Shown: positions 1 through 64,000 of the stretch, in pieces | Numbering within the stretch: the stretch's first letter is position 1 | Layout of the letters: every line of letters begins with the position of its first letter | Source of the DNA: Timema cristinae | Lineage: Eukaryota; Arthropoda; Insecta; Phasmatodea; Timematidae | Assembly (NCBI GenBank): GCA_039000515.1 | Contig: JBCFYV010000001.1 | Coordinates: 34,197,604-34,261,603, forward strand | Length of the DNA stretch: 64,000 nt | Direction of reading: 5' to 3' | Made by a program: the position numbers and the translations under genes | Notes under the pieces: generated by a model | What the model was told of the DNA's origin: nothing | Database searches by the model: none | What the model saw: the letters and a program-made list of their open reading frames with translations, nothing else

Positions 1-679
1 GCTTATTGATTATTTGGATTTATAAAGTACAAGACAAGAAAGTAGAAAATAAATATAATCTTTATTTTCTCAATAATATGAAGTATTACGAGGCATTCAG
101 AACCAATTTGAATTTTCACAATTTTGTGTTTTCGCAAGACTGTCACTGCGTGTAGAAGACAAGAGCTAATAAAGCTTGAATGCGTCGTTTCTTCGACGGA
201 AGCAAGACTCGTTTGAGAAGCAATAAATATGTAAATCTCCAGTTTCGACAAGTGTGTGAACAGCTAGGCGTGAAAAATAAACTAGGTTTATATAATTTTG
301 TACATCCATTATGCATTAGTCTTCATATTTTTTTTTTATTCATATATACATATTTTTTCTTTTTTATATGTATATATGAAATATATTTGAAATTAAAATA
401 TACAGCCATACAAATACATAAATGCATTTAGTTTTAAACGAAAATATGGTTTATAAGGTTTTAATAAAATATTTGTTTGGATATATCCTGTTTTGTTGAA
501 CTTATCTTAAGAAAATTAAGTACACTTAATACCGTATTTGATATTATTAATTCAAATTTTTGGACAGAATATAAAGAGTATTTAAAAAAAGTTGGTGTTT
601 TAAATGTTTATTGATAAATTTTTTGTACTCACGATCATACACAAATAATTATAGTCTGCGTTAATTTAAATATAGCTTG
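1..679. other. AT-rich stretch without recognisable gene
   Basis: Nothing recognisable. Short open frames on both strands (3-251 minus, 180-431 plus) have low-complexity or unfamiliar translations. A small inverted repeat (cgtcgtttcttcgacg) lies near 187-202. Confidence 0.6.
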
Positions 680-925
680 CTTTAGTGGCCGAAAGGTTTA
701 ATTCGTCACTTTCATGTAGACTGCCTTGCTGATTATTGGTAGGATCGGGGCTCAAATCTCGGTTGGGTCAATTGAAGGTGGTTTTTCCTAAAGGTTTTCC
801 CACTCTCCTTCTAAACAAGTGCGGGAAGATTACCTCTGAAATTAATTCTTCCTCAACCCTATCCCATTAAAGTATTTATCAAATATGCGTATAACCTGAA
901 CAGATGGTAAGAATCGGTGATAAAA
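680..925 (+). repeat. SINE family C copy, degenerate
   Basis: The head resembles 'agtggccgcgtggtctaac', followed by a B-box-like 'ggctcaaatctcgg', the common body (ggtttttcctaaa…ttttcccactctcc) and the shared 3' module 'gcgtataacctgaac'. It has many substitutions and no clear TSD, so it is an old copy. Confidence 0.75.
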
Positions 926-1139
926 ATGTTTATATTTTAAAAAATACCCCAGAAGTACCTACTATGCTTGGGATTTAAAGCCTAGTGAACAAACTATTTG
1001 CCACTGAGCTACTTCGTCTATTGATCACACATACTTAAGTTTATGATGGGTGTTTCCCAATATTCCAAAGAGAAAATGCGGGCTCCTTCACTCTAAAGAT
1101 TATCTTACACAACCCCGCCTAGTTAGAGTAACTTTTCTT

Positions 1140-1600
1140 TTGCAATGCTTCTTACTACCCGTTCGGGCTATACATATATGTACTAATGACGTTAATATGT
1201 TAGCCTGAGAAAGGTTGAATTTAGAGGATCTGTGCCCGAATTTGAATGAAGGGAGATGGAAAAACCTTTTAGGAAAAATCACACCCAATTATACCCAACC
1301 GGGATTTGAATCCCAATTTTACCATCATTGGTAGTATAGTCTATTGTGAGATTGACGCCTTTGCCCAGCGGTTTTCAACCCACAGTACGCAGGCCAAATC
1401 CGACAAACAATTTAATTGTGTTCATAAATATAGACTAAAAAAATAATAACTAAATAATAAATATAAAGTTTACAATATTTGCTCAGTTTATTTTTTCAAT
1501 CAGGCCCAACATTTTTTTAAACCCCGTATAGCCCACGATATACAAAAGTTTGGTGACCCATTCCTTAGACCATTCGATCATTAAAGTGGGCCGTCAAAGT
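1140..1600 (-). repeat. SINE family C copy interrupted by a MITE
   Basis: The 3' module (cttactacccgttcgggc) is near 1150, followed by the body and a B-box-like segment near 1300. The head breaks off at 1375 and resumes at 1563 with 'ccttagaccattcgatc', matching the expected continuation of the family C head. The intervening 187 bp is annotated as an hAT-like MITE. A short related fragment lies at about 1045-1110. Confidence 0.75.
1376..1562. mobile_element. hAT-like MITE inside a SINE
   Basis: The left end reads 'cagcggttttcaaccca' and the right end '…gtttggtgaccca', resembling hAT termini (CAGNGGTTCTCAA and its partner). The flanks CCTTTGCC (1368-1375) and CCTTAGAC (1563-1570) agree at 6 of 8 positions, as expected for a decayed 8-bp hAT duplication. 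No coding capacity. The SINE sequence is continuous across the site once this segment is removed, which supports a real insertion. Confidence 0.6.
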
Positions 1601-1954
1601 GACTCAAATTGAATAGGCCAAACAAATAGTAAGATGTGGTGGCTAAGAAATAATTTACATTTTCAACAAAAACATATATACATTCATTATTTTTGTAGTC
1701 CTAAATCTAGGTGTACAATATCGGAAACATGCTTTTGTGGTCTCCATCCAATCCTTTTGACGTAGAGGGATGAGTAATGAACCTATACTAGCCATTAATA
1801 TCCCCTTCCCCTTGACTCTACCAACCCAAAATCCATTTCCGGAAACACTCAGAAGTTTATTAGGAATATGTACAGTCCAATTTTATTAGGAAGGACCTTA
1901 ACTCCCAGCTAGGAACGTAATACTTTTTTATTTGAGATATTTAAATGACTTAAT
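1601..1954. other. unassigned AT-rich interval
   Basis: No gene or clear repeat recognised. Confidence 0.5.
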
Positions 1955-2150
1955 ATGCACTGACTTATACCAGCACACGACTTATAATCTAACTTTAAAT
2001 CTAGGACATACATATCCCGACCATTAATTCATCATTATGAAAGGGGAAACCCTCATTTCACCATTGATAGATTTTTCGGTCATGTCAAGAATAGAACCAG
2101 GGACCTTCTCTCTGAAGCTAAACACGTAACCTACTGGGATAAGGGATCTA
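1955..2150 (-). repeat. SINE family D copy
   Basis: Shares blocks with the copies at 24590, 41395, 47010 and 49515: 'cgacttataatctaac', 'tcatcattatgaaaggggaaaccctc…tttcaccattga' and a tRNA-like head with B-box complement near 2090-2110. Degenerate. Confidence 0.7.
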
Positions 2151-5100
2151 AATAATCGCTATTTAAATTAAAATAAATATCGTAGTCGATATGTTGGTAT
2201 TTCCAGTCGGATGCCAAAATATAGCATCAAGCTATACTGTCGGACCAGAAAAGTCAACAGATGTACTTTAACGTATACATACTTTAAGTTATCAGATATT
2301 TAGATATAAATTCTGAGATCTTAAGCACCTGAAAAATAACACTAATAAAATTGTATGATTCTATAAATTTTGTTGACAAAAAATAAATAAAAATAATGAG
2401 TAGTAATAATATTTGAAACAATCAATTTTTTTACTAAACTTAGAAAGGAATTTAGAATAATATAAATAAGAAATAATTTGAATATAGTAATACATTAAAT
2501 GATTTAAAACAATCGTTACAGTAGGTCTGAATTATTGAAATCAAAATTTATTTTATTCAAGCACCCTCACAAATCCCTAAAGTTAAAAACAGCTATTATA
2601 AAATAAAAATAACGAGTTAAAATAATTTATAAAATAAACCTAATATAATAAATTTTAAATTTAGTATAACGATTAGAAAATGCTTACATTTAACATAAAT
2701 AGTATCGTAAAATATTTATTTTATAAATGGCCCCTTCTTCGAGAATTTTACTATAAACGAAAGGAGGATTTACCAGATTTAAATTCTCTTCAATGATTTT
2801 AAAGAAAAACCATCCCATATCACATTATTTTAGTGTCCTGTTGGAATCCTTTTCCCATACCTAATTTATTTAATCTTTAAATATATGTAAAAAAAAAGGA
2901 TGTTGATAAGAGGCCGTTTCGATTATATTAATCTATATTGAAATATTGTCCCGTGCTCCTAATCCCGTTACCATCAGTTTCGGGATTTTGGAAACTGTTG
3001 CGCTGCGTGTGAAGATAAACTTGAGATTAATCCTAAAGCTACCGACAGATTACATTCTCTCTCTCACTACCACCTTATCAAAGTTCCACCTTAGTTACCT
3101 TAGCGGGGTTAACTTCACTCTGGAAGTTATTATCGAACTGCGAGATAGATAATGTCCGACAAGGAGATGTGGAGGAGACGATTTATTAAAAGGAGAGAGA
3201 AACCGGATCAATATTAGAATAGAAAGAGGGTAGTTCTAAATGGAACTTTAGACCAGTGAACATATATTTTAACTGTCGATAGAAGTAAGGTTCAATTTAG
3301 ATAGGAGGGAGCTTTTTTTTTTTTGATGTTTTAAAAGCTACTAAAATCGTTTTAAAAAACAATACTATACTGATAATAGATTAAAATATTAATTACAGTT
3401 TTAGTTTGTTGTATTACAGGCATGTGCTTCTACTATAAAATTTGAAGAGCTTTTAATTAAATAAATAATTTATATAAATGTAGACAATTAATTACTATTA
3501 TAAATACTCATTAAACACATGATGTGTTTTATTAAAATATATAAATAATAACATTTAATAAATTTGAAGATATAACAATTGCGTTATTCGAAAATATTAA
3601 TTACAAAATCAATCAACAATTGATTGTGTTTTTCTTATATATATTTTTAGTTCCTTCCTCTCTATTTGTCTGTCAAAGACAACCAAGTATTTATACGTCA
3701 AGAGATGACTGAATTAGTAGATACTTTTTTTTTAGTTTGGGAGCATACAATACATCAAGATATATCATAATCTCGAGTTCTATATTGACCTTCACTATAA
3801 TACTTTCTTTATATTAGAGAGGATCAATAGTTATTTACATAAACCATATATTGACACTTATTCACCGGTTAGTAACAACCGAGCGTTATTAATTATTTAA
3901 TGTGAAGTGAAATAAATTATTCTTAGTCTTTTATGGAAGGATGATTGAAGAATATCCTTTTATAGAAAAACAGCAACTGCCAAACCGATTGAGAATGAAC
4001 TCCTGCTTCACATTCATAGCTTAATATATTATTAATGAAAAAAAACCTATGAAAAAACATGAATCGCTCTTTATATATACATACACATTACATACATACA
4101 CACATGTTAATACTTACGTCAGTAGAAGAGTTTATGTACACTATTATGACAGGGTTCCCGATGTCATGATAAAGTGGTAAAGTCTTTAAAAAAGTAGGCC
4201 TTTATTTGTACAAATGTTACAAAACGTTAGAATTGTTGCTGGGCTATACTACAAATCATGTAATTTGGACAAGAAAGTTGAATTAGGCTATTCTTGACCC
4301 TGGTTACGTCGATTCATCTTTTATTTTGAAAAATATTTTAATGGCAAATTAATACATATGGACTCATCTTGAGGGTAAGCCCACTAAAATTTATTACCTC
4401 ATTTTTTTGCCCAATATACTTGAACTAGAAACATACACAGAATCAAATGAGTTATCATACAAATCTACATAAACAGATAGTAAAATTATATTAGATTTCT
4501 CCAAATGGACCAAAATAAATATATTGATTAAAGGTCAAAAATTAAAAACAAAAGTTTATAATCAGCCAATCATGAAATTATATTCATATGGAGGGAATAG
4601 ATTTTCTAAAATTAGGAAACATGTAATAAGTGGAACTTATATTTATTGTAAAAATCGACGGAAATTTATTTAAAAATAATTTTTTTCTATATTTTTAAAG
4701 ATTAATACAATATTTATAAATAAACTGAGCTAGTAAACATATTAACATACTCTCATCTTTAGATCGTGACTAAAATAATATAAGTTACTTGTTTGAGAGT
4801 AAGTTGTGTGTTTCTCTGGCATACGCTTCATTTTATCTCTCAGTTTTTATCCATTAAATATTTAAGATAGCTCAAAGACCAATTTTAAAATGTCAGACGC
4901 GAGTTGGGCATATTAATTAGCACGAAGGTTGAAAAATTCCACTCAAAGGTAAGCTATTCATTTTCAAGTGTTGGAAAAAATAAAACTCTTTCCAAACTTC
5001 AAAGTTCAAAAGCCAACCATTAAAAAAAATAATAAAAGGACCATTTGACACCCACCTCCGACACACTATCTAGTGGAATCTTTCTGAAAGCTACAAAGTA

Positions 5101-5687
5101 TTTTTAAGGTAGCTAACAAAGACTATAAAGTGAAGTGTACATATGGAAGAGCACAAAAAAAAAACAGGTGTGAGGCAGAACAATGTCGGAAGGGTTACCG
5201 CTCTTCACTGGAGTATAAAGGATGATCCTATCTTGTTGACGTCATGCTAGAGTATCCAATATGAGGCGAGCTAATTAACCTGACGGTGTCCTAGAACCTT
5301 ACGTTCTTAGTTGCTTCCCTGGCTGTTCTTTCATTCATTAGCAAGTGTATGTAAACAAGAGTTCAATTCCGACCCATAGGTATGTAGTGTTTTTTTAAAT
5401 GTAATTCTGTCGGCACTAGGATCACATTTCTATGATGGTTGTCATACCGTAATAAAATTTGCAAAATCGCTTTCATTGGTCAAATATATTATTTATAGTT
5501 GTTCCTTATGACAATACAACTAAAATACCTGTTAGAACAAAAAAGTTTTTTTTTTAAATTTTTGTTTATTGAAGAAAAGTTCTACATCCAATCAGGATGA
5601 ATTTAAATAGGATTTTATTCTAATAGTAGACGATGCGAATACAAAAGAAATTGAGCTTACTTATTGCAATTTGTATCCTGTAGAATG
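2151..5687. other. gene-free AT-rich DNA
   Basis: No gene recognised. At 2946-3230 a patch of higher GC contains a 68-codon open frame with no recognisable domain. Homopolymer A/T runs are frequent. Near 5330-5420 'gttcaattccgacc' could be a decayed tRNA-like B box, but it is too weak to call. Confidence 0.5.
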
Positions 5688-6066
5688 TTTACATATATAC
5701 ATATAACATATACACAATATACACACATATACACATATATACACATATATACACATAATACACATATAAATTACACATATATACACATACATACACATTA
5801 CATTACATATATACATATATACAATATACACATTAATACATACAATATACACATACATATAACATACATATACACATTACATATACACATTACACATATA
5901 TACACATACATATACACATACATATACACATACATATACTACAATACATACATATACATACATATACATACTATACATACATATACATACATATACATAC
6001 ATATACATACATATACATACATACATATATACATACATACAACACACACACACACACACACACTCA
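5688..6066. repeat. compound CA/TA microsatellite
   Basis: About 380 bp of variants of (TATACACA)n, (CATACATA)n and a pure (CA)n block at about 6041-6062, followed by (CATC)n. Both strands are open for 90-155 codons only because the repeat lacks stops. These frames encode Tyr/Thr/His/Ile or Tyr/Val/Cys/Met low-complexity and are not genes. Confidence 0.95.
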
Positions 6067-7278
6067 TCCATCCATCCATCGTATCGACTAACGAACGACT
6101 GCAAAGTGCTAACGTATTTTATGTTTTTTGAATTCAAGATGAAGTACAATAGTTGCCGAAATGTTTATGTATGTATAACTTTGTTTTACTCTTTGGAAAA
6201 TGCAAAATTTTATTTGTGTTGTGGCTAATATTTCCACATTAAAAACTTGTTTTATCGACGCATATCGGTGAAAATGGACTTTGTGAAAATAGAGCATACC
6301 TTTCTGAAACTATTTTGAAGCTCAGTTCAAGATTATGAAAAATAATATGGTTATATGTTTTAAAGATCCATTAAACATTTCTCTAAACATATCTTTCAAT
6401 TTTATTTAACAATTATGGTCCACGTACCCTATATTTGATTCTAATTAAGATCGTAAAAATACATTTTTCAAAATGGGTTTGTTATTCTTTCAGTAGTGTT
6501 AAATGAGTGACCATAGGCCTTGCTTTTGTGTTTGAAATCTAAAGTGAAAGGAGATCTAATAGCTTTTCTAAATGTCAGATAAGATTCTTCCTATGAACAT
6601 TAGACTTAAGCTATTTGAGTCGAAACTTCCTATATACATATTGAATGATCCCCGTTGAATAATATTTCAATGTAGTTTTTTCTATGCTTACACGTCATAG
6701 AATAGCATTTTATAGGGTCGTTTTGTCACTACACAACGAAATATCTTTTATCGTATCGATGCTATATATCTATATCGCTTCCTGGAAACGGTTACTGTCA
6801 TGCATTTCCTCCCATTATTTTCAGTTACATGATTTTATTGGTTAGAAGCCGTTTTATATTCATTTCTAAATATAGTTTAAAATGTGTGCTTTATGTACAG
6901 TTCAATTTTCATAGAAATGGTCTTCTTTATCTGTCGACTAAAAAATATACTACATCTACTTTCACTTATCCATACGTCGAGTCATGTTATCTGCAATGGC
7001 CACTTTGATTAGATATTTCCAATATCGATAAAATAACAGTAGTAAGATTTTATCAATTTAGTCCAAAATAAAAATGTATTTTTTTAAGGTGCATTCGTAT
7101 GAAAACTCGTATGTACCGAATGGTACTAAGGCCTCACAGGGACAATATCAGCGAATGGAGGGTACTTAAGACGATCCGTCACGATCCAGACATTTCTCGA
7201 TGATTTTAAGTGTGTCCACGCTAAGTCTTGTTTGAAAATAACCAAATTACAGTAGGATTTTCATAGAAAGACACTTTA
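6067..7278. other. gene-free interval with a repeat G fragment
   Basis: No gene seen. 6510-6645 carries the unclassified repeat G motif ('aatagcttttctaaatgtca', then 'cttcctatgaacattag'), also found near 7660, 8230, 12060, 46870 and 51395. Confidence 0.5.
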
Positions 7279-7558
7279 TTATATTATTATTATTACCACG
7301 TCTTACTACCTGTTTGGGTTATACACACTTACGCCAATGTGTAATGGTAGGGTGATTGTGAGATGAAATGGAGGACCTAAGTTTAACGTGGAATCCGAAC
7401 CACGGTGGAGCCTCGCATTCTACACATTCAAAGATGTGATTTACCTTGTCAGAGGTGAAGGAAGGGTTTGTCAATCAGATAAATCGTGCCGGGACCAGGA
7501 TTGAACCCCGACCCCCACACAGAAGTCCGACACCTTACCCCTAGACCACCAGGTCACC
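7279..7558 (-). repeat. SINE family A copy
   Basis: Starts with ATT repeats and the shared 3' module (cgtcttactacctgtttggg), then the A-specific body and the tRNA-like head ending 'ccctagaccaccaggtcacc', with B-box complement 'ggattgaaccccg'. It has a few small deletions. A TSD is not convincing. Confidence 0.85.
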
Positions 7559-9283
7559 GAGAGACTTTAATAAAATACAACCATATTTTTTTGCGTTCAA
7601 CATTGATGAAAACTTACTTCAAGCGTTGTTTTATAGGTATTGATAATATCCATCAAAAGTGTCAGTTGCGGATTACATGACTTGACGTATGAATATGGGA
7701 AAGTTGATTTTAAGGGTACGGATATTATATTTCCCCGGACTGTCTTGATTCGGATCCTAACTTGTTTAGAATACTACTTTATCGTCCTGGATTCACGTGC
7801 GTCAATTTCCAGCTCAGCACTAGATTTAAATGTATAGTGTTCGGACGCCAGGTAGTTTTAAGTTCCTACCAACGATTATAATGGTTTTGATTAAAATTAC
7901 TGATCACATAAATTAAGGATAAAAATTAATAATTATGGTCGATTTATTCAACAATGTGCTTAACATTTTAATAACGAATCTTAATAATGAAAGCGGAGTT
8001 GGAGTTATTAGTTCATCTATATACCCTTTGATTACACGAGTATTTATCACACGTCCGATCTGGTTTTATCGCAAGTGTTTATCAAAAGTCCGATCAGATT
8101 TTTATGTCAGGATTATAAATCCTAGAAAAAACCCAAAATATGTACTGTTACTATGGTTTGAGAAAGTAAGAACAAGTGACACTCGAATACGCCCTTCACT
8201 GTGTCTCGTAAATTCTGAAAGAGTTATATACTTTAACTTTAAGATCTAGCAGCTTTTCTAACTGTCAGACAAGTAAAACTTTTCCTGTACAAAATTGGAC
8301 TTTATAATGCTTTACACCTGTTGCAAAAATATATATATTATGAAGAACCAACTTATTTGACTGGTACTAGTATTTATTTGTGACTGTGCTATAAACAAAC
8401 AAAAAGTTTTATCTTGTCTTGATATTTGAGGAGCGCTGCTTAGACACATAATTTATCATTAAACAACCTACAAAATAACCTAAACTCAAACCAAACAATC
8501 TTTCAAAGTGTATTAATTTTTTAAATATAATTAAATCCACAGTTCACTGGCTATTCTATCGAATTAAATCAAAGAGTATTTAAGTTTGGAGGATGATTAA
8601 TTGAGGTGGTTACACAGAAAACAGAATTTATATTTACTCCAAAGAGTTGGCTTGTGTTTGGTTATTAAAATCTCATTTGGTTGCATTAGTCCAGGGTGGA
8701 AAATAATTGGTTAATGTGTGAGTGTAGGGAACACTAGTTAAATGGGGTATAAATTCTTACATCAAAACTTTTTGGTCAAAATAAATAAAATATTACTTCA
8801 GTAATCATAAAGTTTAATTTTCTTCTCATGGTGATCTCAACAGTTCTTGAATATCTGTCATGGGTGTCCTGGAATATAATCACAACTTTATCTCTACATT
8901 AAAAAAGTTTCTCATTATTGCTACTATGCCCATGTCAGATATTCAACAACTGTTGAAATCAACATGTGATGAAATTAAACTCTATATTTCTACTGGAGCA
9001 ATATTTTATTAATTTTGGACAAAAAAGTTTTGTTATAAAAACTGCAAAATCACTGCCTAAATTGCGTAAAATACACTCCCACCTTAATTGATAATACACT
9101 ATTTTATAAAATAGCTTACTCAATTTTACATACGTTTTTACTACTATTTTGACGCATAACTTTAAAACTTCTATTATAACAGAGCAATACATAAAATATA
9201 ACTCTAATTAAAACCGTAGGCCTGCTATTAATCAACCATGCCCTAGAATTGATATATTATTCACTACTAATTGTATAATCCAT
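7559..9283. other. gene-free interval with repeat G fragments
   Basis: Repeat G motifs lie at about 7655-7720 ('acttgacgtatgaatatggg') and 8235-8310 ('agcttttctaactgtcagac'). A 104-codon open frame at 7935-8249 has no recognised domain and partly covers a roughly 45-bp imperfect direct repeat ('gagtatttatcacacgtccg' / 'aagtgtttatcaaaagtccg'). I treat it as a chance frame. Confidence 0.5.
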
Positions 9284-9440
9284 AACGTCAAACTAGTACA
9301 GTCTGGTTTACTGGCAATGAGAAGGTTGGGGTTAAAATCTCGGCTGGGTGAATTAGGGGTGGTTTTTCATAATTAATTTACTGCTCTTATTTCACACAAA
9401 TGCGGGTACATTTCTTCTTGATTCTATCTTAATAATACCT
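9284..9440 (+). repeat. SINE family C fragment
   Basis: B-box-like 'ggttaaaatctcggctgggt', then 'ggtggtttttcataa' and 'acaaatgcgggtacatttc'. The head and the 3' module are lost or unrecognisable. Confidence 0.6.
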
Positions 9441-10059
9441 ACACTACTAGTGGGAATATAATTATATGCTGGATGGTTATTAAGGCTCGGAGCGAAAACA
9501 ATAACTTATTGGATAGCAAAACTAGCTCTCATATAAATAATAAATAGCCTAGTTAACCTGATCCACGTACTCTGGAATCTACCAGGATAGCCTTAGCTTA
9601 CGGTCGCACACTTAAGTGGCATAGCGAAGAAACAGTAATTAATTCTAGGAAGAGTCAGTAGACTCAAGGATGTTACTTTTGGCTCCAGTATTACTTCCTG
9701 CTGCTACAATAGGGATTTATGACACACAATTACACATAGTGACATATTTTCTCATTTACATAAAATATACTCACCATAGATCAGCCTTAACAATTTCGAC
9801 TCGGACAGCGTATTTGAAGCAGAAAGTTGACAGAGCCATCTTCCACCCAACATCTTGGGATGTGTACACTAGTAGAGATCTCAAGAGTTATGAGCAAAGG
9901 ATTGTTTTATAAGAGGAAGTAAACAAGGGTATGAATATGCACACTAAAATACCAGAAGCATATGGAGGAATTTATTCTGTGATTAGAGAGGAAAGCTAAA
10001 GTACTAAATTTCAAATGCACTATCTTATTTTATTATCCTTCTTTCTTCTTTGTAGACTT
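9441..10059. other. unassigned interval
   Basis: An 80-codon open frame at 9670-9912 has no recognisable domain. Nothing else is evident. Confidence 0.4.
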
Positions 10060-10345
10060 TGTCTTGTTTCATTCCAAGAGCTCTAAAAGCTGTTCTTACA
10101 TCTTGCCTCGTTCGCTCTTCCAGGTTTTCTCCTTCCTGGAGGTGTTTTGCCTGTTGGTATTTTGACAATTCTGTCTTCTTGCATCCTGTCAATATGTTGG
10201 TTCCACACTATCCATTCAGTGATGGGGTTGATTTGACAAGACTCTCTTATAACCTCATTTCTTTCTCTGTTTAGTAGCGATTTATTAGTGATTTTTCTCA
10301 ATACTCCCATTTCTGCGACCTCTAGATGTTGTTATGTACGATAAG
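10060..10345 (-). pseudogene. LINE reverse-transcriptase C-terminal relic
   Basis: The minus strand encodes a tail typical of non-LTR retrotransposon ORF2: a 'VLRKITNKSLLNRERNEVIR' segment, then 'WNQHIDRMQEDRIVKI' and 'GRRKPGRANE'. These correspond to the post-RT region that often reads R.RNE.IR…H..RM…R…GRRP.GRP in jockey/RTE-like elements. The upstream RT catalytic region is absent, so this is a 5'-truncated dead copy. Family assignment within non-LTR elements is tentative. Confidence 0.75.
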
Positions 10346-10580
10346 TTTCACTTCATGCCACTGCGGCATATGCAAGCTTTGATTTCTCCACTAACTTATA
10401 TTATATTCTAACTTTTGAATCTTGTCGTAAATATTTATTTACCATATTGAGTAATTAAGGAAGCCAGCATTTCATTAACTTTTTTGTAATTTGTTCTTTA
10501 ATTTATTATCCTGTTAATATTAAGCTTTTTTTCATATATTATGTATCAGATTTTTGTACTAGTTTATGTTGAGTACAAAT
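10346..10580. other. AT-rich interval
   Basis: Possibly the 3' flank of neighbouring repeats. No gene seen. Confidence 0.4.
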
Positions 10581-10882
10581 GTATTATTATTACTATTATT
10601 ATTAACACCCTGTATTACTACCCGTTTGGGTTATACACACTTACGCTAATGTGAAATGGTAGGGTGATTGTGAGATGGAATGGAGGACCTACAGTTTAAC
10701 GTGGAATCCGAACCACGGTGGAGGCCTGGCATTCCCCATATTCACATTCATTGTGATTAATACACGTCCTGTCAGAGGTGAAGGGTTTGGCAAGCAGATA
10801 AATCTCTGCCGGGACCGAGGATTGAACCCAGGACTCCCAGCACATAAGTCTGACACCTTACCCCTAGACCACCAGGTTACCC
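10581..10882 (-). repeat. SINE family A copy, long subfamily
   Basis: ATT tail, shared 3' module, and the body including 'gtgattaatacacgtcctg', the segment deleted in the short subfamily. The tRNA-like head complement ends 'ccctagaccaccaggttacc'. Translation of this repeat in either strand gives spurious 60-90 codon frames. Confidence 0.9.
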
Positions 10883-11126
10883 ACAAACTTATCAATATCG
10901 TGACTGATCTCCAAGTGATAGTTGTTCAAGTATCCCTTTCTGTAGAAGTGTTTATTTAAATATACACTTAGATAAATAATCAATCATTTAAATAATACAT
11001 ACAGTATATAGGCCTAAATATAAACGTTTTAAAACCAATAGTATGAATTTGGTGAAAGGAAATTTTAGAAAATACCAAATCATTATCTGCGGCCAATATC
11101 GATCAAATTTAAGTTTATTTAATTTT

Positions 11127-11372
11127 TAGCACCGCTTCTTACTATCCATTCGGGTTATACACTTATAAATTAACTACGCTAATGGTTTAAGTGATCAGGT
11201 AGATTATATTTATTGGAAGTGTACCCGCATTTGCACGGAGGGATAGTGAAATATCATTTTGAGAAAAACACTCTCAGTAAACCCGAGCGAGGTTTGAACT
11301 TCGATCTCCCCGTCAACGGCTGTCTAGTCTACTGCGAGAGTAGCGCATTAGACCTTGTGGCTATCAAATCAA
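11127..11372 (-). repeat. SINE family C copy
   Basis: 'tagcaccgcttcttactatc' (3' module), 'gtgtacccgcatttgcacgg' body, B-box complement 'aggtttgaacttcg', and head 'gcgcattagaccttgtggc'. Complete but diverged. Confidence 0.85.
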
Positions 11373-13084
11373 GTACTGTTTTAGGGTTCTTACTTTATTA
11401 ATAATGTTATTTTATTGATATTTATATCAAAAGTGACAAACACAGATAGTATATTTTGAGTCAAGAAGGGTAGACTGGGCCGCCGGGACACTAGGAAATG
11501 TCCGGCCTACTTTGGGCTGCTGCAGCTATTTTATACTAAAATAACTCTCTTCATTCAATTATGATTGATAATTTTTTAAACATTTTATGGGCAGTTCCCA
11601 TGAGTTGGTCTGAGAATGTCCAGGAGCCATATCTATTAATCATTTGTGGAGGAGCACCATGACATAAATTATTTCGTTTATTTGTTTCTTAACATGTAGT
11701 GTATGTCACTATATTTGTCATATTCATAAGCAGCTTATGAAATATTATTTTTTAAACTTCAATATATCAAAATTAGACCACCCATTTTATTATCGTTAAC
11801 CTATTTTGAAGATATTTTGTTCATGTCAGTAGGAAGAAGAAATTATCTTTGAGGGGACTTGATAAAAACTTAATCATTGATCATGTAGCTGAAATGACTC
11901 AGGAATAAAACGACTGTTAGTTCTACACTCATACTTGGTGAACCCTATTCTAAACTAAATGAAATAAATAAAAATATTAACACTTAGTAAGTAAATAAAT
12001 TACTGAACTTGTTATTATAAAGAGCTCACACTTAAACATAACTTCAGGGGTAATATTTATTTTAAATGCCATTATATTTGTCATCATGGCTTGCTTGACG
12101 TGTGAATACGTCAAAATAGCTTTTATGTAAGATAAAGTTCTTCCTATGAAAATTGGAATGCATTTCAATACACATTTTACTAAAGCTTACTCTCAGGTTG
12201 ATATCACATTCGTTAAATCGTCAATCATATCAACCGAAGCAACTGAAATATCTCTATAAATATTATTTTATCATTTAAACATAGCTCCAGGAGAGTTACG
12301 GGAGGAAGGAGATAATAAACGCCCTTGGCATGCTCTTATAAAATACACAAAAAGGAAGACAAATATAATATTTTTCACCGTTAAGCATCCAATGGGCGTG
12401 TCACTTAAAACTTTCAAATTAATTAACGAATTTAAAGAAAATTATAAACAAATACAATATGCCCCAAGGAGTTATTCAATTTATAGATATATTTTTACTT
12501 TTACGGACACCTGGTTTCGTACTAATTTCACTTGAACTTTAAAAAATTATAATATTTCACTCGCCTGTATCGATCGACAAACAATTGACCAACACTAAAC
12601 ACAATGGGATACCATCAATTGACTCTATAATATAGAGGTAAAAAGTAGAAATGGGAATACAAAACACCTAAATTATATCTAAATTTGACCTGATAAAAAA
12701 ATATGTTAAAAAGCGTGAATAAATATATAAATATAAACAAACATATTTCATAAGTATGGTTCATATCTAAAATTTAAGAATGAACTAAAAATCACAGACA
12801 AACGATTAGTGGCAATAATTTTGGATTTATTAACTTGAAAAATCTAAAATATATATATGTACATCTAAAATAAACCGTAGGGAATTATAAGATTTTTTTC
12901 CACTTAAGACCCAATTAAACAATAGATCCTCCTAGTGAAAATATAAATTGATATAGGAAAATATTTAATCATTGTACTTAAAAAAAAATTAACTCAAAAT
13001 ATTTACCTTAATTTCTTTTGTATCCCAAAACTAAAAATTAAAGACTTATGTTCAATAGTACGTACAATAATATCAGTGGGCACG
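11373..13084. other. gene-free interval with repeat G copy
   Basis: 12055-12190 resembles repeat G ('cttgacgtgtgaatacgtc…aatagcttttatgtaagata…cttcctatgaaaattgg'). No gene seen in the remainder. Confidence 0.5.
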
Positions 13085-13255
13085 CGTACTAAGGCGTCAG
13101 CCTTGTTTGCTCCTGTTTCCTGGTGACTGATAGGTTGGTGCTTTAACCTAATCAGGTGTACTAAGGTTGGATTTTCACTCTACTACAATGAAAATGTGGG
13201 TTTATTTACTTTAAAATTATACCTTTCTAATTCCTACCGTCCTCGTGTAAATATT
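13085..13255 (+). repeat. highly degenerate SINE C-like fragment
   Basis: Weak matches to the body ('ggattttcactct…aaaatgtgggtttatttac…acctttctaattcct'). Low confidence. Confidence 0.35.
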
Positions 13256-13334
13256 TGAACATTATGGACAGTCAGTGAGATGTGGTGACTAATAAACTTT
13301 ATAGTTATCATATAACTTATTCATTGAGGGATAA

Positions 13335-13415
13335 ATGGAGAGCTAAACACGGGAATTGGACCTGAGACCTTTGGCTTTGTACGTCAATGACCTTCCACTG
13401 AGTCATCTTCGTTCG
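13335..13415 (-). repeat. SINE family E tRNA-like head
   Basis: 'acgggaattggacctgagac', 'ctttggctttgtacgtcaat', then 'ccactgagtcatc' match the tRNA-like unit seen better preserved at 47320-47395. It is a decayed copy rather than a tRNA gene. Confidence 0.6.
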
Positions 13416-14186
13416 TATCCCTCCAAACCATCTTTAACAAGTTGTAGTTTTGTGTATAATTAAAAAAAACAACATTTTTTTAACATCGCGTTTTACTAAC
13501 TCTTTGGGATGTAGGCTTATAATTTTAATAAGTGGATTTAAAATTATTGCCATTCTTGAAAATAAATAACTAATTAAATTATAATTTATCAACTAAATAC
13601 TTAATATTATATTTTCCTCCACATTAAATGGTACAAAATGTGATATTTTTAAAGAATTATGAATAAATAGTATTGTGAACCACACATTATTTCTCACACT
13701 TTTATCTGATAATAAACATTTACTAAAAACTCGTAAGATTTGCGAAACGAAATAATAGTTTTTATAGAAACAATACACCAAAGATCATAAATGAAATAAT
13801 ACTAGTGGATCACTGCAGAAATTTCTGCAGATTATAGAACTAAAATGTATTCTACACTTTTTATTGGGAAAAGATCTCTGTAAAAAGCATTTACTCGATT
13901 TTCTAGCTAATAGTTTACTCCTCAAAGGCTTTAAATATTACATAGATCTTTTGGTGTCTAATTTGAATCAAAACATGTATTTGTCCCCTTCGAACCACGA
14001 TGAGATCTTTCAAATGACACCTCTTCCAGCTCTATCGATTTGTGGTACCAAAACACTCAAGTAGAAATTAGTTATTACTTTTAACCAAAGACATAATATT
14101 CTATCCATCCATGTACAACTATACACACATCATGGTTTCCATGGTGATGTAGACAGATAATGATTGTTCAAATAGGACATTGCATA
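13416..14186. other. unassigned interval with a short perfect palindrome
   Basis: 13813-13830 is an 18-bp perfect palindrome (ctgcagaaatttctgcag). A 66-codon frame at 13864-14064 is unrecognised. Confidence 0.5.
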
Positions 14187-14724
14187 TACAGAATGAAAAG
14201 ATGGAAAATTGGCTAGGAGATTTGGGTTTTTGTTTAAAGCTACTATTTTTGCCGACATCCCAGGCTCATAACTTTTAAAATGAGTGGACATTCGTCAAAA
14301 ACGGTTCAACAATTTTCTCGCAATTTCACTTACCGGAAAAGGGCTTATCAAATTATACATAAGAGCAGAGGTAAACATTCAAAGACAAAGAAGAGGAAGG
14401 ATAAAAATCAACAATTATATATTATATATATATATAACCTGATATCATCGGCTTGTTTGATAAACATACAAATAACTGTCATAATATTTCTATTTTTTGC
14501 ACCAAACCACTAAAGTTAGAGTTGAGTTGGTATTATTTATAATATTTTATCTACATATATACACTCATGCACAAAGCAGGGTTTCCTGTAAGAAATTAAG
14601 ATTTTTGTTGGAAACTGCTATTTTTACCGACATCCTAGATCCCTAAAATTTAAAAGGAGAGGTCGTTTGTCAAAATCTGTTCAGTCATTTCCTTGTAATT
14701 CCTATTACCAGAAATGGCCTTATC

Positions 14725-14784
<60 letters not shown>
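14187..14784. repeat. pair of direct repeats (repeat I) and an AT microsatellite
   Basis: 14187-14390 and 14585-14728 are diverged direct copies: both carry 'gctatttttgccgacatcc' or 'gctatttttaccgacatcc', then 'ggcttatcaaattata'. The second copy runs into a pure (TA)n tract at 14729-14784. The (TA)n may have expanded from the repeat's own 'aaattatata' end, because the first copy ends similarly with a short TA run near 14420-14435. Confidence 0.7.
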
Positions 14785-14785
<1 letters not shown>

Positions 14786-15189
14786 ATACACTGTTACTTA
14801 CTTTATGGCATTAGGAAGTAGGAACATTGTTACAGAAAAATTGAGAAAAGATAAATATATTTGTACACCAAAGTGCATAAGACTCAAATTCATTTTCAAT
14901 GACAAGAATTAAAAAGTATATACACATATATTTGCATATATCTATGTTTGCTCATACCTCAAACAAAATAAATTCTAAATAAAATAAAAAAATAAAATAA
15001 ATAAAATTCTACTAAAAATGAAATATTTGTATTTTTAATAGTATTACAACTTTACAATGATAAACCATTACCTATCTTAAATAAGTCTTAGTTGCGGAGA
15101 GCTGATGAAGTTTGGCAAATTTATTTCTTGTAAAATACTCTCAAAGTTATTTTCATGAGATAGTGAGAATTTTCATCCTGTTTATAATG
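14785..15189. other. AT-rich interval
   Basis: No gene recognised. Confidence 0.4.
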
Positions 15190-15500
15190 ATACACAGTGT
15201 CTAGATATGAAATTTAACCAAGCGAGGATCGAGAAAAGAAATTTTCTCTACTTTTGATCTTTAGTAAACTACCCTAAGATTTAGAGTTAGATATCTAATT
15301 TTAAAAACCCCTCTGGAGGGCCTTATGAAAACTCTAGATACAAAGTCCAATCGTTAAAGTAGTTTCGGCTCTGGCCTAAGGTATAGACAGACAGACAGCA
15401 TTGCGAAAACAACTTTTTTGGTTTCAGGGGGCCGTGTAACGTCAACATTTATCAAAATCTCGAGTTAGAATTTTTTAACGATCAAAATACTTTCTCTCCA
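15190..15500. repeat. repeat H, unclassified interspersed repeat
   Basis: Shares with 20060-20410 (same orientation) and 51590-51815 (opposite orientation) a series of blocks: 'ggccttatgaaaactctaga', 'gtttcggctctggcctaagg', 'agacagacagacagcattgc' and 'catttatcaaaatctcgagt'. There is no coding potential. Boundaries are uncertain. Confidence 0.65.
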
Positions 15501-16020
15501 AGCTGTATATAGAAAGTAGAAAGCATAAACTATATTGAAAACCATTTATTAAATTGGTTACTACTGGTTCATCAGACCTCTAAAATGGCTTATTATGTTC
15601 TGTGTTATAAATTAGTTAATAATATATGTGTTTTTTGATTTACGAATGGATACAAACTTATATGGGACGTTTAGAATTGAGAATATATTGTTAAATTTAG
15701 GCGACCCTTTCTCCACAGTGGTTTCAGAGATACGTCTGGGGGCTAAAGTTTGGGGAGGGAGGCTAGGTTGGTGTTTTAGGTTAAGTGGCGTAAGTAGTTT
15801 CAAATAACCTACATGTTAACCAAATGTTTGACTTATGCCCATGTATCATTTCAGTTAAATCATTTTGGTGGTTTTTAAATGAATGGGTGAAGTATAATTG
15901 TAACACTTAACACATTACTTCAGAGTGATGTCTTCATTGTAGAATAGTAGATTTGCTAAGAAAGAAAATTAATGTTATTTCATAGATAAATATTTTCACG
16001 CCTAAATGTTTTAAACACCC
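15501..16020. other. unassigned interval
   Basis: No gene or recognisable repeat. Confidence 0.4.
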
Positions 16021-16275
16021 ACTTCAGTGGCCGCGTGGTCTAACGCGCTACTCTAGTAGTAGACTAGACTGCCAATGATGGACAGATCATGGTTCAAATC
16101 CCGGTTGGGTGAATTGAGGGTGGCTTTTTCAAAATGGTTTTTAATTCCCAATTCCACGCAAACGCGGGCATATTTCCTATAAATATAATATTCCTAATCC
16201 TTAAAAACATTAGCGTAGCTAGTACATAAGCGTACAACCTGAATGGGTAGTAAGATGAAGTGCTATAACATACGT
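16021..16275 (+). repeat. SINE family C copy, complete
   Basis: Head 'agtggccgcgtggtctaacg' (A-box region), B-box 'ggttcaaatcccgg', body, 'cattagcgtagctagtacat' and 3' module 'gaatgggtagtaagatgaag'. One of the better-preserved C copies. Confidence 0.9.
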
Positions 16276-16388
16276 TGTAGCTGGTGAAAGTATCCACCAC
16301 TTAGGACTATTCACAGTGCCGGTATATTACGATTTAGTAATAAATGACATTATGCTGCGTTGAATTTATTGATTGGTTTAATTCAAGT

Positions 16389-16706
16389 GTATTACAAATT
16401 ATCATTATTATTAGCACCGCGTCTTACTACCCATTCGGGTTATACGCACTTACGCTAATGTGTAATGGTAGGGTAATTGTGAGATTAAATGGAGGACCTA
16501 CAGTTTAACGTGGAATCCGAACCACGGTAGAGGCCTGGCATTCCCCACATTCATAAGTTGTGATTAATACACGTCTTGTCAGAGGTTAAGGAAGGGTTTG
16601 GCAATCAGATAAATCCGTGTCGGGATCGAGGATTGAATCCCACACCCTGATTACAGAAGTCCGACACCTTGCCCCTAGACCACCAGGTCACCTGTATTAC
16701 AAATTA
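16389..16706 (-). repeat. SINE family A copy with 13-bp TSD
   Basis: The SINE body (16402-16693) is flanked by perfect GTATTACAAATTA duplications at 16389-16401 and 16694-16706. It is a long-subfamily copy with an intact tRNA-like head and shared 3' module. The perfect duplication implies recent target-primed integration. Confidence 0.95.
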
Positions 16707-17249
16707 ATGTGAGCGTATAATCCAGAGCAGCATTGTACCTACATTGCTGAATCAAATTAAATTAATTGTAAAATCATGCATAGGACTGATCCGGTCATCA
16801 TGTATCAATTTATAATACACATGCATTTAAAAACTTATAGATGACTATAACACACTCAAATTCATGTGATCAAAAGGAAAACCAATCTAAATTAGGCCGC
16901 ACACTTCATACGCAGTAAACTTCACGAGTTTTGTCCCCTGAACCCCTCCCCAACCCCTCCTCACCTCTCCCCAAAAAGTTTAGCTTATTTATGAAACCCT
17001 CTTGATTTAACAAGGATAAATATCGATTTTGAATATATTTACCATACTTATTCCTAGAGGAGCACTTAACAAAATAAATGAACTTAACATTATATTTGAA
17101 AAAAAAAAAGTTTTTGAACTTTTCTCCAGTTTGTTATCCATGAATTTAAGTTCATTTTTAAAGTCAACAGTGGTAACTTATGTGTTGTGAAAATATATTT
17201 ACAAAGTTTATTAGCATTCAATGATTTATAAAATTATATAACTCACAAC
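16707..17249. other. unassigned interval
   Basis: AT-rich apart from a C-rich patch near 16930-16975. No gene recognised. Confidence 0.4.
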
Positions 17250-17480
17250 TGTGGTCACATGGTCTAAGCTGCTAGCTACTCTTGCAGTAGACTATAATGC
17301 TGATGAGGAGAGATAGGATCGAATACCAGTCTTTCCAATTGGTTTTCTACTTTTCCTCCTTGCAACATGCAAATGTGGTTAAACGTTTTATAAATATAAC
17401 CTCCTTCATCCCTTGAACAATTATCGTAATTAGTACATTATTGTGTAACCAAAACGGATAGTGAAACGTGGTGCTAGAAA
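17250..17480 (+). repeat. SINE family C copy, degenerate
   Basis: 'gtggtcacatggtctaagc', B-box-like 'gatcgaataccag', 'gcaaatgtggttaaacg', then 3' module 'acggatagtgaaacgtggtg'. Confidence 0.75.
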
Positions 17481-18014
17481 AAAATCTATTAGAAAATAAA
17501 TCAAGAATGGAGTGCCACAGGCTAATCATCTAAAAAGTTAATAAAACATCTTATTTCATTATTTTGTTGAAATAAAATCAAAATGCACTCTGTTTGAGAA
17601 TGTATATTTTAAAAACTGTTAAATTACACAATTGTTCAAATGAGTGAAAAGGTCACACTATGGAACACCTCAAAAGGCTGACGGTCCTCTAAACCCTGTT
17701 CTGCTGTTTGGATACAAATAAAAAGTCAGTGAGGATAAATGGTATATTTTGGCCCAGTTGTATTGGCCGGTTCTTGCCCTAGTAACCGTCATGGCTGTGT
17801 AGGGGACTTTGTAGCAGACAGGTTGAGTCGTCTGCTTACTCTGTTAACAAAGACTAAAGTAAATATTTGCAAGACTTTCAGCCAAACTACACCACCACCA
17901 CAACCACGAGATTGCTGTAGTGTATTTAGAATGGTTGATTCATACCCCCTCCAACCCCCACCGTAACTACTGTCCGTCTAGGATATACGTATCATGATTA
18001 CAGTAAAGGGGTAG
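17481..18014. other. unassigned interval
   Basis: A 75-codon frame at 17739-17966 has no recognisable domain. Confidence 0.4.
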
Positions 18015-18140
18015 AGATAAGGAAGAGATATAATTAAGAGGACATGTACCCCCATTTGCGTGGAGGGAGAGTTAGAGTATCTTGCCGGTATTCAATCCCT
18101 GACCCCCATGCCACCATTATATAAGAGTAGATGAGCTTTA
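18015..18140 (-). repeat. SINE C/B body fragment
   Basis: 'gtacccccatttgcgtggag' and 'ggagagttagagt', then a decayed B-box complement. The 3' module is missing. Confidence 0.6.
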
Positions 18141-18804
18141 TGTTTATTCTTATGGATCATCGACGTGGATTTCAAATTATTAAATTGATACAATATTTAG
18201 GAATCAAATGGAAGAAAGCTGCATTCAAATTAAACTCCATTTCACAAACTTACGATGGATAATAAAAGTAATTAATTTAATGTATTTTAATTTTATTTTA
18301 GCATAATGATATGTCTAGTCTTAGAAATTGTTCTTTAATGCTTATAACCATTTTCAATTTATTAAATTCGAATGTGTAATAAATTTATTTTTGAAAATTA
18401 AATTCAAACTTTGTATCTCATGCATGACAACTTGATGCGATGCAACCAATCTTGTTTAGAAAAAGCTATAAATGCTATAATAATCTTAGACATTTATTAT
18501 TTAAATAATAAAAGTTTAGACATGAGTGTTTTATTTCTATTTAAATATCGTCATATTTAAGATATCTCACACTATTAAATTACAACCTTAGCCAAATTCT
18601 ACATTAATTATAGGAAGGTTTTATTAACCTTGTGTTGTTGTAGATACTCGTTAGTAAAAAAAAAAGCAACGAATAGTATCTAAAATACGTAAACTAACTA
18701 AAAACTCATTTAAGACAAAATAAAAAGACATTGAGGCTAAGACAATAGGAAAGGTATAACTATATGAATGTATGGAATAAACAATATTAATGAACAATGG
18801 AATG

Positions 18805-18986
18805 AACCACTTTGGTGGAGGCATTTTCTATTGGTTTTCTTCTTTCCCTTCACGCAAATACCAGTACACTTCCTTTAGGATAAATATACCTCATCCCTAA
18901 AACATTAGTGTAAAAAGCACATTATTTTTCATATAGCCCTATCGAGTAATGAGATGCGGTGCTAATATATATATATATATATATAT
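18805..18986 (+). repeat. internally deleted SINE C copy with TA tail
   Basis: 'cactttggtggaggcatttt' joins directly to the body ('ttccettcacgcaaa'-like, 'cagtacacttcctttagg') and the 3' module 'gagatgcggtgctaata', followed by (TA)n. Most of the tRNA-like head after the A box is deleted. Confidence 0.7.
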
Positions 18987-19069
18987 ATTTTAGAGAGACT
19001 ATATACTATACACATATATGCATACTTAATCATGCTGTTACCTTACGGGATAGGAAATAAACTGTGCAT

Positions 19070-19370
19070 AAAAAAAACTCCGTACTTAATTCAACCTCAC
19101 TAGCTTTCTCCACACTTTCCTATCCTTGCATACTCCCTTCGCTCCAACAATATCCATACACTCAGTCATACATACATGCTTTTTTATTCTTAAAACTCTT
19201 AGTATTTCTCTTTTTCGTTTATTCGTCTACAACATTTAGCCACGTCTTACATGGTCTACGCCTTCCTTTTGATACACACACTCTACCTTCATATATTTGC
19301 ATCGTCACTAGATCCACTCTCATTATGTCAACATGCCCAAACCAACGTTATATATATATATTATGTCTCA
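19070..19370 (-). pseudogene. LINE reverse-transcriptase C-terminal relic
   Basis: On the minus strand, from about 19350 down, the translation reads 'RWFGHVDIMRVDLVTMQIYE', then 'SKGRRRPCKTWLNVVDE'. This is the familiar LINE ORF2 tail (RWFGHV.RM…YEGRV.G.RGRGRP..TW). Farther on comes 'VCKDRKVWRKLV', like the terminal 'A.DR..WR' motif. Stops and low-complexity inserts interrupt it. The long plus-strand frame here is an antisense artefact. Confidence 0.7.
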
Positions 19371-20059
19371 AACTCAATGCCAGATCAACTACTTTGAGAA
19401 AACTTGTAGTCTAGACGCAATAAAATGCAGGGATCACGATTGTACATAAAATAATGGCCCTTATAACTCTCTTTTGACGTTCAGTTTATTTGAGTAATAG
19501 CAACTTATAGGCTACAAACAAACAATAAATAAAAATACTATATAAATGTATTTTATGTAAGCCCTAACTTTGCAAATGTTGTAGTTTTAACAATAAGAGA
19601 AAATAAAATTTTAAGGGGCATCGCACATACCTTACCTCTTCTGTACATAAATAAATAAATGGAGAGATCAACTTATAACTAGTAAGATTTATGAAAGGAA
19701 ATAATAATCATTGTTGCAGAAACATGACAAAGAAAGAACATCACATTCCACCAAATATATAAATATATTGAGAAAAAAGTTATATCTCGGTTCACCAAAG
19801 AAAATAGCAATCAACTCCCGATTTCATATACCTCAATTTAAATTATATTTTGGTAAATTACTCAGAAACTACTTTTTTTTATTAACATATATTTCAAATA
19901 AAAGTGTTTTAATTTAATTAGTACTACAGTTTTATAATTATAAGGTATTTTGTATCTTAAAATAGTTTATCAAATTTGGAAATATCTGCAATTTTAAAGT
20001 ACCCTTTAAGACATCTTTATGGGGAAATTAGAACTGACACTTTGTTCTGTTAAACAGTG
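19371..20059. other. unassigned interval
   Basis: No gene recognised. A 68-codon Lys-rich frame at 19711-19917 looks like chance. Confidence 0.4.
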
Positions 20060-20145
20060 TATAGATAAGAATCGTAACCAAAAGCGTTTATATAGATTTT
20101 CTCCAAATCCACTTTTTCTCTCTTTGCACTTCAATAAACTATCTT

Positions 20146-20180
<35 letters not shown>

Positions 20181-20410
20181 TAATTTCAAATACACCTCGG
20201 ATGAACCTTATAAAAACCCTAGATGCCCGGTTTCAGCCCGAGCGGTAAAATTGTTTCAGCTCTTGACTAAGATACAGATAGACCCACATAAAGGCAACAT
20301 CGCAAAAAAAAAAAAAAAATGAAAAAACACTTCAATTTACATCAAAATCTCAAACTAGATTTTTTTGGACGACAACAATACTATCTCTACCCGAGGGGTC
20401 ATGATAAAGT
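20060..20410. repeat. repeat H, second copy
   Basis: Same order of blocks as 15190-15500: 'ccttataaaaaccctagatg', 'gtttcagctcttgactaag', 'catcaaaatctcaaactaga'. It is interrupted by an ATT microsatellite at 20148-20180 and an A run near 20306. Confidence 0.65.
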
Positions 20411-20492
20411 AAAAAGGTCCTTTGTGTAACTGACAAAGTAAATTTTAAACTGATTTGTTTCTTATCAAATATAAAAGTTCTTACAATAATCT

Positions 20493-20785
20493 TTTTTACT
20501 AAACTTGGGTGACCTGGTGGTCTAGGGGTAAGGTGTCGGACTTCTATGCTGGCGGCCGGGGTTCAATCCTCGGTCCCGGCACAGATTTATCTGATTACCA
20601 AACCCTTCCTTCACCTCTGACAAGACGTGTATTAATCACAACTTGTGAATGTGAGGAATGCCAGGCCTCCACCGTGGTTCGGATTCCACGTTAAACTGTA
20701 GGTCCTCCATTTCATCTCACAATCACCCTACCATTACACATTAGCGTAAGTGCGTATAACCCGAACGGGTAGTAAGACGCGGTGC

Positions 20786-20816
<31 letters not shown>

Positions 20817-20828
20817 TTTACTAAACTT
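20493..20828 (+). repeat. SINE family A copy, complete, with TSD
   Basis: The tRNA-like head begins 'ggtgacctggtggtctaggg' with B box 'ggttcaatcctcgg', then the body and 3' module and (AAT)n at about 20788-20815. TTTTACTAAACTT-like direct repeats flank it. It is close to the consensus of the long subfamily. Confidence 0.95.
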
Positions 20829-21024
20829 CTTTTTAAAGTAACGTAGCATTGTCTAAGTTGTCCAGGATGAAAAAAATTGAACAAAAAAGAGCAAACAATA
20901 GTTCAATTTATTATATTTCTACCTAGTTCAAGTTCATAGCTGGTTATTTAGGAATATCAAATATAGTATATTTACGATAACTTGGACCTTTTATTTGACA
21001 GTTGAAAAGTTATAATAAAACAGA

Positions 21025-21268
21025 CCACTTCAGTGGAAGCATGGTCTAAGGCACTACTTTCACAATATTATAGACTACCAATGACGGGGAGATCATGGTT
21101 CGATCCCGGTCAGGTGCACTGAGAGGGGTTTATCCTTAATTGTTTCCCCAACCTCTCTACATGCAAATGCTGGTACACTTCCTCTAAATGCAACCTTCCT
21201 CATCCCTGACCCACTAGCTTTTTTAGTTTATCGGCCTATAGCCTGGATGGGTAGTAAGCCGCGATGCT
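21025..21268 (+). repeat. SINE family C copy
   Basis: 'ccacttcagtggaagcatgg', B box 'ggttcgatcccgg', body, and 3' module 'gatgggtagtaagccgcgat'. A further decayed fragment lies at about 21395-21490 ('ggccagaatttgaatctcgg'). Confidence 0.85.
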
Positions 21269-21689
21269 ACATCATTGTCAAATCTACGAATCGAATGGAA
21301 AAAATCGGAATGGGTTTAGCAACATACAAAATCTCTCTGAATAGACTAGATGGAATGAATATACTAACTTACTACCCACACTAAAGATTCTGTGGGATAA
21401 TGGGTTAGTTTCACATTGTTTGGTGTCCTGGCGATGGAGAGGCCAGAATTTGAATCTCGGTTGTATGTACCAAGGGCTTTTTTTTAACTAAACGTTTTCC
21501 AAAAAGAAAGTAAAATTATCATATATTTATTTTTAGTTGATAAGAATTCTTTTCATGTTTTTTAAGTAAAAACTTTTTGAATTTATTAAAATATTCCTAT
21601 GATTTATTTGATAATTTGCTATAATGTTTTGAAATATTTTGGTAGTCAATTGTACTCTTATGAGATGGAAAAGTAATACTTGGAGAGTT

Positions 21690-21965
21690 TTTAAATGCCA
21701 TCCTGGAGAATACTTGAAAAGATAGAATGGACAGTCAGGGTGACAAATGAAGATGTTCTAAGAGGAGTGGGTGAGAAGAAAACAATTTTGAATGGATAGG
21801 ATACATCCTCGGGAGGAACTATCTTCTGCACGACGTCATAGAGGAGCTTATAAAGAAGGAGGACTCAAATATTAGATGACTTGAAGGAAATAAGAACATT
21901 CTGGAAGCTCAAAGAGGGCTCAAAGATCACTGACAAAAGGAATGGATCCTTTGTAAGACAGAACA
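21690..21965 (+). pseudogene. LINE reverse-transcriptase C-terminal relic
   Basis: The plus strand encodes 'KIEWTVRVTNEDVLRGVGEK', then after frame breaks 'ILDDLKE' and 'FWKLKEGS'. This is the post-RT tail common in CR1/RTE-like LINEs (WTDRVSNEEVLRRVGE…LDDLKE…YW.LKE.A.DR..W). Several stops make it a pseudogene, and only the 3' end of the element remains. Confidence 0.75.
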
Positions 21966-22073
21966 CATAATATAAATGATATTTTATCTATTTACCCTGA
22001 AATACAATAGTTTTCCATTACTATTCATAGTGTCATCCCATCTTTTAAGCTTCACCATAGTCTAGTGCTGGGA

Positions 22074-22200
22074 TTCCCAAACATTTTAGACCTAAGGCAC
22101 CCTTACCATATCGAAGTCCTTATTAATAATTCCACACTAAAATTAATAACATTCAATAGCGACAATTAAATTTTACAGGTCTTTTCAAAATTAAAACTTG
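22074..22200. mobile_element. possible hAT terminal fragment
   Basis: 'agtgctgggattcccaaaca' followed by 'ttttagacctaaggcaccc' resembles hAT (Charlie/Buster-type) left ends. No matching right end or TSD was identified. Confidence 0.4.
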
Positions 22201-22805
22201 ATTAAGTATTAAAAGAAAAAAATATATATATTTTACATCTACTTAATTATGAAAAAACTCAATTTGCAAAGTGAAAATTTTAGATCGGTATACTGGGTGT
22301 TCCTGGGTTAAACGGCCTAGCTTTAAGAAGTGGTAGTGGTTCAAAAAACTAGCTTAAAATGTATTTGAATATTTACTTTCTTAGCTTCCTTTTCGTGCAA
22401 ACAGCACAAAACTAAATAAAAACACGTTTTTCTGGAGTTAGGTGTGTGGCACTAAACACCTCTAAATCTTGGAGCACCTCAGCAGAACATGCCACAGTTA
22501 ATAGTAAACAACACACCAGTCCATCTAGAAATGGGAATACGTTCTGAGGGTCATCATTAACGGTCCTACATCACAGAAAGTGCTTTCCATTATTACATGT
22601 GCAGTGTTGCGCACTTAACTCCTATGCAACTTGTTGTACACGCATGCTTGAACAGCTTTGCTCACCCGGCGATGTACACTGACACTTTGAACACAATTTA
22701 ATGGTATTATCATAGTTTTCCGGATGTAAATGTACAAAGATGTTGTATTAATTTTGGCTCAAACAAGCTATATGTGCAGTTTGGGCCATTTCCAAATATC
22801 TATAT
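22201..22805. other. unassigned interval
   Basis: No gene recognised. GC rises modestly at 22440-22690. Confidence 0.4.
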
Positions 22806-23010
22806 CTATACTTCTATACTAATATTATAAAAAGGAAAGATTTGATTTTTTGTTTTTTTGTTTGTAATGGATAAACTAAAAAACAACTGGACTGATTTAA
22901 AAAATTCTTTCACCAATATAAAGCTACATTATCAGCGAGTAACATAGGTTATATTTTATTTTGAAAATGTAATTTATTCCTCATAAAAAATGTCGATAGT
23001 ATATTATATA
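22806..23010 (+). mobile_element. Lep1/Helitron-like repeat fragment
   Basis: 'tctatactaatattataaaa', followed by 'gtttgtaatggataaac' and 'aactggactgattt', is a start motif common to non-autonomous Helitron-like (Lep1-type) repeats in arthropods. The far end is not defined and there is no coding capacity. Confidence 0.45.
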
Positions 23011-23270
23011 GTCGTTTAAAAAAAAAGTTTTTGAAGGGAAAGTGGGGTTGGTGAAGAGGGTGGGGGTTAGGTGTGAGGAAAGAGGAATGAGATGAAAATA
23101 GGAGGGATGATAAAAAGAGGGAGGGGGCTATACAGTGATGGTAGGACTGTATTTAAAAAAAAGTTTTGTTTTTATATTGACATGATGGATGATTTGAAGC
23201 TTTGTTTTACAGCATTATTTACAATATTTCTTTACGGGGAAGGGGCTAGTACTGTATTTAAAAAAAAAAA
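23011..23270. other. G-rich/A-run interval
   Basis: Two poly-A-preceded blocks ('taaaaaaaaagtttttg', 'tttaaaaaaaagttttg') around purine-rich DNA. No gene. Confidence 0.4.
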
Positions 23271-23412
23271 TAGCACCACATATTACTACCCGTTCGTGTT
23301 GTACACTTATGTACTAATTACGCTAATGGTGTAGGGATAGAAATGGTTGTTTTTAGAGGAAGTGTACCTGCATTTGCATGGAGAAAAAGGAGGGTCGGAA
23401 ATCATTTAGGAA
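23271..23412 (-). repeat. SINE family C fragment
   Basis: 3' module 'tagcaccacatattactacc' and body 'gtgtacctgcatttgcatgg' and 'aaatcatttagg'. The tRNA-like head is absent, so it is a 5'-truncated copy. Confidence 0.8.
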
Positions 23413-23419
23413 ATATATA

Positions 23420-23496
23420 TAAATAACAGGTCAGGAGGATAGAGAAAAAGACCGCAAGGGAGGCCAATAAAGAGATGGTAGGAGCGGATAGACAGA

Positions 23497-23536
<40 letters not shown>

Positions 23537-23860
23537 GCACCGCGTCTTACTACCCGTTTGGGTTATACGCACTTACGCTAATGTGTAATGGTAGGGTGAT
23601 TGTGAGATGAAATGAAGGACCTACAGTTTAACGTGGAATCCGAACCACGGTGGCGGCCTGGCATTCCACACATTCGCAAGATGTCTTGTCAGAGGTGTAG
23701 GAAGGATAGACAGAAAATGTACAAGTTAGAGGAGAAGAATGAAAGGAACTAAAGAAGGAATAACAGTGGAAGGATTTTACATTTTATTAAATCTACCAGG
23801 CTACAGGCTGGACACCGTTGATGATGTTGAATATGATGGTTAATCTTACAGATCCATTTA
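23420..23860 (+). pseudogene. LINE tail relic split by a SINE
   Basis: With the SINE at 23498-23704 removed, the flanking sequence reads, with stops, like a LINE ORF2 tail ('RKRPQGRPIKRW…ERIDRK', then a Lys/Arg-rich stretch). The duplicated GATAGACAGAA at the SINE borders lies within it. Assignment rests on the short GRP.KRW motif and is moderate. Confidence 0.5.
23487..23715 (-). repeat. 5'-truncated SINE family A copy with TSD
   Basis: The SINE (23498-23704) is flanked by perfect GATAGACAGAA at 23487-23497 and 23705-23715. It ends in the middle of the body and lacks the tRNA-like head, as expected from incomplete reverse transcription. It belongs to the short subfamily because the 'gtgattaatacac' segment is missing. 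It starts with ATT repeats. Confidence 0.9.
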
Positions 23861-24589
23861 TCCACTAAAAAAAAACAAAAAATCACCATAGACATTCTCT
23901 ATTTTGCGTTGCAAGGCATCTTGTGTTAACATACATTTCCACTACTCTGTGAATCACTGCATTGCTCGAGCAGATTCCGCGTGTGAACCCAGCTCTATGT
24001 TGTCCATCAGACTTTGACATACTCAGGCCACGCCACTGCTCCGGAAATTGGACTTGCGATGCGTTTCTATTTCCCCTTATATCCTTGACCCTACCAAATT
24101 TGATCTTTGATAGGATTTATCTACAGGAGGAGCATATCCGCACCAGAGAGACATAATTTAATAAAAAAAAAAGTTTTCATTCCCACTTATGATGTGTGTA
24201 CGTAAAGAGCTGGGAAGAAGCGGAAATGGATTTTCCAGTTTCCGTTAGCGACATGTCATGTTGGCTTATATATATATATATATATATATATTGTCGTAGC
24301 TTATTTTCTATTCGAGACCTAGAATTTGCAATATCCTGTAGTTTGAAATAATTTCACACTTTACAAACATGGATGTTTATGTAATTTACATACATGCATG
24401 GTTAACCACAATGCTATAGTAATATTTAAAAGCATGATGAACATCCAGGGCGAAATTTGAGCCCAGCCTGGTGAAATATTGGAAATTATTTTACCAATTG
24501 CGAAAAATTTAACTCTTTGATCGGCACTTCTTTATAATTTAATTTTCTTAAACTATTTTACATCCAATACCGTTTCCAGCCTGTGGCTT
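23861..24589. other. unassigned interval with TA microsatellite
   Basis: (TA)n lies at about 24268-24291. Part of 24430-24540 looks like a decayed tRNA-like sequence but is not classifiable. No gene. Confidence 0.4.
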
Positions 24590-24842
24590 GGGTCAGTTTT
24601 TTTTTATTAAAGCCATGTATTTTCCATTACTCTCTGGATAAGCCTGTCCTAGCTTTATATGACTTATAATCTAACCTAAGACTAGGACAGGCACAGACAT
24701 CCAGTCCCCACCCGTTAATTTAACAATGTGAAAGGGTAAACCCGCATCTCACCAATGATACATTTTGGGCCATGTCGGAAATCTAACCCGGGACCCTTAG
24801 CTCAGTAGACAGACACATTACCAAATGAGCTAAGTTGTCGGA
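24590..24842 (-). repeat. SINE family D copy
   Basis: 'ccagcctgtggcttgggtca', 'gacttataatctaacctaag', 'tcaccaatgatacattttgg', then tRNA-like head complement 'aatctaacccgggaccctta' and 'ccaaatgagctaagttgtcg'. The head would be a tRNA with 'agctcatttggtaatgtgtc' as A-box region. Confidence 0.8.
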
Positions 24843-25082
24843 CAATTTTCTAACAATTTTTTAATATTATTCAATTAAATCCCTGTGTATATAGAGAAAA
24901 GCAAAATTAATTTAAATTACATTTGTATTTATTGTAACTTACTTACAACTTGCAAAACTGTTTATTTTACATAACAAATATGTATTAATGTTACCACATT
25001 ATAATGTAAACCTTGTATCTTGACGTAACATATTAAATAAAAATTACTCTTAAAATATTATACTTAGTTTGTTAATATACAC
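24843..25082. other. AT-rich interval
   Basis: Nothing recognised. Confidence 0.4.
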
Positions 25083-25303
25083 TGGAGTGCTTGAATGGTC
25101 TAAGGCGTCTTAGACTGACTTGCTGAAGATGGGAAGATCTGGGTTAGAATGCCGATAGGGTCTACTTAAAATGTTTTTACTGAATGGTTTTTCCACTCTC
25201 TTCCTCGCAAATGCTGGTATATTACCTCTAAAATGATTCCTTCTTCATCCCTAACCCTATTAGAGTAATTATCATATATGCGTATAGCCTGAACAATTTG
25301 TAA
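25083..25303 (+). repeat. SINE family C copy
   Basis: 'tgaatggtctaaggcgtctt', B-box-like 'gggttagaatgccg', body 'tttttccactctcttcctcg', 3' module 'gcgtatagcctgaac'. Confidence 0.75.
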
Positions 25304-25304
25304 A

Positions 25305-25418
25305 ACAACCCGCACGATCAAAGACACTACTCTCTCGATATACTAGACTGCCGATGACATGGAGAACGTTGTTCGATCCCAGTCGGGTGTGCTGAAGGTG
25401 TTTTTTTCCTTAAATGGT
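25305..25418 (+). repeat. SINE family C, left half of the palindrome's target site
   Basis: Head and B box ('gttcgatcccagtcgggtg') up to 'ccttaaatggt'. The same SINE continues at 31366 with 'aatggtgttccactctatcc'. The hexamer AATGGT (25413-25418) is repeated at 31366-31371. Confidence 0.8.
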
Positions 25419-26660
25419 AGTAGTAAGAGGGCGACTATGTTCAGTTTTACGTCACTGTTATTAAAATAATATTGACAGCGTCTGTGAGTGACGCCAGGCT
25501 TTAGTGACGTCAGTGAGTAAGGTCAGCCCTGACGTCAGCCTGTTGGACGTGTAGGTTGGTATGCTATAGTATTGTGACGTCATCCTGATTGATGTAATGA
25601 CTGCAGGTCGTTAATTATTCAAAATATGGTGACGTTTTATTGGGTCAGTCCGCATATGGACGTCACATTAGATTTGGGTCGTTAATTATTCAAAATATGG
25701 TGACGTTTTATTGGGTCAGCCCTGCCATGTTTTATTGAGTAAGGTCAGCCCTGACGTCAGCCTGTTGGACGTGTAGGTAGGTATGCTATAGTATTGTGAC
25801 GTCATCCTGAAGCCCAGGTTGAATCAGTCGCTAATTATTCCGCTAATTATTCATGATGACGTTTTATTGAGTGTGGTCAGCCTTGGCGTTTTATTGAGTA
25901 AGGTCAGCCCTGCCATGTGACGTCACCCTGTTGGTCAGCCTGTTGTTCTGGACGTCGCTAATTATTGTTGTTATGGACGTGTAGGTAGGTATGCTAGAGA
26001 TATAGTATTGTGACGTCATTCTGATTGTTGTATTGACTGCAGGTCGCTAATTATTCAAAATATGGTGACGTTTTATTGGGTCAGCCCTGCCATGTTTTAT
26101 TGAGTAAGTTAAGCCCTGCCATGTGACGTCAGCCTGTTGTTCTGGACGTGTCGGTAGGTATGCTATAGTATTGTGACGTCATCCTGATTGTTGTATTGAC
26201 TGTTGGTCAGCCTGTGACTATGACGTTTCAAATAATATGACTGTGGTCAGCCTTGCGTCTCAGGTCAGTGACGTCAGCCTGTGGTTCTGAATTATTAAGT
26301 AGCGGTAGGTATGCTAGGGATATAGTGATAGTATTGTGACGTCATCCCGTTCCTGTGACGTTTCAAATAATATGACTGTTGGTCAGCCGTGTGACGTCAG
26401 CCTGACGTTCTGGACGCCCCATTATATTTGAATGTAGGTGTGGATTTTTACGTCACAAATAATATGACTGTTGAGTGACGTCGGGGAAGGTATGGTAGAG
26501 ATATAGTGATAGTATTGTGACGTCATCCTGTGTGACGTTCCGGTTAGTTGGTCAGCGCCAAGATAAAAAAAACTTGTCCGCGACAGAAATTAAGTGTATA
26601 TGAATTCAGTGAGTGAGGTCAGCCTTGGTCAGCCTCGCCGTGTGACGTCAGCCCGCATTT
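25419..26660. repeat. left arm: tandem TGACGTCA-rich units
   Basis: Six imperfect units share a core like 'ggtaggtatgctatagt…attgtgacgtcatcctg', starting near 25551, 25773, 25981, 26149, 26301 and 26481 (spacing about 150-220 bp). Between cores recur 'ggtcagccctg', 'gctaattattcaaaatatgg' and 'gacgttttattg'. At least fourteen GACGTCA heptamers occur, most as the CRE/ATF-like octamer TGACGTCA or close variants. CpG density is far above the surroundings. Confidence 0.9.
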
Positions 26661-26770
26661 GGATGTCACAGCACTTGACCGAGATTCGAACCTCGATCTC
26701 CACGCCCCCCGAGCTCAACACGACTAGCGCGTTAGCCAACTACGCCCCCGAGGAGGGTAGTAAGAAATAT
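26661..26770 (-). repeat. SINE family B head fragment in left arm
   Basis: 'tgaccgagattcgaacctcg', 'ctcaacacgactagcgcgtt' and 'agccaactacgcccccgagg' are the complement of the family B tRNA-like head. The mirror copy is at about 30015-30125. The body and 3' module are absent here. Confidence 0.8.
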
Positions 26771-27439
26771 AAATGTGCGTATTACCACTCGAGTTTAGGA
26801 TATCAATTTATTATCACAAATAGATTGGGATAACTCAGAAGGAACGCTTCAATGATGTATGGCTTCAATGCCGCTCTGAGCCAGCAACTGTAATAATAAC
26901 GTATGAGACTATGGTGTAATTAAAATATGTGTATGGTAGTCTGTGACGTAAGAAATTCTGATCAAATATTGTTTTAAAACACCAAGAGGCAATACCGAGC
27001 CAAGATTGTTTAGTGAAAAAATACTGTAAAGCGGCTAAAGAATTTTTATAATCTGGAATTTTTTATATTTAAAACATAAATATGGACATGACTGATTTGG
27101 ACATATTTAGTCTTGTTCATTAAAAATACATTTAAAAAAAAAAGGAATAATGTGTGATTGAAACACTTAGGTTAAATTGCTGCCAATATTTATGGTAGCC
27201 CTCGAAAAAGTGTAATTAATCAAACGTTAGCATTCTTATACTTTGGTGAATGGTGATAGGGTATATTTAAATTAATTTATCTCTTCCTTTTAACCTATGA
27301 TACACATTTTAAATCACTTATATCAACTTCTGATTCAATCATGGAGTGCAAATAAAATATTAAATAGATATATGTTGACAAGAAAAGAAAACCTGCTCTA
27401 TCACGTGGTTAAGTCTGAGTTTCATTATTGGTTTAATTA
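26771..27439. other. left arm, non-repetitive segment
   Basis: AT-rich with no recognisable gene; mirrored at about 29346-30014. Contains a 10-A run that matches the opposite arm exactly in length. Confidence 0.7.
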
Positions 27440-27605
27440 TTTATCGCCGCATCTTACTAACCATTTGGATTATACGCTCAAGTACTAACTACGTTATGGG
27501 TTAGGAATGGGGAATGTTGAATTTAGAGGAAGTGAACCAGCATTTGCGAGGAAGGAGAGTGGAAAACCATTTAAAACAAACCACTCCAGTTCACCTAACT
27601 AAGAT
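27440..27605 (-). repeat. SINE C-like copy in left arm
   Basis: 'cgccgcatcttactaaccat' (3' module) through 'agtgaaccagcatttgcgag' to 'ccactccagttcacctaact'. The head is lost. The mirror copy is at about 29180-29345. Confidence 0.8.
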
Positions 27606-27827
27606 TTGAAGCATATACATCTTCTCATTTAGAGTCATATTATTTAGTTCTAAAATTAAACTTAATCTCCACTTTGTAAAACGTAATAAAACTTATACAA
27701 AACTAAGCCGTTTTCTAAACATTCACAAAGTTACAATAAATGTTAATAAACATACCATTTTGAGTGAGAAATTACACAAAATTAGTGTTGATACAAGCTC
27801 TAAAGAGTTAAAAGCGCCCCAATAATA

Positions 27828-28073
27828 TTATACATATGTACTGGAAAGTAGATAGGAAACCACTTTCACAAAAGCATTTTCTTCCTTTCCTTCCCCTTCC
27901 ACTTGCCGTGCCTGTATGACGTAGCACTTCAACGTAAAATTGAATAATATAGTATCACAACGTTCTTCAGATAAAGAGTGAATATTTATGTTAGGCGCTA
28001 ACAGAAATATGTGATCAATAATCAAGAAAATTACAAATTTAAATAGGTTACACAAAATCTGATATTTTTTCAA
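27828..28073 (-). other. 81-codon open frame in left arm, duplicated in right arm
   Basis: The identical 81-residue frame occurs at 28712-28957 on the plus strand because of the palindrome. The N-terminal third is hydrophobic (…LFKFVIFLIIDHIFLLAP…), followed by a Glu/Gly-rich patch. There is no recognised domain. It may be chance in AT-rich DNA, but exact retention in both arms makes it worth listing. Confidence 0.2.
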
Positions 28074-28215
28074 CTAACATAAAACTTTTAAAAACGTAAT
28101 ATATATAAATTTACACCTGAGTTGACATAACCTATACTTCATAAAAAAAATGCAGACTTTCAATAATAAGCTATGTTTGTGAATGTTATCTAATTGATAT
28201 TTTATTTTTTATTAT

Positions 28216-28570
28216 TTAGCACCGCGTCTTACTGCCCGTTGGGGTTATACGCTTTAGGTACTAATTACACTAATGGATTAAGAATTGGGAAGGTTTAATT
28301 AGAGGAAGTGAACCCGCATTTGCGTGGAGGGAGAGTGGACAACCATTTTGGAAAAACCACCCCCAGTTCACTAGACTGCTAAGGACGGGAGATCGAGGTT
28401 CGAGTCTCACTCGTTTGAACTGGGGTGGTTTTTCCAAAATGGTTGTCCACTCTCCCTCCACGCAAATGCGGGTTCACTTCCTCTAATTAAACCTTCCCAA
28501 TTCTTAATCCATTAGTGTAATTAGTACCTAAAGCGTATAACCCCAACGGGCAGTAAGACGCGGTGCTAAA
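28216..28570. repeat. SINE B at the palindrome centre
   Basis: A plus-strand SINE B lacking its A-box end runs from 28371 through B box 'ggttcgagtctcac', the body and 3' module to about 28570. Its body and tail are mirrored at 28216-28370. The unpaired spacer (28371-28415) is exactly the B-box portion of the tRNA-like head, so the fold-back point lies inside a SINE. Confidence 0.85.
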
Positions 28571-28711
28571 TAATAAAAAATAAAATATCAATTAGATAAC
28601 ATTCACAAACATAGCTTATTATTGAAAGTCTGCATTTTTTTTATGAAGTATAGGTTATGTCAACTCAGGTGTAAATTTATATATATTACGTTTTTAAAAG
28701 TTTTATGTTAG

Positions 28712-28957
28712 TTGAAAAAATATCAGATTTTGTGTAACCTATTTAAATTTGTAATTTTCTTGATTATTGATCACATATTTCTGTTAGCGCCTAACATAAA
28801 TATTCACTCTTTATCTGAAGAACGTTGTGATACTATATTATTCAATTTTACGTTGAAGTGCTACGTCATACAGGCACGGCAAGTGGAAGGGGAAGGAAAG
28901 GAAGAAAATGCTTTTGTGAAAGTGGTTTCCTATCTACTTTCCAGTACATATGTATAA
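28712..28957 (+). other. 81-codon open frame in right arm (mirror copy)
   Basis: Same predicted peptide as 27828-28073 on the other strand. No recognised function. Confidence 0.2.
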
Positions 28958-30125
28958 TATTATTGGGGCGCTTTTAACTCTTTAGAGCTTGTATCAACAC
29001 TAATTTTGTGTAATTTCTCACTCAAAATGGTATGTTTATTAACATTTATTGTAACTTTGTGAATGTTTAGAAAACGGCTTAGTTTTGTATAAGTTTTATT
29101 ACGTTTTACAAAGTGGAGATTAAGTTTAATTTTAGAACTAAATAATATGACTCTAAATGAGAAGATGTATATGCTTCAAATCTTAGTTAGGTGAACTGGA
29201 GTGGTTTGTTTTAAATGGTTTTCCACTCTCCTTCCTCGCAAATGCTGGTTCACTTCCTCTAAATTCAACATTCCCCATTCCTAACCCATAACGTAGTTAG
29301 TACTTGAGCGTATAATCCAAATGGTTAGTAAGATGCGGCGATAAATAATTAAACCAATAATGAAACTCAGACTTAACCACGTGATAGAGCAGGTTTTCTT
29401 TTCTTGTCAACATATATCTATTTAATATTTTATTTGCACTCCATGATTGAATCAGAAGTTGATATAAGTGATTTAAAATGTGTATCATAGGTTAAAAGGA
29501 AGAGATAAATTAATTTAAATATACCCTATCACCATTCACCAAAGTATAAGAATGCTAACGTTTGATTAATTACACTTTTTCGAGGGCTACCATAAATATT
29601 GGCAGCAATTTAACCTAAGTGTTTCAATCACACATTATTCCTTTTTTTTTTAAATGTATTTTTAATGAACAAGACTAAATATGTCCAAATCAGTCATGTC
29701 CATATTTATGTTTTAAATATAAAAAATTCCAGATTATAAAAATTCTTTAGCCGCTTTACAGTATTTTTTCACTAAACAATCTTGGCTCGGTATTGCCTCT
29801 TGGTGTTTTAAAACAATATTTGATCAGAATTTCTTACGTCACAGACTACCATACACATATTTTAATTACACCATAGTCTCATACGTTATTATTACAGTTG
29901 CTGGCTCAGAGCGGCATTGAAGCCATACATCATTGAAGCGTTCCTTCTGAGTTATCCCAATCTATTTGTGATAATAAATTGATATCCTAAACTCGAGTGG
30001 TAATACGCACATTTATATTTCTTACTACCCTCCTCGGGGCGTAGTTGGCTAACGCGCTAGTCGTGTTGAGCTCGGGGGGCGTGGAGATCGAGGTTCGAAT
30101 CTCGGTCAAGTGCTGTGACATCCAA

Positions 30126-31365
30126 ATGCGGGCTGACGTCACACGGCGAGGCTGACCAAGGCTGACCTCACTCACTGAATTCATATACACTTAATTTCTG
30201 TCGCGGACAAGTTTTTTTTATCTTGGCGCTGACCAACTAACCGGAACGTCACACAGGATGACGTCACAATACTATCACTATATCTCTACCATACCTTCCC
30301 CGACGTCACTCAACAGTCATATTATTTGTGACGTAAAAATCCACACCTACATTCAAATATAATGGGGCGTCCAGAACGTCAGGCTGACGTCACACGGCTG
30401 ACCAACAGTCATATTATTTGAAACGTCACAGGAACGGGATGACGTCACAATACTATCACTATATCCCTAGCATACCTACCGCTACTTAATAATTCAGAAC
30501 CACAGGCTGACGTCACTGACCTGAGACGCAAGGCTGACCACAGTCATATTATTTGAAACGTCATAGTCACAGGCTGACCAACAGTCAATACAACAATCAG
30601 GATGACGTCACAATACTATAGCATACCTACCGACACGTCCAGAACAACAGGCTGACGTCACATGGCAGGGCTTAACTTACTCAATAAAACATGGCAGGGC
30701 TGACCCAATAAAACGTCACCATATTTTGAATAATTAGCGACCTGCAGTCAATACAACAATCAGAATGACGTCACAATACTATATCTCTAGCATACCTACC
30801 TACACGTCCATAACAACAATAATTAGCGACGTCCAGAACAACAGGCTGACCAACAGGGTGACGTCACATGGCAGGGCTGACCTTACTCAATAAAACGCCA
30901 AGGCTGACCACACTCAATAAAACGTCATCATGAATAATTAGCGGAATAATTAGCGACTGATTCAACCTGGGCTTCAGGATGACGTCACAATACTATAGCA
31001 TACCTACCTACACGTCCAACAGGCTGACGTCAGGGCTGACCTTACTCAATAAAACATGGCAGGGCTGACCCAATAAAACGTCACCATATTTTGAATAATT
31101 AACGACCCAAATCTAATGTGACGTCCATATGCGGACTGACCCAATAAAACGTCACCATATTTTGAATAATTAACGACCTGCAGTCATTACATCAATCAGG
31201 ATGACGTCACAATACTATAGCATACCAACCTACACGTCCAACAGGCTGACGTCAGGGCTGACCTTACTCACTGACGTCACTAAAGCCTGGCGTCACTCAC
31301 AGACGCTGTCAATATTATTTTAATAACAGTGACGTAAAACTGAACATAGTCGCCCTCTTACTACT
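30126..31365. repeat. right arm: tandem TGACGTCA-rich units (mirror)
   Basis: Reverse complement of 25419-26660, with the same six cores and the same GACGTCA spacing in the segments I compared. Confidence 0.9.
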
Positions 31366-31415
31366 AATGGTGTTCCACTCTATCCACACAAATGTGGCTA
31401 CACTTCCTCTAAAGG
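31366..31415 (+). repeat. SINE family C, right half of the palindrome's target site
   Basis: 'aatggtgttccactctatcc', then 'acaaatgtggctacacttcc'. It continues the SINE broken at 25418. The 3' module is not recognisable beyond 31415. Confidence 0.75.
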
Positions 31416-31564
31416 CTGCCACTCGCGAGCGGATCCGTCCGTTAAGACCCGTTGGCTCACTCATCTGGTGATGTTTGGTAGTATCGGACAAGTCACGGTG
31501 GAGACGTGTGTCCGCAGTCCAGCCGAGCGGACTGACGACCCGACGCGGACCAATTCGTGCCATT

Positions 31565-31568
<4 letters not shown>
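31416..31568. other. relatively GC-rich interval
   Basis: 'gcgagcggatccgtccgtta' and 'acccgacgcggaccaattcg' stand out from the AT-rich surroundings. No gene recognised. Minus-strand frames of 74-82 codons lack known domains. Confidence 0.4.

Positions 31569-31618
<50 letters not shown>
31569..31618. repeat. (GT)n microsatellite
   Basis: About 25 uninterrupted GT units. Confidence 0.98.
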
Positions 31619-31620
<2 letters not shown>

Positions 31621-31944
31621 ACATCATGACAAGTCCTAGGACCGTTCGTGAGATCCTTGTGTTAAAGGAGATTGGATTGTTTGTTTTATTATGTATGGCA
31701 TTTGAAGATAGCAACATGTTTTTAAGAAGAGTTTATTACTCAATATAAAAATAAAAGTTGCTAATGGAATATAAAAAGCAAGGATTTAAGAAATAAATAA
31801 ATTTAAAATGTTACATATGATTGTTTGATAACAAAATACAAGGAATTATTTCCGAATGTCAATAAAGACTTCGTTATCAAAAAAATATCGTCATTGATAG
31901 CTTGATTTCGTCATCAGCTACGACGAATAAATAAAGCAAAAAAA

Positions 31945-32300
31945 AAAAAAAGTGGAAGTGGAGCGTTTGACATATCGGGATGTACAGTATGGTACTTTGA
32001 CTTCCTGGGTTTTGTTTTAGACCAAGAAGAAGTATGTACAGTGGTTTCATATGTGGACCGTAATGAGGATATATGGCATGGCATGTTCCTGGTATTATTT
32101 TTACCAAGTAGATGAGGAGAAATATCTATGTATTTTAAGTATTCAAAACTTTTACCAGTCACCAAAAATCTCAGTGTTGCCATTATACGTTCTTCTGGAC
32201 TAACCGCATCTCTCATCAATTGTTATCTTTTTTTCAATCAGATGTTTTACTAGCTTCAACAAAATATTTAATAGTATCATAATCCATTCATAAGTAATGT
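31945..32300 (-). pseudogene. PIF/Harbinger transposase N-terminal relic
   Basis: The minus strand reads 'LLKLVKHLIEKK', a frameshift, then 'MRDAVSPEERIMATLRFLVT' and 'GKSFEYLKYI.ISPHLLGK', another frameshift, then 'IIPGTCHAIY'. This matches the N-terminal part of HARBI1-like transposases (M..AI.PEERL..TLRFLATG.S…IS…I.PETC.AIY). The DDE catalytic part is not recognisable downstream, so the copy is truncated and frameshifted. Confidence 0.7.
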
Positions 32301-32416
32301 TAAAAAAAATTAGGAGGCTCACAGGATTTTAACAAACAAAAATGAGTCTAGTGATCCCTTTTTCTTAACTATTCCTCTATCCATACACGTTTTCATTTAC
32401 TGCACTGGCTATTTGT

Positions 32417-32513
32417 GCAATCATTCTAGATTTATTTGATAAAGGAACCATGATAGAAGTTCTATTTGAGCAATAATTCTAGATTTCTTTGATAAAGGAA
32501 CCACGATAGCAGT
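32417..32513 (+). repeat. tandem duplication, about 53-bp period
   Basis: 'gcaatcattctagatttatt…aaaggaaccatgatagaagt' is repeated with few changes as 'gcaataattctagatttctt…aaaggaaccacgatagcagt'. Confidence 0.8.
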
Positions 32514-33713
32514 AGATAAGTATGGTTAACAGCGTGATTGGCAAACTACTGAGGGTTCTGGTGATGTATGAGGAATGTTGGATGGGTCCATTGTCTAGTC
32601 GTTGTCGCGAGTATGGTCCTGGTTTGTATAATGAATGACACACTTAATTTATTCTAATCCTGATTGAGGTTTGTTTTTCTCCTTTCCTTCCACCCAATTA
32701 CAGGTACATATAATATAAATTTTACCTTTCCTATCTCATTATAATAAATATCTGGATATACTGCATGGAACACACAATTTATTCTCTTGACAACATCTTA
32801 CTACCCATCCGACCTATCAGTATTTATTCTTACTAATGAAATAGGATTAAGGAAATTATACATATTTAGATGAAATGCACCCGAATTGGCGTTTTAGATC
32901 ACTTTGAAAGCCTCCAACTTCAGTAGATTACACCACAAATTCCCTATTTCTGGAAAATAAAGTCAGATGAGCCTGGAATTCTAACCACGTGCCCACCGAT
33001 AGGAATACGCAATAATCAATTCTAGACTTGAATTACATTACATAATTTACTAGTGGTTAGTCCTTTCTCCGACAGGTGTGATTTTGGATTTCACGCAAAA
33101 GTCTGTTCCCTATTTTTATTTTTATCTATCTTTAGAGTTTAAAAATAGGAGGTAGCGTGATTTATGTATCAAATTTTTCTAATAAAAATGAAATGCTCCA
33201 TTTGCCTAAATTATATCTATAGCTCCATCCACGTGATCGCGGAGTGCTACTGGTTCTCAAATACTCGTATCTTAGAATATTCTGTAGGGAGCCTATAAAA
33301 AAATTATTGTATTTGTTAGAAAAAGGCTAAATATAGATCCCTTTTTCATCAGGCCTTGTCACACAGCTTTGCAAATATGCTACCTAAAGTCGTTGAAAAT
33401 AAGCTAATAAGACAAGTTCACACTCTTATTCTACCAACAAAACTAAAACTACGGGGTTTTATAAAGGAAAGAACGTCCTTTTGGAAACCATTGAACTTAT
33501 TTTGGCCTAAACCATAATTTAAAATACGCATCGTAGAATTAAGTATTGAATTTAAAACCAAATGTCTGCCTGGCAATTTCTCCCTTACCGATGCAGCCTC
33601 CTTAAATAATTAAGGTGAAAGGTTTCAGCTTTCGCCTTATCGGAAGTTTGATATAAGCTCTGGACAGGCAGACAAACATACACCATAAAGCCTTTATATA
33701 TATCGGGTGAAGC
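32514..33713. other. interval with degenerate SINE-like fragments
   Basis: A minus-strand SINE-like 3' module is suggested at 32788-32820 ('acatcttactacccatccga') with weak body similarity to about 32945. A plus-strand body fragment is possible at about 32660-32760. A weak repeat-H-like block lies near 33620-33680. No gene recognised. Confidence 0.35.
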
Positions 33714-34393
33714 ATCGAGGTTGAGACGCTAGAATATTCCGAAAAAAAAAAAAAAAAGCTTAGGACAATTTTTTTTATTTTTTAGGGAAAAAGAGAACAG
33801 AACTTGCTATTTTTGATTTGTTGGGCATCTTAAATATCATTTCAAGATCAACTTTGTTTTTTTTAATGCCATTTTTTTACACATACAAAAAGAACTGACT
33901 GAAACTTTTTATTTAACATCAGTGTTAAAGATATTTTAACTCGTATTTTATAACACATTTTATTCAAGAACTTTATATTACATATGTTATTCTATATTAA
34001 GTTAAATTCAATATTATTTATAAAATTACGTTAATAAATCTTCAAAATGATGGCCATTGACATTGATACACTTTTAATCTAATAATACGTTATTGAATAA
34101 TAATTATTTTATAAAATACAAGTTAAAATACCTTTAAAAGATTACGTCGTAAAAATGAGTTTCGGCCAAAAGTTTTTTTTTTTGTGTAGGATAAAATTCT
34201 GTTGAAATAATCTTAAGTTTTCAATTTTTAAAAAAGGTGACCTTGAAATAACCTTCAATATGCCTATCAGATCAAAAGTAGCTAGTGCTGTTTCTTTTAC
34301 ACTTAAAAACAAACATATTTTATACGAATCAATTTTTTCTAAAATGCTTCGTTTTTGGAATATTCTGGTGTCTCAAATAAAATGACTTGCCCG
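33714..34393. mobile_element. 680-bp foldback MITE (imperfect palindrome)
   Basis: The ends form imperfect inverted repeats: 'cgggtgaagcatcgaggttg' at left against 'cgggcaagtcattttatttg' (complement of the right end), then 'agaatattcc' in both. Similarity continues inward: 'gctatttttgatttgttggg' pairs with 'gctacttttgatctgatagg', and 'aaagatattttaactcgtat' with 'aaaggtattttaacttgtat'. The whole unit therefore folds around about 34050. No coding capacity. The TSD is unclear (the flanks are TA-rich). Confidence 0.7.
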
Positions 34394-36429
34394 GTATGTA
34401 TGCATATATTACATATACTTATATACGTATATACATCAATTAATTAATGTAAAACTAAGTAAAATCGTTAAACTGTTCTGAAACAGCTTTTCTATACCTA
34501 GGCCTACCCCAGGCCTAGACACGTTGGAAATCCCATACGTTATATCGTGAAACCTTGTTAATAATCCAATCTTGTTCGTCTGCGTGCTGTGACTAGACTT
34601 AAACTTGCAAATTCATAAATTGTGTTTCAGTAATGTAATTTGTCAACGAGACACGTTGACGCTTCGTTGCTAATTAGACTTACTGTCATTTACAGTATAC
34701 TAACATGAATATAGAATAGTATTTGCATCACTAATAAATTATATCATTTTTATTATTTCTATGGGGGTTACAAAGCTCCATGAATTCTATATATCCCAGT
34801 TAAACTGAAAACTTGACTTTTAAAATGATTGTGAAATGACCATGAAAGAGGATCCGAATTTGTGGATGCACGCAGTAATATGGTCGGGCTCGTTTAGGCT
34901 GATCTACCGGTCAAGTGTAAATTCTCACTTGCGTCGATGGACACGCATTCTAAGGAGTCATCCTCACATTGTCTGGATTTATGTTGACGAGAAGGATTCG
35001 CTTCTAATCTTATCCGTGTGTACTGGTAGTATTAAAAAGAAAGTCTCCTACCGACCCCGAATGTGGGTACATTTTTATTAAATTATATCTTTATTATTTA
35101 TATCATGATTTCCCAATTAAAATGCGTACAGAAACGACAAGTAGAAATACGTAAGGAAAATACTAATTTTTATATTTTACATCTCAATCTATATTTTACT
35201 CATTCTTTGTCAATTCTCAATTTCAGTCAACTTTACTTTACTCTTGTAGAAGAATCAAGCAATTGTAGCGAAGCTATAACTGGACTTTTTCTCCGTAGTA
35301 AAATAAAAATAAAGCCGTATTTACTAGTTCAGTATGTATGTGTGTGCATGCATATTAAAACTTTTGACATAAGGAAGAATATTTGTACACTTATACATCC
35401 TCATAAAGACGTACACAGTTTATATTTTTATCTCCTTAGGGATAACAGGAGTCCAGACGTGTTCAATATTCTAAAAATAAACGATATCATGGATGCGTGA
35501 AACTTATATTGCACCATAAAGTTTGGTTTCACTCTTTTGAATATTGAATACGTTTATTTTGCCATCAAAACTGTAATTTAAAAGATAATACTATAAGATA
35601 AATAAGTAGAGTGGTTAACAAATCAGTAATATCAAGTCGGTGCTATGACTATTTCCTTGTGGTGGGTGAGCCATTATTTTCTTATTTGTGATATTTTTAT
35701 ACTCTCTTCACATGCGAGTCAACTGGAATTAATTATATAGCTTACTAATTATGTGTCATCCAGAAATTTACCTTAGTCAATAACGAGTCTGCCTACTGAT
35801 ATAAAGGTCTTGGTTTAGGGACTGGCTTGGCTGGAAAAAAATGAATTGGTGAAATATGGGTTCTCTTTTCACAGAGATGAAATAACGATCGGGAACTGGA
35901 TGTTGTGTCTTTTGTAGATTTAGGATAGTTTGTAAGTCGTGTGCTGATATAAATCAGTCGGTTCATAAAATGCACTTTAAATACTTTGAGTAAAATGTGT
36001 CCTTATATCAAACAGTATTAAGTTGTGCATAGCCCTTGGGAGCAAAAAGACAAGGAAAGACAAAAATAAAAATAAAAATAAATTAATAAGAAGGCTCTAA
36101 ACGAGCTTACATTTCCTTAGCACTTTGAACTACTTCCGGTAGGAAGGACATTTTAGAAAATGTAAAAACATATTTTTGTGTGTGTGGTACACATTAATAG
36201 CATTTTAATGAGTATAAACTGAATAGGAAGTGTGACGCAGTACTTAAAAAACAATAACAAACGACCGAATTTTAATATCGTATTACTATTATTTTATAGA
36301 TAGCAATACTATTTATTAAGAGTAACAGCTTAAGATTACATGATTTAACTTATTATTAAAAAATTTTGATTAACTTTTAAATGTTAGATACTATCCTTCT
36401 TTAATTACTTATACTCTATATCTTTAGGA
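34394..36429. other. gene-free interval with unrecognised open frames
   Basis: 34500-34520 holds a short inverted repeat (ctaggcctaccccaggcctag without the last base). Open frames at 34836-35081 (81 codons) and 35063-35500 (145 codons) have no recognised domain. The longer one is rich in Ile/Leu/Tyr/Asn as expected for chance AT-rich DNA, and no initiation, splicing or polyadenylation context supports it. Confidence 0.4.
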
Positions 36430-36650
36430 ATTCGAAAGATCATTGTCGCACTTAAAGTATTCCACCTATTCCTAGCTCGATTTAGTTCTATCAAGTCCAT
36501 CTCATTACACCCTATCTCTTTCAGTTTCATTCTAATGTCATCTTCCCATCTGCGTCTTCTGTCTTCCCAATGGTCTCTTCCCATTGGGTTTGCAAGCCAA
36601 TACCCTGAACAAGGTTCTAGATTCTCCCATTAGAAATACTAGTCCTGTCC
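36430..36650 (-). pseudogene. LINE ORF2 extreme C-terminal relic
   Basis: The minus strand encodes 'NPMGRDHWEDRRRRWEDDIR', then 'MKLKEIGCNEMDLIELNRAR', then 'NRWNTL'. This matches the terminal LINE motif GRRP.GRPR.RW.DDI..DL.EIG…W.ELAQDR..WR. The same 'EIGCNEMD.IELA' stretch is what the tandem array at 50690 repeats. Confidence 0.75.
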
Positions 36651-37697
36651 ATCGTATTCTCCGAGATTGATTATTCCAACAATGTCTTGTGATTTGTACA
36701 GAGTATGTAACTAATCAGTAAATAGATTCCTTCACTTTTCAGTAGTCTCATCCCTTTTTTTTAACTTAATACTTTCCTAACTCGTATGTATTATAGTCTA
36801 CTCTTTAAAAACAATCGAAAGCTCTAATTCAAAAAATTATTTTCAGTGACTTACAATTTTAGCGGCACGAGCATATCTGATCTGCTTACCGATTGGAGAT
36901 ATTTCTGAGGTTACCCGATAGATATGGCAGTAGTGTATTATCTTACTAGAATAATAACATAACAATCTATTAAAGAAAAATGTACGCACATAAGAATGAT
37001 AGACAAATATTAAAAATTGCTTGATAAACAACAGTTTGGCGATTTTTCTTGTACAAAATTGCAAAAACGATGACATTCCGCTGCGTTCTACATAGACGAA
37101 TCCATTATAGGCTTGAAACTAAAAGGGTTAAGCTATTTTAACTAAGGAGACCAGATGAAAAGAGCTTAATTTAATAAAATATTTCAATATTTGTCTGGCT
37201 ATAAAATGAAAATACATATTAATGGATAGAAAAATGTATCTTCAATACAGTTGGTTGAGATCTAAGCCCTGTTTCAAGAACCACAGTCAGGTGTGCTAAT
37301 CACGCACTTACATCTTTCAGTAAATTTAATTAATCTATGTTTATCGTAATGAGTAAGAGTTTTTTCTTGATTCATCTTTTCAAGTACTGTTTCATTTGTG
37401 ATAAGCGGCGATAGCTTCTTTCTTTTATTCTCCCCTCGAATTTACTCGCTTCTCTGTGATGGATTATGACAAGGTGGATAGGAATGATAGTTTAGAGTGT
37501 AACCATTGTGTAAACTGAAAATTAGATTCTTCATTTTAATTTCATAATAATGACGAGAAAATTACTTATGATAAGAGGACTCGAGATGAACATAAAGAAG
37601 AAATTGTTTTGTTGGAGATGCTTTAATTAGCTTTTATCTGAATCACCAAGATAATTGTAAAAAGTAAAAATGTTTCTAATTGCTTTAGTTTTTTTAT
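36651..37697. other. unassigned interval
   Basis: No gene recognised. A 77-codon minus frame at 36843-37076 has no known domain. Confidence 0.4.
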
Positions 37698-37945
37698 GTA
37701 TCACTGCATCTTAATTTTCGCTCATTTCATACTCATGCACACTAATTACGCTATTATGTTAATTATGAGATAGGTTGAATTTAGGGGAAGTGTACCCATA
37801 TTTGTGAAGGAATGTAGTGGAAAACCATTTATGAAAAAATACCTTCAGTATACCCCGTCAGGTTTTGACCCACAATCTTCCCTTCATAAGCAGCCAGTCT
37901 ATCGCGAGAGTGATGCCTTAGACCATGAGGCCACCAAAGCGGTTT
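37698..37945 (-). repeat. SINE family C copy
   Basis: 'actaattacgctattatg', 'gaagtgtacccatatttgtg', B-box complement 'caggttttgacccac', and head 'gccttagaccatgaggccac'. The 3' module is decayed. Confidence 0.8.
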
Positions 37946-38215
37946 TTTACATCCATTATTAATTACAGCTGTGATCTGAGTCAGTTTTTTATTCAAGCCA
38001 TTTATTTCCCACTACCACACAGTGTGATATTTCAGCAATCTAGCTGGAAAAAAATCAATTTTTCGATTGAAACAAAAGAGTGAAACTATGTTTGTATTCA
38101 TAATAGAACATCCCTAGTGTGTCTCTGCGTGATTTGGTTCCTCAAGAAGTGCGCGGCATAATGCTGAAACTTGTCCGAACAGGTCTATACTTGCACTTGT
38201 CATGCGCAGCCCAAA

Positions 38216-38222
38216 CTCACAC

Positions 38223-38263
<41 letters not shown>

Positions 38264-38538
38264 GCACCGCGTCTTACTACCCGTTCGGGTTATACGCACT
38301 TACGCTAATGTTTAATGGTAGGGTGATTGTGAGATGAAATGAAGGACCTACAGTTTAACGTGGAATCCGAACCACGGTGGAGGCCTGGCATTCCCACATT
38401 CACAAAATGTCTTGTCAGAGGTGTAGGAAGGGTTTGGAAATCAGATAAATCTGTGCCGGGACCGAGGATTGAACCCCGGCCGCCAGCACAGAAGTCTGAC
38501 ACCTTACCCCTAGACCACCAGGTCACCCTCACACTGTT
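38216..38538 (-). repeat. SINE family A copy with 11-bp TSD
   Basis: CTCACACTGTT occurs at 38216-38226 and 38528-38538. ATT repeats, 3' module, body and tRNA-like head are all present. Lacks the 'gtgattaatacac' segment, hence short subfamily. Spurious frames on both strands arise from this SINE. Confidence 0.95.
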
Positions 38539-38886
38539 CAGTCCTTTAAGTTCGCTAGACCGGTGTACATCCTCCGCGTTCTCCATTGCTCTAGCTAGCT
38601 TCCAGTTATTATTTTCATTTTTTTAACTTATTATTAAGTGATTTATTTTTTTCAAAATTATATTTTACTGAACCGGAGACAACTTTTGAAAACGTGAGTA
38701 GTTTTCACTTAATATAAAAGCTATTTTTTTTATTATAAGTAGTTTTCAGTATATTATACCACTTTATACAGCGTGGCTGCTATACACAAATTAAAGCTAG
38801 TTCTTTCATATGTTCAAAACACACACACACAAAAAAAAAAGGTTTGTGCAAATTTTCTCACTATTTTTTTTTTCATTATTTACAGA

Positions 38887-40984
38887 ATGAATCCGCCAAT
38901 TACTTGTAAATCCTTATTTTACATATGGGTGGAAAATTCGAAGAATTCGAGATTCGAAGCCATTTTATCTTTTATTTTGACAGAATTGAACAACTCATCG
39001 TTTTATGAAACTGGTTTAAAAAGTATTAAAGCAACAATAAGGAGTTTTTGTCAAAAAAATTGAAAAGAGATGGGACAAAGTGGCAAGACATCAAGAGCGA
39101 TTCCTGAATGACTATTCATCCTGGCTTCAAGGAGATATTACATTTCCTGTGGTTGTATTTCAAGCTTTCCCAACTACTTCAACACAAGATGGTGCCAATA
39201 ACAGGCCTGATAGCCCTAAAAAGCCTTTTAGTAGTTGTGGTCCTAAGGCTAGATCACTAAAAGTAAAAAGCCTTCTAGACTCAACCAGCCATGATTAACT
39301 GTTGATGGCCACAGAAATTAAATTACGGAAAGAAGGGAAATGGAACTCCGCAGCTATAGTTAAAGAGCTCTGTTTTGCATCTCCAAAAATATGTACAACA
39401 ATACAAAAGGGACGCAAGTTTTTACATCAAAAGCTAGCTTTACTATTTGCCGATCAACACTTGCTTTAATAGTGGATGCCAATCTTTCAACAAGTCAGTA
39501 CAACCTCATACGCCAACAAGCCAATGACTTAAATTGTAAATAATATCCACCTTATTACAAGGTTAAGGAAGCTAAACAGTTATGTTATCCTCCTGGAATT
39601 ACCATAACAGAAACTACAGCCTAAATACCACTCCAATCGCTGATTGACCACACAGTATCACGGTTATGCAACGTTAAACAGATAATGGAGAGTTTGTGTT
39701 TGCCCGAGAATAGTACTCTCAACATAATCATAAAATGGGGTTGCGATGGGGCAGATCAAAATAGATACCGGCAAAAGTTTTTTGAAGAGAATTTTACCGA
39801 TGAAAGTTTATTTAGCATTTCTATGGTACCTATACAGATTTACTCAGGCACTGAGGAATCTAATAAAACCATACTTTGGCAAAATCCCTCTCCATCTTCG
39901 ACCAGACACTGTTACCCCATCAAATTTATATTTGCCAAGGAAACAGTAGACGTGATATCCACAGAGGTTAGGAAAATTGAGAGACAAATTGCAACAATTT
40001 CGTCTTCCCAAATATTTGTTAATGGCACGCATGTTACTGTAAAGTCTAAATTGATATGTTGCATGATAGATGGTAAGGTCTGATATGCAGTCACTTCATG
40101 TGCTTCAACACAACCATGTTACTTGTGTGGAGCTAAACCCAGCGAAATGAACAATGTGAATACAATGTCAAAAAAGGAAGTGAAAAAAGATTTTCTTTTG
40201 GATTATCACCTCTACATTCCTGGATTAGATTATTGGAATATATTCTTAACATTTCTTATCGTTTATAAATAATATCATGGCAAGCTAGAGGATCAGAAAA
40301 GAAACAAAAAGTTGCTGAAAAGAAGAAAGAAGTGCAAGAAATGTTCAAAAATTAGTTGGGTTTGCTTATAGATATGCCTAAACAGAAAACTGGGAACACT
40401 AATAATGGCAACACGGCTTGGAAGTTTTTTAGAAATGTGGAGAAATCTGCAAAAATAACCGAGGTGTATTTAGACCTAATCAAAAGATTTCATGTCATTT
40501 TAGAAAGCTTAAATTGTGGTTTTAAAATAAATGTGGAAAGGTTTGATGCGTACACTAAGGATACGCAAGACATATACCTCAGAGAGTACTCTTGGTATCC
40601 AATGCCCGTAAGTCCTCACAACATATTATTCCATGGAAAGGCTATTATTGCTTCTTGTGTTTTGCCGATTGGACAATTTTCTGAAGAAGCTCAAGAGGCA
40701 AGAAATAAACACAACAAGCAATACAGAGAACTATTTGCAAGAAAAACTTCCAGAATTGATACAAATACTAACTTACTTAATAGGTTACTCATCACCTCAG
40801 ACCCATTTATTGCTAGTTTGCGTGCAACTCCTAAAACTAAACATGGAAAAATCAGTACTGAAGTGTTAAATATATTAGAAACCTCAAGTTAAATAAATCC
40901 AGCGCTAATAAGGGGAAATGATGTTTCAGATGACACATCAGAGGACTTATTAGAAGAGTGTACTGACAGTAGTGAATCCGAATA
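38887..40984 (+). pseudogene. Transib transposase (RAG1-core-like) pseudogene
   Basis: Broken but nearly full-length Transib reading. The N-terminal part starts at 38887 behind a pyrimidine tract and 'ttacag' that could be a splice acceptor, and includes 'RHQERFLNDYSSWLQGDITF'. The core carries 'QSLIDHTVSRLCN', 'IIKWGCDGAD' (Asp codon 39745-39747; RAG1 D600 equivalent), 'LICCMIDGKV' (Asp 40069-40071; D708 equivalent), 'CYLCGA' (zinc-ligand pair, 40117-40128), 'GLSPLHSWIR', 'SWYPMPVSPHNILFHG' and 'SEEAQEARNK' (Glu 40695-40697; E962 equivalent). An acidic tail 'EECTDSSESE' ends at the stop at 40982-40984. In-frame stops lie at 39541, 39622, 40081, 40266, 40353 and 40890, with frameshifts near 39070, 39420 and 40150-40200. 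All three catalytic acidic codons survive. Terminal repeats were not found. Confidence 0.88.
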
Positions 40985-41159
40985 AGTCTGTTTTCCCATT
41001 ACATTTACACTCACCAATTATCCCCCCATATGCTACGTTTTCGCATATAGCTGTCTTTTGAATATTTTTTTTACAATAATTAGGCCCTATGAATGTCAAG
41101 TGTTAGCATCTAATCAATCCATGTTTAATCTATTGTAATTTTTAGTAAGCAACTGTGTG

Positions 41160-41262
41160 ATAATAATTATGTATATTTATATATATGTATTATGTATGTA
41201 TGTATGTATGTATTGTATTTATGTATATTTATGTATATTATGTATAATTATGTATATTTTTA
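41160..41262. repeat. TATG-type microsatellite
   Basis: Imperfect (TATG)n/(TATATT)n tract including 'tatgtatgtatgtatgtat'. Confidence 0.9.
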
Positions 41263-41394
41263 TTGTATTATAAAATAGGTACCTATACTCTCCTTTGTGT
41301 ATTTTATGAGTAATAAATAGCCCCAAAAACAATGAAAGATATTATACTTTTACTTAAATAATTTTTTTTCTTAGATTGCCAAAATACCACACTG

Positions 41395-41575
41395 TACCGG
41401 CTGGCTATGTCTGTCGTAGCTTCATATGCCTTCTTAAAATTAGGACAGCCACAACATCCAGTCCCCAGCCGTTAATTTATTACTGTGAAAGGGTAAGCCT
41501 ACATTTCACCAATGATACATTTTTCGGCCATGTTGGGATTCGAACCCAGGTCTCTTAGCTAAGTAAACATAAATG
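41395..41575 (-). repeat. SINE family D copy
   Basis: 'ggctatgtctgtcgtagctt', 'ccccagccgttaatttatta', 'ttcaccaatgatacattttt', and B-box complement 'gggattcgaacccagg'. The head end is truncated. Confidence 0.8.
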
Positions 41576-41619
41576 ACCAAAGCGGTTTAATTTATCTAAG
41601 TAATTCACGGCATTTTTAC

Positions 41620-41855
41620 CCAGAATTGGTGGTAAAATGGTCTAAGGCATCACTCTCACAAGAGAATGGACTACCAAAGATGAGAAGTTCATGGTTTGAA
41701 TCTCGTTTGTGCTAAAAGTATATTTTTTTTTTCTAAACGATTTTACCCAACTCTTCCACACAGTGCGGATACACTTCCTCAAAATATGTATTTCACCATC
41801 TCTAACCTATTAGTGTAAATATGTGTATTACCCAAATATTTTGTAAAACGTTGCA
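41620..41855 (+). repeat. SINE family C copy, degenerate
   Basis: 'gtggtaaaatggtctaaggc', B-box-like 'ggtttgaatctcg', 'gtgcggatacacttcctc'. The 3' module is eroded. Confidence 0.75.
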
Positions 41856-43061
41856 TACAGAGAAATCAAATTTATTTTTTAACGTGTTATTGTAAAGGCA
41901 GAAATGTATTAAACAAAGCGGTTACAAATAATCATAGCACTGCACTAGAAGGTATAATTAAATGATGTAAATCAATTAGAAAAAGAAAAATTTTTCAAAT
42001 TTTTCTCTGAAAAATAATTTGATAAATACTTAATTTTCAATTAAAACACCAAACGCCTTGATTTTCTAACAAAAATATTTTAAAAAATTGGTTTGGCTCT
42101 TCGTCTTTTTATTTACCATCTGCACTAGTTGAAAAGGAATGAAATATGTAGATTTTTACTGTAAATATATAAGCATTACGGAAAATGTACCTAGCTACAC
42201 CAAGTTAGGATTTGAACCTCCCCCCTCCCCCCCAGTATCCAAACCCCTTTTCCGTGTTGTTTTCTTAAAATAAATAAGTACCAATATCTGTAATAGAGGA
42301 AGATTTATATTAGGAGTTCGATTAACCATATGATGATCGCAAGACAAAACTAAACTTCATATTGAGATAAAAAGTTGTTTGAAAAGAAAATATAGTGTAA
42401 TGTTAATGAATACAATTTGTAGTCTGCCCACGTGCAAATATCAGATAGAAAAACTCTTTCATTTCAGAATATTGGATCTTTACCAACCTTTTATTTTCAT
42501 AATACGTATGAATTGATATTAAACCCCATTTTTATTTTATTTTTACAGATATTTTCTATACTAATACATTGTTTCAAATAGATCTATAATTTAAATAAAT
42601 ATATGCCATACGTAAGATAAATAAAATTTAAATGAATAAACATCATATGATTATAACTGAAAATGTTGGAGGCGTGTTTTTTTTTTCAAGACAGGTAGGC
42701 CTAGTAATATTTATATTATACAAATATTAAATTATCAAGTACAATATAGTTTTAAGCGTATTTTAATAATATTTCATCATAAAAATTAGGTCTTGTTTAT
42801 AACCGAAATACCATTTTAAATGTAGTTAAGAATGAACTTTTGTGAAAAACTTTTTAATTTTTCAGGAATACTATAGATGCGGTTCTAATTACTAAACGAA
42901 TGCACTTTTTCTAGAAAATTGATAGCTATTTTGGAAAAATCACAAATATATTTTTTTAATATTCTGTCTCTTGATTGATATTGTTTTTTTTTATTCTGAA
43001 GTAAATTTGCACTATATATTACTGAGATATTATATATATGTATACCTGTTTTGATTTCAAC
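41856..43061. other. gene-free AT-rich interval
   Basis: No gene recognised. A C-rich patch lies at 42219-42235. Confidence 0.5.
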
Positions 43062-43275
43062 CACATCTTACTAACGGTACGGGTTGTCCACATTTAACTA
43101 CTCCAATGACAAAGTGATGATAAAAGTTTATTTTAAGCTACATGTGTCCGTATCGACGCGGATATTCGGTGAAAACCCTTTTTGGTAAAAAAAAACCACT
43201 CCTCGTCGATTTAAGCCAGCCATGATAGGATCCCTGACCTCCCAGTCACTTTAAAAAGAGGCTAGATGGCCTTGA
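43062..43275 (-). repeat. degenerate SINE family C copy
   Basis: 'ccacatcttactaacggtac' (3' module), 'gtgtccgtatcgacgcggat' (body), weak B-box complement near 43215. Confidence 0.6.
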
Positions 43276-43574
43276 CGTTCATTCCGTTTGCCCAACGATG
43301 GGGGTGACTTTCGGTTGTTTTCAAGAGGAGATTAAAGATTTTTTTTTCAAATACATACATTCGCTTTTTATTTAGTTCGTTAGCTGCTAAAATTTGTAAT
43401 TTTTATTCCAATTTTATTTTTTTCTCAGAGAAGAATGGATTGTTTTAATAAACTAAGAATCCATCTTACTTTAGGGATAACACTTGAAATTAAATAGGTA
43501 ATATTTAGGCTTCAAATCATGTTACGATTTTCTGTATTCTACCTTAAAATAACATTGGAGTTTATACTAGTAAA

Positions 43575-43859
43575 AAGTTTTGATAATAATAGTAATAATA
43601 TTTAGCACCACGTCTTACTACCCGTTCGGGTTATACGCTTTAAGTACTAATTACGCTAATGGATTAGGAATTGGGAAGGTTGAATTAGAGGAAGTGAACT
43701 TGCATTTGTGTGGAGGGAGAGTGGAAAACCATTTAGGAAAAACCACCCCCAGTTCACCCAACCGAGATTCGAACCTCGATCTCCCCGTCCTCAGCAGTCG
43801 AGCTCAAAACGACAAGCGCGTTAGCCAACCACGCCACCGAGGCGGGTAAGTTTTGATAA
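43575..43859 (-). repeat. SINE family B copy with 12-bp TSD
   Basis: AAGTTTTGATAA occurs at 43575-43586 and 43848-43859. 3' module, body, B-box complement 'gagattcgaacctcg' and head 'ttagccaaccacgccaccga' are intact. Young copy. Confidence 0.95.
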
Positions 43860-44159
43860 AAGACCATGTTAAAAGACAATTAATTTTAAGTTAGCTATTT
43901 TAGAATGACAAATGGACTAAACTGATCCCAGACTCACTGCGGTCAAATTGAACGTAGAAAACCACATTATTTTGTACATTTTATGATTCAAGCGTAGTAT
44001 TGTATTTAAATTCCTGGTTAATCAGTTGTAAAAATGAGTTATAAGTTTAATTTATAACCTCTTTCGGCTGAATGAAGGTGAATATCATTCATCAATGGAC
44101 TACGACAATAATTCTTCAATAAACCTACACGCTTTACATACTTTTTTCACCCCTTAATA
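43860..44159. other. unassigned interval
   Basis: Nothing recognised. Confidence 0.4.
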
Positions 44160-44385
44160 CTCTTAATTGGGTTGTAGCCTACATATGGATATTAATTATG
44201 TTAGTGTAGTATGTATGATTTTAATAGGATGGAGTTTATATTAAATTTAAACCCATTTTCATGGAGGGGCAGGAGAGAAAAATTTTAGGTTAAGAGAACC
44301 TCGTACACTCAGCCAGAACTCAAACCCCGACATAACAATCAATGGCAGCCTAAACTAAAATATGACTTTGTCATTCAACAATGTG
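44160..44385 (-). repeat. degenerate SINE family C copy
   Basis: 'aaacccattttcatggaggg' (body), 'ctcagccagaactcaaaccc' (B-box complement). The 3' module is poorly preserved. Confidence 0.6.
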
Positions 44386-44739
44386 TCACATGGGTGATTC
44401 AAACAAGGTAAATAGAAGAAAAATTATGGTAGTGTATGAGCCTAATTATGCTTTATTATTAAATAGTTAATATAGTTTTAATGTAGGCCTAGTTGCTAGA
44501 TAAGTATGTATTTATTTTGATCTAAACTTTCAAAATGATTTAACCAAGATGTAAAACTATGTTCATGGCTAACCTAATTTGAGTAAATAGGAATTTGGTC
44601 CCAACAATTCTTTATCAGAACTATTTTGGCCTCATTCGTAATACTAATTCAACCCCATAAAAACCGCACGAATTCAGCACCATGAACCAACCAAAAATCT
44701 TTCCATCTAATTTTGCACAGACTTAGGTAGGTGTTGTAC

Positions 44740-44937
44740 CTTTTATTAGGTTAGGCTTGTTTTGGTTATGCTCGTGTTGTACCATAGTTTAGGTTAGGCT
44801 TGTTTAGGTTATGCTCGTGTTGTACCATAGTTTAGGTTAGGCTTGTTTAGGTTATGCTGGTGTTGTACCATAGTTTAGGTTAGGCTTGTTTAGGTTATGC
44901 TCGTGTTGTGCCATAGTTTTGGTTAGGATTGTTTTGA
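44740..44937 (+). repeat. 43-bp tandem repeat, TTAGG-rich
   Basis: Four to five units with starts at 44751, 44794, 44837 and 44880, each containing 'ttaggcttgtttaggttatg' and 'ctcgtgttgtaccatagttt'. The units are nearly identical. Confidence 0.93.
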
Positions 44938-45194
44938 GTCATTCATTACTGGTTTTTCTTTCACCCTAATAAAACATTTACATCCATCCCTTAGTGCAAT
45001 GCCACAACAGCCGGGACCGAGTTATTACACCAACATGGGACCGAACTCCGAAAACCTGACTTCTCAACCACACTTAATGTAGCTAAGTTCGTATACAGCT
45101 ACTAATTCTACAAATAAAATAATTAAAGTCTTATTATATATTTTCATCTTATGAAATGCTCATCTTTAAATAGAAACATAACGGTATTTCTACC

Positions 45195-45435
45195 TGATTT
45201 GGTGGCCACATTGTTTAAGGCGTCACTCCCATATTAAACTAGATTGCCGGTAATAGGTAGATCGGGGTTCAAATCGTGGACCGGTATACTCAAAGTTTTT
45301 CTAAAATTATTTTTCACTCTCCTTCCACACAAATGCGACTACACTTACTCTGAATTCAATCTTTCTCATCCCTAACTCATTAGAGTAATTAGTATATGAG
45401 CAAATAACCTGAATAGGTAGTAAGAAGCGGTGATT
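45195..45435 (+). repeat. SINE family C copy
   Basis: 'ggtggccacattgtttaagg', B box 'ggttcaaatcgtgg', 'ttttcactctccttccacac', and 3' module 'gaataggtagtaagaagcgg'. Confidence 0.85.
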
Positions 45436-45918
45436 TTTTTTATGTTAAGCCTTTTGTAAACTATTCTAACTAGACTGTTTTTTTTTTCAGAAAGCTTGAA
45501 TATTCCTAATTCTGAGGTTTTAAGGGGATTTACTTTCTACCTAAAGTGAATGTGGAGGAACTGTTTATAATAATTACGCCATTGTTCACGGCGGTTGTAA
45601 TTAGCTGGCTGTATTTACTACGTGTCAGGCATGACTTCTATTTACATAATTGAGCTTTTCAAAGTAGTTATCCTCTAGTGGGTTTCACAGGAACGTTTAG
45701 ATTTCTTTTCAGTGTAGGACTGATAATAGGAGTGAAAATTCTGTGTAAACCACGTCGAAAATGTTGAGTAATTAGGTATAATTAATTGTTTGGTGGTATT
45801 CTCTCTTTTAAACATCAAGAGGTGTGTATGAATTTGTGGTCTGAAGGTAGTCTTTTAAGATATTATAATTTGAAAAATAATAAAAACAAACAAAAACACA
45901 TAAAACAATTGTTCAATA

Positions 45919-45921
<3 letters not shown>
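45436..45921. other. unassigned interval
   Basis: Nothing recognised. Confidence 0.4.
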
Positions 45922-45952
<31 letters not shown>

Positions 45953-46198
45953 TAGCACCGCGTCTTACTAACCGTTCGGGTTATACGCTTTAAGTACTAA
46001 TTACGCTAATGAATTAGGAATTGGGATGGTTGAATTAAAGGTATTGAACCCGCATTTGCGTGGAGGGAGGGTGGAAAACCATTTAGGAAAACCACCCCCA
46101 GTTAATCCGACCGAGATTAAAACCTCGATCTCCACGTCCTCAGCAGTTGAGCTCAACATGACTAGCGCGTTAGCCAACTACGCCAACGAGGCGGATAG
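45922..46198 (-). repeat. SINE family B copy with ATT tail
   Basis: (ATT)n at 45922-45951, 3' module 'cgcgtcttactaaccgttcg', body, and head 'ttagccaactacgccaacga'. A TSD is not clear. Confidence 0.92.
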
Positions 46199-46454
46199 AT
46201 TAAATTTAAATTTATTATAGGGTCGTTCACTTTATAAACTTCTAGAGATGTGTGTAAGTTGGTGTTCTGATTAAAGTATTTAAAAAAAACTATAATAAAA
46301 AAAAAATAAATAAACAACTTTTATATATTTTTCAACATAACGTTTAACCACCTTTCAGATTACACGCAATTTTACACTATTCAATTTAAATGTTGACTTA
46401 CATCAAATACAAATGTTAGTTGGAATACCTGAAGAAGCAAGACCTTCTTGGTAG

Positions 46455-46550
46455 GTCGGGACGTCAATGCGAACTGTTAAAATGGATTTGATTGAGTTTG
46501 GGCGTCAGGTAAGGGATTGGATGAAGGTGTCTCAGGAGAGGGTTGAATAA
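46455..46550 (+). pseudogene. LINE ORF2 C-terminal relic
   Basis: The translation 'MRTVKMDLIEFGRQVRDWMK', then 'VSQERVE', followed by two stops, matches the terminal LINE motif I.MDLREIG…RDWI.LAQDR..W. Very short. Confidence 0.55.
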
Positions 46551-46864
46551 TAAAATTACGTTCTGGTTTCTACGAACTCTCGAACTCTTTAATTCCAGAG
46601 AGTTTATCAAATAAAATATATTAGAACTTTAGTTTTATTTGCTAATATTAATTAAAAGCTAGCATTACAAATAATATACCTCTGTACAAAGGAACAAGAA
46701 GGTTTAGTAAATATTTAAAAAATACTTGCTCGATTCCAAATTTTAGTAAAGAAACAACCTTGTAGAAAGAGTGTTTTCGAAAAAAAAGCGTGTACTTTAT
46801 TTGCAGTCAACATTGATAATATTTTAATTTATTATTATTAATACTTTTTTATTATTGTTAATGT

Positions 46865-46965
46865 TAGGCATCCAAAGTTACAGCCATATTACTTGACGTA
46901 TGAATTTATTAAAGTAGTTTTAATAACTTTTATAACTGTCAAATATTGTTCTTCACACACTGTTC
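46865..46965 (+). repeat. repeat G copy
   Basis: 'acttgacgtatgaatttatt', 'taataacttttataactgtc' and 'ttcttcacaca' match the copies at 7660, 12060 and 51395. Confidence 0.55.
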
Positions 46966-47009
46966 CTATTTTTTTCTTTTTCATTTATTTGAGGTATTTA
47001 ACGTGCACT

Positions 47010-47190
47010 TTCTAACCAACTCATTATATAAACACACGACTTGTAAACTAACTTAAATCTAGAACAGACACAACATCCAGCCCCGAGCCATTGATTTATC
47101 ATTGTGAAAGGGGAAACGGAACAGGAATAGAACCCATGACCCTAAGCTCAGTAAGCAGACAGGCTACTGACTGAACTAAGGTGTCGGGAT
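47010..47190 (-). repeat. SINE family D copy
   Basis: 'gacttgtaaactaacttaaa', 'gagccattgatttatcattg', 'gaacccatgaccctaagctc', and 'ctgaactaaggtgtcgggat'. Confidence 0.75.
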
Positions 47191-47230
47191 ATTCCTTATA
47201 CATATTATATATATATATATTTGTTTATTT

Positions 47231-47411
47231 ATGAATCAAATAGCCAAAGCTATTATATATGCTTTTTAGTGAGGATTACTCCATCTAGATATCATATGCT
47301 GAAAAGTGAAAAATGACACCTGGACACGGGAATCGAACCCGGGACCTTTGGCTTAGTACGCCAATGCTCTTACCACTGAGCTATCCAGAATATCTTTGGC
47401 TATTTGATTCA
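47231..47411 (-). repeat. family E tRNA-like unit within an inverted-repeat frame
   Basis: The ends 'tgaatcaaatagccaaag' (about 47232-47249) and its exact complement (about 47394-47411) bracket a tRNA-like sequence. On the minus strand this has 'tagctcagtggtaagagc', an anticodon-arm-like 'ttggcgtactaagccaa' and B box 'gggttcgattcccg'. The acceptor and T stems do not pair fully, and the 7-base loop would carry ACT without the long variable arm of tRNA-Ser, so it is a tRNA-derived repeat and not a gene. Confidence 0.7.
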
Positions 47412-47611
47412 TTAATATGTAATCCCATACAATTATAATAATTGTACAAATGGCGTCAATAAGCCAACTACAGAGTCGAAGGTAGCTGCGTTATCTAAGC
47501 GATCGTGATCTTAATAAAAAATCACACCTTTGTAGCCAACGATTTCCTCACGTCCATCATAGACTCTGCCTTAAAATATGAGTGAAGAATGACCCTGAAC
47601 ACGGGATGAAC

Positions 47612-47690
47612 CCTGGATAACTCAGTGGTAAGAGCATTGGCGTAGTTAGTCAAAGTTCCTGGGTTCGATTCTCGTGTCTAGGTGTCATTT
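47612..47690 (+). repeat. family E tRNA-like unit
   Basis: 'ataactcagtggtaagagca', 'ttggcgtagttagtcaaag', B box 'gggttcgattctcg', then 'taggtgtcatttttc'. It is in opposite orientation to the copy at 47231 and about 200 bp away. Confidence 0.7.
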
Positions 47691-48035
47691 TTCAATTTTC
47701 AGAATATATATATTTATATACATATATTTGGTATTTTTACTCTACAGATCTTATACAGATTTAACTAAGCATATCTCCTTATCGGTAGACACGCATACTG
47801 GGGCAATGCTCATAAACATTTCAATTTTCACGAGAATGCTATGTAAGCTATTGCATGTACTGTATTTTCAGTCTTTAATACGTCAAATTATTTAATATGC
47901 CACTGTAATTTTAGTTTTGACAAATATTATCAATACCTTTAAAATAACACTAATAAAGCTATCAATTCTGACCACAAAGCAAAATATATGTGCTTTATAA
48001 AACTCCCTCTTATGAAACTTTGATTTTAGTTTTAT
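47691..48035. other. unassigned interval
   Basis: A 73-codon frame at 47674-47895 is unrecognised. No other feature. Confidence 0.4.
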
Positions 48036-48190
48036 TTCACAGTGATGGGAAGGTCTGAGTTAGAATCCCAGCCAGTTTATTGAAATTTCCTGAATCGTTT
48101 CTCACTAACCCTTCACGAAAATATTGGTGCAATTCCTCTAAATATTTATTTTACTATCCCTTTACTATTAACGTAGTTAAATACTTACAG
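48036..48190 (+). repeat. SINE family C fragment
   Basis: 'gggaaggtctgagttagaat' (B-box region), 'ttcacgaaaatattggtgca', then 'ttaacgtagttaaatactta'. Confidence 0.55.
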
Positions 48191-48734
48191 TCATGCACAA
48201 ATTAGTAGGAATATAATTATTTAATTTCCTGCCTTTAGGACAGGTCTAAAATTATTTTAGTAGCGTATCTTAAGTTTAGTTAATTTGTAGGCCATCTAAT
48301 TATGTGTTTATAAAATTCAAATTTAATACACAAACATATGGTTTTATAAACGATTTAAAGGTTCTCACTAATTATTTTATATTTTATTCCTTTATCTCAA
48401 GACTGGTTCTTGAGTCATGATTCGATTACATTTCCAACCAATTAAATTCACATCTCATGTTAAGATTTGTCTATATATTTTTTCAAGAATCTCTTAGAAG
48501 ATCTAAGAGGAGCAATTAACCTCTCACTCGCAAACAACTACACCCATAAAATATAGCCCCTGGTATTTATACGGGAATCCCTGAATTTAGCACTGGAAAG
48601 GTAAATAGCTCGAAAATCAATGAGCACTCCTCCTAGAATGTTCCCTCTACAAAGGCGTCGGAGCATAAAATGCGATTTGTAATCACAAACAATGGTCGGA
48701 GGTACGAAAAGCAAAGTATTTTATCGAGCGGATA
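48191..48734. other. unassigned interval
   Basis: No gene or clear repeat. Confidence 0.4.
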
Positions 48735-48735
48735 G

Positions 48736-48780
<45 letters not shown>
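48735..48780. repeat. (GT)n microsatellite
   Basis: About 22 GT units. Confidence 0.98.
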
Positions 48781-48781
<1 letters not shown>

Positions 48782-49017
48782 CGCCCAGCCTACGACAGAC
48801 TTAAGCATGGATGTTGAACCCTTCTTACTTAACCTTTTTAAATATATGTAGAAAAATAATCATCGTATCAGGTTTAAAAGTTTGAAACAACCAATTTGAG
48901 GGTACAAGGGAGAAAGGGGTTTTTGAAAATCAAACATACTTAACAAGACAACTTTTATATCTCAAACCTCATAAAGATCCCCAGATAATACCTTTATTTT
49001 AAAAATAACATATACCC

Positions 49018-49268
49018 GATTCGGTGGCCACGTGGTCTAACACGCTAATCTTCTAGTAGGCTGGACTGCCAATTATGGGGAGATCGAGGATCGAATCTTG
49101 GTCGGGTGTACTGAGGGTGGTATTTCCAAATAGGTTTTCTACTCTCTCCCCTCGAATATGCGTGTACACATCCTATAAATTTAACCTCCTTAATCCCTAA
49201 AATTATTAGTGCATTTAGTGCATAAGCGGAAAAACCGAACGGATAATAAGACGCGGTGCTAAAAAAAA
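49018..49268 (+). repeat. SINE family C copy, complete
   Basis: 'ggtggccacgtggtctaaca', B-box-like 'ggatcgaatcttgg', body, and 3' module 'ataataagacgcggtgctaa'. Confidence 0.88.
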
Positions 49269-49514
49269 TGACAGACCTATTTTAAACTTATTCTAGAGTG
49301 CGTTAGAAAGGTATAGTAAGTGTTTAACAGAAAGCGGCATTAGCTCATTTGAGTTAAAATTGGTATTTCCCTCTTTTTTACCGGTATCCTTTAATTTATT
49401 TTATAAGTCTAAGTAAATGAGTTACTATTATACTTTTTTTTAGGGCACATTGCATCCGAATAATCATCCGTGCTAGCCGTATATTTACATAAATGAGTTG
49501 AGGATGAGAATCCG
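49269..49514. other. unassigned interval
   Basis: Nothing recognised. Confidence 0.4.
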
Positions 49515-49790
49515 AAACTCTAGCTCAGTCGGTAGCGTATCTGTCTACTGAGCTAAGGGTCCCGGGTTTGATTCCCGACATGGCTGAAAAATTTATCATT
49601 GGTGAAATGTGGTTTTACCCTTTCACAATGATAAATTAACAGCCGGGAACTAGATGTTGTTCCTGTCCTTGTATTAGGTTAGATTAAAAGGCATATGAAG
49701 CTACGACAGGCCTAACATGACGGTAGTGGAACAAATATGGCTTGAATAAAAAAACTTCTACAGGCTGGAAACAGCAATTGATATAAAGTA
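49515..49790 (+). repeat. SINE family D copy, nearly complete
   Basis: The tRNA-like head 'tagctcagtcggtagcgtat' (A box) and 'gggtttgattcccgac' (B box) are followed by the D body ('aaatttatcattggtgaaat', 'cacaatgataaattaacagc', 'gaagctacgacaggcctaac') and a 3' end 'caggctggaaacagcaattg'. It defines the orientation of family D. Confidence 0.88.
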
Positions 49791-49804
49791 AAGTAAAATA
49801 AAGT

Positions 49805-49945
49805 TGAGAATGAATAAAGTAGGATTTAAAAGAAATGTACCCGCATCTACGCGGTGGAAAAGTAGATATATATGCTATGATTTGAACTTAAATCTCTAAC
49901 TCGCCGTTAGTTATTTAGCGTGTGTAAAGCCTTAGAGTTTAGCAC
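49805..49945 (-). repeat. SINE family C fragment
   Basis: 'aaatgtacccgcatctacgc' (body), 'gatttgaacttaaatc' (B-box complement), head partly retained. Confidence 0.6.
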
Positions 49946-50336
49946 CTGTACATTCGAGTGACGTAAAGATGGGTACTATTTAAATAGGTTAATACTTTGT
50001 TGAAACAGAGTATATTATATTGATTGCTTGGAAGGAATATGTTCAAAGAGAGTACCATTATAATGAAGTAAGTAAGCTCTCCACTAATAAGGACATTCCC
50101 TGTTCTTTAATCTGACGTAAAATCAGAACTCTACTTTTCGTGTTTCTTTTAGAAAACCTACACTCGATGACATCTAAAAGTGGAGGATGAAAATTATATC
50201 TTTCCTTGAACTCCATGAACATTAACAAAAAACAAAGTGATCTTCTTTTTTGTTCTCCGAGACTAATAATTCATTATATAATTTAATCGTATAATATAAA
50301 GACAAAATATATTGTGTCCTTGTAATAATAAATCAT
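49946..50336. other. unassigned interval
   Basis: Nothing recognised. Confidence 0.4.
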
Positions 50337-50536
50337 TATTTAAAACATTATTATTAGCACCACATCTTACTACCCGTTCGGGTTATACGCATTTACGTTA
50401 ATGTGTAATGGTAGGGTGATAGTGAGATGAAATGGAAAACCTACAGTTTAACGTGGAATCTGAATCACGGTGGAGTTCTGGCACTACCCACATTCACAAG
50501 CTGTGATTAATACACGTCTTGTCAGTATTTAAAACA
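50337..50536 (-). repeat. 5'-truncated SINE family A copy with 11-bp TSD
   Basis: TATTTAAAACA occurs at 50337-50347 and 50526-50536. The copy contains ATT repeats, 3' module and half the body, ending in 'acacgtcttgtcag'. The tRNA-like head was never copied. Confidence 0.9.
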
Positions 50537-50689
50537 ATTACATTACGTACATAGTTTTATACAAGACATCTATTAGGTCAAATGAACCTTCATAAGATTT
50601 GGATATTAAACAAAACAATTAATGTTACAAAACCAGTAGCTTGGGAAATATTAATAACACAATATTTAAATTATGTGTTTTTATAATTT

Positions 50690-51104
50690 TGTAATGAAGT
50701 GGATTGGCTAGAACTAGCTCAAGATAGGGATAAGGTGTAATGAAATGGACTGGATAGAACTAGCTCAAGTTAGGGATAGGTTGTAATGAGGTGGACTGGA
50801 TATAACTAGCTCAAGTTAGGGATAGGTTGTAATGAGGTAGACTGGATATAACTAGCTCAAGTTAGGGATAGGTTGTAATGAGGTGGACTGGATATAACTA
50901 GCTCAAGTTAGGGATAGGTTGTAATGAGGTGGACTGGATATAGCTAGCTCAAGTTAGGGATAGGTTGTAATGAGGTAGACTGGATATAACTAGCTCAAGA
51001 GAGGAATATGGTTTAATGAGATGGGCTGGCTAGAACTAGCTCGAGATAAGGATATGTTGTAGTTAGGTGGACTGGATGGAGCTATCTAGAGATAGTGATA
51101 GGTG
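50690..51104 (+). repeat. 46-bp minisatellite, nine units, LINE-tail-like
   Basis: Unit starts fall every 46 bp (50691, 50737, 50783, 50829, 50875, 50921, 50967, 51013, 51059). The consensus contains 'tgtaatgaggtggactggat' and 'actagctcaagttagggata'. In one frame a unit reads 'CNEVDWIELAQVRDRL', the LINE ORF2 tail motif also seen at 36430-36600. The 46-bp period breaks the frame at each unit. Outer units are the most diverged. Confidence 0.93.
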
Positions 51105-51152
51105 AAGTACTTTTATATCTGTGACAATTAGTTTTTGAGTTCTTAATTACAT

Positions 51153-51302
51153 TGAGTAAGTAAATAAGTAAGAAAACGTGAGTAAAGTAAGGTAAAATTA
51201 ACTAAGTATATAAGTAAAGCACGTAAGTAAAGTAGGTTTATAATTAAGTAAGTTAAGTAAGTAGGTATGTAAAATAATTATGTGAGTTAAGTAGGTAAGG
51301 CA
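51153..51302 (+). repeat. AAGT-type degenerate microsatellite
   Basis: Imperfect (TAAG)n/(AAGT)n for about 150 bp immediately after the 46-bp array. Confidence 0.85.
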
Positions 51303-51394
51303 CTTTTATAAAATTCAAACATAAAAAATTGATAGCACTATATATTTTTTTTAAATATTTTATATGTTTAGTAAACATATATTAAAAGTAACAG

Positions 51395-51500
51395 CTTTAG
51401 TTTAAGTGACTTGACGTATGGCTTTGTGAAAGTAAATCTAATAACTTTTTAATCTCAGATAAATCCATTCTAATGAAAATTAAACTGTAGTTAAGACCAG
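51395..51500 (+). repeat. repeat G copy
   Basis: 'gacttgacgtatggctttgt', 'ctaataactttttaatctca', 'ctaatgaaaattaaactgta'. Confidence 0.55.
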
Positions 51501-51539
51501 CTTAAGTTAAGAATTTATATAATGTTTGGGAAAATCCAT

Positions 51540-51815
51540 AGTTCTAGACTTTTTATTTTGAGACAACCATTTTTTGTTCTGTTTCGACCCCTCGAGGATA
51601 GAAATAAGTATTATGATCTTAAAAAAATATCGTACTCGAGATTTTGATGAATTTCAACATTTCATGACCCCTTCAAACCGAAACAGAGTGTGTTTGTTTG
51701 CGATGCCTTCTCTCTATCTGTATATCGGATTAGAGCCGGAATCATTTTAAAGATCGGACTAAAGCTTGGTAAGTTATTACAGGTTTTTCATAATGCTCCC
51801 TCTACACCTGATTTC
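51540..51815. repeat. repeat H copy in opposite orientation
   Basis: Its blocks are the complement of those at 15300-15480: 'cgtactcgagattttgatga', 'tttgcgatgccttctctcta', 'gattagagccggaatcattt', 'caggtttttcataatgctcc'. Confidence 0.65.
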
Positions 51816-53910
51816 ATTGCTGAAGGAGCTGCATGCTTACTATTGGGCAACAGCGTAGTCATTCTTTTGTTTTCCGTGATCATTCTTCCTTCGAATGTAT
51901 ATTAAATTTGGCAATGCTGGGCTGTCGTTGTTGCCAGTAATCCTCCAGCACAGTTGTAAAGTCACAGTAGTCTGTCTCTCGTGTTCCTAATAACTAGCTC
52001 AAAAACATTCACTAAATAAACACATATGTGCCGAGCTGATGGATATTAGCTCACACAATCATGTGACCTTTTCACCTCTCAAGAGATAGTCTATGTTTCA
52101 TGAACTATCCTACTGATTGGTCTCACCTTGAGCTAAGAGTCTATGTGAATGTGTATTGAGTCATCGCCTATAAGATTAATTTAGTTCAAATGTAGTAATC
52201 AACCAAATCAAGAAATTGTAATATTGGGGCTTCACTCGTTTCGTATTGCCTCTTTCTCTCTGCTCTCACTGCGCATGCGCTTACCTCCCTTGATGACCGC
52301 TTTGACCTGCGCTGTTCCTGTAAAACGTGATTGGATGACACCTGTTCTCCCCTTACTTTTTTTTTCTTCTAATTCTTGAAGTTGATTTAATATACCACTC
52401 GAGCAGAATAAGAGACAGGCCTTGTAATAGTTTACGACTAATCAGGTCTCTCTTCTCTGGTGTAGTGGTTAATCTGAGTAGGCCCCGGCCGAAATGGAGT
52501 CCGGTGTAGTCAACGAAGGGGCTACCCGTAGGTAGTATCCCGCCTCACCAACACCACCCTAGTCTATCGCTGGTGCACTAGACGTGTGCCGCCTACTTTA
52601 CCACTGGTGCACTAATAACGCTGCACTGTCACATCTGATTCAACGTTTGAGTTGGGTTTCGCACAGACTGTTTGCTGGCCGGACTGGCAATTCCCCTCTG
52701 CGTACAGTTTGTACTGTTACTCGCCGAGTTGTGTATCTGTTACTATGTAATTCTAAAAGTATAGCAACGAGTAATGTGAAGATTAAGCATCGGCTCAACA
52801 TATTTAGGAGTCATGAAGTGCTCGTTTCTTTTTTAGTCAATCCCCTGGTAAATTGATGTATATAAGTATTGAACTAATTAGACTGATATTACAAGAGTTG
52901 TCACAAGAGTCAACTAGGACATGATAGCTCAACGAGCAGATATAGTTTCTTGCCGATATATACTACTTGTGTTGTTTATTGTGCTAAGCGGCTTATCCAC
53001 ATGAGTTTTAGTTATGTTAGAATTATGTTTATATACAGCCATCATCATGGCTATGTGGCTAATTAAGGTTAGATTGGTTGCTAGGCAATGTTGTTTGAAT
53101 AGCCAAGAGGGGATCGTCTTGAGTCTCTAGTGGGGAATGCTAAATGTGTTTTGATGACCTGATTAGGTCTCTTGACCCTGTCTAAGTATTTTGTATTTTG
53201 TTATCATGGGATCCTGTACTTTACTGCTTATTATTGGTTCTACCCTCGGGCAGCCTTTATATCGTTATTGCAAGTTTATTTGAAGCCGTGTAGATGGCCT
53301 CCTTATGTCGTACACTCGTTGTACTTGGACTTGCTGGGTATACCTTGTAGACAAGTTTTGTTTGTGAGTGTGGCTGTTAACTATTTTGCCCTAACTGGGG
53401 CTAATTATCTCCGTATAAGAGGGACTAGGTTAGCGCCTCCTCATTATGACTATGATGTTAACTCACTATAGTTGCCATAGATGGATCGTTTGGTCGCTTA
53501 ATTGCTAGATGCCTAAGTAGCTAGGATTCTCAAGAACCTGAGTGATCACAAGCTAATAGGTTAGTGGTCATGGGTCTTTGGGGTACAGGCATTAAATCTA
53601 GCGAGCTCTTTCTTGAGGTCAGTTCAAGATATTTCTTAAAATGTTATACTTATTGACCCTCCACTGTTCAATTTGTTGCAGTGGGCGAGTTGTAAGGATT
53701 GTCTTCTCGGGAGCCTTTATGATCTGGGATATTGATCCCAAACAGTAATTGCTTTAGTTAACCCCTATTCACTCATTTTCCTGTACTCACAAGGTTCATT
53801 ATACTGGACGTTTTGTTTTCTGTTTATTATGCATTTCTTTATCTACTTGTTGTGATACTACACTATGCAACCACATTATATTTATCAAAAAAGACAATGG
53901 AAACCAAATG
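51816..53910. other. least repetitive, less AT-rich stretch; possible host unique sequence or solo LTR
   Basis: No SINE or LINE signature is seen. GC is higher than elsewhere, with CpG-containing patches at 52250-52330 and 52440-52620. A GCGCATGCGC palindrome at 52271-52280 matches the NRF1 promoter motif. 52456-52470 ('ggtgtagtggttaatc') resembles a tRNA A box but no B box follows. Open frames at 52584-52856 (90 codons) and 53172-53471 (99 codons, rich in aromatic and hydrophobic residues) have no recognised domain. Polyadenylation-like AATAAA occurs just beyond the following SINE (about 54239). Promoter/exon of a host gene or an LTR are both possible. Confidence 0.35.
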
Positions 53911-54205
53911 AACTATCATTGGTGACCTGGCGGTCTAGGGGTAAGGTGTCAGACTTCTATGCTGGAGGCCGGGGTTCAATCCTCGGTCCCGGCAAAGATT
54001 TATCTGATTACCAAACCCTTCCTTCACCTCTGACAAGACATCTTGTGAATGTGGGGAATGCCAGGCCTCCACCGTGGTTCGGATTCCACGTTAAACTGTA
54101 GGTCCTTCATTTCATCTCACAATCACCCTACCATTACACATTAGCGTAAGTGCGTATAACCCGAACGGGTAGTAAGACGCGGTGCTAATAATAATAACTA
54201 TCATT
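53911..54205 (+). repeat. SINE family A copy with 10-bp TSD
   Basis: AACTATCATT occurs at 53911-53920 and 54196-54205. Complete copy of the short subfamily, with head 'ggtgacctggcggtctaggg', B box 'ggttcaatcctcgg' and the shared 3' module. Confidence 0.95.
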
Positions 54206-57089
54206 ACTGTCACATACTGTACTTTTATATAGCTCATTAATAAAACTATGTATTATTTGTATTTTTTTTCTTTGTGTGTGTGTTACCTTCTCTAAAACTT
54301 TAGGGAGGGTACACATATTTTATTAGTTCTCTGTAATTTTTTTTTATTGACCACGTTAGAATTTTTTGTATGTGTATGTGTTGGTGTTTTGTTTTGTTTT
54401 TATGTCGTAAGGTTGTGGAATTATAATTTTATGTGTATATCAATACATTTATTTTAATAATAGTGTATTGTTAACAGTTAAAATCTAGAAAAAATTATGG
54501 AGTCTCCAGCTTGTTACAAGAAATTACATTCCAAGAATAAAATATTAATTCGTAAAGAAAGGGCAATAGTGTTAAGAGTCTACACTTAATTCGTAAATAT
54601 GGAAGTGGTTCATTAGCTCAAGCGGCAATGCATATTGTTTGAATATTAATTATGAGGAAAAATGCTCATTATATAAAATAGTTTAAGCATAATTACGTGG
54701 GGAATAGAGAAACGTTAATATACTTGAATTTTGAAAAAAAATACGATTGTGGAAAGAGTTAATATTTCTAAAAAAGGCGGTACACCGATAGGAAATGTTT
54801 TTCCCTGTCAATTGAACCCCCAACATCCTCATGCCGCATTATTTATAATGAGGGATTTCCAAGTAAACCCTCCCCCCTCACTTACCAACAAACGAAAGCT
54901 TGAAGTAAATATAAAAATATATAAAAATATAAATAAAATAATAATAATAAATAATAATAAAATAATAATAATAATAATAAAATAATAATATATAATAATA
55001 AAATAATATAAAGCTAAATCTTTTCTCCATAAGTCCTGCAGTTCCCTCAGCTATGAAATTAGGTGTAGATGTTTTTGTAATTAGATATCAGATCCTAAAA
55101 TTAAGGGTGGTTTACTAAAGAGTAAAGGGAGATAAAATCTATTTTTTGAAACTTGCCTTTTCTGATTAAATTCTATATCTAGTCAATATTTATCTTTATA
55201 AACTAAACGGTAGTTCTTGTTTTCTCATGATAATGACTTTAAGAATTCTTTAGAAATGTGGAAATTTCTATTGTTGATCATACATCCCCAACTATTGAGA
55301 TACGAAATAAGCTGTCATCATACAGATCTAGTACTATTAAACTATAATAAAACTCATGTTTAAAATATATTTTTATAAAAACAACAGTTTCTGAGCTATG
55401 ACCCCTTTAAGTCCTTTGGAGTATGAAATTGGTTGTTATTCTCTTTGGTGGGCTGAGATGCTCCTCTTTACACAAAATTACTGTAACATTGTATATTATT
55501 CTATTGATTATCTTTCGTGAAATATATATTCAACAGTTTATTTTATGTCGTTTTACATATCGTACTAGTTTTTAGTAAATGTCCCTATTTAAAGTTTAAA
55601 GAGAGAGGAGATTTGTTTGGTGCACGCTGCCATTTATTTGTTATTGCATCGAGAACTCCTTGTTTTACTAGTGTCCATGCATTCACCGACTAACGGAGAC
55701 TACATATAATTTATAGTGCAGCTCTAATATTAGAATTTGTAAACTTTAATACATCCGCCAAATACATCCAAATATATTTTTCAATAATAAAAATAAGTTT
55801 TGTAGAAATCGAGAAATTATTTTCAAAATAACAAGTTATTTTACTAAATTACGTACTACGTATTGAATATTTTTCAAAATTGAAAATTTGGGCAAATCCT
55901 TATTTAAGACATAATAAAAAAAGTAATGAAATTAAGTTGTGTAGAAATCCGGAAATCAATGACAAAATGAATAGCTTCAAGTTTACATATTTACAGCTCG
56001 TGCTTGGGTCAGTGTACAGTCTGAGTTTCATAAAAGAACTGGAAACTCATATTGCCACAATAGCTGAGAAAAAAATATTACAATTTTATTTATACATTAT
56101 TAGTCTATTTTATTAGCAATGTAAAAATAAACTAAACAATAATCCATAAGGAAGTAGTCCTCTTGTTGAAAGCTTTTGATAACTTTTTAGATGAATTTAT
56201 GTTTAGTAAATCATATTAGATATATTTCAAGAATGTCAAATAGCAGACACGTTGATTCAATGTTGGTAGTCGAAAGAGTGCTTCCTACAAAAATCAGGGT
56301 ATACTTAGGTATAATTATTTTACTTTGGCCGTGTGCAAGTTTTAGTTTTTCACTTAATGTACTTGAAAGCTTGCTAAATAAACATCCGCGAAGCAGTCAA
56401 CCATCCGTAGGGTGCACAACCACCAGTGTAAAAAGTAAACAAGCACCATGAATAATGGCGAAAAAGGCTTAACTTTTGAAAAAAAAAATCATTAACAAAA
56501 ATAAACGAGTAAATGAAAATTAAAAAGATAGTTCAGCTGAAAGAGAAAAAAGAATGATAGAAACTGTTGAAACGGTGGTTGACAATTATTTCTTATTGAA
56601 CCGACCGTCAAAATTCATCGGATGTGCAGTGTTTATTTAAACGCAAACCAGGCCTTTAGGTGACGCAAGCCTCGCATATACCGGATAAAGGCCGCATTAC
56701 GCGTAACAGTTTGAAGCGACGCCTTCTGACATAGATTTGCAGTGCTGCTATCTGACATAAGTTAGAAGCGTTGCAAGATGACCAATTAATATACCTAAAT
56801 GATCAGTGCACGTACCATAAAGCTTGCATCACGATTCGCGAATATAAAAGGATTATGATTTTTTTTTTCATCGAGAAACTGCTTTCTGTGCTACGTATTC
56901 AGCTTTCTGCACTTCTTACATTGTACCACGCATGAGTGAGCCTGGTTGAATCAAAGGTACCAGGGGATCACCATTTTCTAACCAGTTTCCTTCGTGTTTT
57001 AATACTGTTCACAGGTGGTGTTTATATTTTATAGTGTGTGGTCTCGTATTTTGGTGAATTAGGACAGAAATAATAAAATCCACGGCAAA
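54206..57089. other. gene-free interval with AAT-rich tract
   Basis: 54917-55015 is an A/T-rich (AAT)n-like tract. Open frames at 54731-54985, 55880-56116 and 56191-56451 have no recognisable domains. 56640-56780 is relatively GC-rich ('cgcattacgcgtaacag') and lies upstream of the MADF relic, so it may be its old 5' region. Confidence 0.4.
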
Positions 57090-57500
57090 ATGTTCTTGAC
57101 CAAATTAATTGAATTGTACGAAACAATACCATGTTTATGAAAAGTTAAAGGCGATGAATACCTGGATTATTTTAGTAAGGAGAAGAGTTTGGAGGAACTG
57201 GTAGAAAAATTTCAAGAGGTTGACAAAGACAAAACAAGAAGATCAGTAACTAGGAAAATAAACTCAGTAGGATACTCTTGGAGGCAAGAACAATAAAATA
57301 CCTCCACCCTCTTCCCCACTGAGCTGCAAGATGATCATTCATCAGAAACTTAGCGTGTGTGTAATATGTACCCCAGATTTGTCAGCTCGCAGTGCTGAAA
57401 AACGACGTCATAAAGCAGAGGGGCAACCTGCTACGTGTAATGCAGCCTTTAAACCAAGCTTCTTTGAAGTTAAGAGAAAGAAGAACAAACCTTTTTAATA
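57090..57500 (+). pseudogene. MADF (Adf-1-type Myb/SANT-like) domain relic
   Basis: From the ATG at 57090 the frame reads 'MFLTKLIELYETIPCL', a TGA at 57138-57140 where the family usually has Trp, 'KVKGDEYLDYFSKEKSLEEL', then 'KTRRSVTRKINSVGYSWRQE' and a stop at 57295-57297. This matches the MADF layout ([LI]I.LY...P.LW…Y.N…R…W..I…….V..KI..LR..FR.E). Downstream, another open stretch to about 57500 is Lys/Arg-rich. MADF proteins bind DNA and are greatly expanded in arthropods, and some belong to transposons. The internal stops and missing second half of the domain indicate a dead copy. Host pseudogene versus transposon fragment is undecided. Confidence 0.65.
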
Positions 57501-57524
57501 TGTTGGAATAAGTAGAAAAAAAAT

Positions 57525-57600
57525 ACACCTGGACGCGTGAGTCGAACCCAGGACCTTTGGCTTAGTGCCAATGCTCTAACCACTGAGCTCTCGAGGATAG
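57525..57600 (-). repeat. family E tRNA-like unit
   Basis: 'cgtgagtcgaacccaggacc' and 'tttggcttagtgccaatgct', then 'taaccactgagctctcgagg'. Same family as 47231 and 47612. Confidence 0.7.
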
Positions 57601-57891
57601 TCCCATACCCAGGCTCATTCTTCACTCATGTTTTAAGGCATAGTCTGTGGTGGACGTGTGGATATCATTGGCTACTATGATCTATCATTGATATCAGAGC
57701 CATCGGCGGGGCTCGGTTGTGGCTTAATTCTATCAATTACACATATATTTTACATTTCTAGCAAATAAAGATGAAGGAAAGCGGAATATACAATTTTTTT
57801 AATCACAGCGTCTTACTACTTGTTTAGGCTATCCGCATATCTGATACTTACTCTTATTGGATGAGGAAGGAAGCATTTTAAAGGTAATCTA

Positions 57892-58126
57892 CAGTAGCCC
57901 CATGGCTTCTTTGGTGCTGACTGACAGCTCACAGCTGACTTCTGACAGTCAACATTTAGGTATATACTTAAATGTTGACTGTCAGAAGTGACAGCTGATT
58001 AACACATGTTTTTGCAGATCATATGGTTCGGCGTAGGGATACATAATTTGGTCTGGTAACTTTTCAAAGCCGTCAGAAGTCAGCTGTGAGCTGTCAGTCA
58101 GCACCAAAGAAGCCATGGGGCTACTG
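57892..58126. mobile_element. 235-bp TA-flanked MITE with 55-bp perfect TIRs
   Basis: 57892-57946 and 58072-58126 are exact inverted repeats beginning 'cagtagccccatggcttctt'. TA lies on each side (57890-57891 and 58127-58128), the duplication expected of Tc1/mariner-type (or similar TA-targeting) transposition. A third copy of part of the TIR lies just inside the left end, making an inner hairpin at about 57938-57990. No coding capacity. Perfect TIRs imply a young copy. Confidence 0.85.
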
Positions 58127-58196
58127 TACCTGCATTTACGTGAAATGAGAGTGGGGAACCATATAGGAAAGAACCCACTAGATTTACACTTCAGAC

Positions 58197-58505
58197 CAGA
58201 GGTTTCCAACTTAAAATTGCCAGAGAGCCAACATTGAATCCAAGAGTCTAGTAGTGGCCCGTATCATAATTTGATAAGGGGTGGATGGAGGGAGATAGGA
58301 CTCATAGGGATATACAAATTATTATAAAAATAGAACGCAATTAAGTTTATTACTGAATTAACTTCAGTTGGAGCTTTCATTGATTTTTCACAAGCAAGTC
58401 AAAACTTTCCGTTTCCCGCTTAGAAATATCAATTTTACTAACTTTTCCAAGAAACTTTACGGGCCGTTAAAATAAGGCATTGCAGGCCACCATTTGTAAT
58501 CCCTG
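58197..58505. mobile_element. hAT-like MITE, 309 bp
   Basis: The ends 'cagaggtttccaactt' and '…tttgtaatccctg' (complement 'cagggattacaaa') resemble hAT termini. The flanks CTTCAGAC and ATTTAGAC agree at 6 of 8 positions. It lies in the same SINE as the TA-flanked MITE. Confidence 0.6.
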
Positions 58506-58550
58506 ATTTAGACTATTCGTCTACTGAAGTGGGTGCTATACAATAAAGTA

Positions 58551-59084
58551 TGAAAGGCGAAGCTTGGAAGATAAATGATTATTATTATGGAAGTCAGCCT
58601 ATTTGATAGCAGTCTGATTCTGAGGAAAGCAAATACTAAATAACTTATAATTTCTTAGTTGTAGGACGATTAAAAATAAACAATATTTCTTTGAAATAAT
58701 ATTTTATAAAATCAATATTCTTTGAGTTATAGGTTGGGTAAATATTTTTTTTAAATAAAGCTTGGTAAATGGTGAGTTGAAAACACACAGATTAAAATAA
58801 TAGTCTACATCAATTCATTTTTTTCTCTCATATTATCTTATGAGTTATGAGTTATGAGTATAATTTAGATAACAAAGCTAGAAAGTTTGTTCGGTGTATC
58901 AAACAATTTATTTTTAAATTAACCTACTTTTCATGGAAGTTATAATTTCTGATTTGATGGTAAATTAAATTTATTAATAAATTGTAATATTCATGATTTT
59001 CAAACAGCCGCACAACTCCCTATTTTCCATTAACACATTCAATCAAGAGTGCATTACTGTATTGTAAAAGGATTTGTTATAGCA
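58551..59084. other. AT-rich interval
   Basis: No gene recognised. Confidence 0.5.
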
Positions 59085-59312
59085 CTGTGTCTTATTAGCC
59101 GTTCACGTTATACGACTATGTACTAATCTCATAAATGCGGTAAGGATTAACAAGGTTGAATTTAGAGGAAGTGTTCCCGCATTTGCTTGTAGAGAGAAGG
59201 AAACCATTTAGAAAAAGCCACCCTAAGCACACCCAACCGAGATTGAGCCATGAGCCCCAGTCATCGATGGTATTGTCTTTTGTGAGAACATGCGGCCACT
59301 GAAGCGGATATT
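59085..59312 (-). repeat. SINE family C copy
   Basis: 'agcactgtgtcttattagcc', 'agtgttcccgcatttgcttg', B-box complement decayed, and head 'aacatgcggccactgaagcg'. Confidence 0.82.
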
Positions 59313-59410
59313 AGGGAAATATTTCTAATTTCTAGCTAGAGTATATACACAATTAGAAATGAAAAAAATATAGAGACGCGTATGTAGAATATTGGTTTTA
59401 TGTGTGACGT

Positions 59411-59691
59411 AATTATAAATAATAATATTTAGCACCGCGTCTTACTACCCGTTCGGGGTTATACGCTTTTAGTACTAATTACGTTAATGGATTTAGGAAT
59501 TGGGAAGGTTGAATTAGAGGAAGTGAACCCGCATTTGCGTGGAGGGAAAGTGGAAAACCATTTAGGAAAAACCACCCCCAGTTCACCCGACCAAGATTCG
59601 AACCTCGATCTCCCCGTCCTCAGCAGTCGAGCTCAACACGACAAGCGCGTTAGCTAACTACGCCACCGAGGTGGGTTATAAATTATAAATA
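59411..59691 (-). repeat. SINE family B copy with 11-bp TSD
   Basis: AATTATAAATA occurs at 59411-59421 and 59681-59691. 3' module, body, B-box complement 'aagattcgaacctcg' and head are intact. Young copy. Confidence 0.95.
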
Positions 59692-60944
59692 GTGCAGCCT
59701 TTGATTAAACAAAGTACATATTTTTCTCCACTTATATTCCTTCTCTTTTCTCTCTTATAAGCCCTTTCTTTCTTTCCTCCTCTGGTCTTTAACCTATAAG
59801 CCGTAGACAGAAGGGAAATTGTAAAATGGAAAGTAAACACAGTAACTTAATAACTAATCTAAACGACATTTCGAAATTTTTCAAATATATACAAAATATT
59901 GATTGCCCATTATTCAACGACGACAAAAATTAATGATTCAATCTAATCTACATCGCTAATATTTTAGAAAAGTAACCCAATTTTTATCAAAATGTAGCAA
60001 GTGACAATATTTTACTAAACGTCCACTTATAAATATTTATCGATTAGAAAGCTTATGTTAAATATATATTTAAAGATAATCTGTTCGTTTTGTTGATTCA
60101 TTTTATATTGGATGTGTTTTATGAAGCTACGCTTCTTATTTATTTCCCAGGGGCTGACATAAATTTAAGAAAGGAAGGTGGATTTTTCCTTAAGACGAGA
60201 TAGAAAATCATTTTAAAAATTTCGAAATGAAGGAAAAACTGTATCTCCCTCTACCCCTCAACAGGCATCTTCATGGCTTGATTCGAGTCAGAAACTCAAC
60301 GTATAAAGCGTGTCATGTTAGTTGAACACCTTAGACTAATCACAACCAGTACGAGATTTAAAAAATGTATTTTACTATATTTGAGCCAAAAAACTACTGC
60401 TGATGGGCAATATCAATAAATATAATATTTCCAAAGACATCCTCCCAAAAGTAGATGAAGAGAATCGGTGTGCACGTGGACTATATTTCGGGCTCAAATA
60501 ATCTAGTTTTCTTGTGTAGTAGTTGCGGCGCGGCTGTTTGAGAGACACGTACGAATTGCGGCCCACTCACTCGAGAGAGAGGAATGAATTGCGTCCACCT
60601 AGTTAATGGTGTTCTTTCTATCACGCTGTCTTAAATTTCAGATAGAGACTATCATAATCTCATGTCGACATCCCTCGTAATATCTTAACTTCCTCAGCTC
60701 TTGTCGTTCAATGGTTTAGGCAAATATTGGAAAGTTTGTTACGTTAGGCTAGGTTAGGTTAGGTCAACAGACAGGGCCACAATTCGTACGTGGCTCTAAA
60801 AATGTGGGGCCGCAATTCAACTGTATCTATAGGTTTAAACAACTCGTGTGGACGCAGCTTTCTTTCAGCCTAATGAGTAGTTCTTGATTCGAATCGTGGC
60901 CAGGTCGTATTTAGGATTTTTTTTAAGCCTCACATTTCCTCCCA
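59692..60944. other. gene-free interval with a TTAGG-like run
   Basis: 60741-60763 'gttaggctaggttaggttagg' without the final base is the TTAGG-rich motif scattered through arthropod genomes. It is too short to be telomeric. No gene recognised. Confidence 0.5.
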
Positions 60945-61160
60945 GCTTGGGTTATACTCTTATGTATTACTAACGCTAATGTGTTAACGATGAGAATGGA
61001 TGAATTTACAGGAACTGTAACTGGATTTGCGTGAACACCCGATTATGAAAAACTAACCTCAGTACACCCAACCAGGATTTGAACCCTTATGTCCACGTTA
61101 TTGGCAGTCCAGTATAATGCGAGATAGATGCCTGGTAATATTCAGCCATCAAAGCGGGGC
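60945..61160 (-). repeat. SINE family C copy
   Basis: 'ttgggttatactcttatgta', 'gtaactggatttgcgtgaac', B-box complement 'caggatttgaaccc', and 'gccatcaaagcggggc' head end. Confidence 0.8.
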
Positions 61161-61194
61161 TACTAAGAATTTATTTTTTATTTTTTAAGCACCG

Positions 61195-61471
61195 CGTATT
61201 ACTATAATAATAATATTTAGCACTGCGTCTTACTACCCGTTCGGGTTATACGCTTTAAGTACTAATTACTCTAATGGATTAGGAATTGGGAAGGTTGAAT
61301 TAGAGGTAGTGAACCCACATTTGCGTGGAGGGAGAGTGGAAAACCATTTAGAAAAACCACCCCCAGTTCACCCGACTGAGATTCGAACCTCGATCTCCCC
61401 GTCCTCAGCGGTCGAGCTCAACACGACAAGCGCGTTAGCCAACTACGCCACCGAGGTGGGTCGTATTACTA
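61195..61471 (-). repeat. SINE family B copy nested in SINE C, 10-bp TSD
   Basis: CGTATTACTA occurs at 61195-61204 and 61462-61471. The duplicated target lies in the 3' module of the host SINE. The copy itself is near consensus. Confidence 0.95.
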
Positions 61472-61673
61472 CCCATTCGGGCTATACGCCTATGTACTAA
61501 TTACATTAGTGTAAGGATTAGGAAGATTTAATTGAGAGGAAGTGCATCCACATTTGCATGGAAAGAGATTAGGAAACAACTGAGGGGAAAAAAACCTCAG
61601 TGCACCCGACTGGGATCGAACTCTAATCTCCCCGTCTTCATCAGTCTAGTCTGACGCGAGAGTGTTAAGAGTC

Positions 61674-62925
61674 CAGTGGTATTCAACCTGTGGTATGCGT
61701 ACTCCAAGGGGTACGCTAAAATGTTTCTAATTTGAGTACAAACCCTCCTGGACGCTGTTTTGCTGTGTGTATGTGTCTCATGACTGCTTGGCAGAGGCAA
61801 ACTAAAGGTAAGTCTGTCTGGACGTCAGGAGCCAAACTACTTTCCTCCCTGCTACTCATTTTGGCTAATCAGCCAGCCAATACACGACAAGATCAACAAG
61901 GTTTTGTTTTGGATAAATTGTGTTAGGAATGGAAACATTGCAAGCTTCCCTACTTTTTATGAATTCATTGAACTAAATGAAATCTCAGTTAGTGATGCCT
62001 TGATTGAAATAATGAAATGCCTCTTGCTCAGCCTCACTACTTACTTTCCACATAGAGATAAAACAGAGAAAACACATGATTGGATAGCAAATCCTTTTGA
62101 TACCATAACAAGAGTCACTTCATCTGAACTTTCCATAAAATTTAGAGAAGATTTATTTGAAATTTTCGGTGACCTGGTGGTCTAGGGGTAAGGTGTCAGA
62201 CTTCTATACTGGAGGCCGGGGTTCAATCCTCGGTCCCGGCACAGATTTATCTGATTACCAAACCCTTCCTTCACCTCTGACAAGACAACTTGTGAATGTG
62301 GGGAATGCCAGGCTCCACCGTGGTTCGGATTCCACGTTAAACTGTAGGTCCTTCATTTCATCTCACAATCACCCTACCATTACACATTAGCGTAAGTGTG
62401 TATAACCCGAACGGGTAGTAAGACGCGGTGCTAATAATAATAATAATAATATTTGAAATTCCTGCTGATAGCATTCTAAAAGCATTTTATGGACAATAGC
62501 TTGCCACGAATTCAAGGTCTTGGTGATATTACTATGTCAAAACTTCTACTTATTTGTGTGAACAAAGTTTATCTGCAATTACATCATTAAAAATTATGGA
62601 GAGGAATCGTATAAAACCTGAGCCAGGCTTTATGCTTGAACTCATTAATTCTCGTCCACGGATTGATTTACTAGCTTCGAGAAAACAAGACCAGGCATGT
62701 CACCGATGGCTATATGTAATCATTAAATAAATAGTCACTTTTTTGTATTTTAATATTATTTTAAATCGCATATAATATTTTATTGATCCAAGCAAAGCAA
62801 TAAAGACATTTATTTAGTTCCCTTATAGGCTGTACTTTTTGGGTGTATTGTAAAATCCAATGAGGGAACAAAGTTAGAAAAAATATGTTTGGGGGTACGT
62901 GAGTAAAAAAGGGTGTATACTACTG
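61674..62925 (+). pseudogene. hAT transposase relic (ZBED5/FAM200-like) with termini
   Basis: The element ends 'cagtggtattcaacc' and, complemented, 'cagtagtatacaccc' are imperfect TIRs of hAT type. The flanks (tgttaagagtc at left, tgttagac at right) look like a decayed 8-bp duplication. With the SINE at 62165-62450 removed, the plus strand reads 'FPTFYEFIELNEISVSDALI…FPHRDKTEKTHDWIANPFDT…LFEI|PADSILKAF', then after breaks 'TYLCEQSLSAITSLKIMERN' and 'RPRIDLLASRKQDQACHR'. The latter is the C-terminal hAT dimerisation region (YLCE..FS.L…R..L……RI..L). The BED finger and most of the catalytic domain are missing, so this is an internally deleted, frameshifted copy. Confidence 0.85.
62155..62460 (+). 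repeat. SINE family A copy nested in the hAT relic, 10-bp TSD
   Basis: ATTTGAAATT occurs at 62155-62164 and 62451-62460. Complete short-subfamily copy with (AAT)n tail. It lies inside the transposase reading frame, which continues in frame context on the far side. Confidence 0.97.
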
Positions 62926-62964
62926 TGTTAGACCACGCAGCCACCGAAGCGGGTACTAAGAATG

Positions 62965-63100
62965 TTATTTCCCTAAATGGTTTCCCCCTCTACCTCCAAA
63001 AATAAAAGTAGAGCCTTTATTTCCTCTAAATTATACCTTCCTCCTAAATTCCCATCAACATAATTCAAATGTTGGTAGAAAGACGTTGTGTAAAATAAAC
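62965..63100 (+). repeat. SINE body fragment
   Basis: 'ttccctaaatggtttccccc', 'tatttcctctaaattatacc', then a decayed 3' module ('gaaagacgttgtg'). Confidence 0.55.
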
Positions 63101-63129
63101 ACATAAATAGCGGATGGTTATAGTCTAAT

Positions 63130-63315
63130 TTGACGTGACTGTTGACAGTAAAAATTCAAAGTAGAGGAGGACCAGTCAAGGAATGACGTCATTCTGAGAG
63201 TCATTCACTACAGTTTAATGGTTCAACTTGTTTAGTAAAACGTGACGTCGTGAGCTGGTTGGTTGCCAGAGTAACTACTGTCTCAACGTCGTTCTGACGT
63301 CACTCACGTAGCACT
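63130..63315. repeat. TGACGTCA-like cluster outside the palindrome
   Basis: 'gaatgacgtcattc', 'aaacgtgacgtcgtgag' and 'ttctgacgtcactcacg' occur within about 120 bp, echoing the palindrome arms. Similarity outside the motif is weak by eye. Confidence 0.45.
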
Positions 63316-63559
63316 AGGGTCTGTGGGAGGTAGAGGGGAAGCGAGGGAATTCCTATGATCTACAGGAAGAGCCCAACATTTATATAAAGGTTGGTCATGA
63401 GCACAGAACCCATTTAACCGTATGCGGATCAGGTACGCTGGGTTAAAGAAACCCCCTTTTTTTTGCCCACCCTCTAAGAGAATGGGTGGTCAAAACAGTT
63501 GGGTTAAGTGAATGGAAAAACTTGGTTCAATACCAGTTGGTAGCTGGAGTAATTTACCC

Positions 63560-63810
63560 CTAACCACTTCAGTGGTCGCGTGGTCCTAACGCGGTACTCT
63601 CGCATTAGACTAGTCTGCTGATGACGAAGAGACCTAGGTTCGAATACAGGTCGGGTGTACTGAGAGTTTTTTCTAAAATGGTTTTTCACTTTCCCTCCCC
63701 GAAAATGTACTTACGATTCCTATAAATATAACCATCCTAAAATAATTAGCGTAATTAGTACATAAGCGTATTTTACCTGAACGGATTGTAAGAGGCGGTG
63801 GTGTTAGATA
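63560..63810 (+). repeat. SINE family C copy
   Basis: 'cacttcagtggtcgcgtggt', B-box-like 'ggttcgaatacagg', body, 'taattagcgtaattagtaca', and 3' module 'aacggattgtaagaggcggt'. Confidence 0.88.
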
Positions 63811-64000
63811 GAAAAAATTTGTGATAAAATATATAAGCAAAATGATGTAATTGTCTTGATCGAATATTAACAAGGATCCAATCAAAGTCTTACATTTACC
63901 AATGTTCCTATCGGAAAACAATTATTTTGCCAAGTTTGATATAGAATTACCAAAATACATTTAGGGCACTTAAACAACAAATGCCACTTATTGATGACCT
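63811..64000. other. AT-rich end of window
   Basis: Nothing recognised. Confidence 0.5.

Follow-up and report, generated by a model that had tools for sequence, protein, structure and literature searches.

A palindromic insertion with Polinton-type ends in an old SINE of Timema cristinae, and its possible origin by fold-back

How does a block of nearly 6 kb that is palindromic almost throughout come to lie inside an old SINE, and what kind of enzyme put it there? The question is raised by an element of 5,947 bp (25419-31365) within the stretch of Timema cristinae DNA analysed here, 64,000 nucleotides of contig JBCFYV010000001.1 and referred to as the window (Table 1). Alignment of the arms (25418-28370 against 28416-31366) gave 2,953 columns with no mismatches and two single-base gaps, both of them five C residues against four, in runs of C at 26745 and 28364. 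A preliminary description of this DNA had claimed arms of about 2.95 kb with two one-base differences around a 45-bp spacer, and the alignment agrees on each count, there being no substitutions. A gap-free inverted-repeat scan was made of the whole window for pairs up to 12 kb apart, and chance is ruled out as the source of the palindrome because the next longest inverted repeat, among the 25 longest of 70 pairs, is 244 nt at 95% identity.

Table 1. Features of the palindromic element and its insertion site, in window coordinates.
Feature	Position	Strand	Basis or remark
Left target-site duplication AATGGT	25413..25418	.	Sequence and flank BLAST
Left terminal motif AGTAGT	25419..25424	+	Sequence; motif compared with PMC8097293
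Left arm	25419..28370	+	Arm alignment
Left-arm outer block	25419..26748	.	GC 45.1%, internally repetitive, 14 TGACGTCA octamers
TCTTACTA(C) repeat, mirrored copies	25420-25428 and 26757-26765		Left arm
SINE head at inner edge of left outer block	26672-26757	minus	First ~92 nt of a tRNA-derived SINE
Left-arm inner block	26749..28370	.	GC 31.5%, host-like
Two old SINE bodies, left inner block	27438-27610 and 28210-28376	minus	
Spacer at palindrome axis	28371..28415	+	Arm alignment
SINE through spacer into right arm	28371-28575	plus	Spacer start is SINE position 45
Right arm	28416..31365	-	Arm alignment; outer block 30036-31365
Direct repeat TCTTACTA(C), 8-9 bp	30020-30028 and 31356-31364 (span 30020..31364)	+	Brackets SINE-headed outer block
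Right terminal motif ACTACT	31360..31365	+	Sequence
Right target-site duplication AATGGT	31366..31371	.	Sequence and flank BLAST

The element is flanked on either side by AATGGT, and the palindrome reaches one base into this duplication, since the T that ends the left copy pairs with the A that opens the right one; a 5-bp parse of the duplication fails (AATGG against ATGGT). When the flanks were joined without the insert and compared by BLAST with the window, 17 of the 21 rows aligned through the join with members of the SINE family, at identities of about 70-78%; of these, 13 lie at other sites in the window and 4 inside the element. The remaining four rows were two self-hits and two short left-flank matches. 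The target was the body of an old SINE, staggered by 6 bp, and removal of the element restores the empty site; both the 6-bp duplication and the continuity of the SINE across the excised insert had been claimed beforehand and are confirmed. An assembly artefact, with a hairpin read or a misjoin mirroring one arm, would suit the finding that the sole differences between the arms are homopolymer lengths, and long-read data do contain artefacts of this mirrored kind. However, one would not expect the mirroring of a read to end, left and right, at a 6-bp duplication within an otherwise continuous SINE, or to put ACTACT exactly at that duplication, and such an artefact is very improbable. That the palindromic insertion is real seems close to certain. 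The arms may appear too alike if assembly polishing mixed reads from both.

Which enzyme made the 6-bp stagger can be approached through the ends of the element. In a survey of vertebrate Mavericks the commonest end motif is (AGT)2//(ACT)2, and intact elements carry inverted ends and 6-bp target duplications (PMC8097293). The AGTAGT//ACTACT ends found here match the Polinton/Maverick forms, (AGT)2//(ACT)2 or (AG)3//(CT)3, as given by that vertebrate survey, and they stand with inverted ends and the 6-bp duplication as likenesses between the element and the vertebrate Mavericks. Pairs of AGTAGT and ACTACT at distances of 50 to 30,000 bp number 172 in the window, and a matching 6-bp flank is seen in one of them, this element, where about 0.04 would be expected at equal base frequencies. 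The preliminary interpretation is upheld in part: its reading of the element as Polinton-type is strengthened because the end motif extends beyond AG alone, and it gains from the 6-bp duplication and from the differing ends of those rival 6-bp groups that were compared, but membership of the element in Polinton is unproven. A Polinton-type integrase quite probably made the insertion.

Could the ends belong instead to another transposon group with 6-bp duplications? LTR elements end TG..CA and are ruled out by the AGTAGT//ACTACT ends of the element. Duplications of 6 bp are made by IS3EU (usually), GingerRoot and some LTR elements (3-6 bp), according to PMC10045372, and Dada duplications are of 6-7 bp (PMC3706591). 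However, none of these groups fits AGTAGT//ACTACT: IS3EU ends TA..TA and GingerRoot TA..TA or occasionally TG..CA (PMC10045372), both ruled out by AG..CT, and Dada, which inserts in small RNA genes and lacks terminal inverted repeats in its Dada-U6 and Dada-U1 families (PMC3706591), is ruled out by the perfect inverted ends and the SINE-body target. An origin of the ends in another such group is improbable.

In contrast to the intact vertebrate Mavericks, which span 12.7-24.6 kb and carry terminal repeats of 46-1,447 bp and a set of eight conserved genes, or of seven in Xenopus tropicalis (PMC8097293), the element is 5.9 kb long, palindromic almost throughout, perfectly inverted at its ends for about 2.95 kb and without recognisable genes. 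The arms, first described as far longer than usual terminal inverted repeats, do exceed the range reported for those vertebrate elements. The claim of no visible gene also stands, in that no stop-to-stop frame of at least 95 aa lies wholly inside the element and no Pfam match above cut-off came from the 10 frames scanned out of 21 in the left arm that reach at least 40 aa; within the frames examined (intact frames, 10 of 21 of them Pfam-scanned) no polymerase, integrase or capsid gene of the Polinton/Maverick kind was found. Sub-threshold matches were set aside as noise, these being the virophage capsid domain MCP_V20_C in frame 27610-27822 (E 0.041, 13.8 bits against a cut-off of 27) and, among the scanned arm frames, DUF3923 (E 0.01, 16.3 against 25) and zf-CCCH (E 0.22, 12 against 20.5). 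Exact matches were absent from IMG/VR for the terminal 20-mer and the outer-repeat 19-mer and from prokaryote genomes for the terminal 20-mer, and the left arm had no match in phage records, all three being collections where little animal DNA is expected, so that these negatives carry little weight. The terminal 15-mer does match seven viral contigs, which are taken as chance because none of the seven extends by more than one base past the 15. Among the papers listed by the most pertinent literature searches, no title or opening of an abstract tells of a Polinton that is palindromic or lacks genes.

Each arm is a composite, comprising an outer 1.33 kb that is GC-rich with TGACGTCA repeats throughout and an inner 1.62 kb of host-like GC. 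The GC content of the outer block is above that of all 554 equal-length windows outside the element; its CpG ratio is equalled or exceeded in 75 of the 554, and 28 of the 31 TGACGTCA octamers in the window fall within the arms. The axis of the palindrome lies inside a SINE. Outside the element, matches to the arms in the window are confined to their SINE parts, and the SINE pieces of the arm are 9-18% divergent from the copy at 59418-59675. An old sequence that was doubled recently is indicated, because about 2.95 kb of arm has no substitution yet its SINE pieces are so divergent. The composite arms and the fold within a SINE were absent from the preliminary description. The 1.33-kb outer block might itself be taken for a unit that was retroposed behind its SINE head, with the 8-9 bp repeat as its duplication, but this view was set aside, as the block has no (TAA)n tail.

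The reading towards which we lean, by a small degree, is that the element is a passenger with Polinton-type ends which was folded back before its insertion by a Polinton-type integrase. One element end together with about 1.6 kb of host-like, SINE-bearing DNA would have folded back at a SINE and then been copied, the outcome being a palindrome that carries the same end twice. The element, in which no gene is recognisable, would then have been integrated whole by an integrase of retroviral type such as Polintons/Mavericks have, coming from another element and staggering its target by 6 bp inside the old SINE. Mirroring from the flank side is disfavoured because flanking DNA would have been mirrored, yet the palindrome ends at the duplication; that the fold-back preceded the insertion is likely. 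Against the preferred reading stand, among other points, the failure to find a gene for a polymerase or an integrase in the frames examined, the CpG ratio of the outer block, which is not exceptional, and the end motif, which derives from a vertebrate survey and may differ in arthropods.

As to how a passenger might fold, the likeliest route would be a displaced single strand snapping back during protein-primed replication, with the AGT end repeats serving as jumping-back sites, for which such repeats are expected to be suited (PMC8097293). As the specific route, reached by analogy, protein-primed snap-back is plausible but tentative. The 45-nt axis loop is in keeping with yeast fold-back inversions, which start from hairpins of single-stranded DNA whose stems can be only 4 bp long and whose loops have a median of 35.5 nt when MRE11 and SAE2 are normal (PMC7467729). 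An ancestral stem is not demonstrated, because in other copies of the SINE, read by eye, about one base agrees with the sequence that a stem at the fold would require.

Foldback and Galileo type elements have 7-9 bp duplications and P- or Mutator-type ends, Galileo itself having a 7-bp duplication and CA ends, unlike the 6-bp duplication and AGT ends of the element. Long internally repetitive inverted arms are however a likeness to Galileo and the Foldback-like elements, as is the history of Galileo, of which the first copies found were terminal repeats only and the arms grow by absorbing internal sequence; in difference, Galileo is of the P-superfamily with repeats of about 0.3-1.2 kb (PMC3573991). 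This growth bears on a rival explanation, gap repair in the chromosome, by which a resident element with ~1.3-kb repeats and an asymmetric middle suffered a break, and in its repair one side served as template for the other, so that the inverted repeats grew inwards. The repeats of Drosophila Galileo grow both through tandem expansion and through the recruitment of internal sequence, and its authors suggest that breaks, structural instability or ectopic recombination could lie behind this (PMC3573991). The outer block described here shares the internal repetition and has its own GC content; the original target duplication would moreover be retained. However, the copying must come as close as 45 bp to a perfect axis and erase the other side entirely, and we regard gap repair as unlikely.

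The palindrome might alternatively be the multiplying unit of an established non-autonomous family, foldback-like and one of many copies, an idea that overlaps with the preferred fold-back of a passenger in that a first palindrome still requires folding. Long inverted arms with internal repeats, the lack of any frame of at least 95 aa and the clean duplication are what such a family would have, but the old host-type SINE pieces and substitution-free arms suggest a single recent doubling, and within the window arm matches outside the element are found only in SINE parts. An established family is distinctly unlikely.

Returning to the folded-back passenger, a close comparison is the adenovirus SYREC, in which, as reportedly described by Deuring, Klotz and Doerfler in about 1981, a viral end and host DNA were doubled into a palindrome. 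The genome concerned is protein-primed and linear. SYREC is said to be a packaged virus-like molecule in cultured cells, whereas the element is a chromosomal insertion with a target duplication. It is possible, though doubtful, that the element is a chromosomal counterpart of such symmetric recombinants, a Polinton-type replicon having taken host DNA at one end, snapped back and been inserted by the integrase of the element; snap-back during protein-primed strand displacement would then give a palindrome with two identical functional ends. Invertron-type plasmids are also protein-primed linear DNA. For the mitochondrial pAL2-1 and kalilo, panhandle-shaped replication intermediates have been proposed to leave long inverted repeats, with the difference that there flanking mitochondrial DNA and not the plasmid is inverted, and an integrase duplication is not described in the available part of PMC1864894.

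A palindrome with two identical Polinton-type ends and host-like arm DNA is a by-product that protein-primed replication could leave. To our knowledge such replication of Polintons is deduced from their genes and ends, and more palindromes of this sort with random fold points would indirectly support replication as free molecules in the germ line. Were the element indeed a chromosomal counterpart of the adenovirus recombinants, it would be a fossil of extrachromosomal, virus-like Polinton replication in an animal germ line, and it would point to a route for Polintons to carry host DNA and to seed loci with long hairpins that form dsRNA. So large a hairpin, if transcribed, might feed host small-RNA defence.

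The palindrome reported in the preliminary description is present where it was placed, its two inverted halves (the arms, 25418-28370 against 28416-31366) matching at every base of a 2,953-column alignment except for two gaps, each one base long, where a run of five C faces one of four. The next-longest inverted repeat in the window, among the best 25 of 70 pairs from a gap-free scan up to 12 kb apart, is 244 nt. That the palindromic element is an insertion is clear because the flanks, joined with the insert removed, rebuild a member of a tRNA-derived SINE family, as had been proposed along with the 6-bp duplication, and sequence matches cross the join: 17 of 21 BLAST rows span it, 13 from outside the element and 4 from the SINE pieces inside. 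A mirror-image error of assembly could also generate a palindrome, but would not be expected to stop at both ends at one 6-bp word within a SINE.

Coordinates of the element, its parts and other repeats in the window
Feature	Position	Strand	Details
Element proper	25419-31365		5,947 bp
AATGGT duplication	25413-25418 and 31366-31371		on both sides of the element
Spacer (palindrome axis)	28371-28415		45 bp
Left-arm outer block	25419-26748		1.33 kb, GC 45.1%
Right-arm outer block	30036-31365		
First ~92 nt of SINE family, inner edge of outer block	26672-26757	minus	82.6% identity to one copy
Direct repeat TCTTACTA(C)	30020-30028 and 31356-31364		8-9 bp
Same repeat, mirrored	25420-25428 and 26757-26765		
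Example SINE copies	43593-43846, 45943-46194, 59418-59675, 61206-61460		
Dispersed repeat	16398-16641, 20558-20824, 23498-23684, 10582-10746		93-95% identity between opposite-orientation copies
Transib-type transposase, open fragments	39625-40083 and 40356-40892	plus	decayed
tRNA-Ser-like sequence	47318-47389	minus	anticodon ACT
Inverted pair overlapping it	47294-47388 and 47613-47707		89% identity
Minisatellite	44731-44934		43-bp unit x 4.7
Minisatellite	50689-51077		46-bp unit x 8.5

The element starts with AGTAGT and ends with ACTACT, and of the 172 such pairs spaced 50-30,000 bp in the window only the element has a matching 6-bp flank, where about 0.04 would be expected by chance. In a vertebrate survey (AGT)2//(ACT)2 is the commonest end motif of Mavericks and the duplications of intact copies are 6 bp, and the element is like them in both respects, the motif comparison being with vertebrates; the authors connect the repeated Maverick ends with jumping-back, a step in protein-primed replication (sections of PMC8097293). 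Other groups making 6-bp duplications were set aside on their ends as described in the relevant parts of the sources, these being TA..TA for IS3EU, and TA..TA or occasionally TG..CA for GingerRoot (PMC10045372), against AGTAGT//ACTACT here, while Dada-U6 and Dada-U1 are given as having no terminal inverted repeats (PMC3706591), unlike the element.

Each arm is composite. The outer block, built of overlapping direct repeats, has a GC content above that of every one of 554 equal-length windows outside the element, and its CpG ratio of 0.99 is unexceptional (75 of the 554 reach it). The inner block (1.62 kb, GC 31.5%) lies well within the host range, with 386 of 548 windows equal or higher, and carries two minus-strand SINE bodies with 82% and 91% identity to the copy at 59418-59675; arm matches elsewhere in the window are confined to such SINE parts. 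Old host-like DNA so adjoins an element-like end in each arm, and the doubling of the two together is recent, because SINE pieces diverged by 9-18% sit in arms with no substitutions between them. The self-complementary octamer TGACGTCA, the textbook CRE/ATF binding motif and here a possible site for a transposition or host protein, occurs 14 times per arm, the arms holding 28 of the 31 copies in the window, and is crowded into the outer blocks. Next to the SINE 5' end lies the TCTTACTA(C) repeat, which occurs again at the end of the element and so brackets the outer block; it looks like a retroposition duplication, but an A-rich or TAA tail is absent. The same 9-mer, as GTAGTAAGA, is found 21 times in the window against 0.69 expected, four of these in the arms, and some SINE copies show it in their 3' part.

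In their composite make-up the arms resemble adenovirus symmetric recombinants, in which one viral end and host DNA are doubled into a palindrome; invertron plasmids, for their part, replicate by protein priming. Given the Polinton-type ends, a plausible source of the fold-back would be a single strand displaced during protein-primed replication, an origin that we put forward tentatively. A panhandle form is ascribed to replication intermediates of invertron plasmids (in part of PMC1864894). The palindrome was probably already one unit at insertion, since both ends look true and the flanks are unmirrored; the main alternative is that an element already sitting at the site had its arms extended by repair, as is discussed for the foldback-like Galileo of Drosophila (in part of PMC3573991). 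At the axis, the first base of the spacer is position 45 of a plus-strand SINE, which extends into the right arm, and the left arm carries this SINE inverted from about position 85. Fold-back inversions in yeast arise from hairpins in single-stranded DNA, whose stems can be as little as 4 bp and whose median loop, with MRE11 and SAE2 intact, is 35.5 nt (sections of PMC7467729); the 45-nt axis loop agrees with this. No ancestral stem is evident at the fold point, because among 16 rows compared by eye (14 SINE copies of the window, the element and the interrupted host SINE) the copies share about one base with what fold-back requires.

The absence of a visible gene, noted earlier, holds at this depth: no stop-to-stop frame of at least 95 aa lies wholly inside the element (two straddle its right end), and of the 21 frames of at least 40 aa overlapping the left arm, the longest wholly inside being 81 aa, the 10 intact ones scanned gave nothing above the Pfam cut-off and three matches below it. 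By its ends and duplication the element resembles a Polinton passenger, but unlike Polintons it lacks the defining genes as far as tested. It is filed here as a variant, palindromic, with Polinton-type ends and without recognisable genes; a non-autonomous Polinton would in addition share its ends with an autonomous one. No description of a palindromic or gene-free Polinton was found in the literature searched, which lies mostly outside subscription journals, does not include the founding Polinton papers and also took in parts of PMC2836005, PMC6431247 and PMC8363768.

The SINE family, whose members measure about 258 bp and seem to have more than one type of head, is frequent in the window. It gives 39 BLAST rows in 64 kb, a count that includes the query itself and the pieces within the element, and flanking repeats (12 and 10 bp) were seen in two of five full-length copies tested. 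Most copies of the dispersed repeat have a stretch in common with the SINE 3' region. The tRNA-Ser-like sequence scores above the Rfam tRNA threshold and overlaps one arm of an inverted pair; it is probably not a gene but a tRNA-derived repeat. The first transposase fragment matches the solved DNA-mediated transposase 6pqn, a Transib (E 1.7e-18; the same sequence in six entries), and RAG1 weakly, below the cut-off. The second has 43 protein relatives at E 1e-3 or better. The 16 that carry names point to an arthropod host and no further, the spider Araneus ventricosus accounting for 14 and moths for two.
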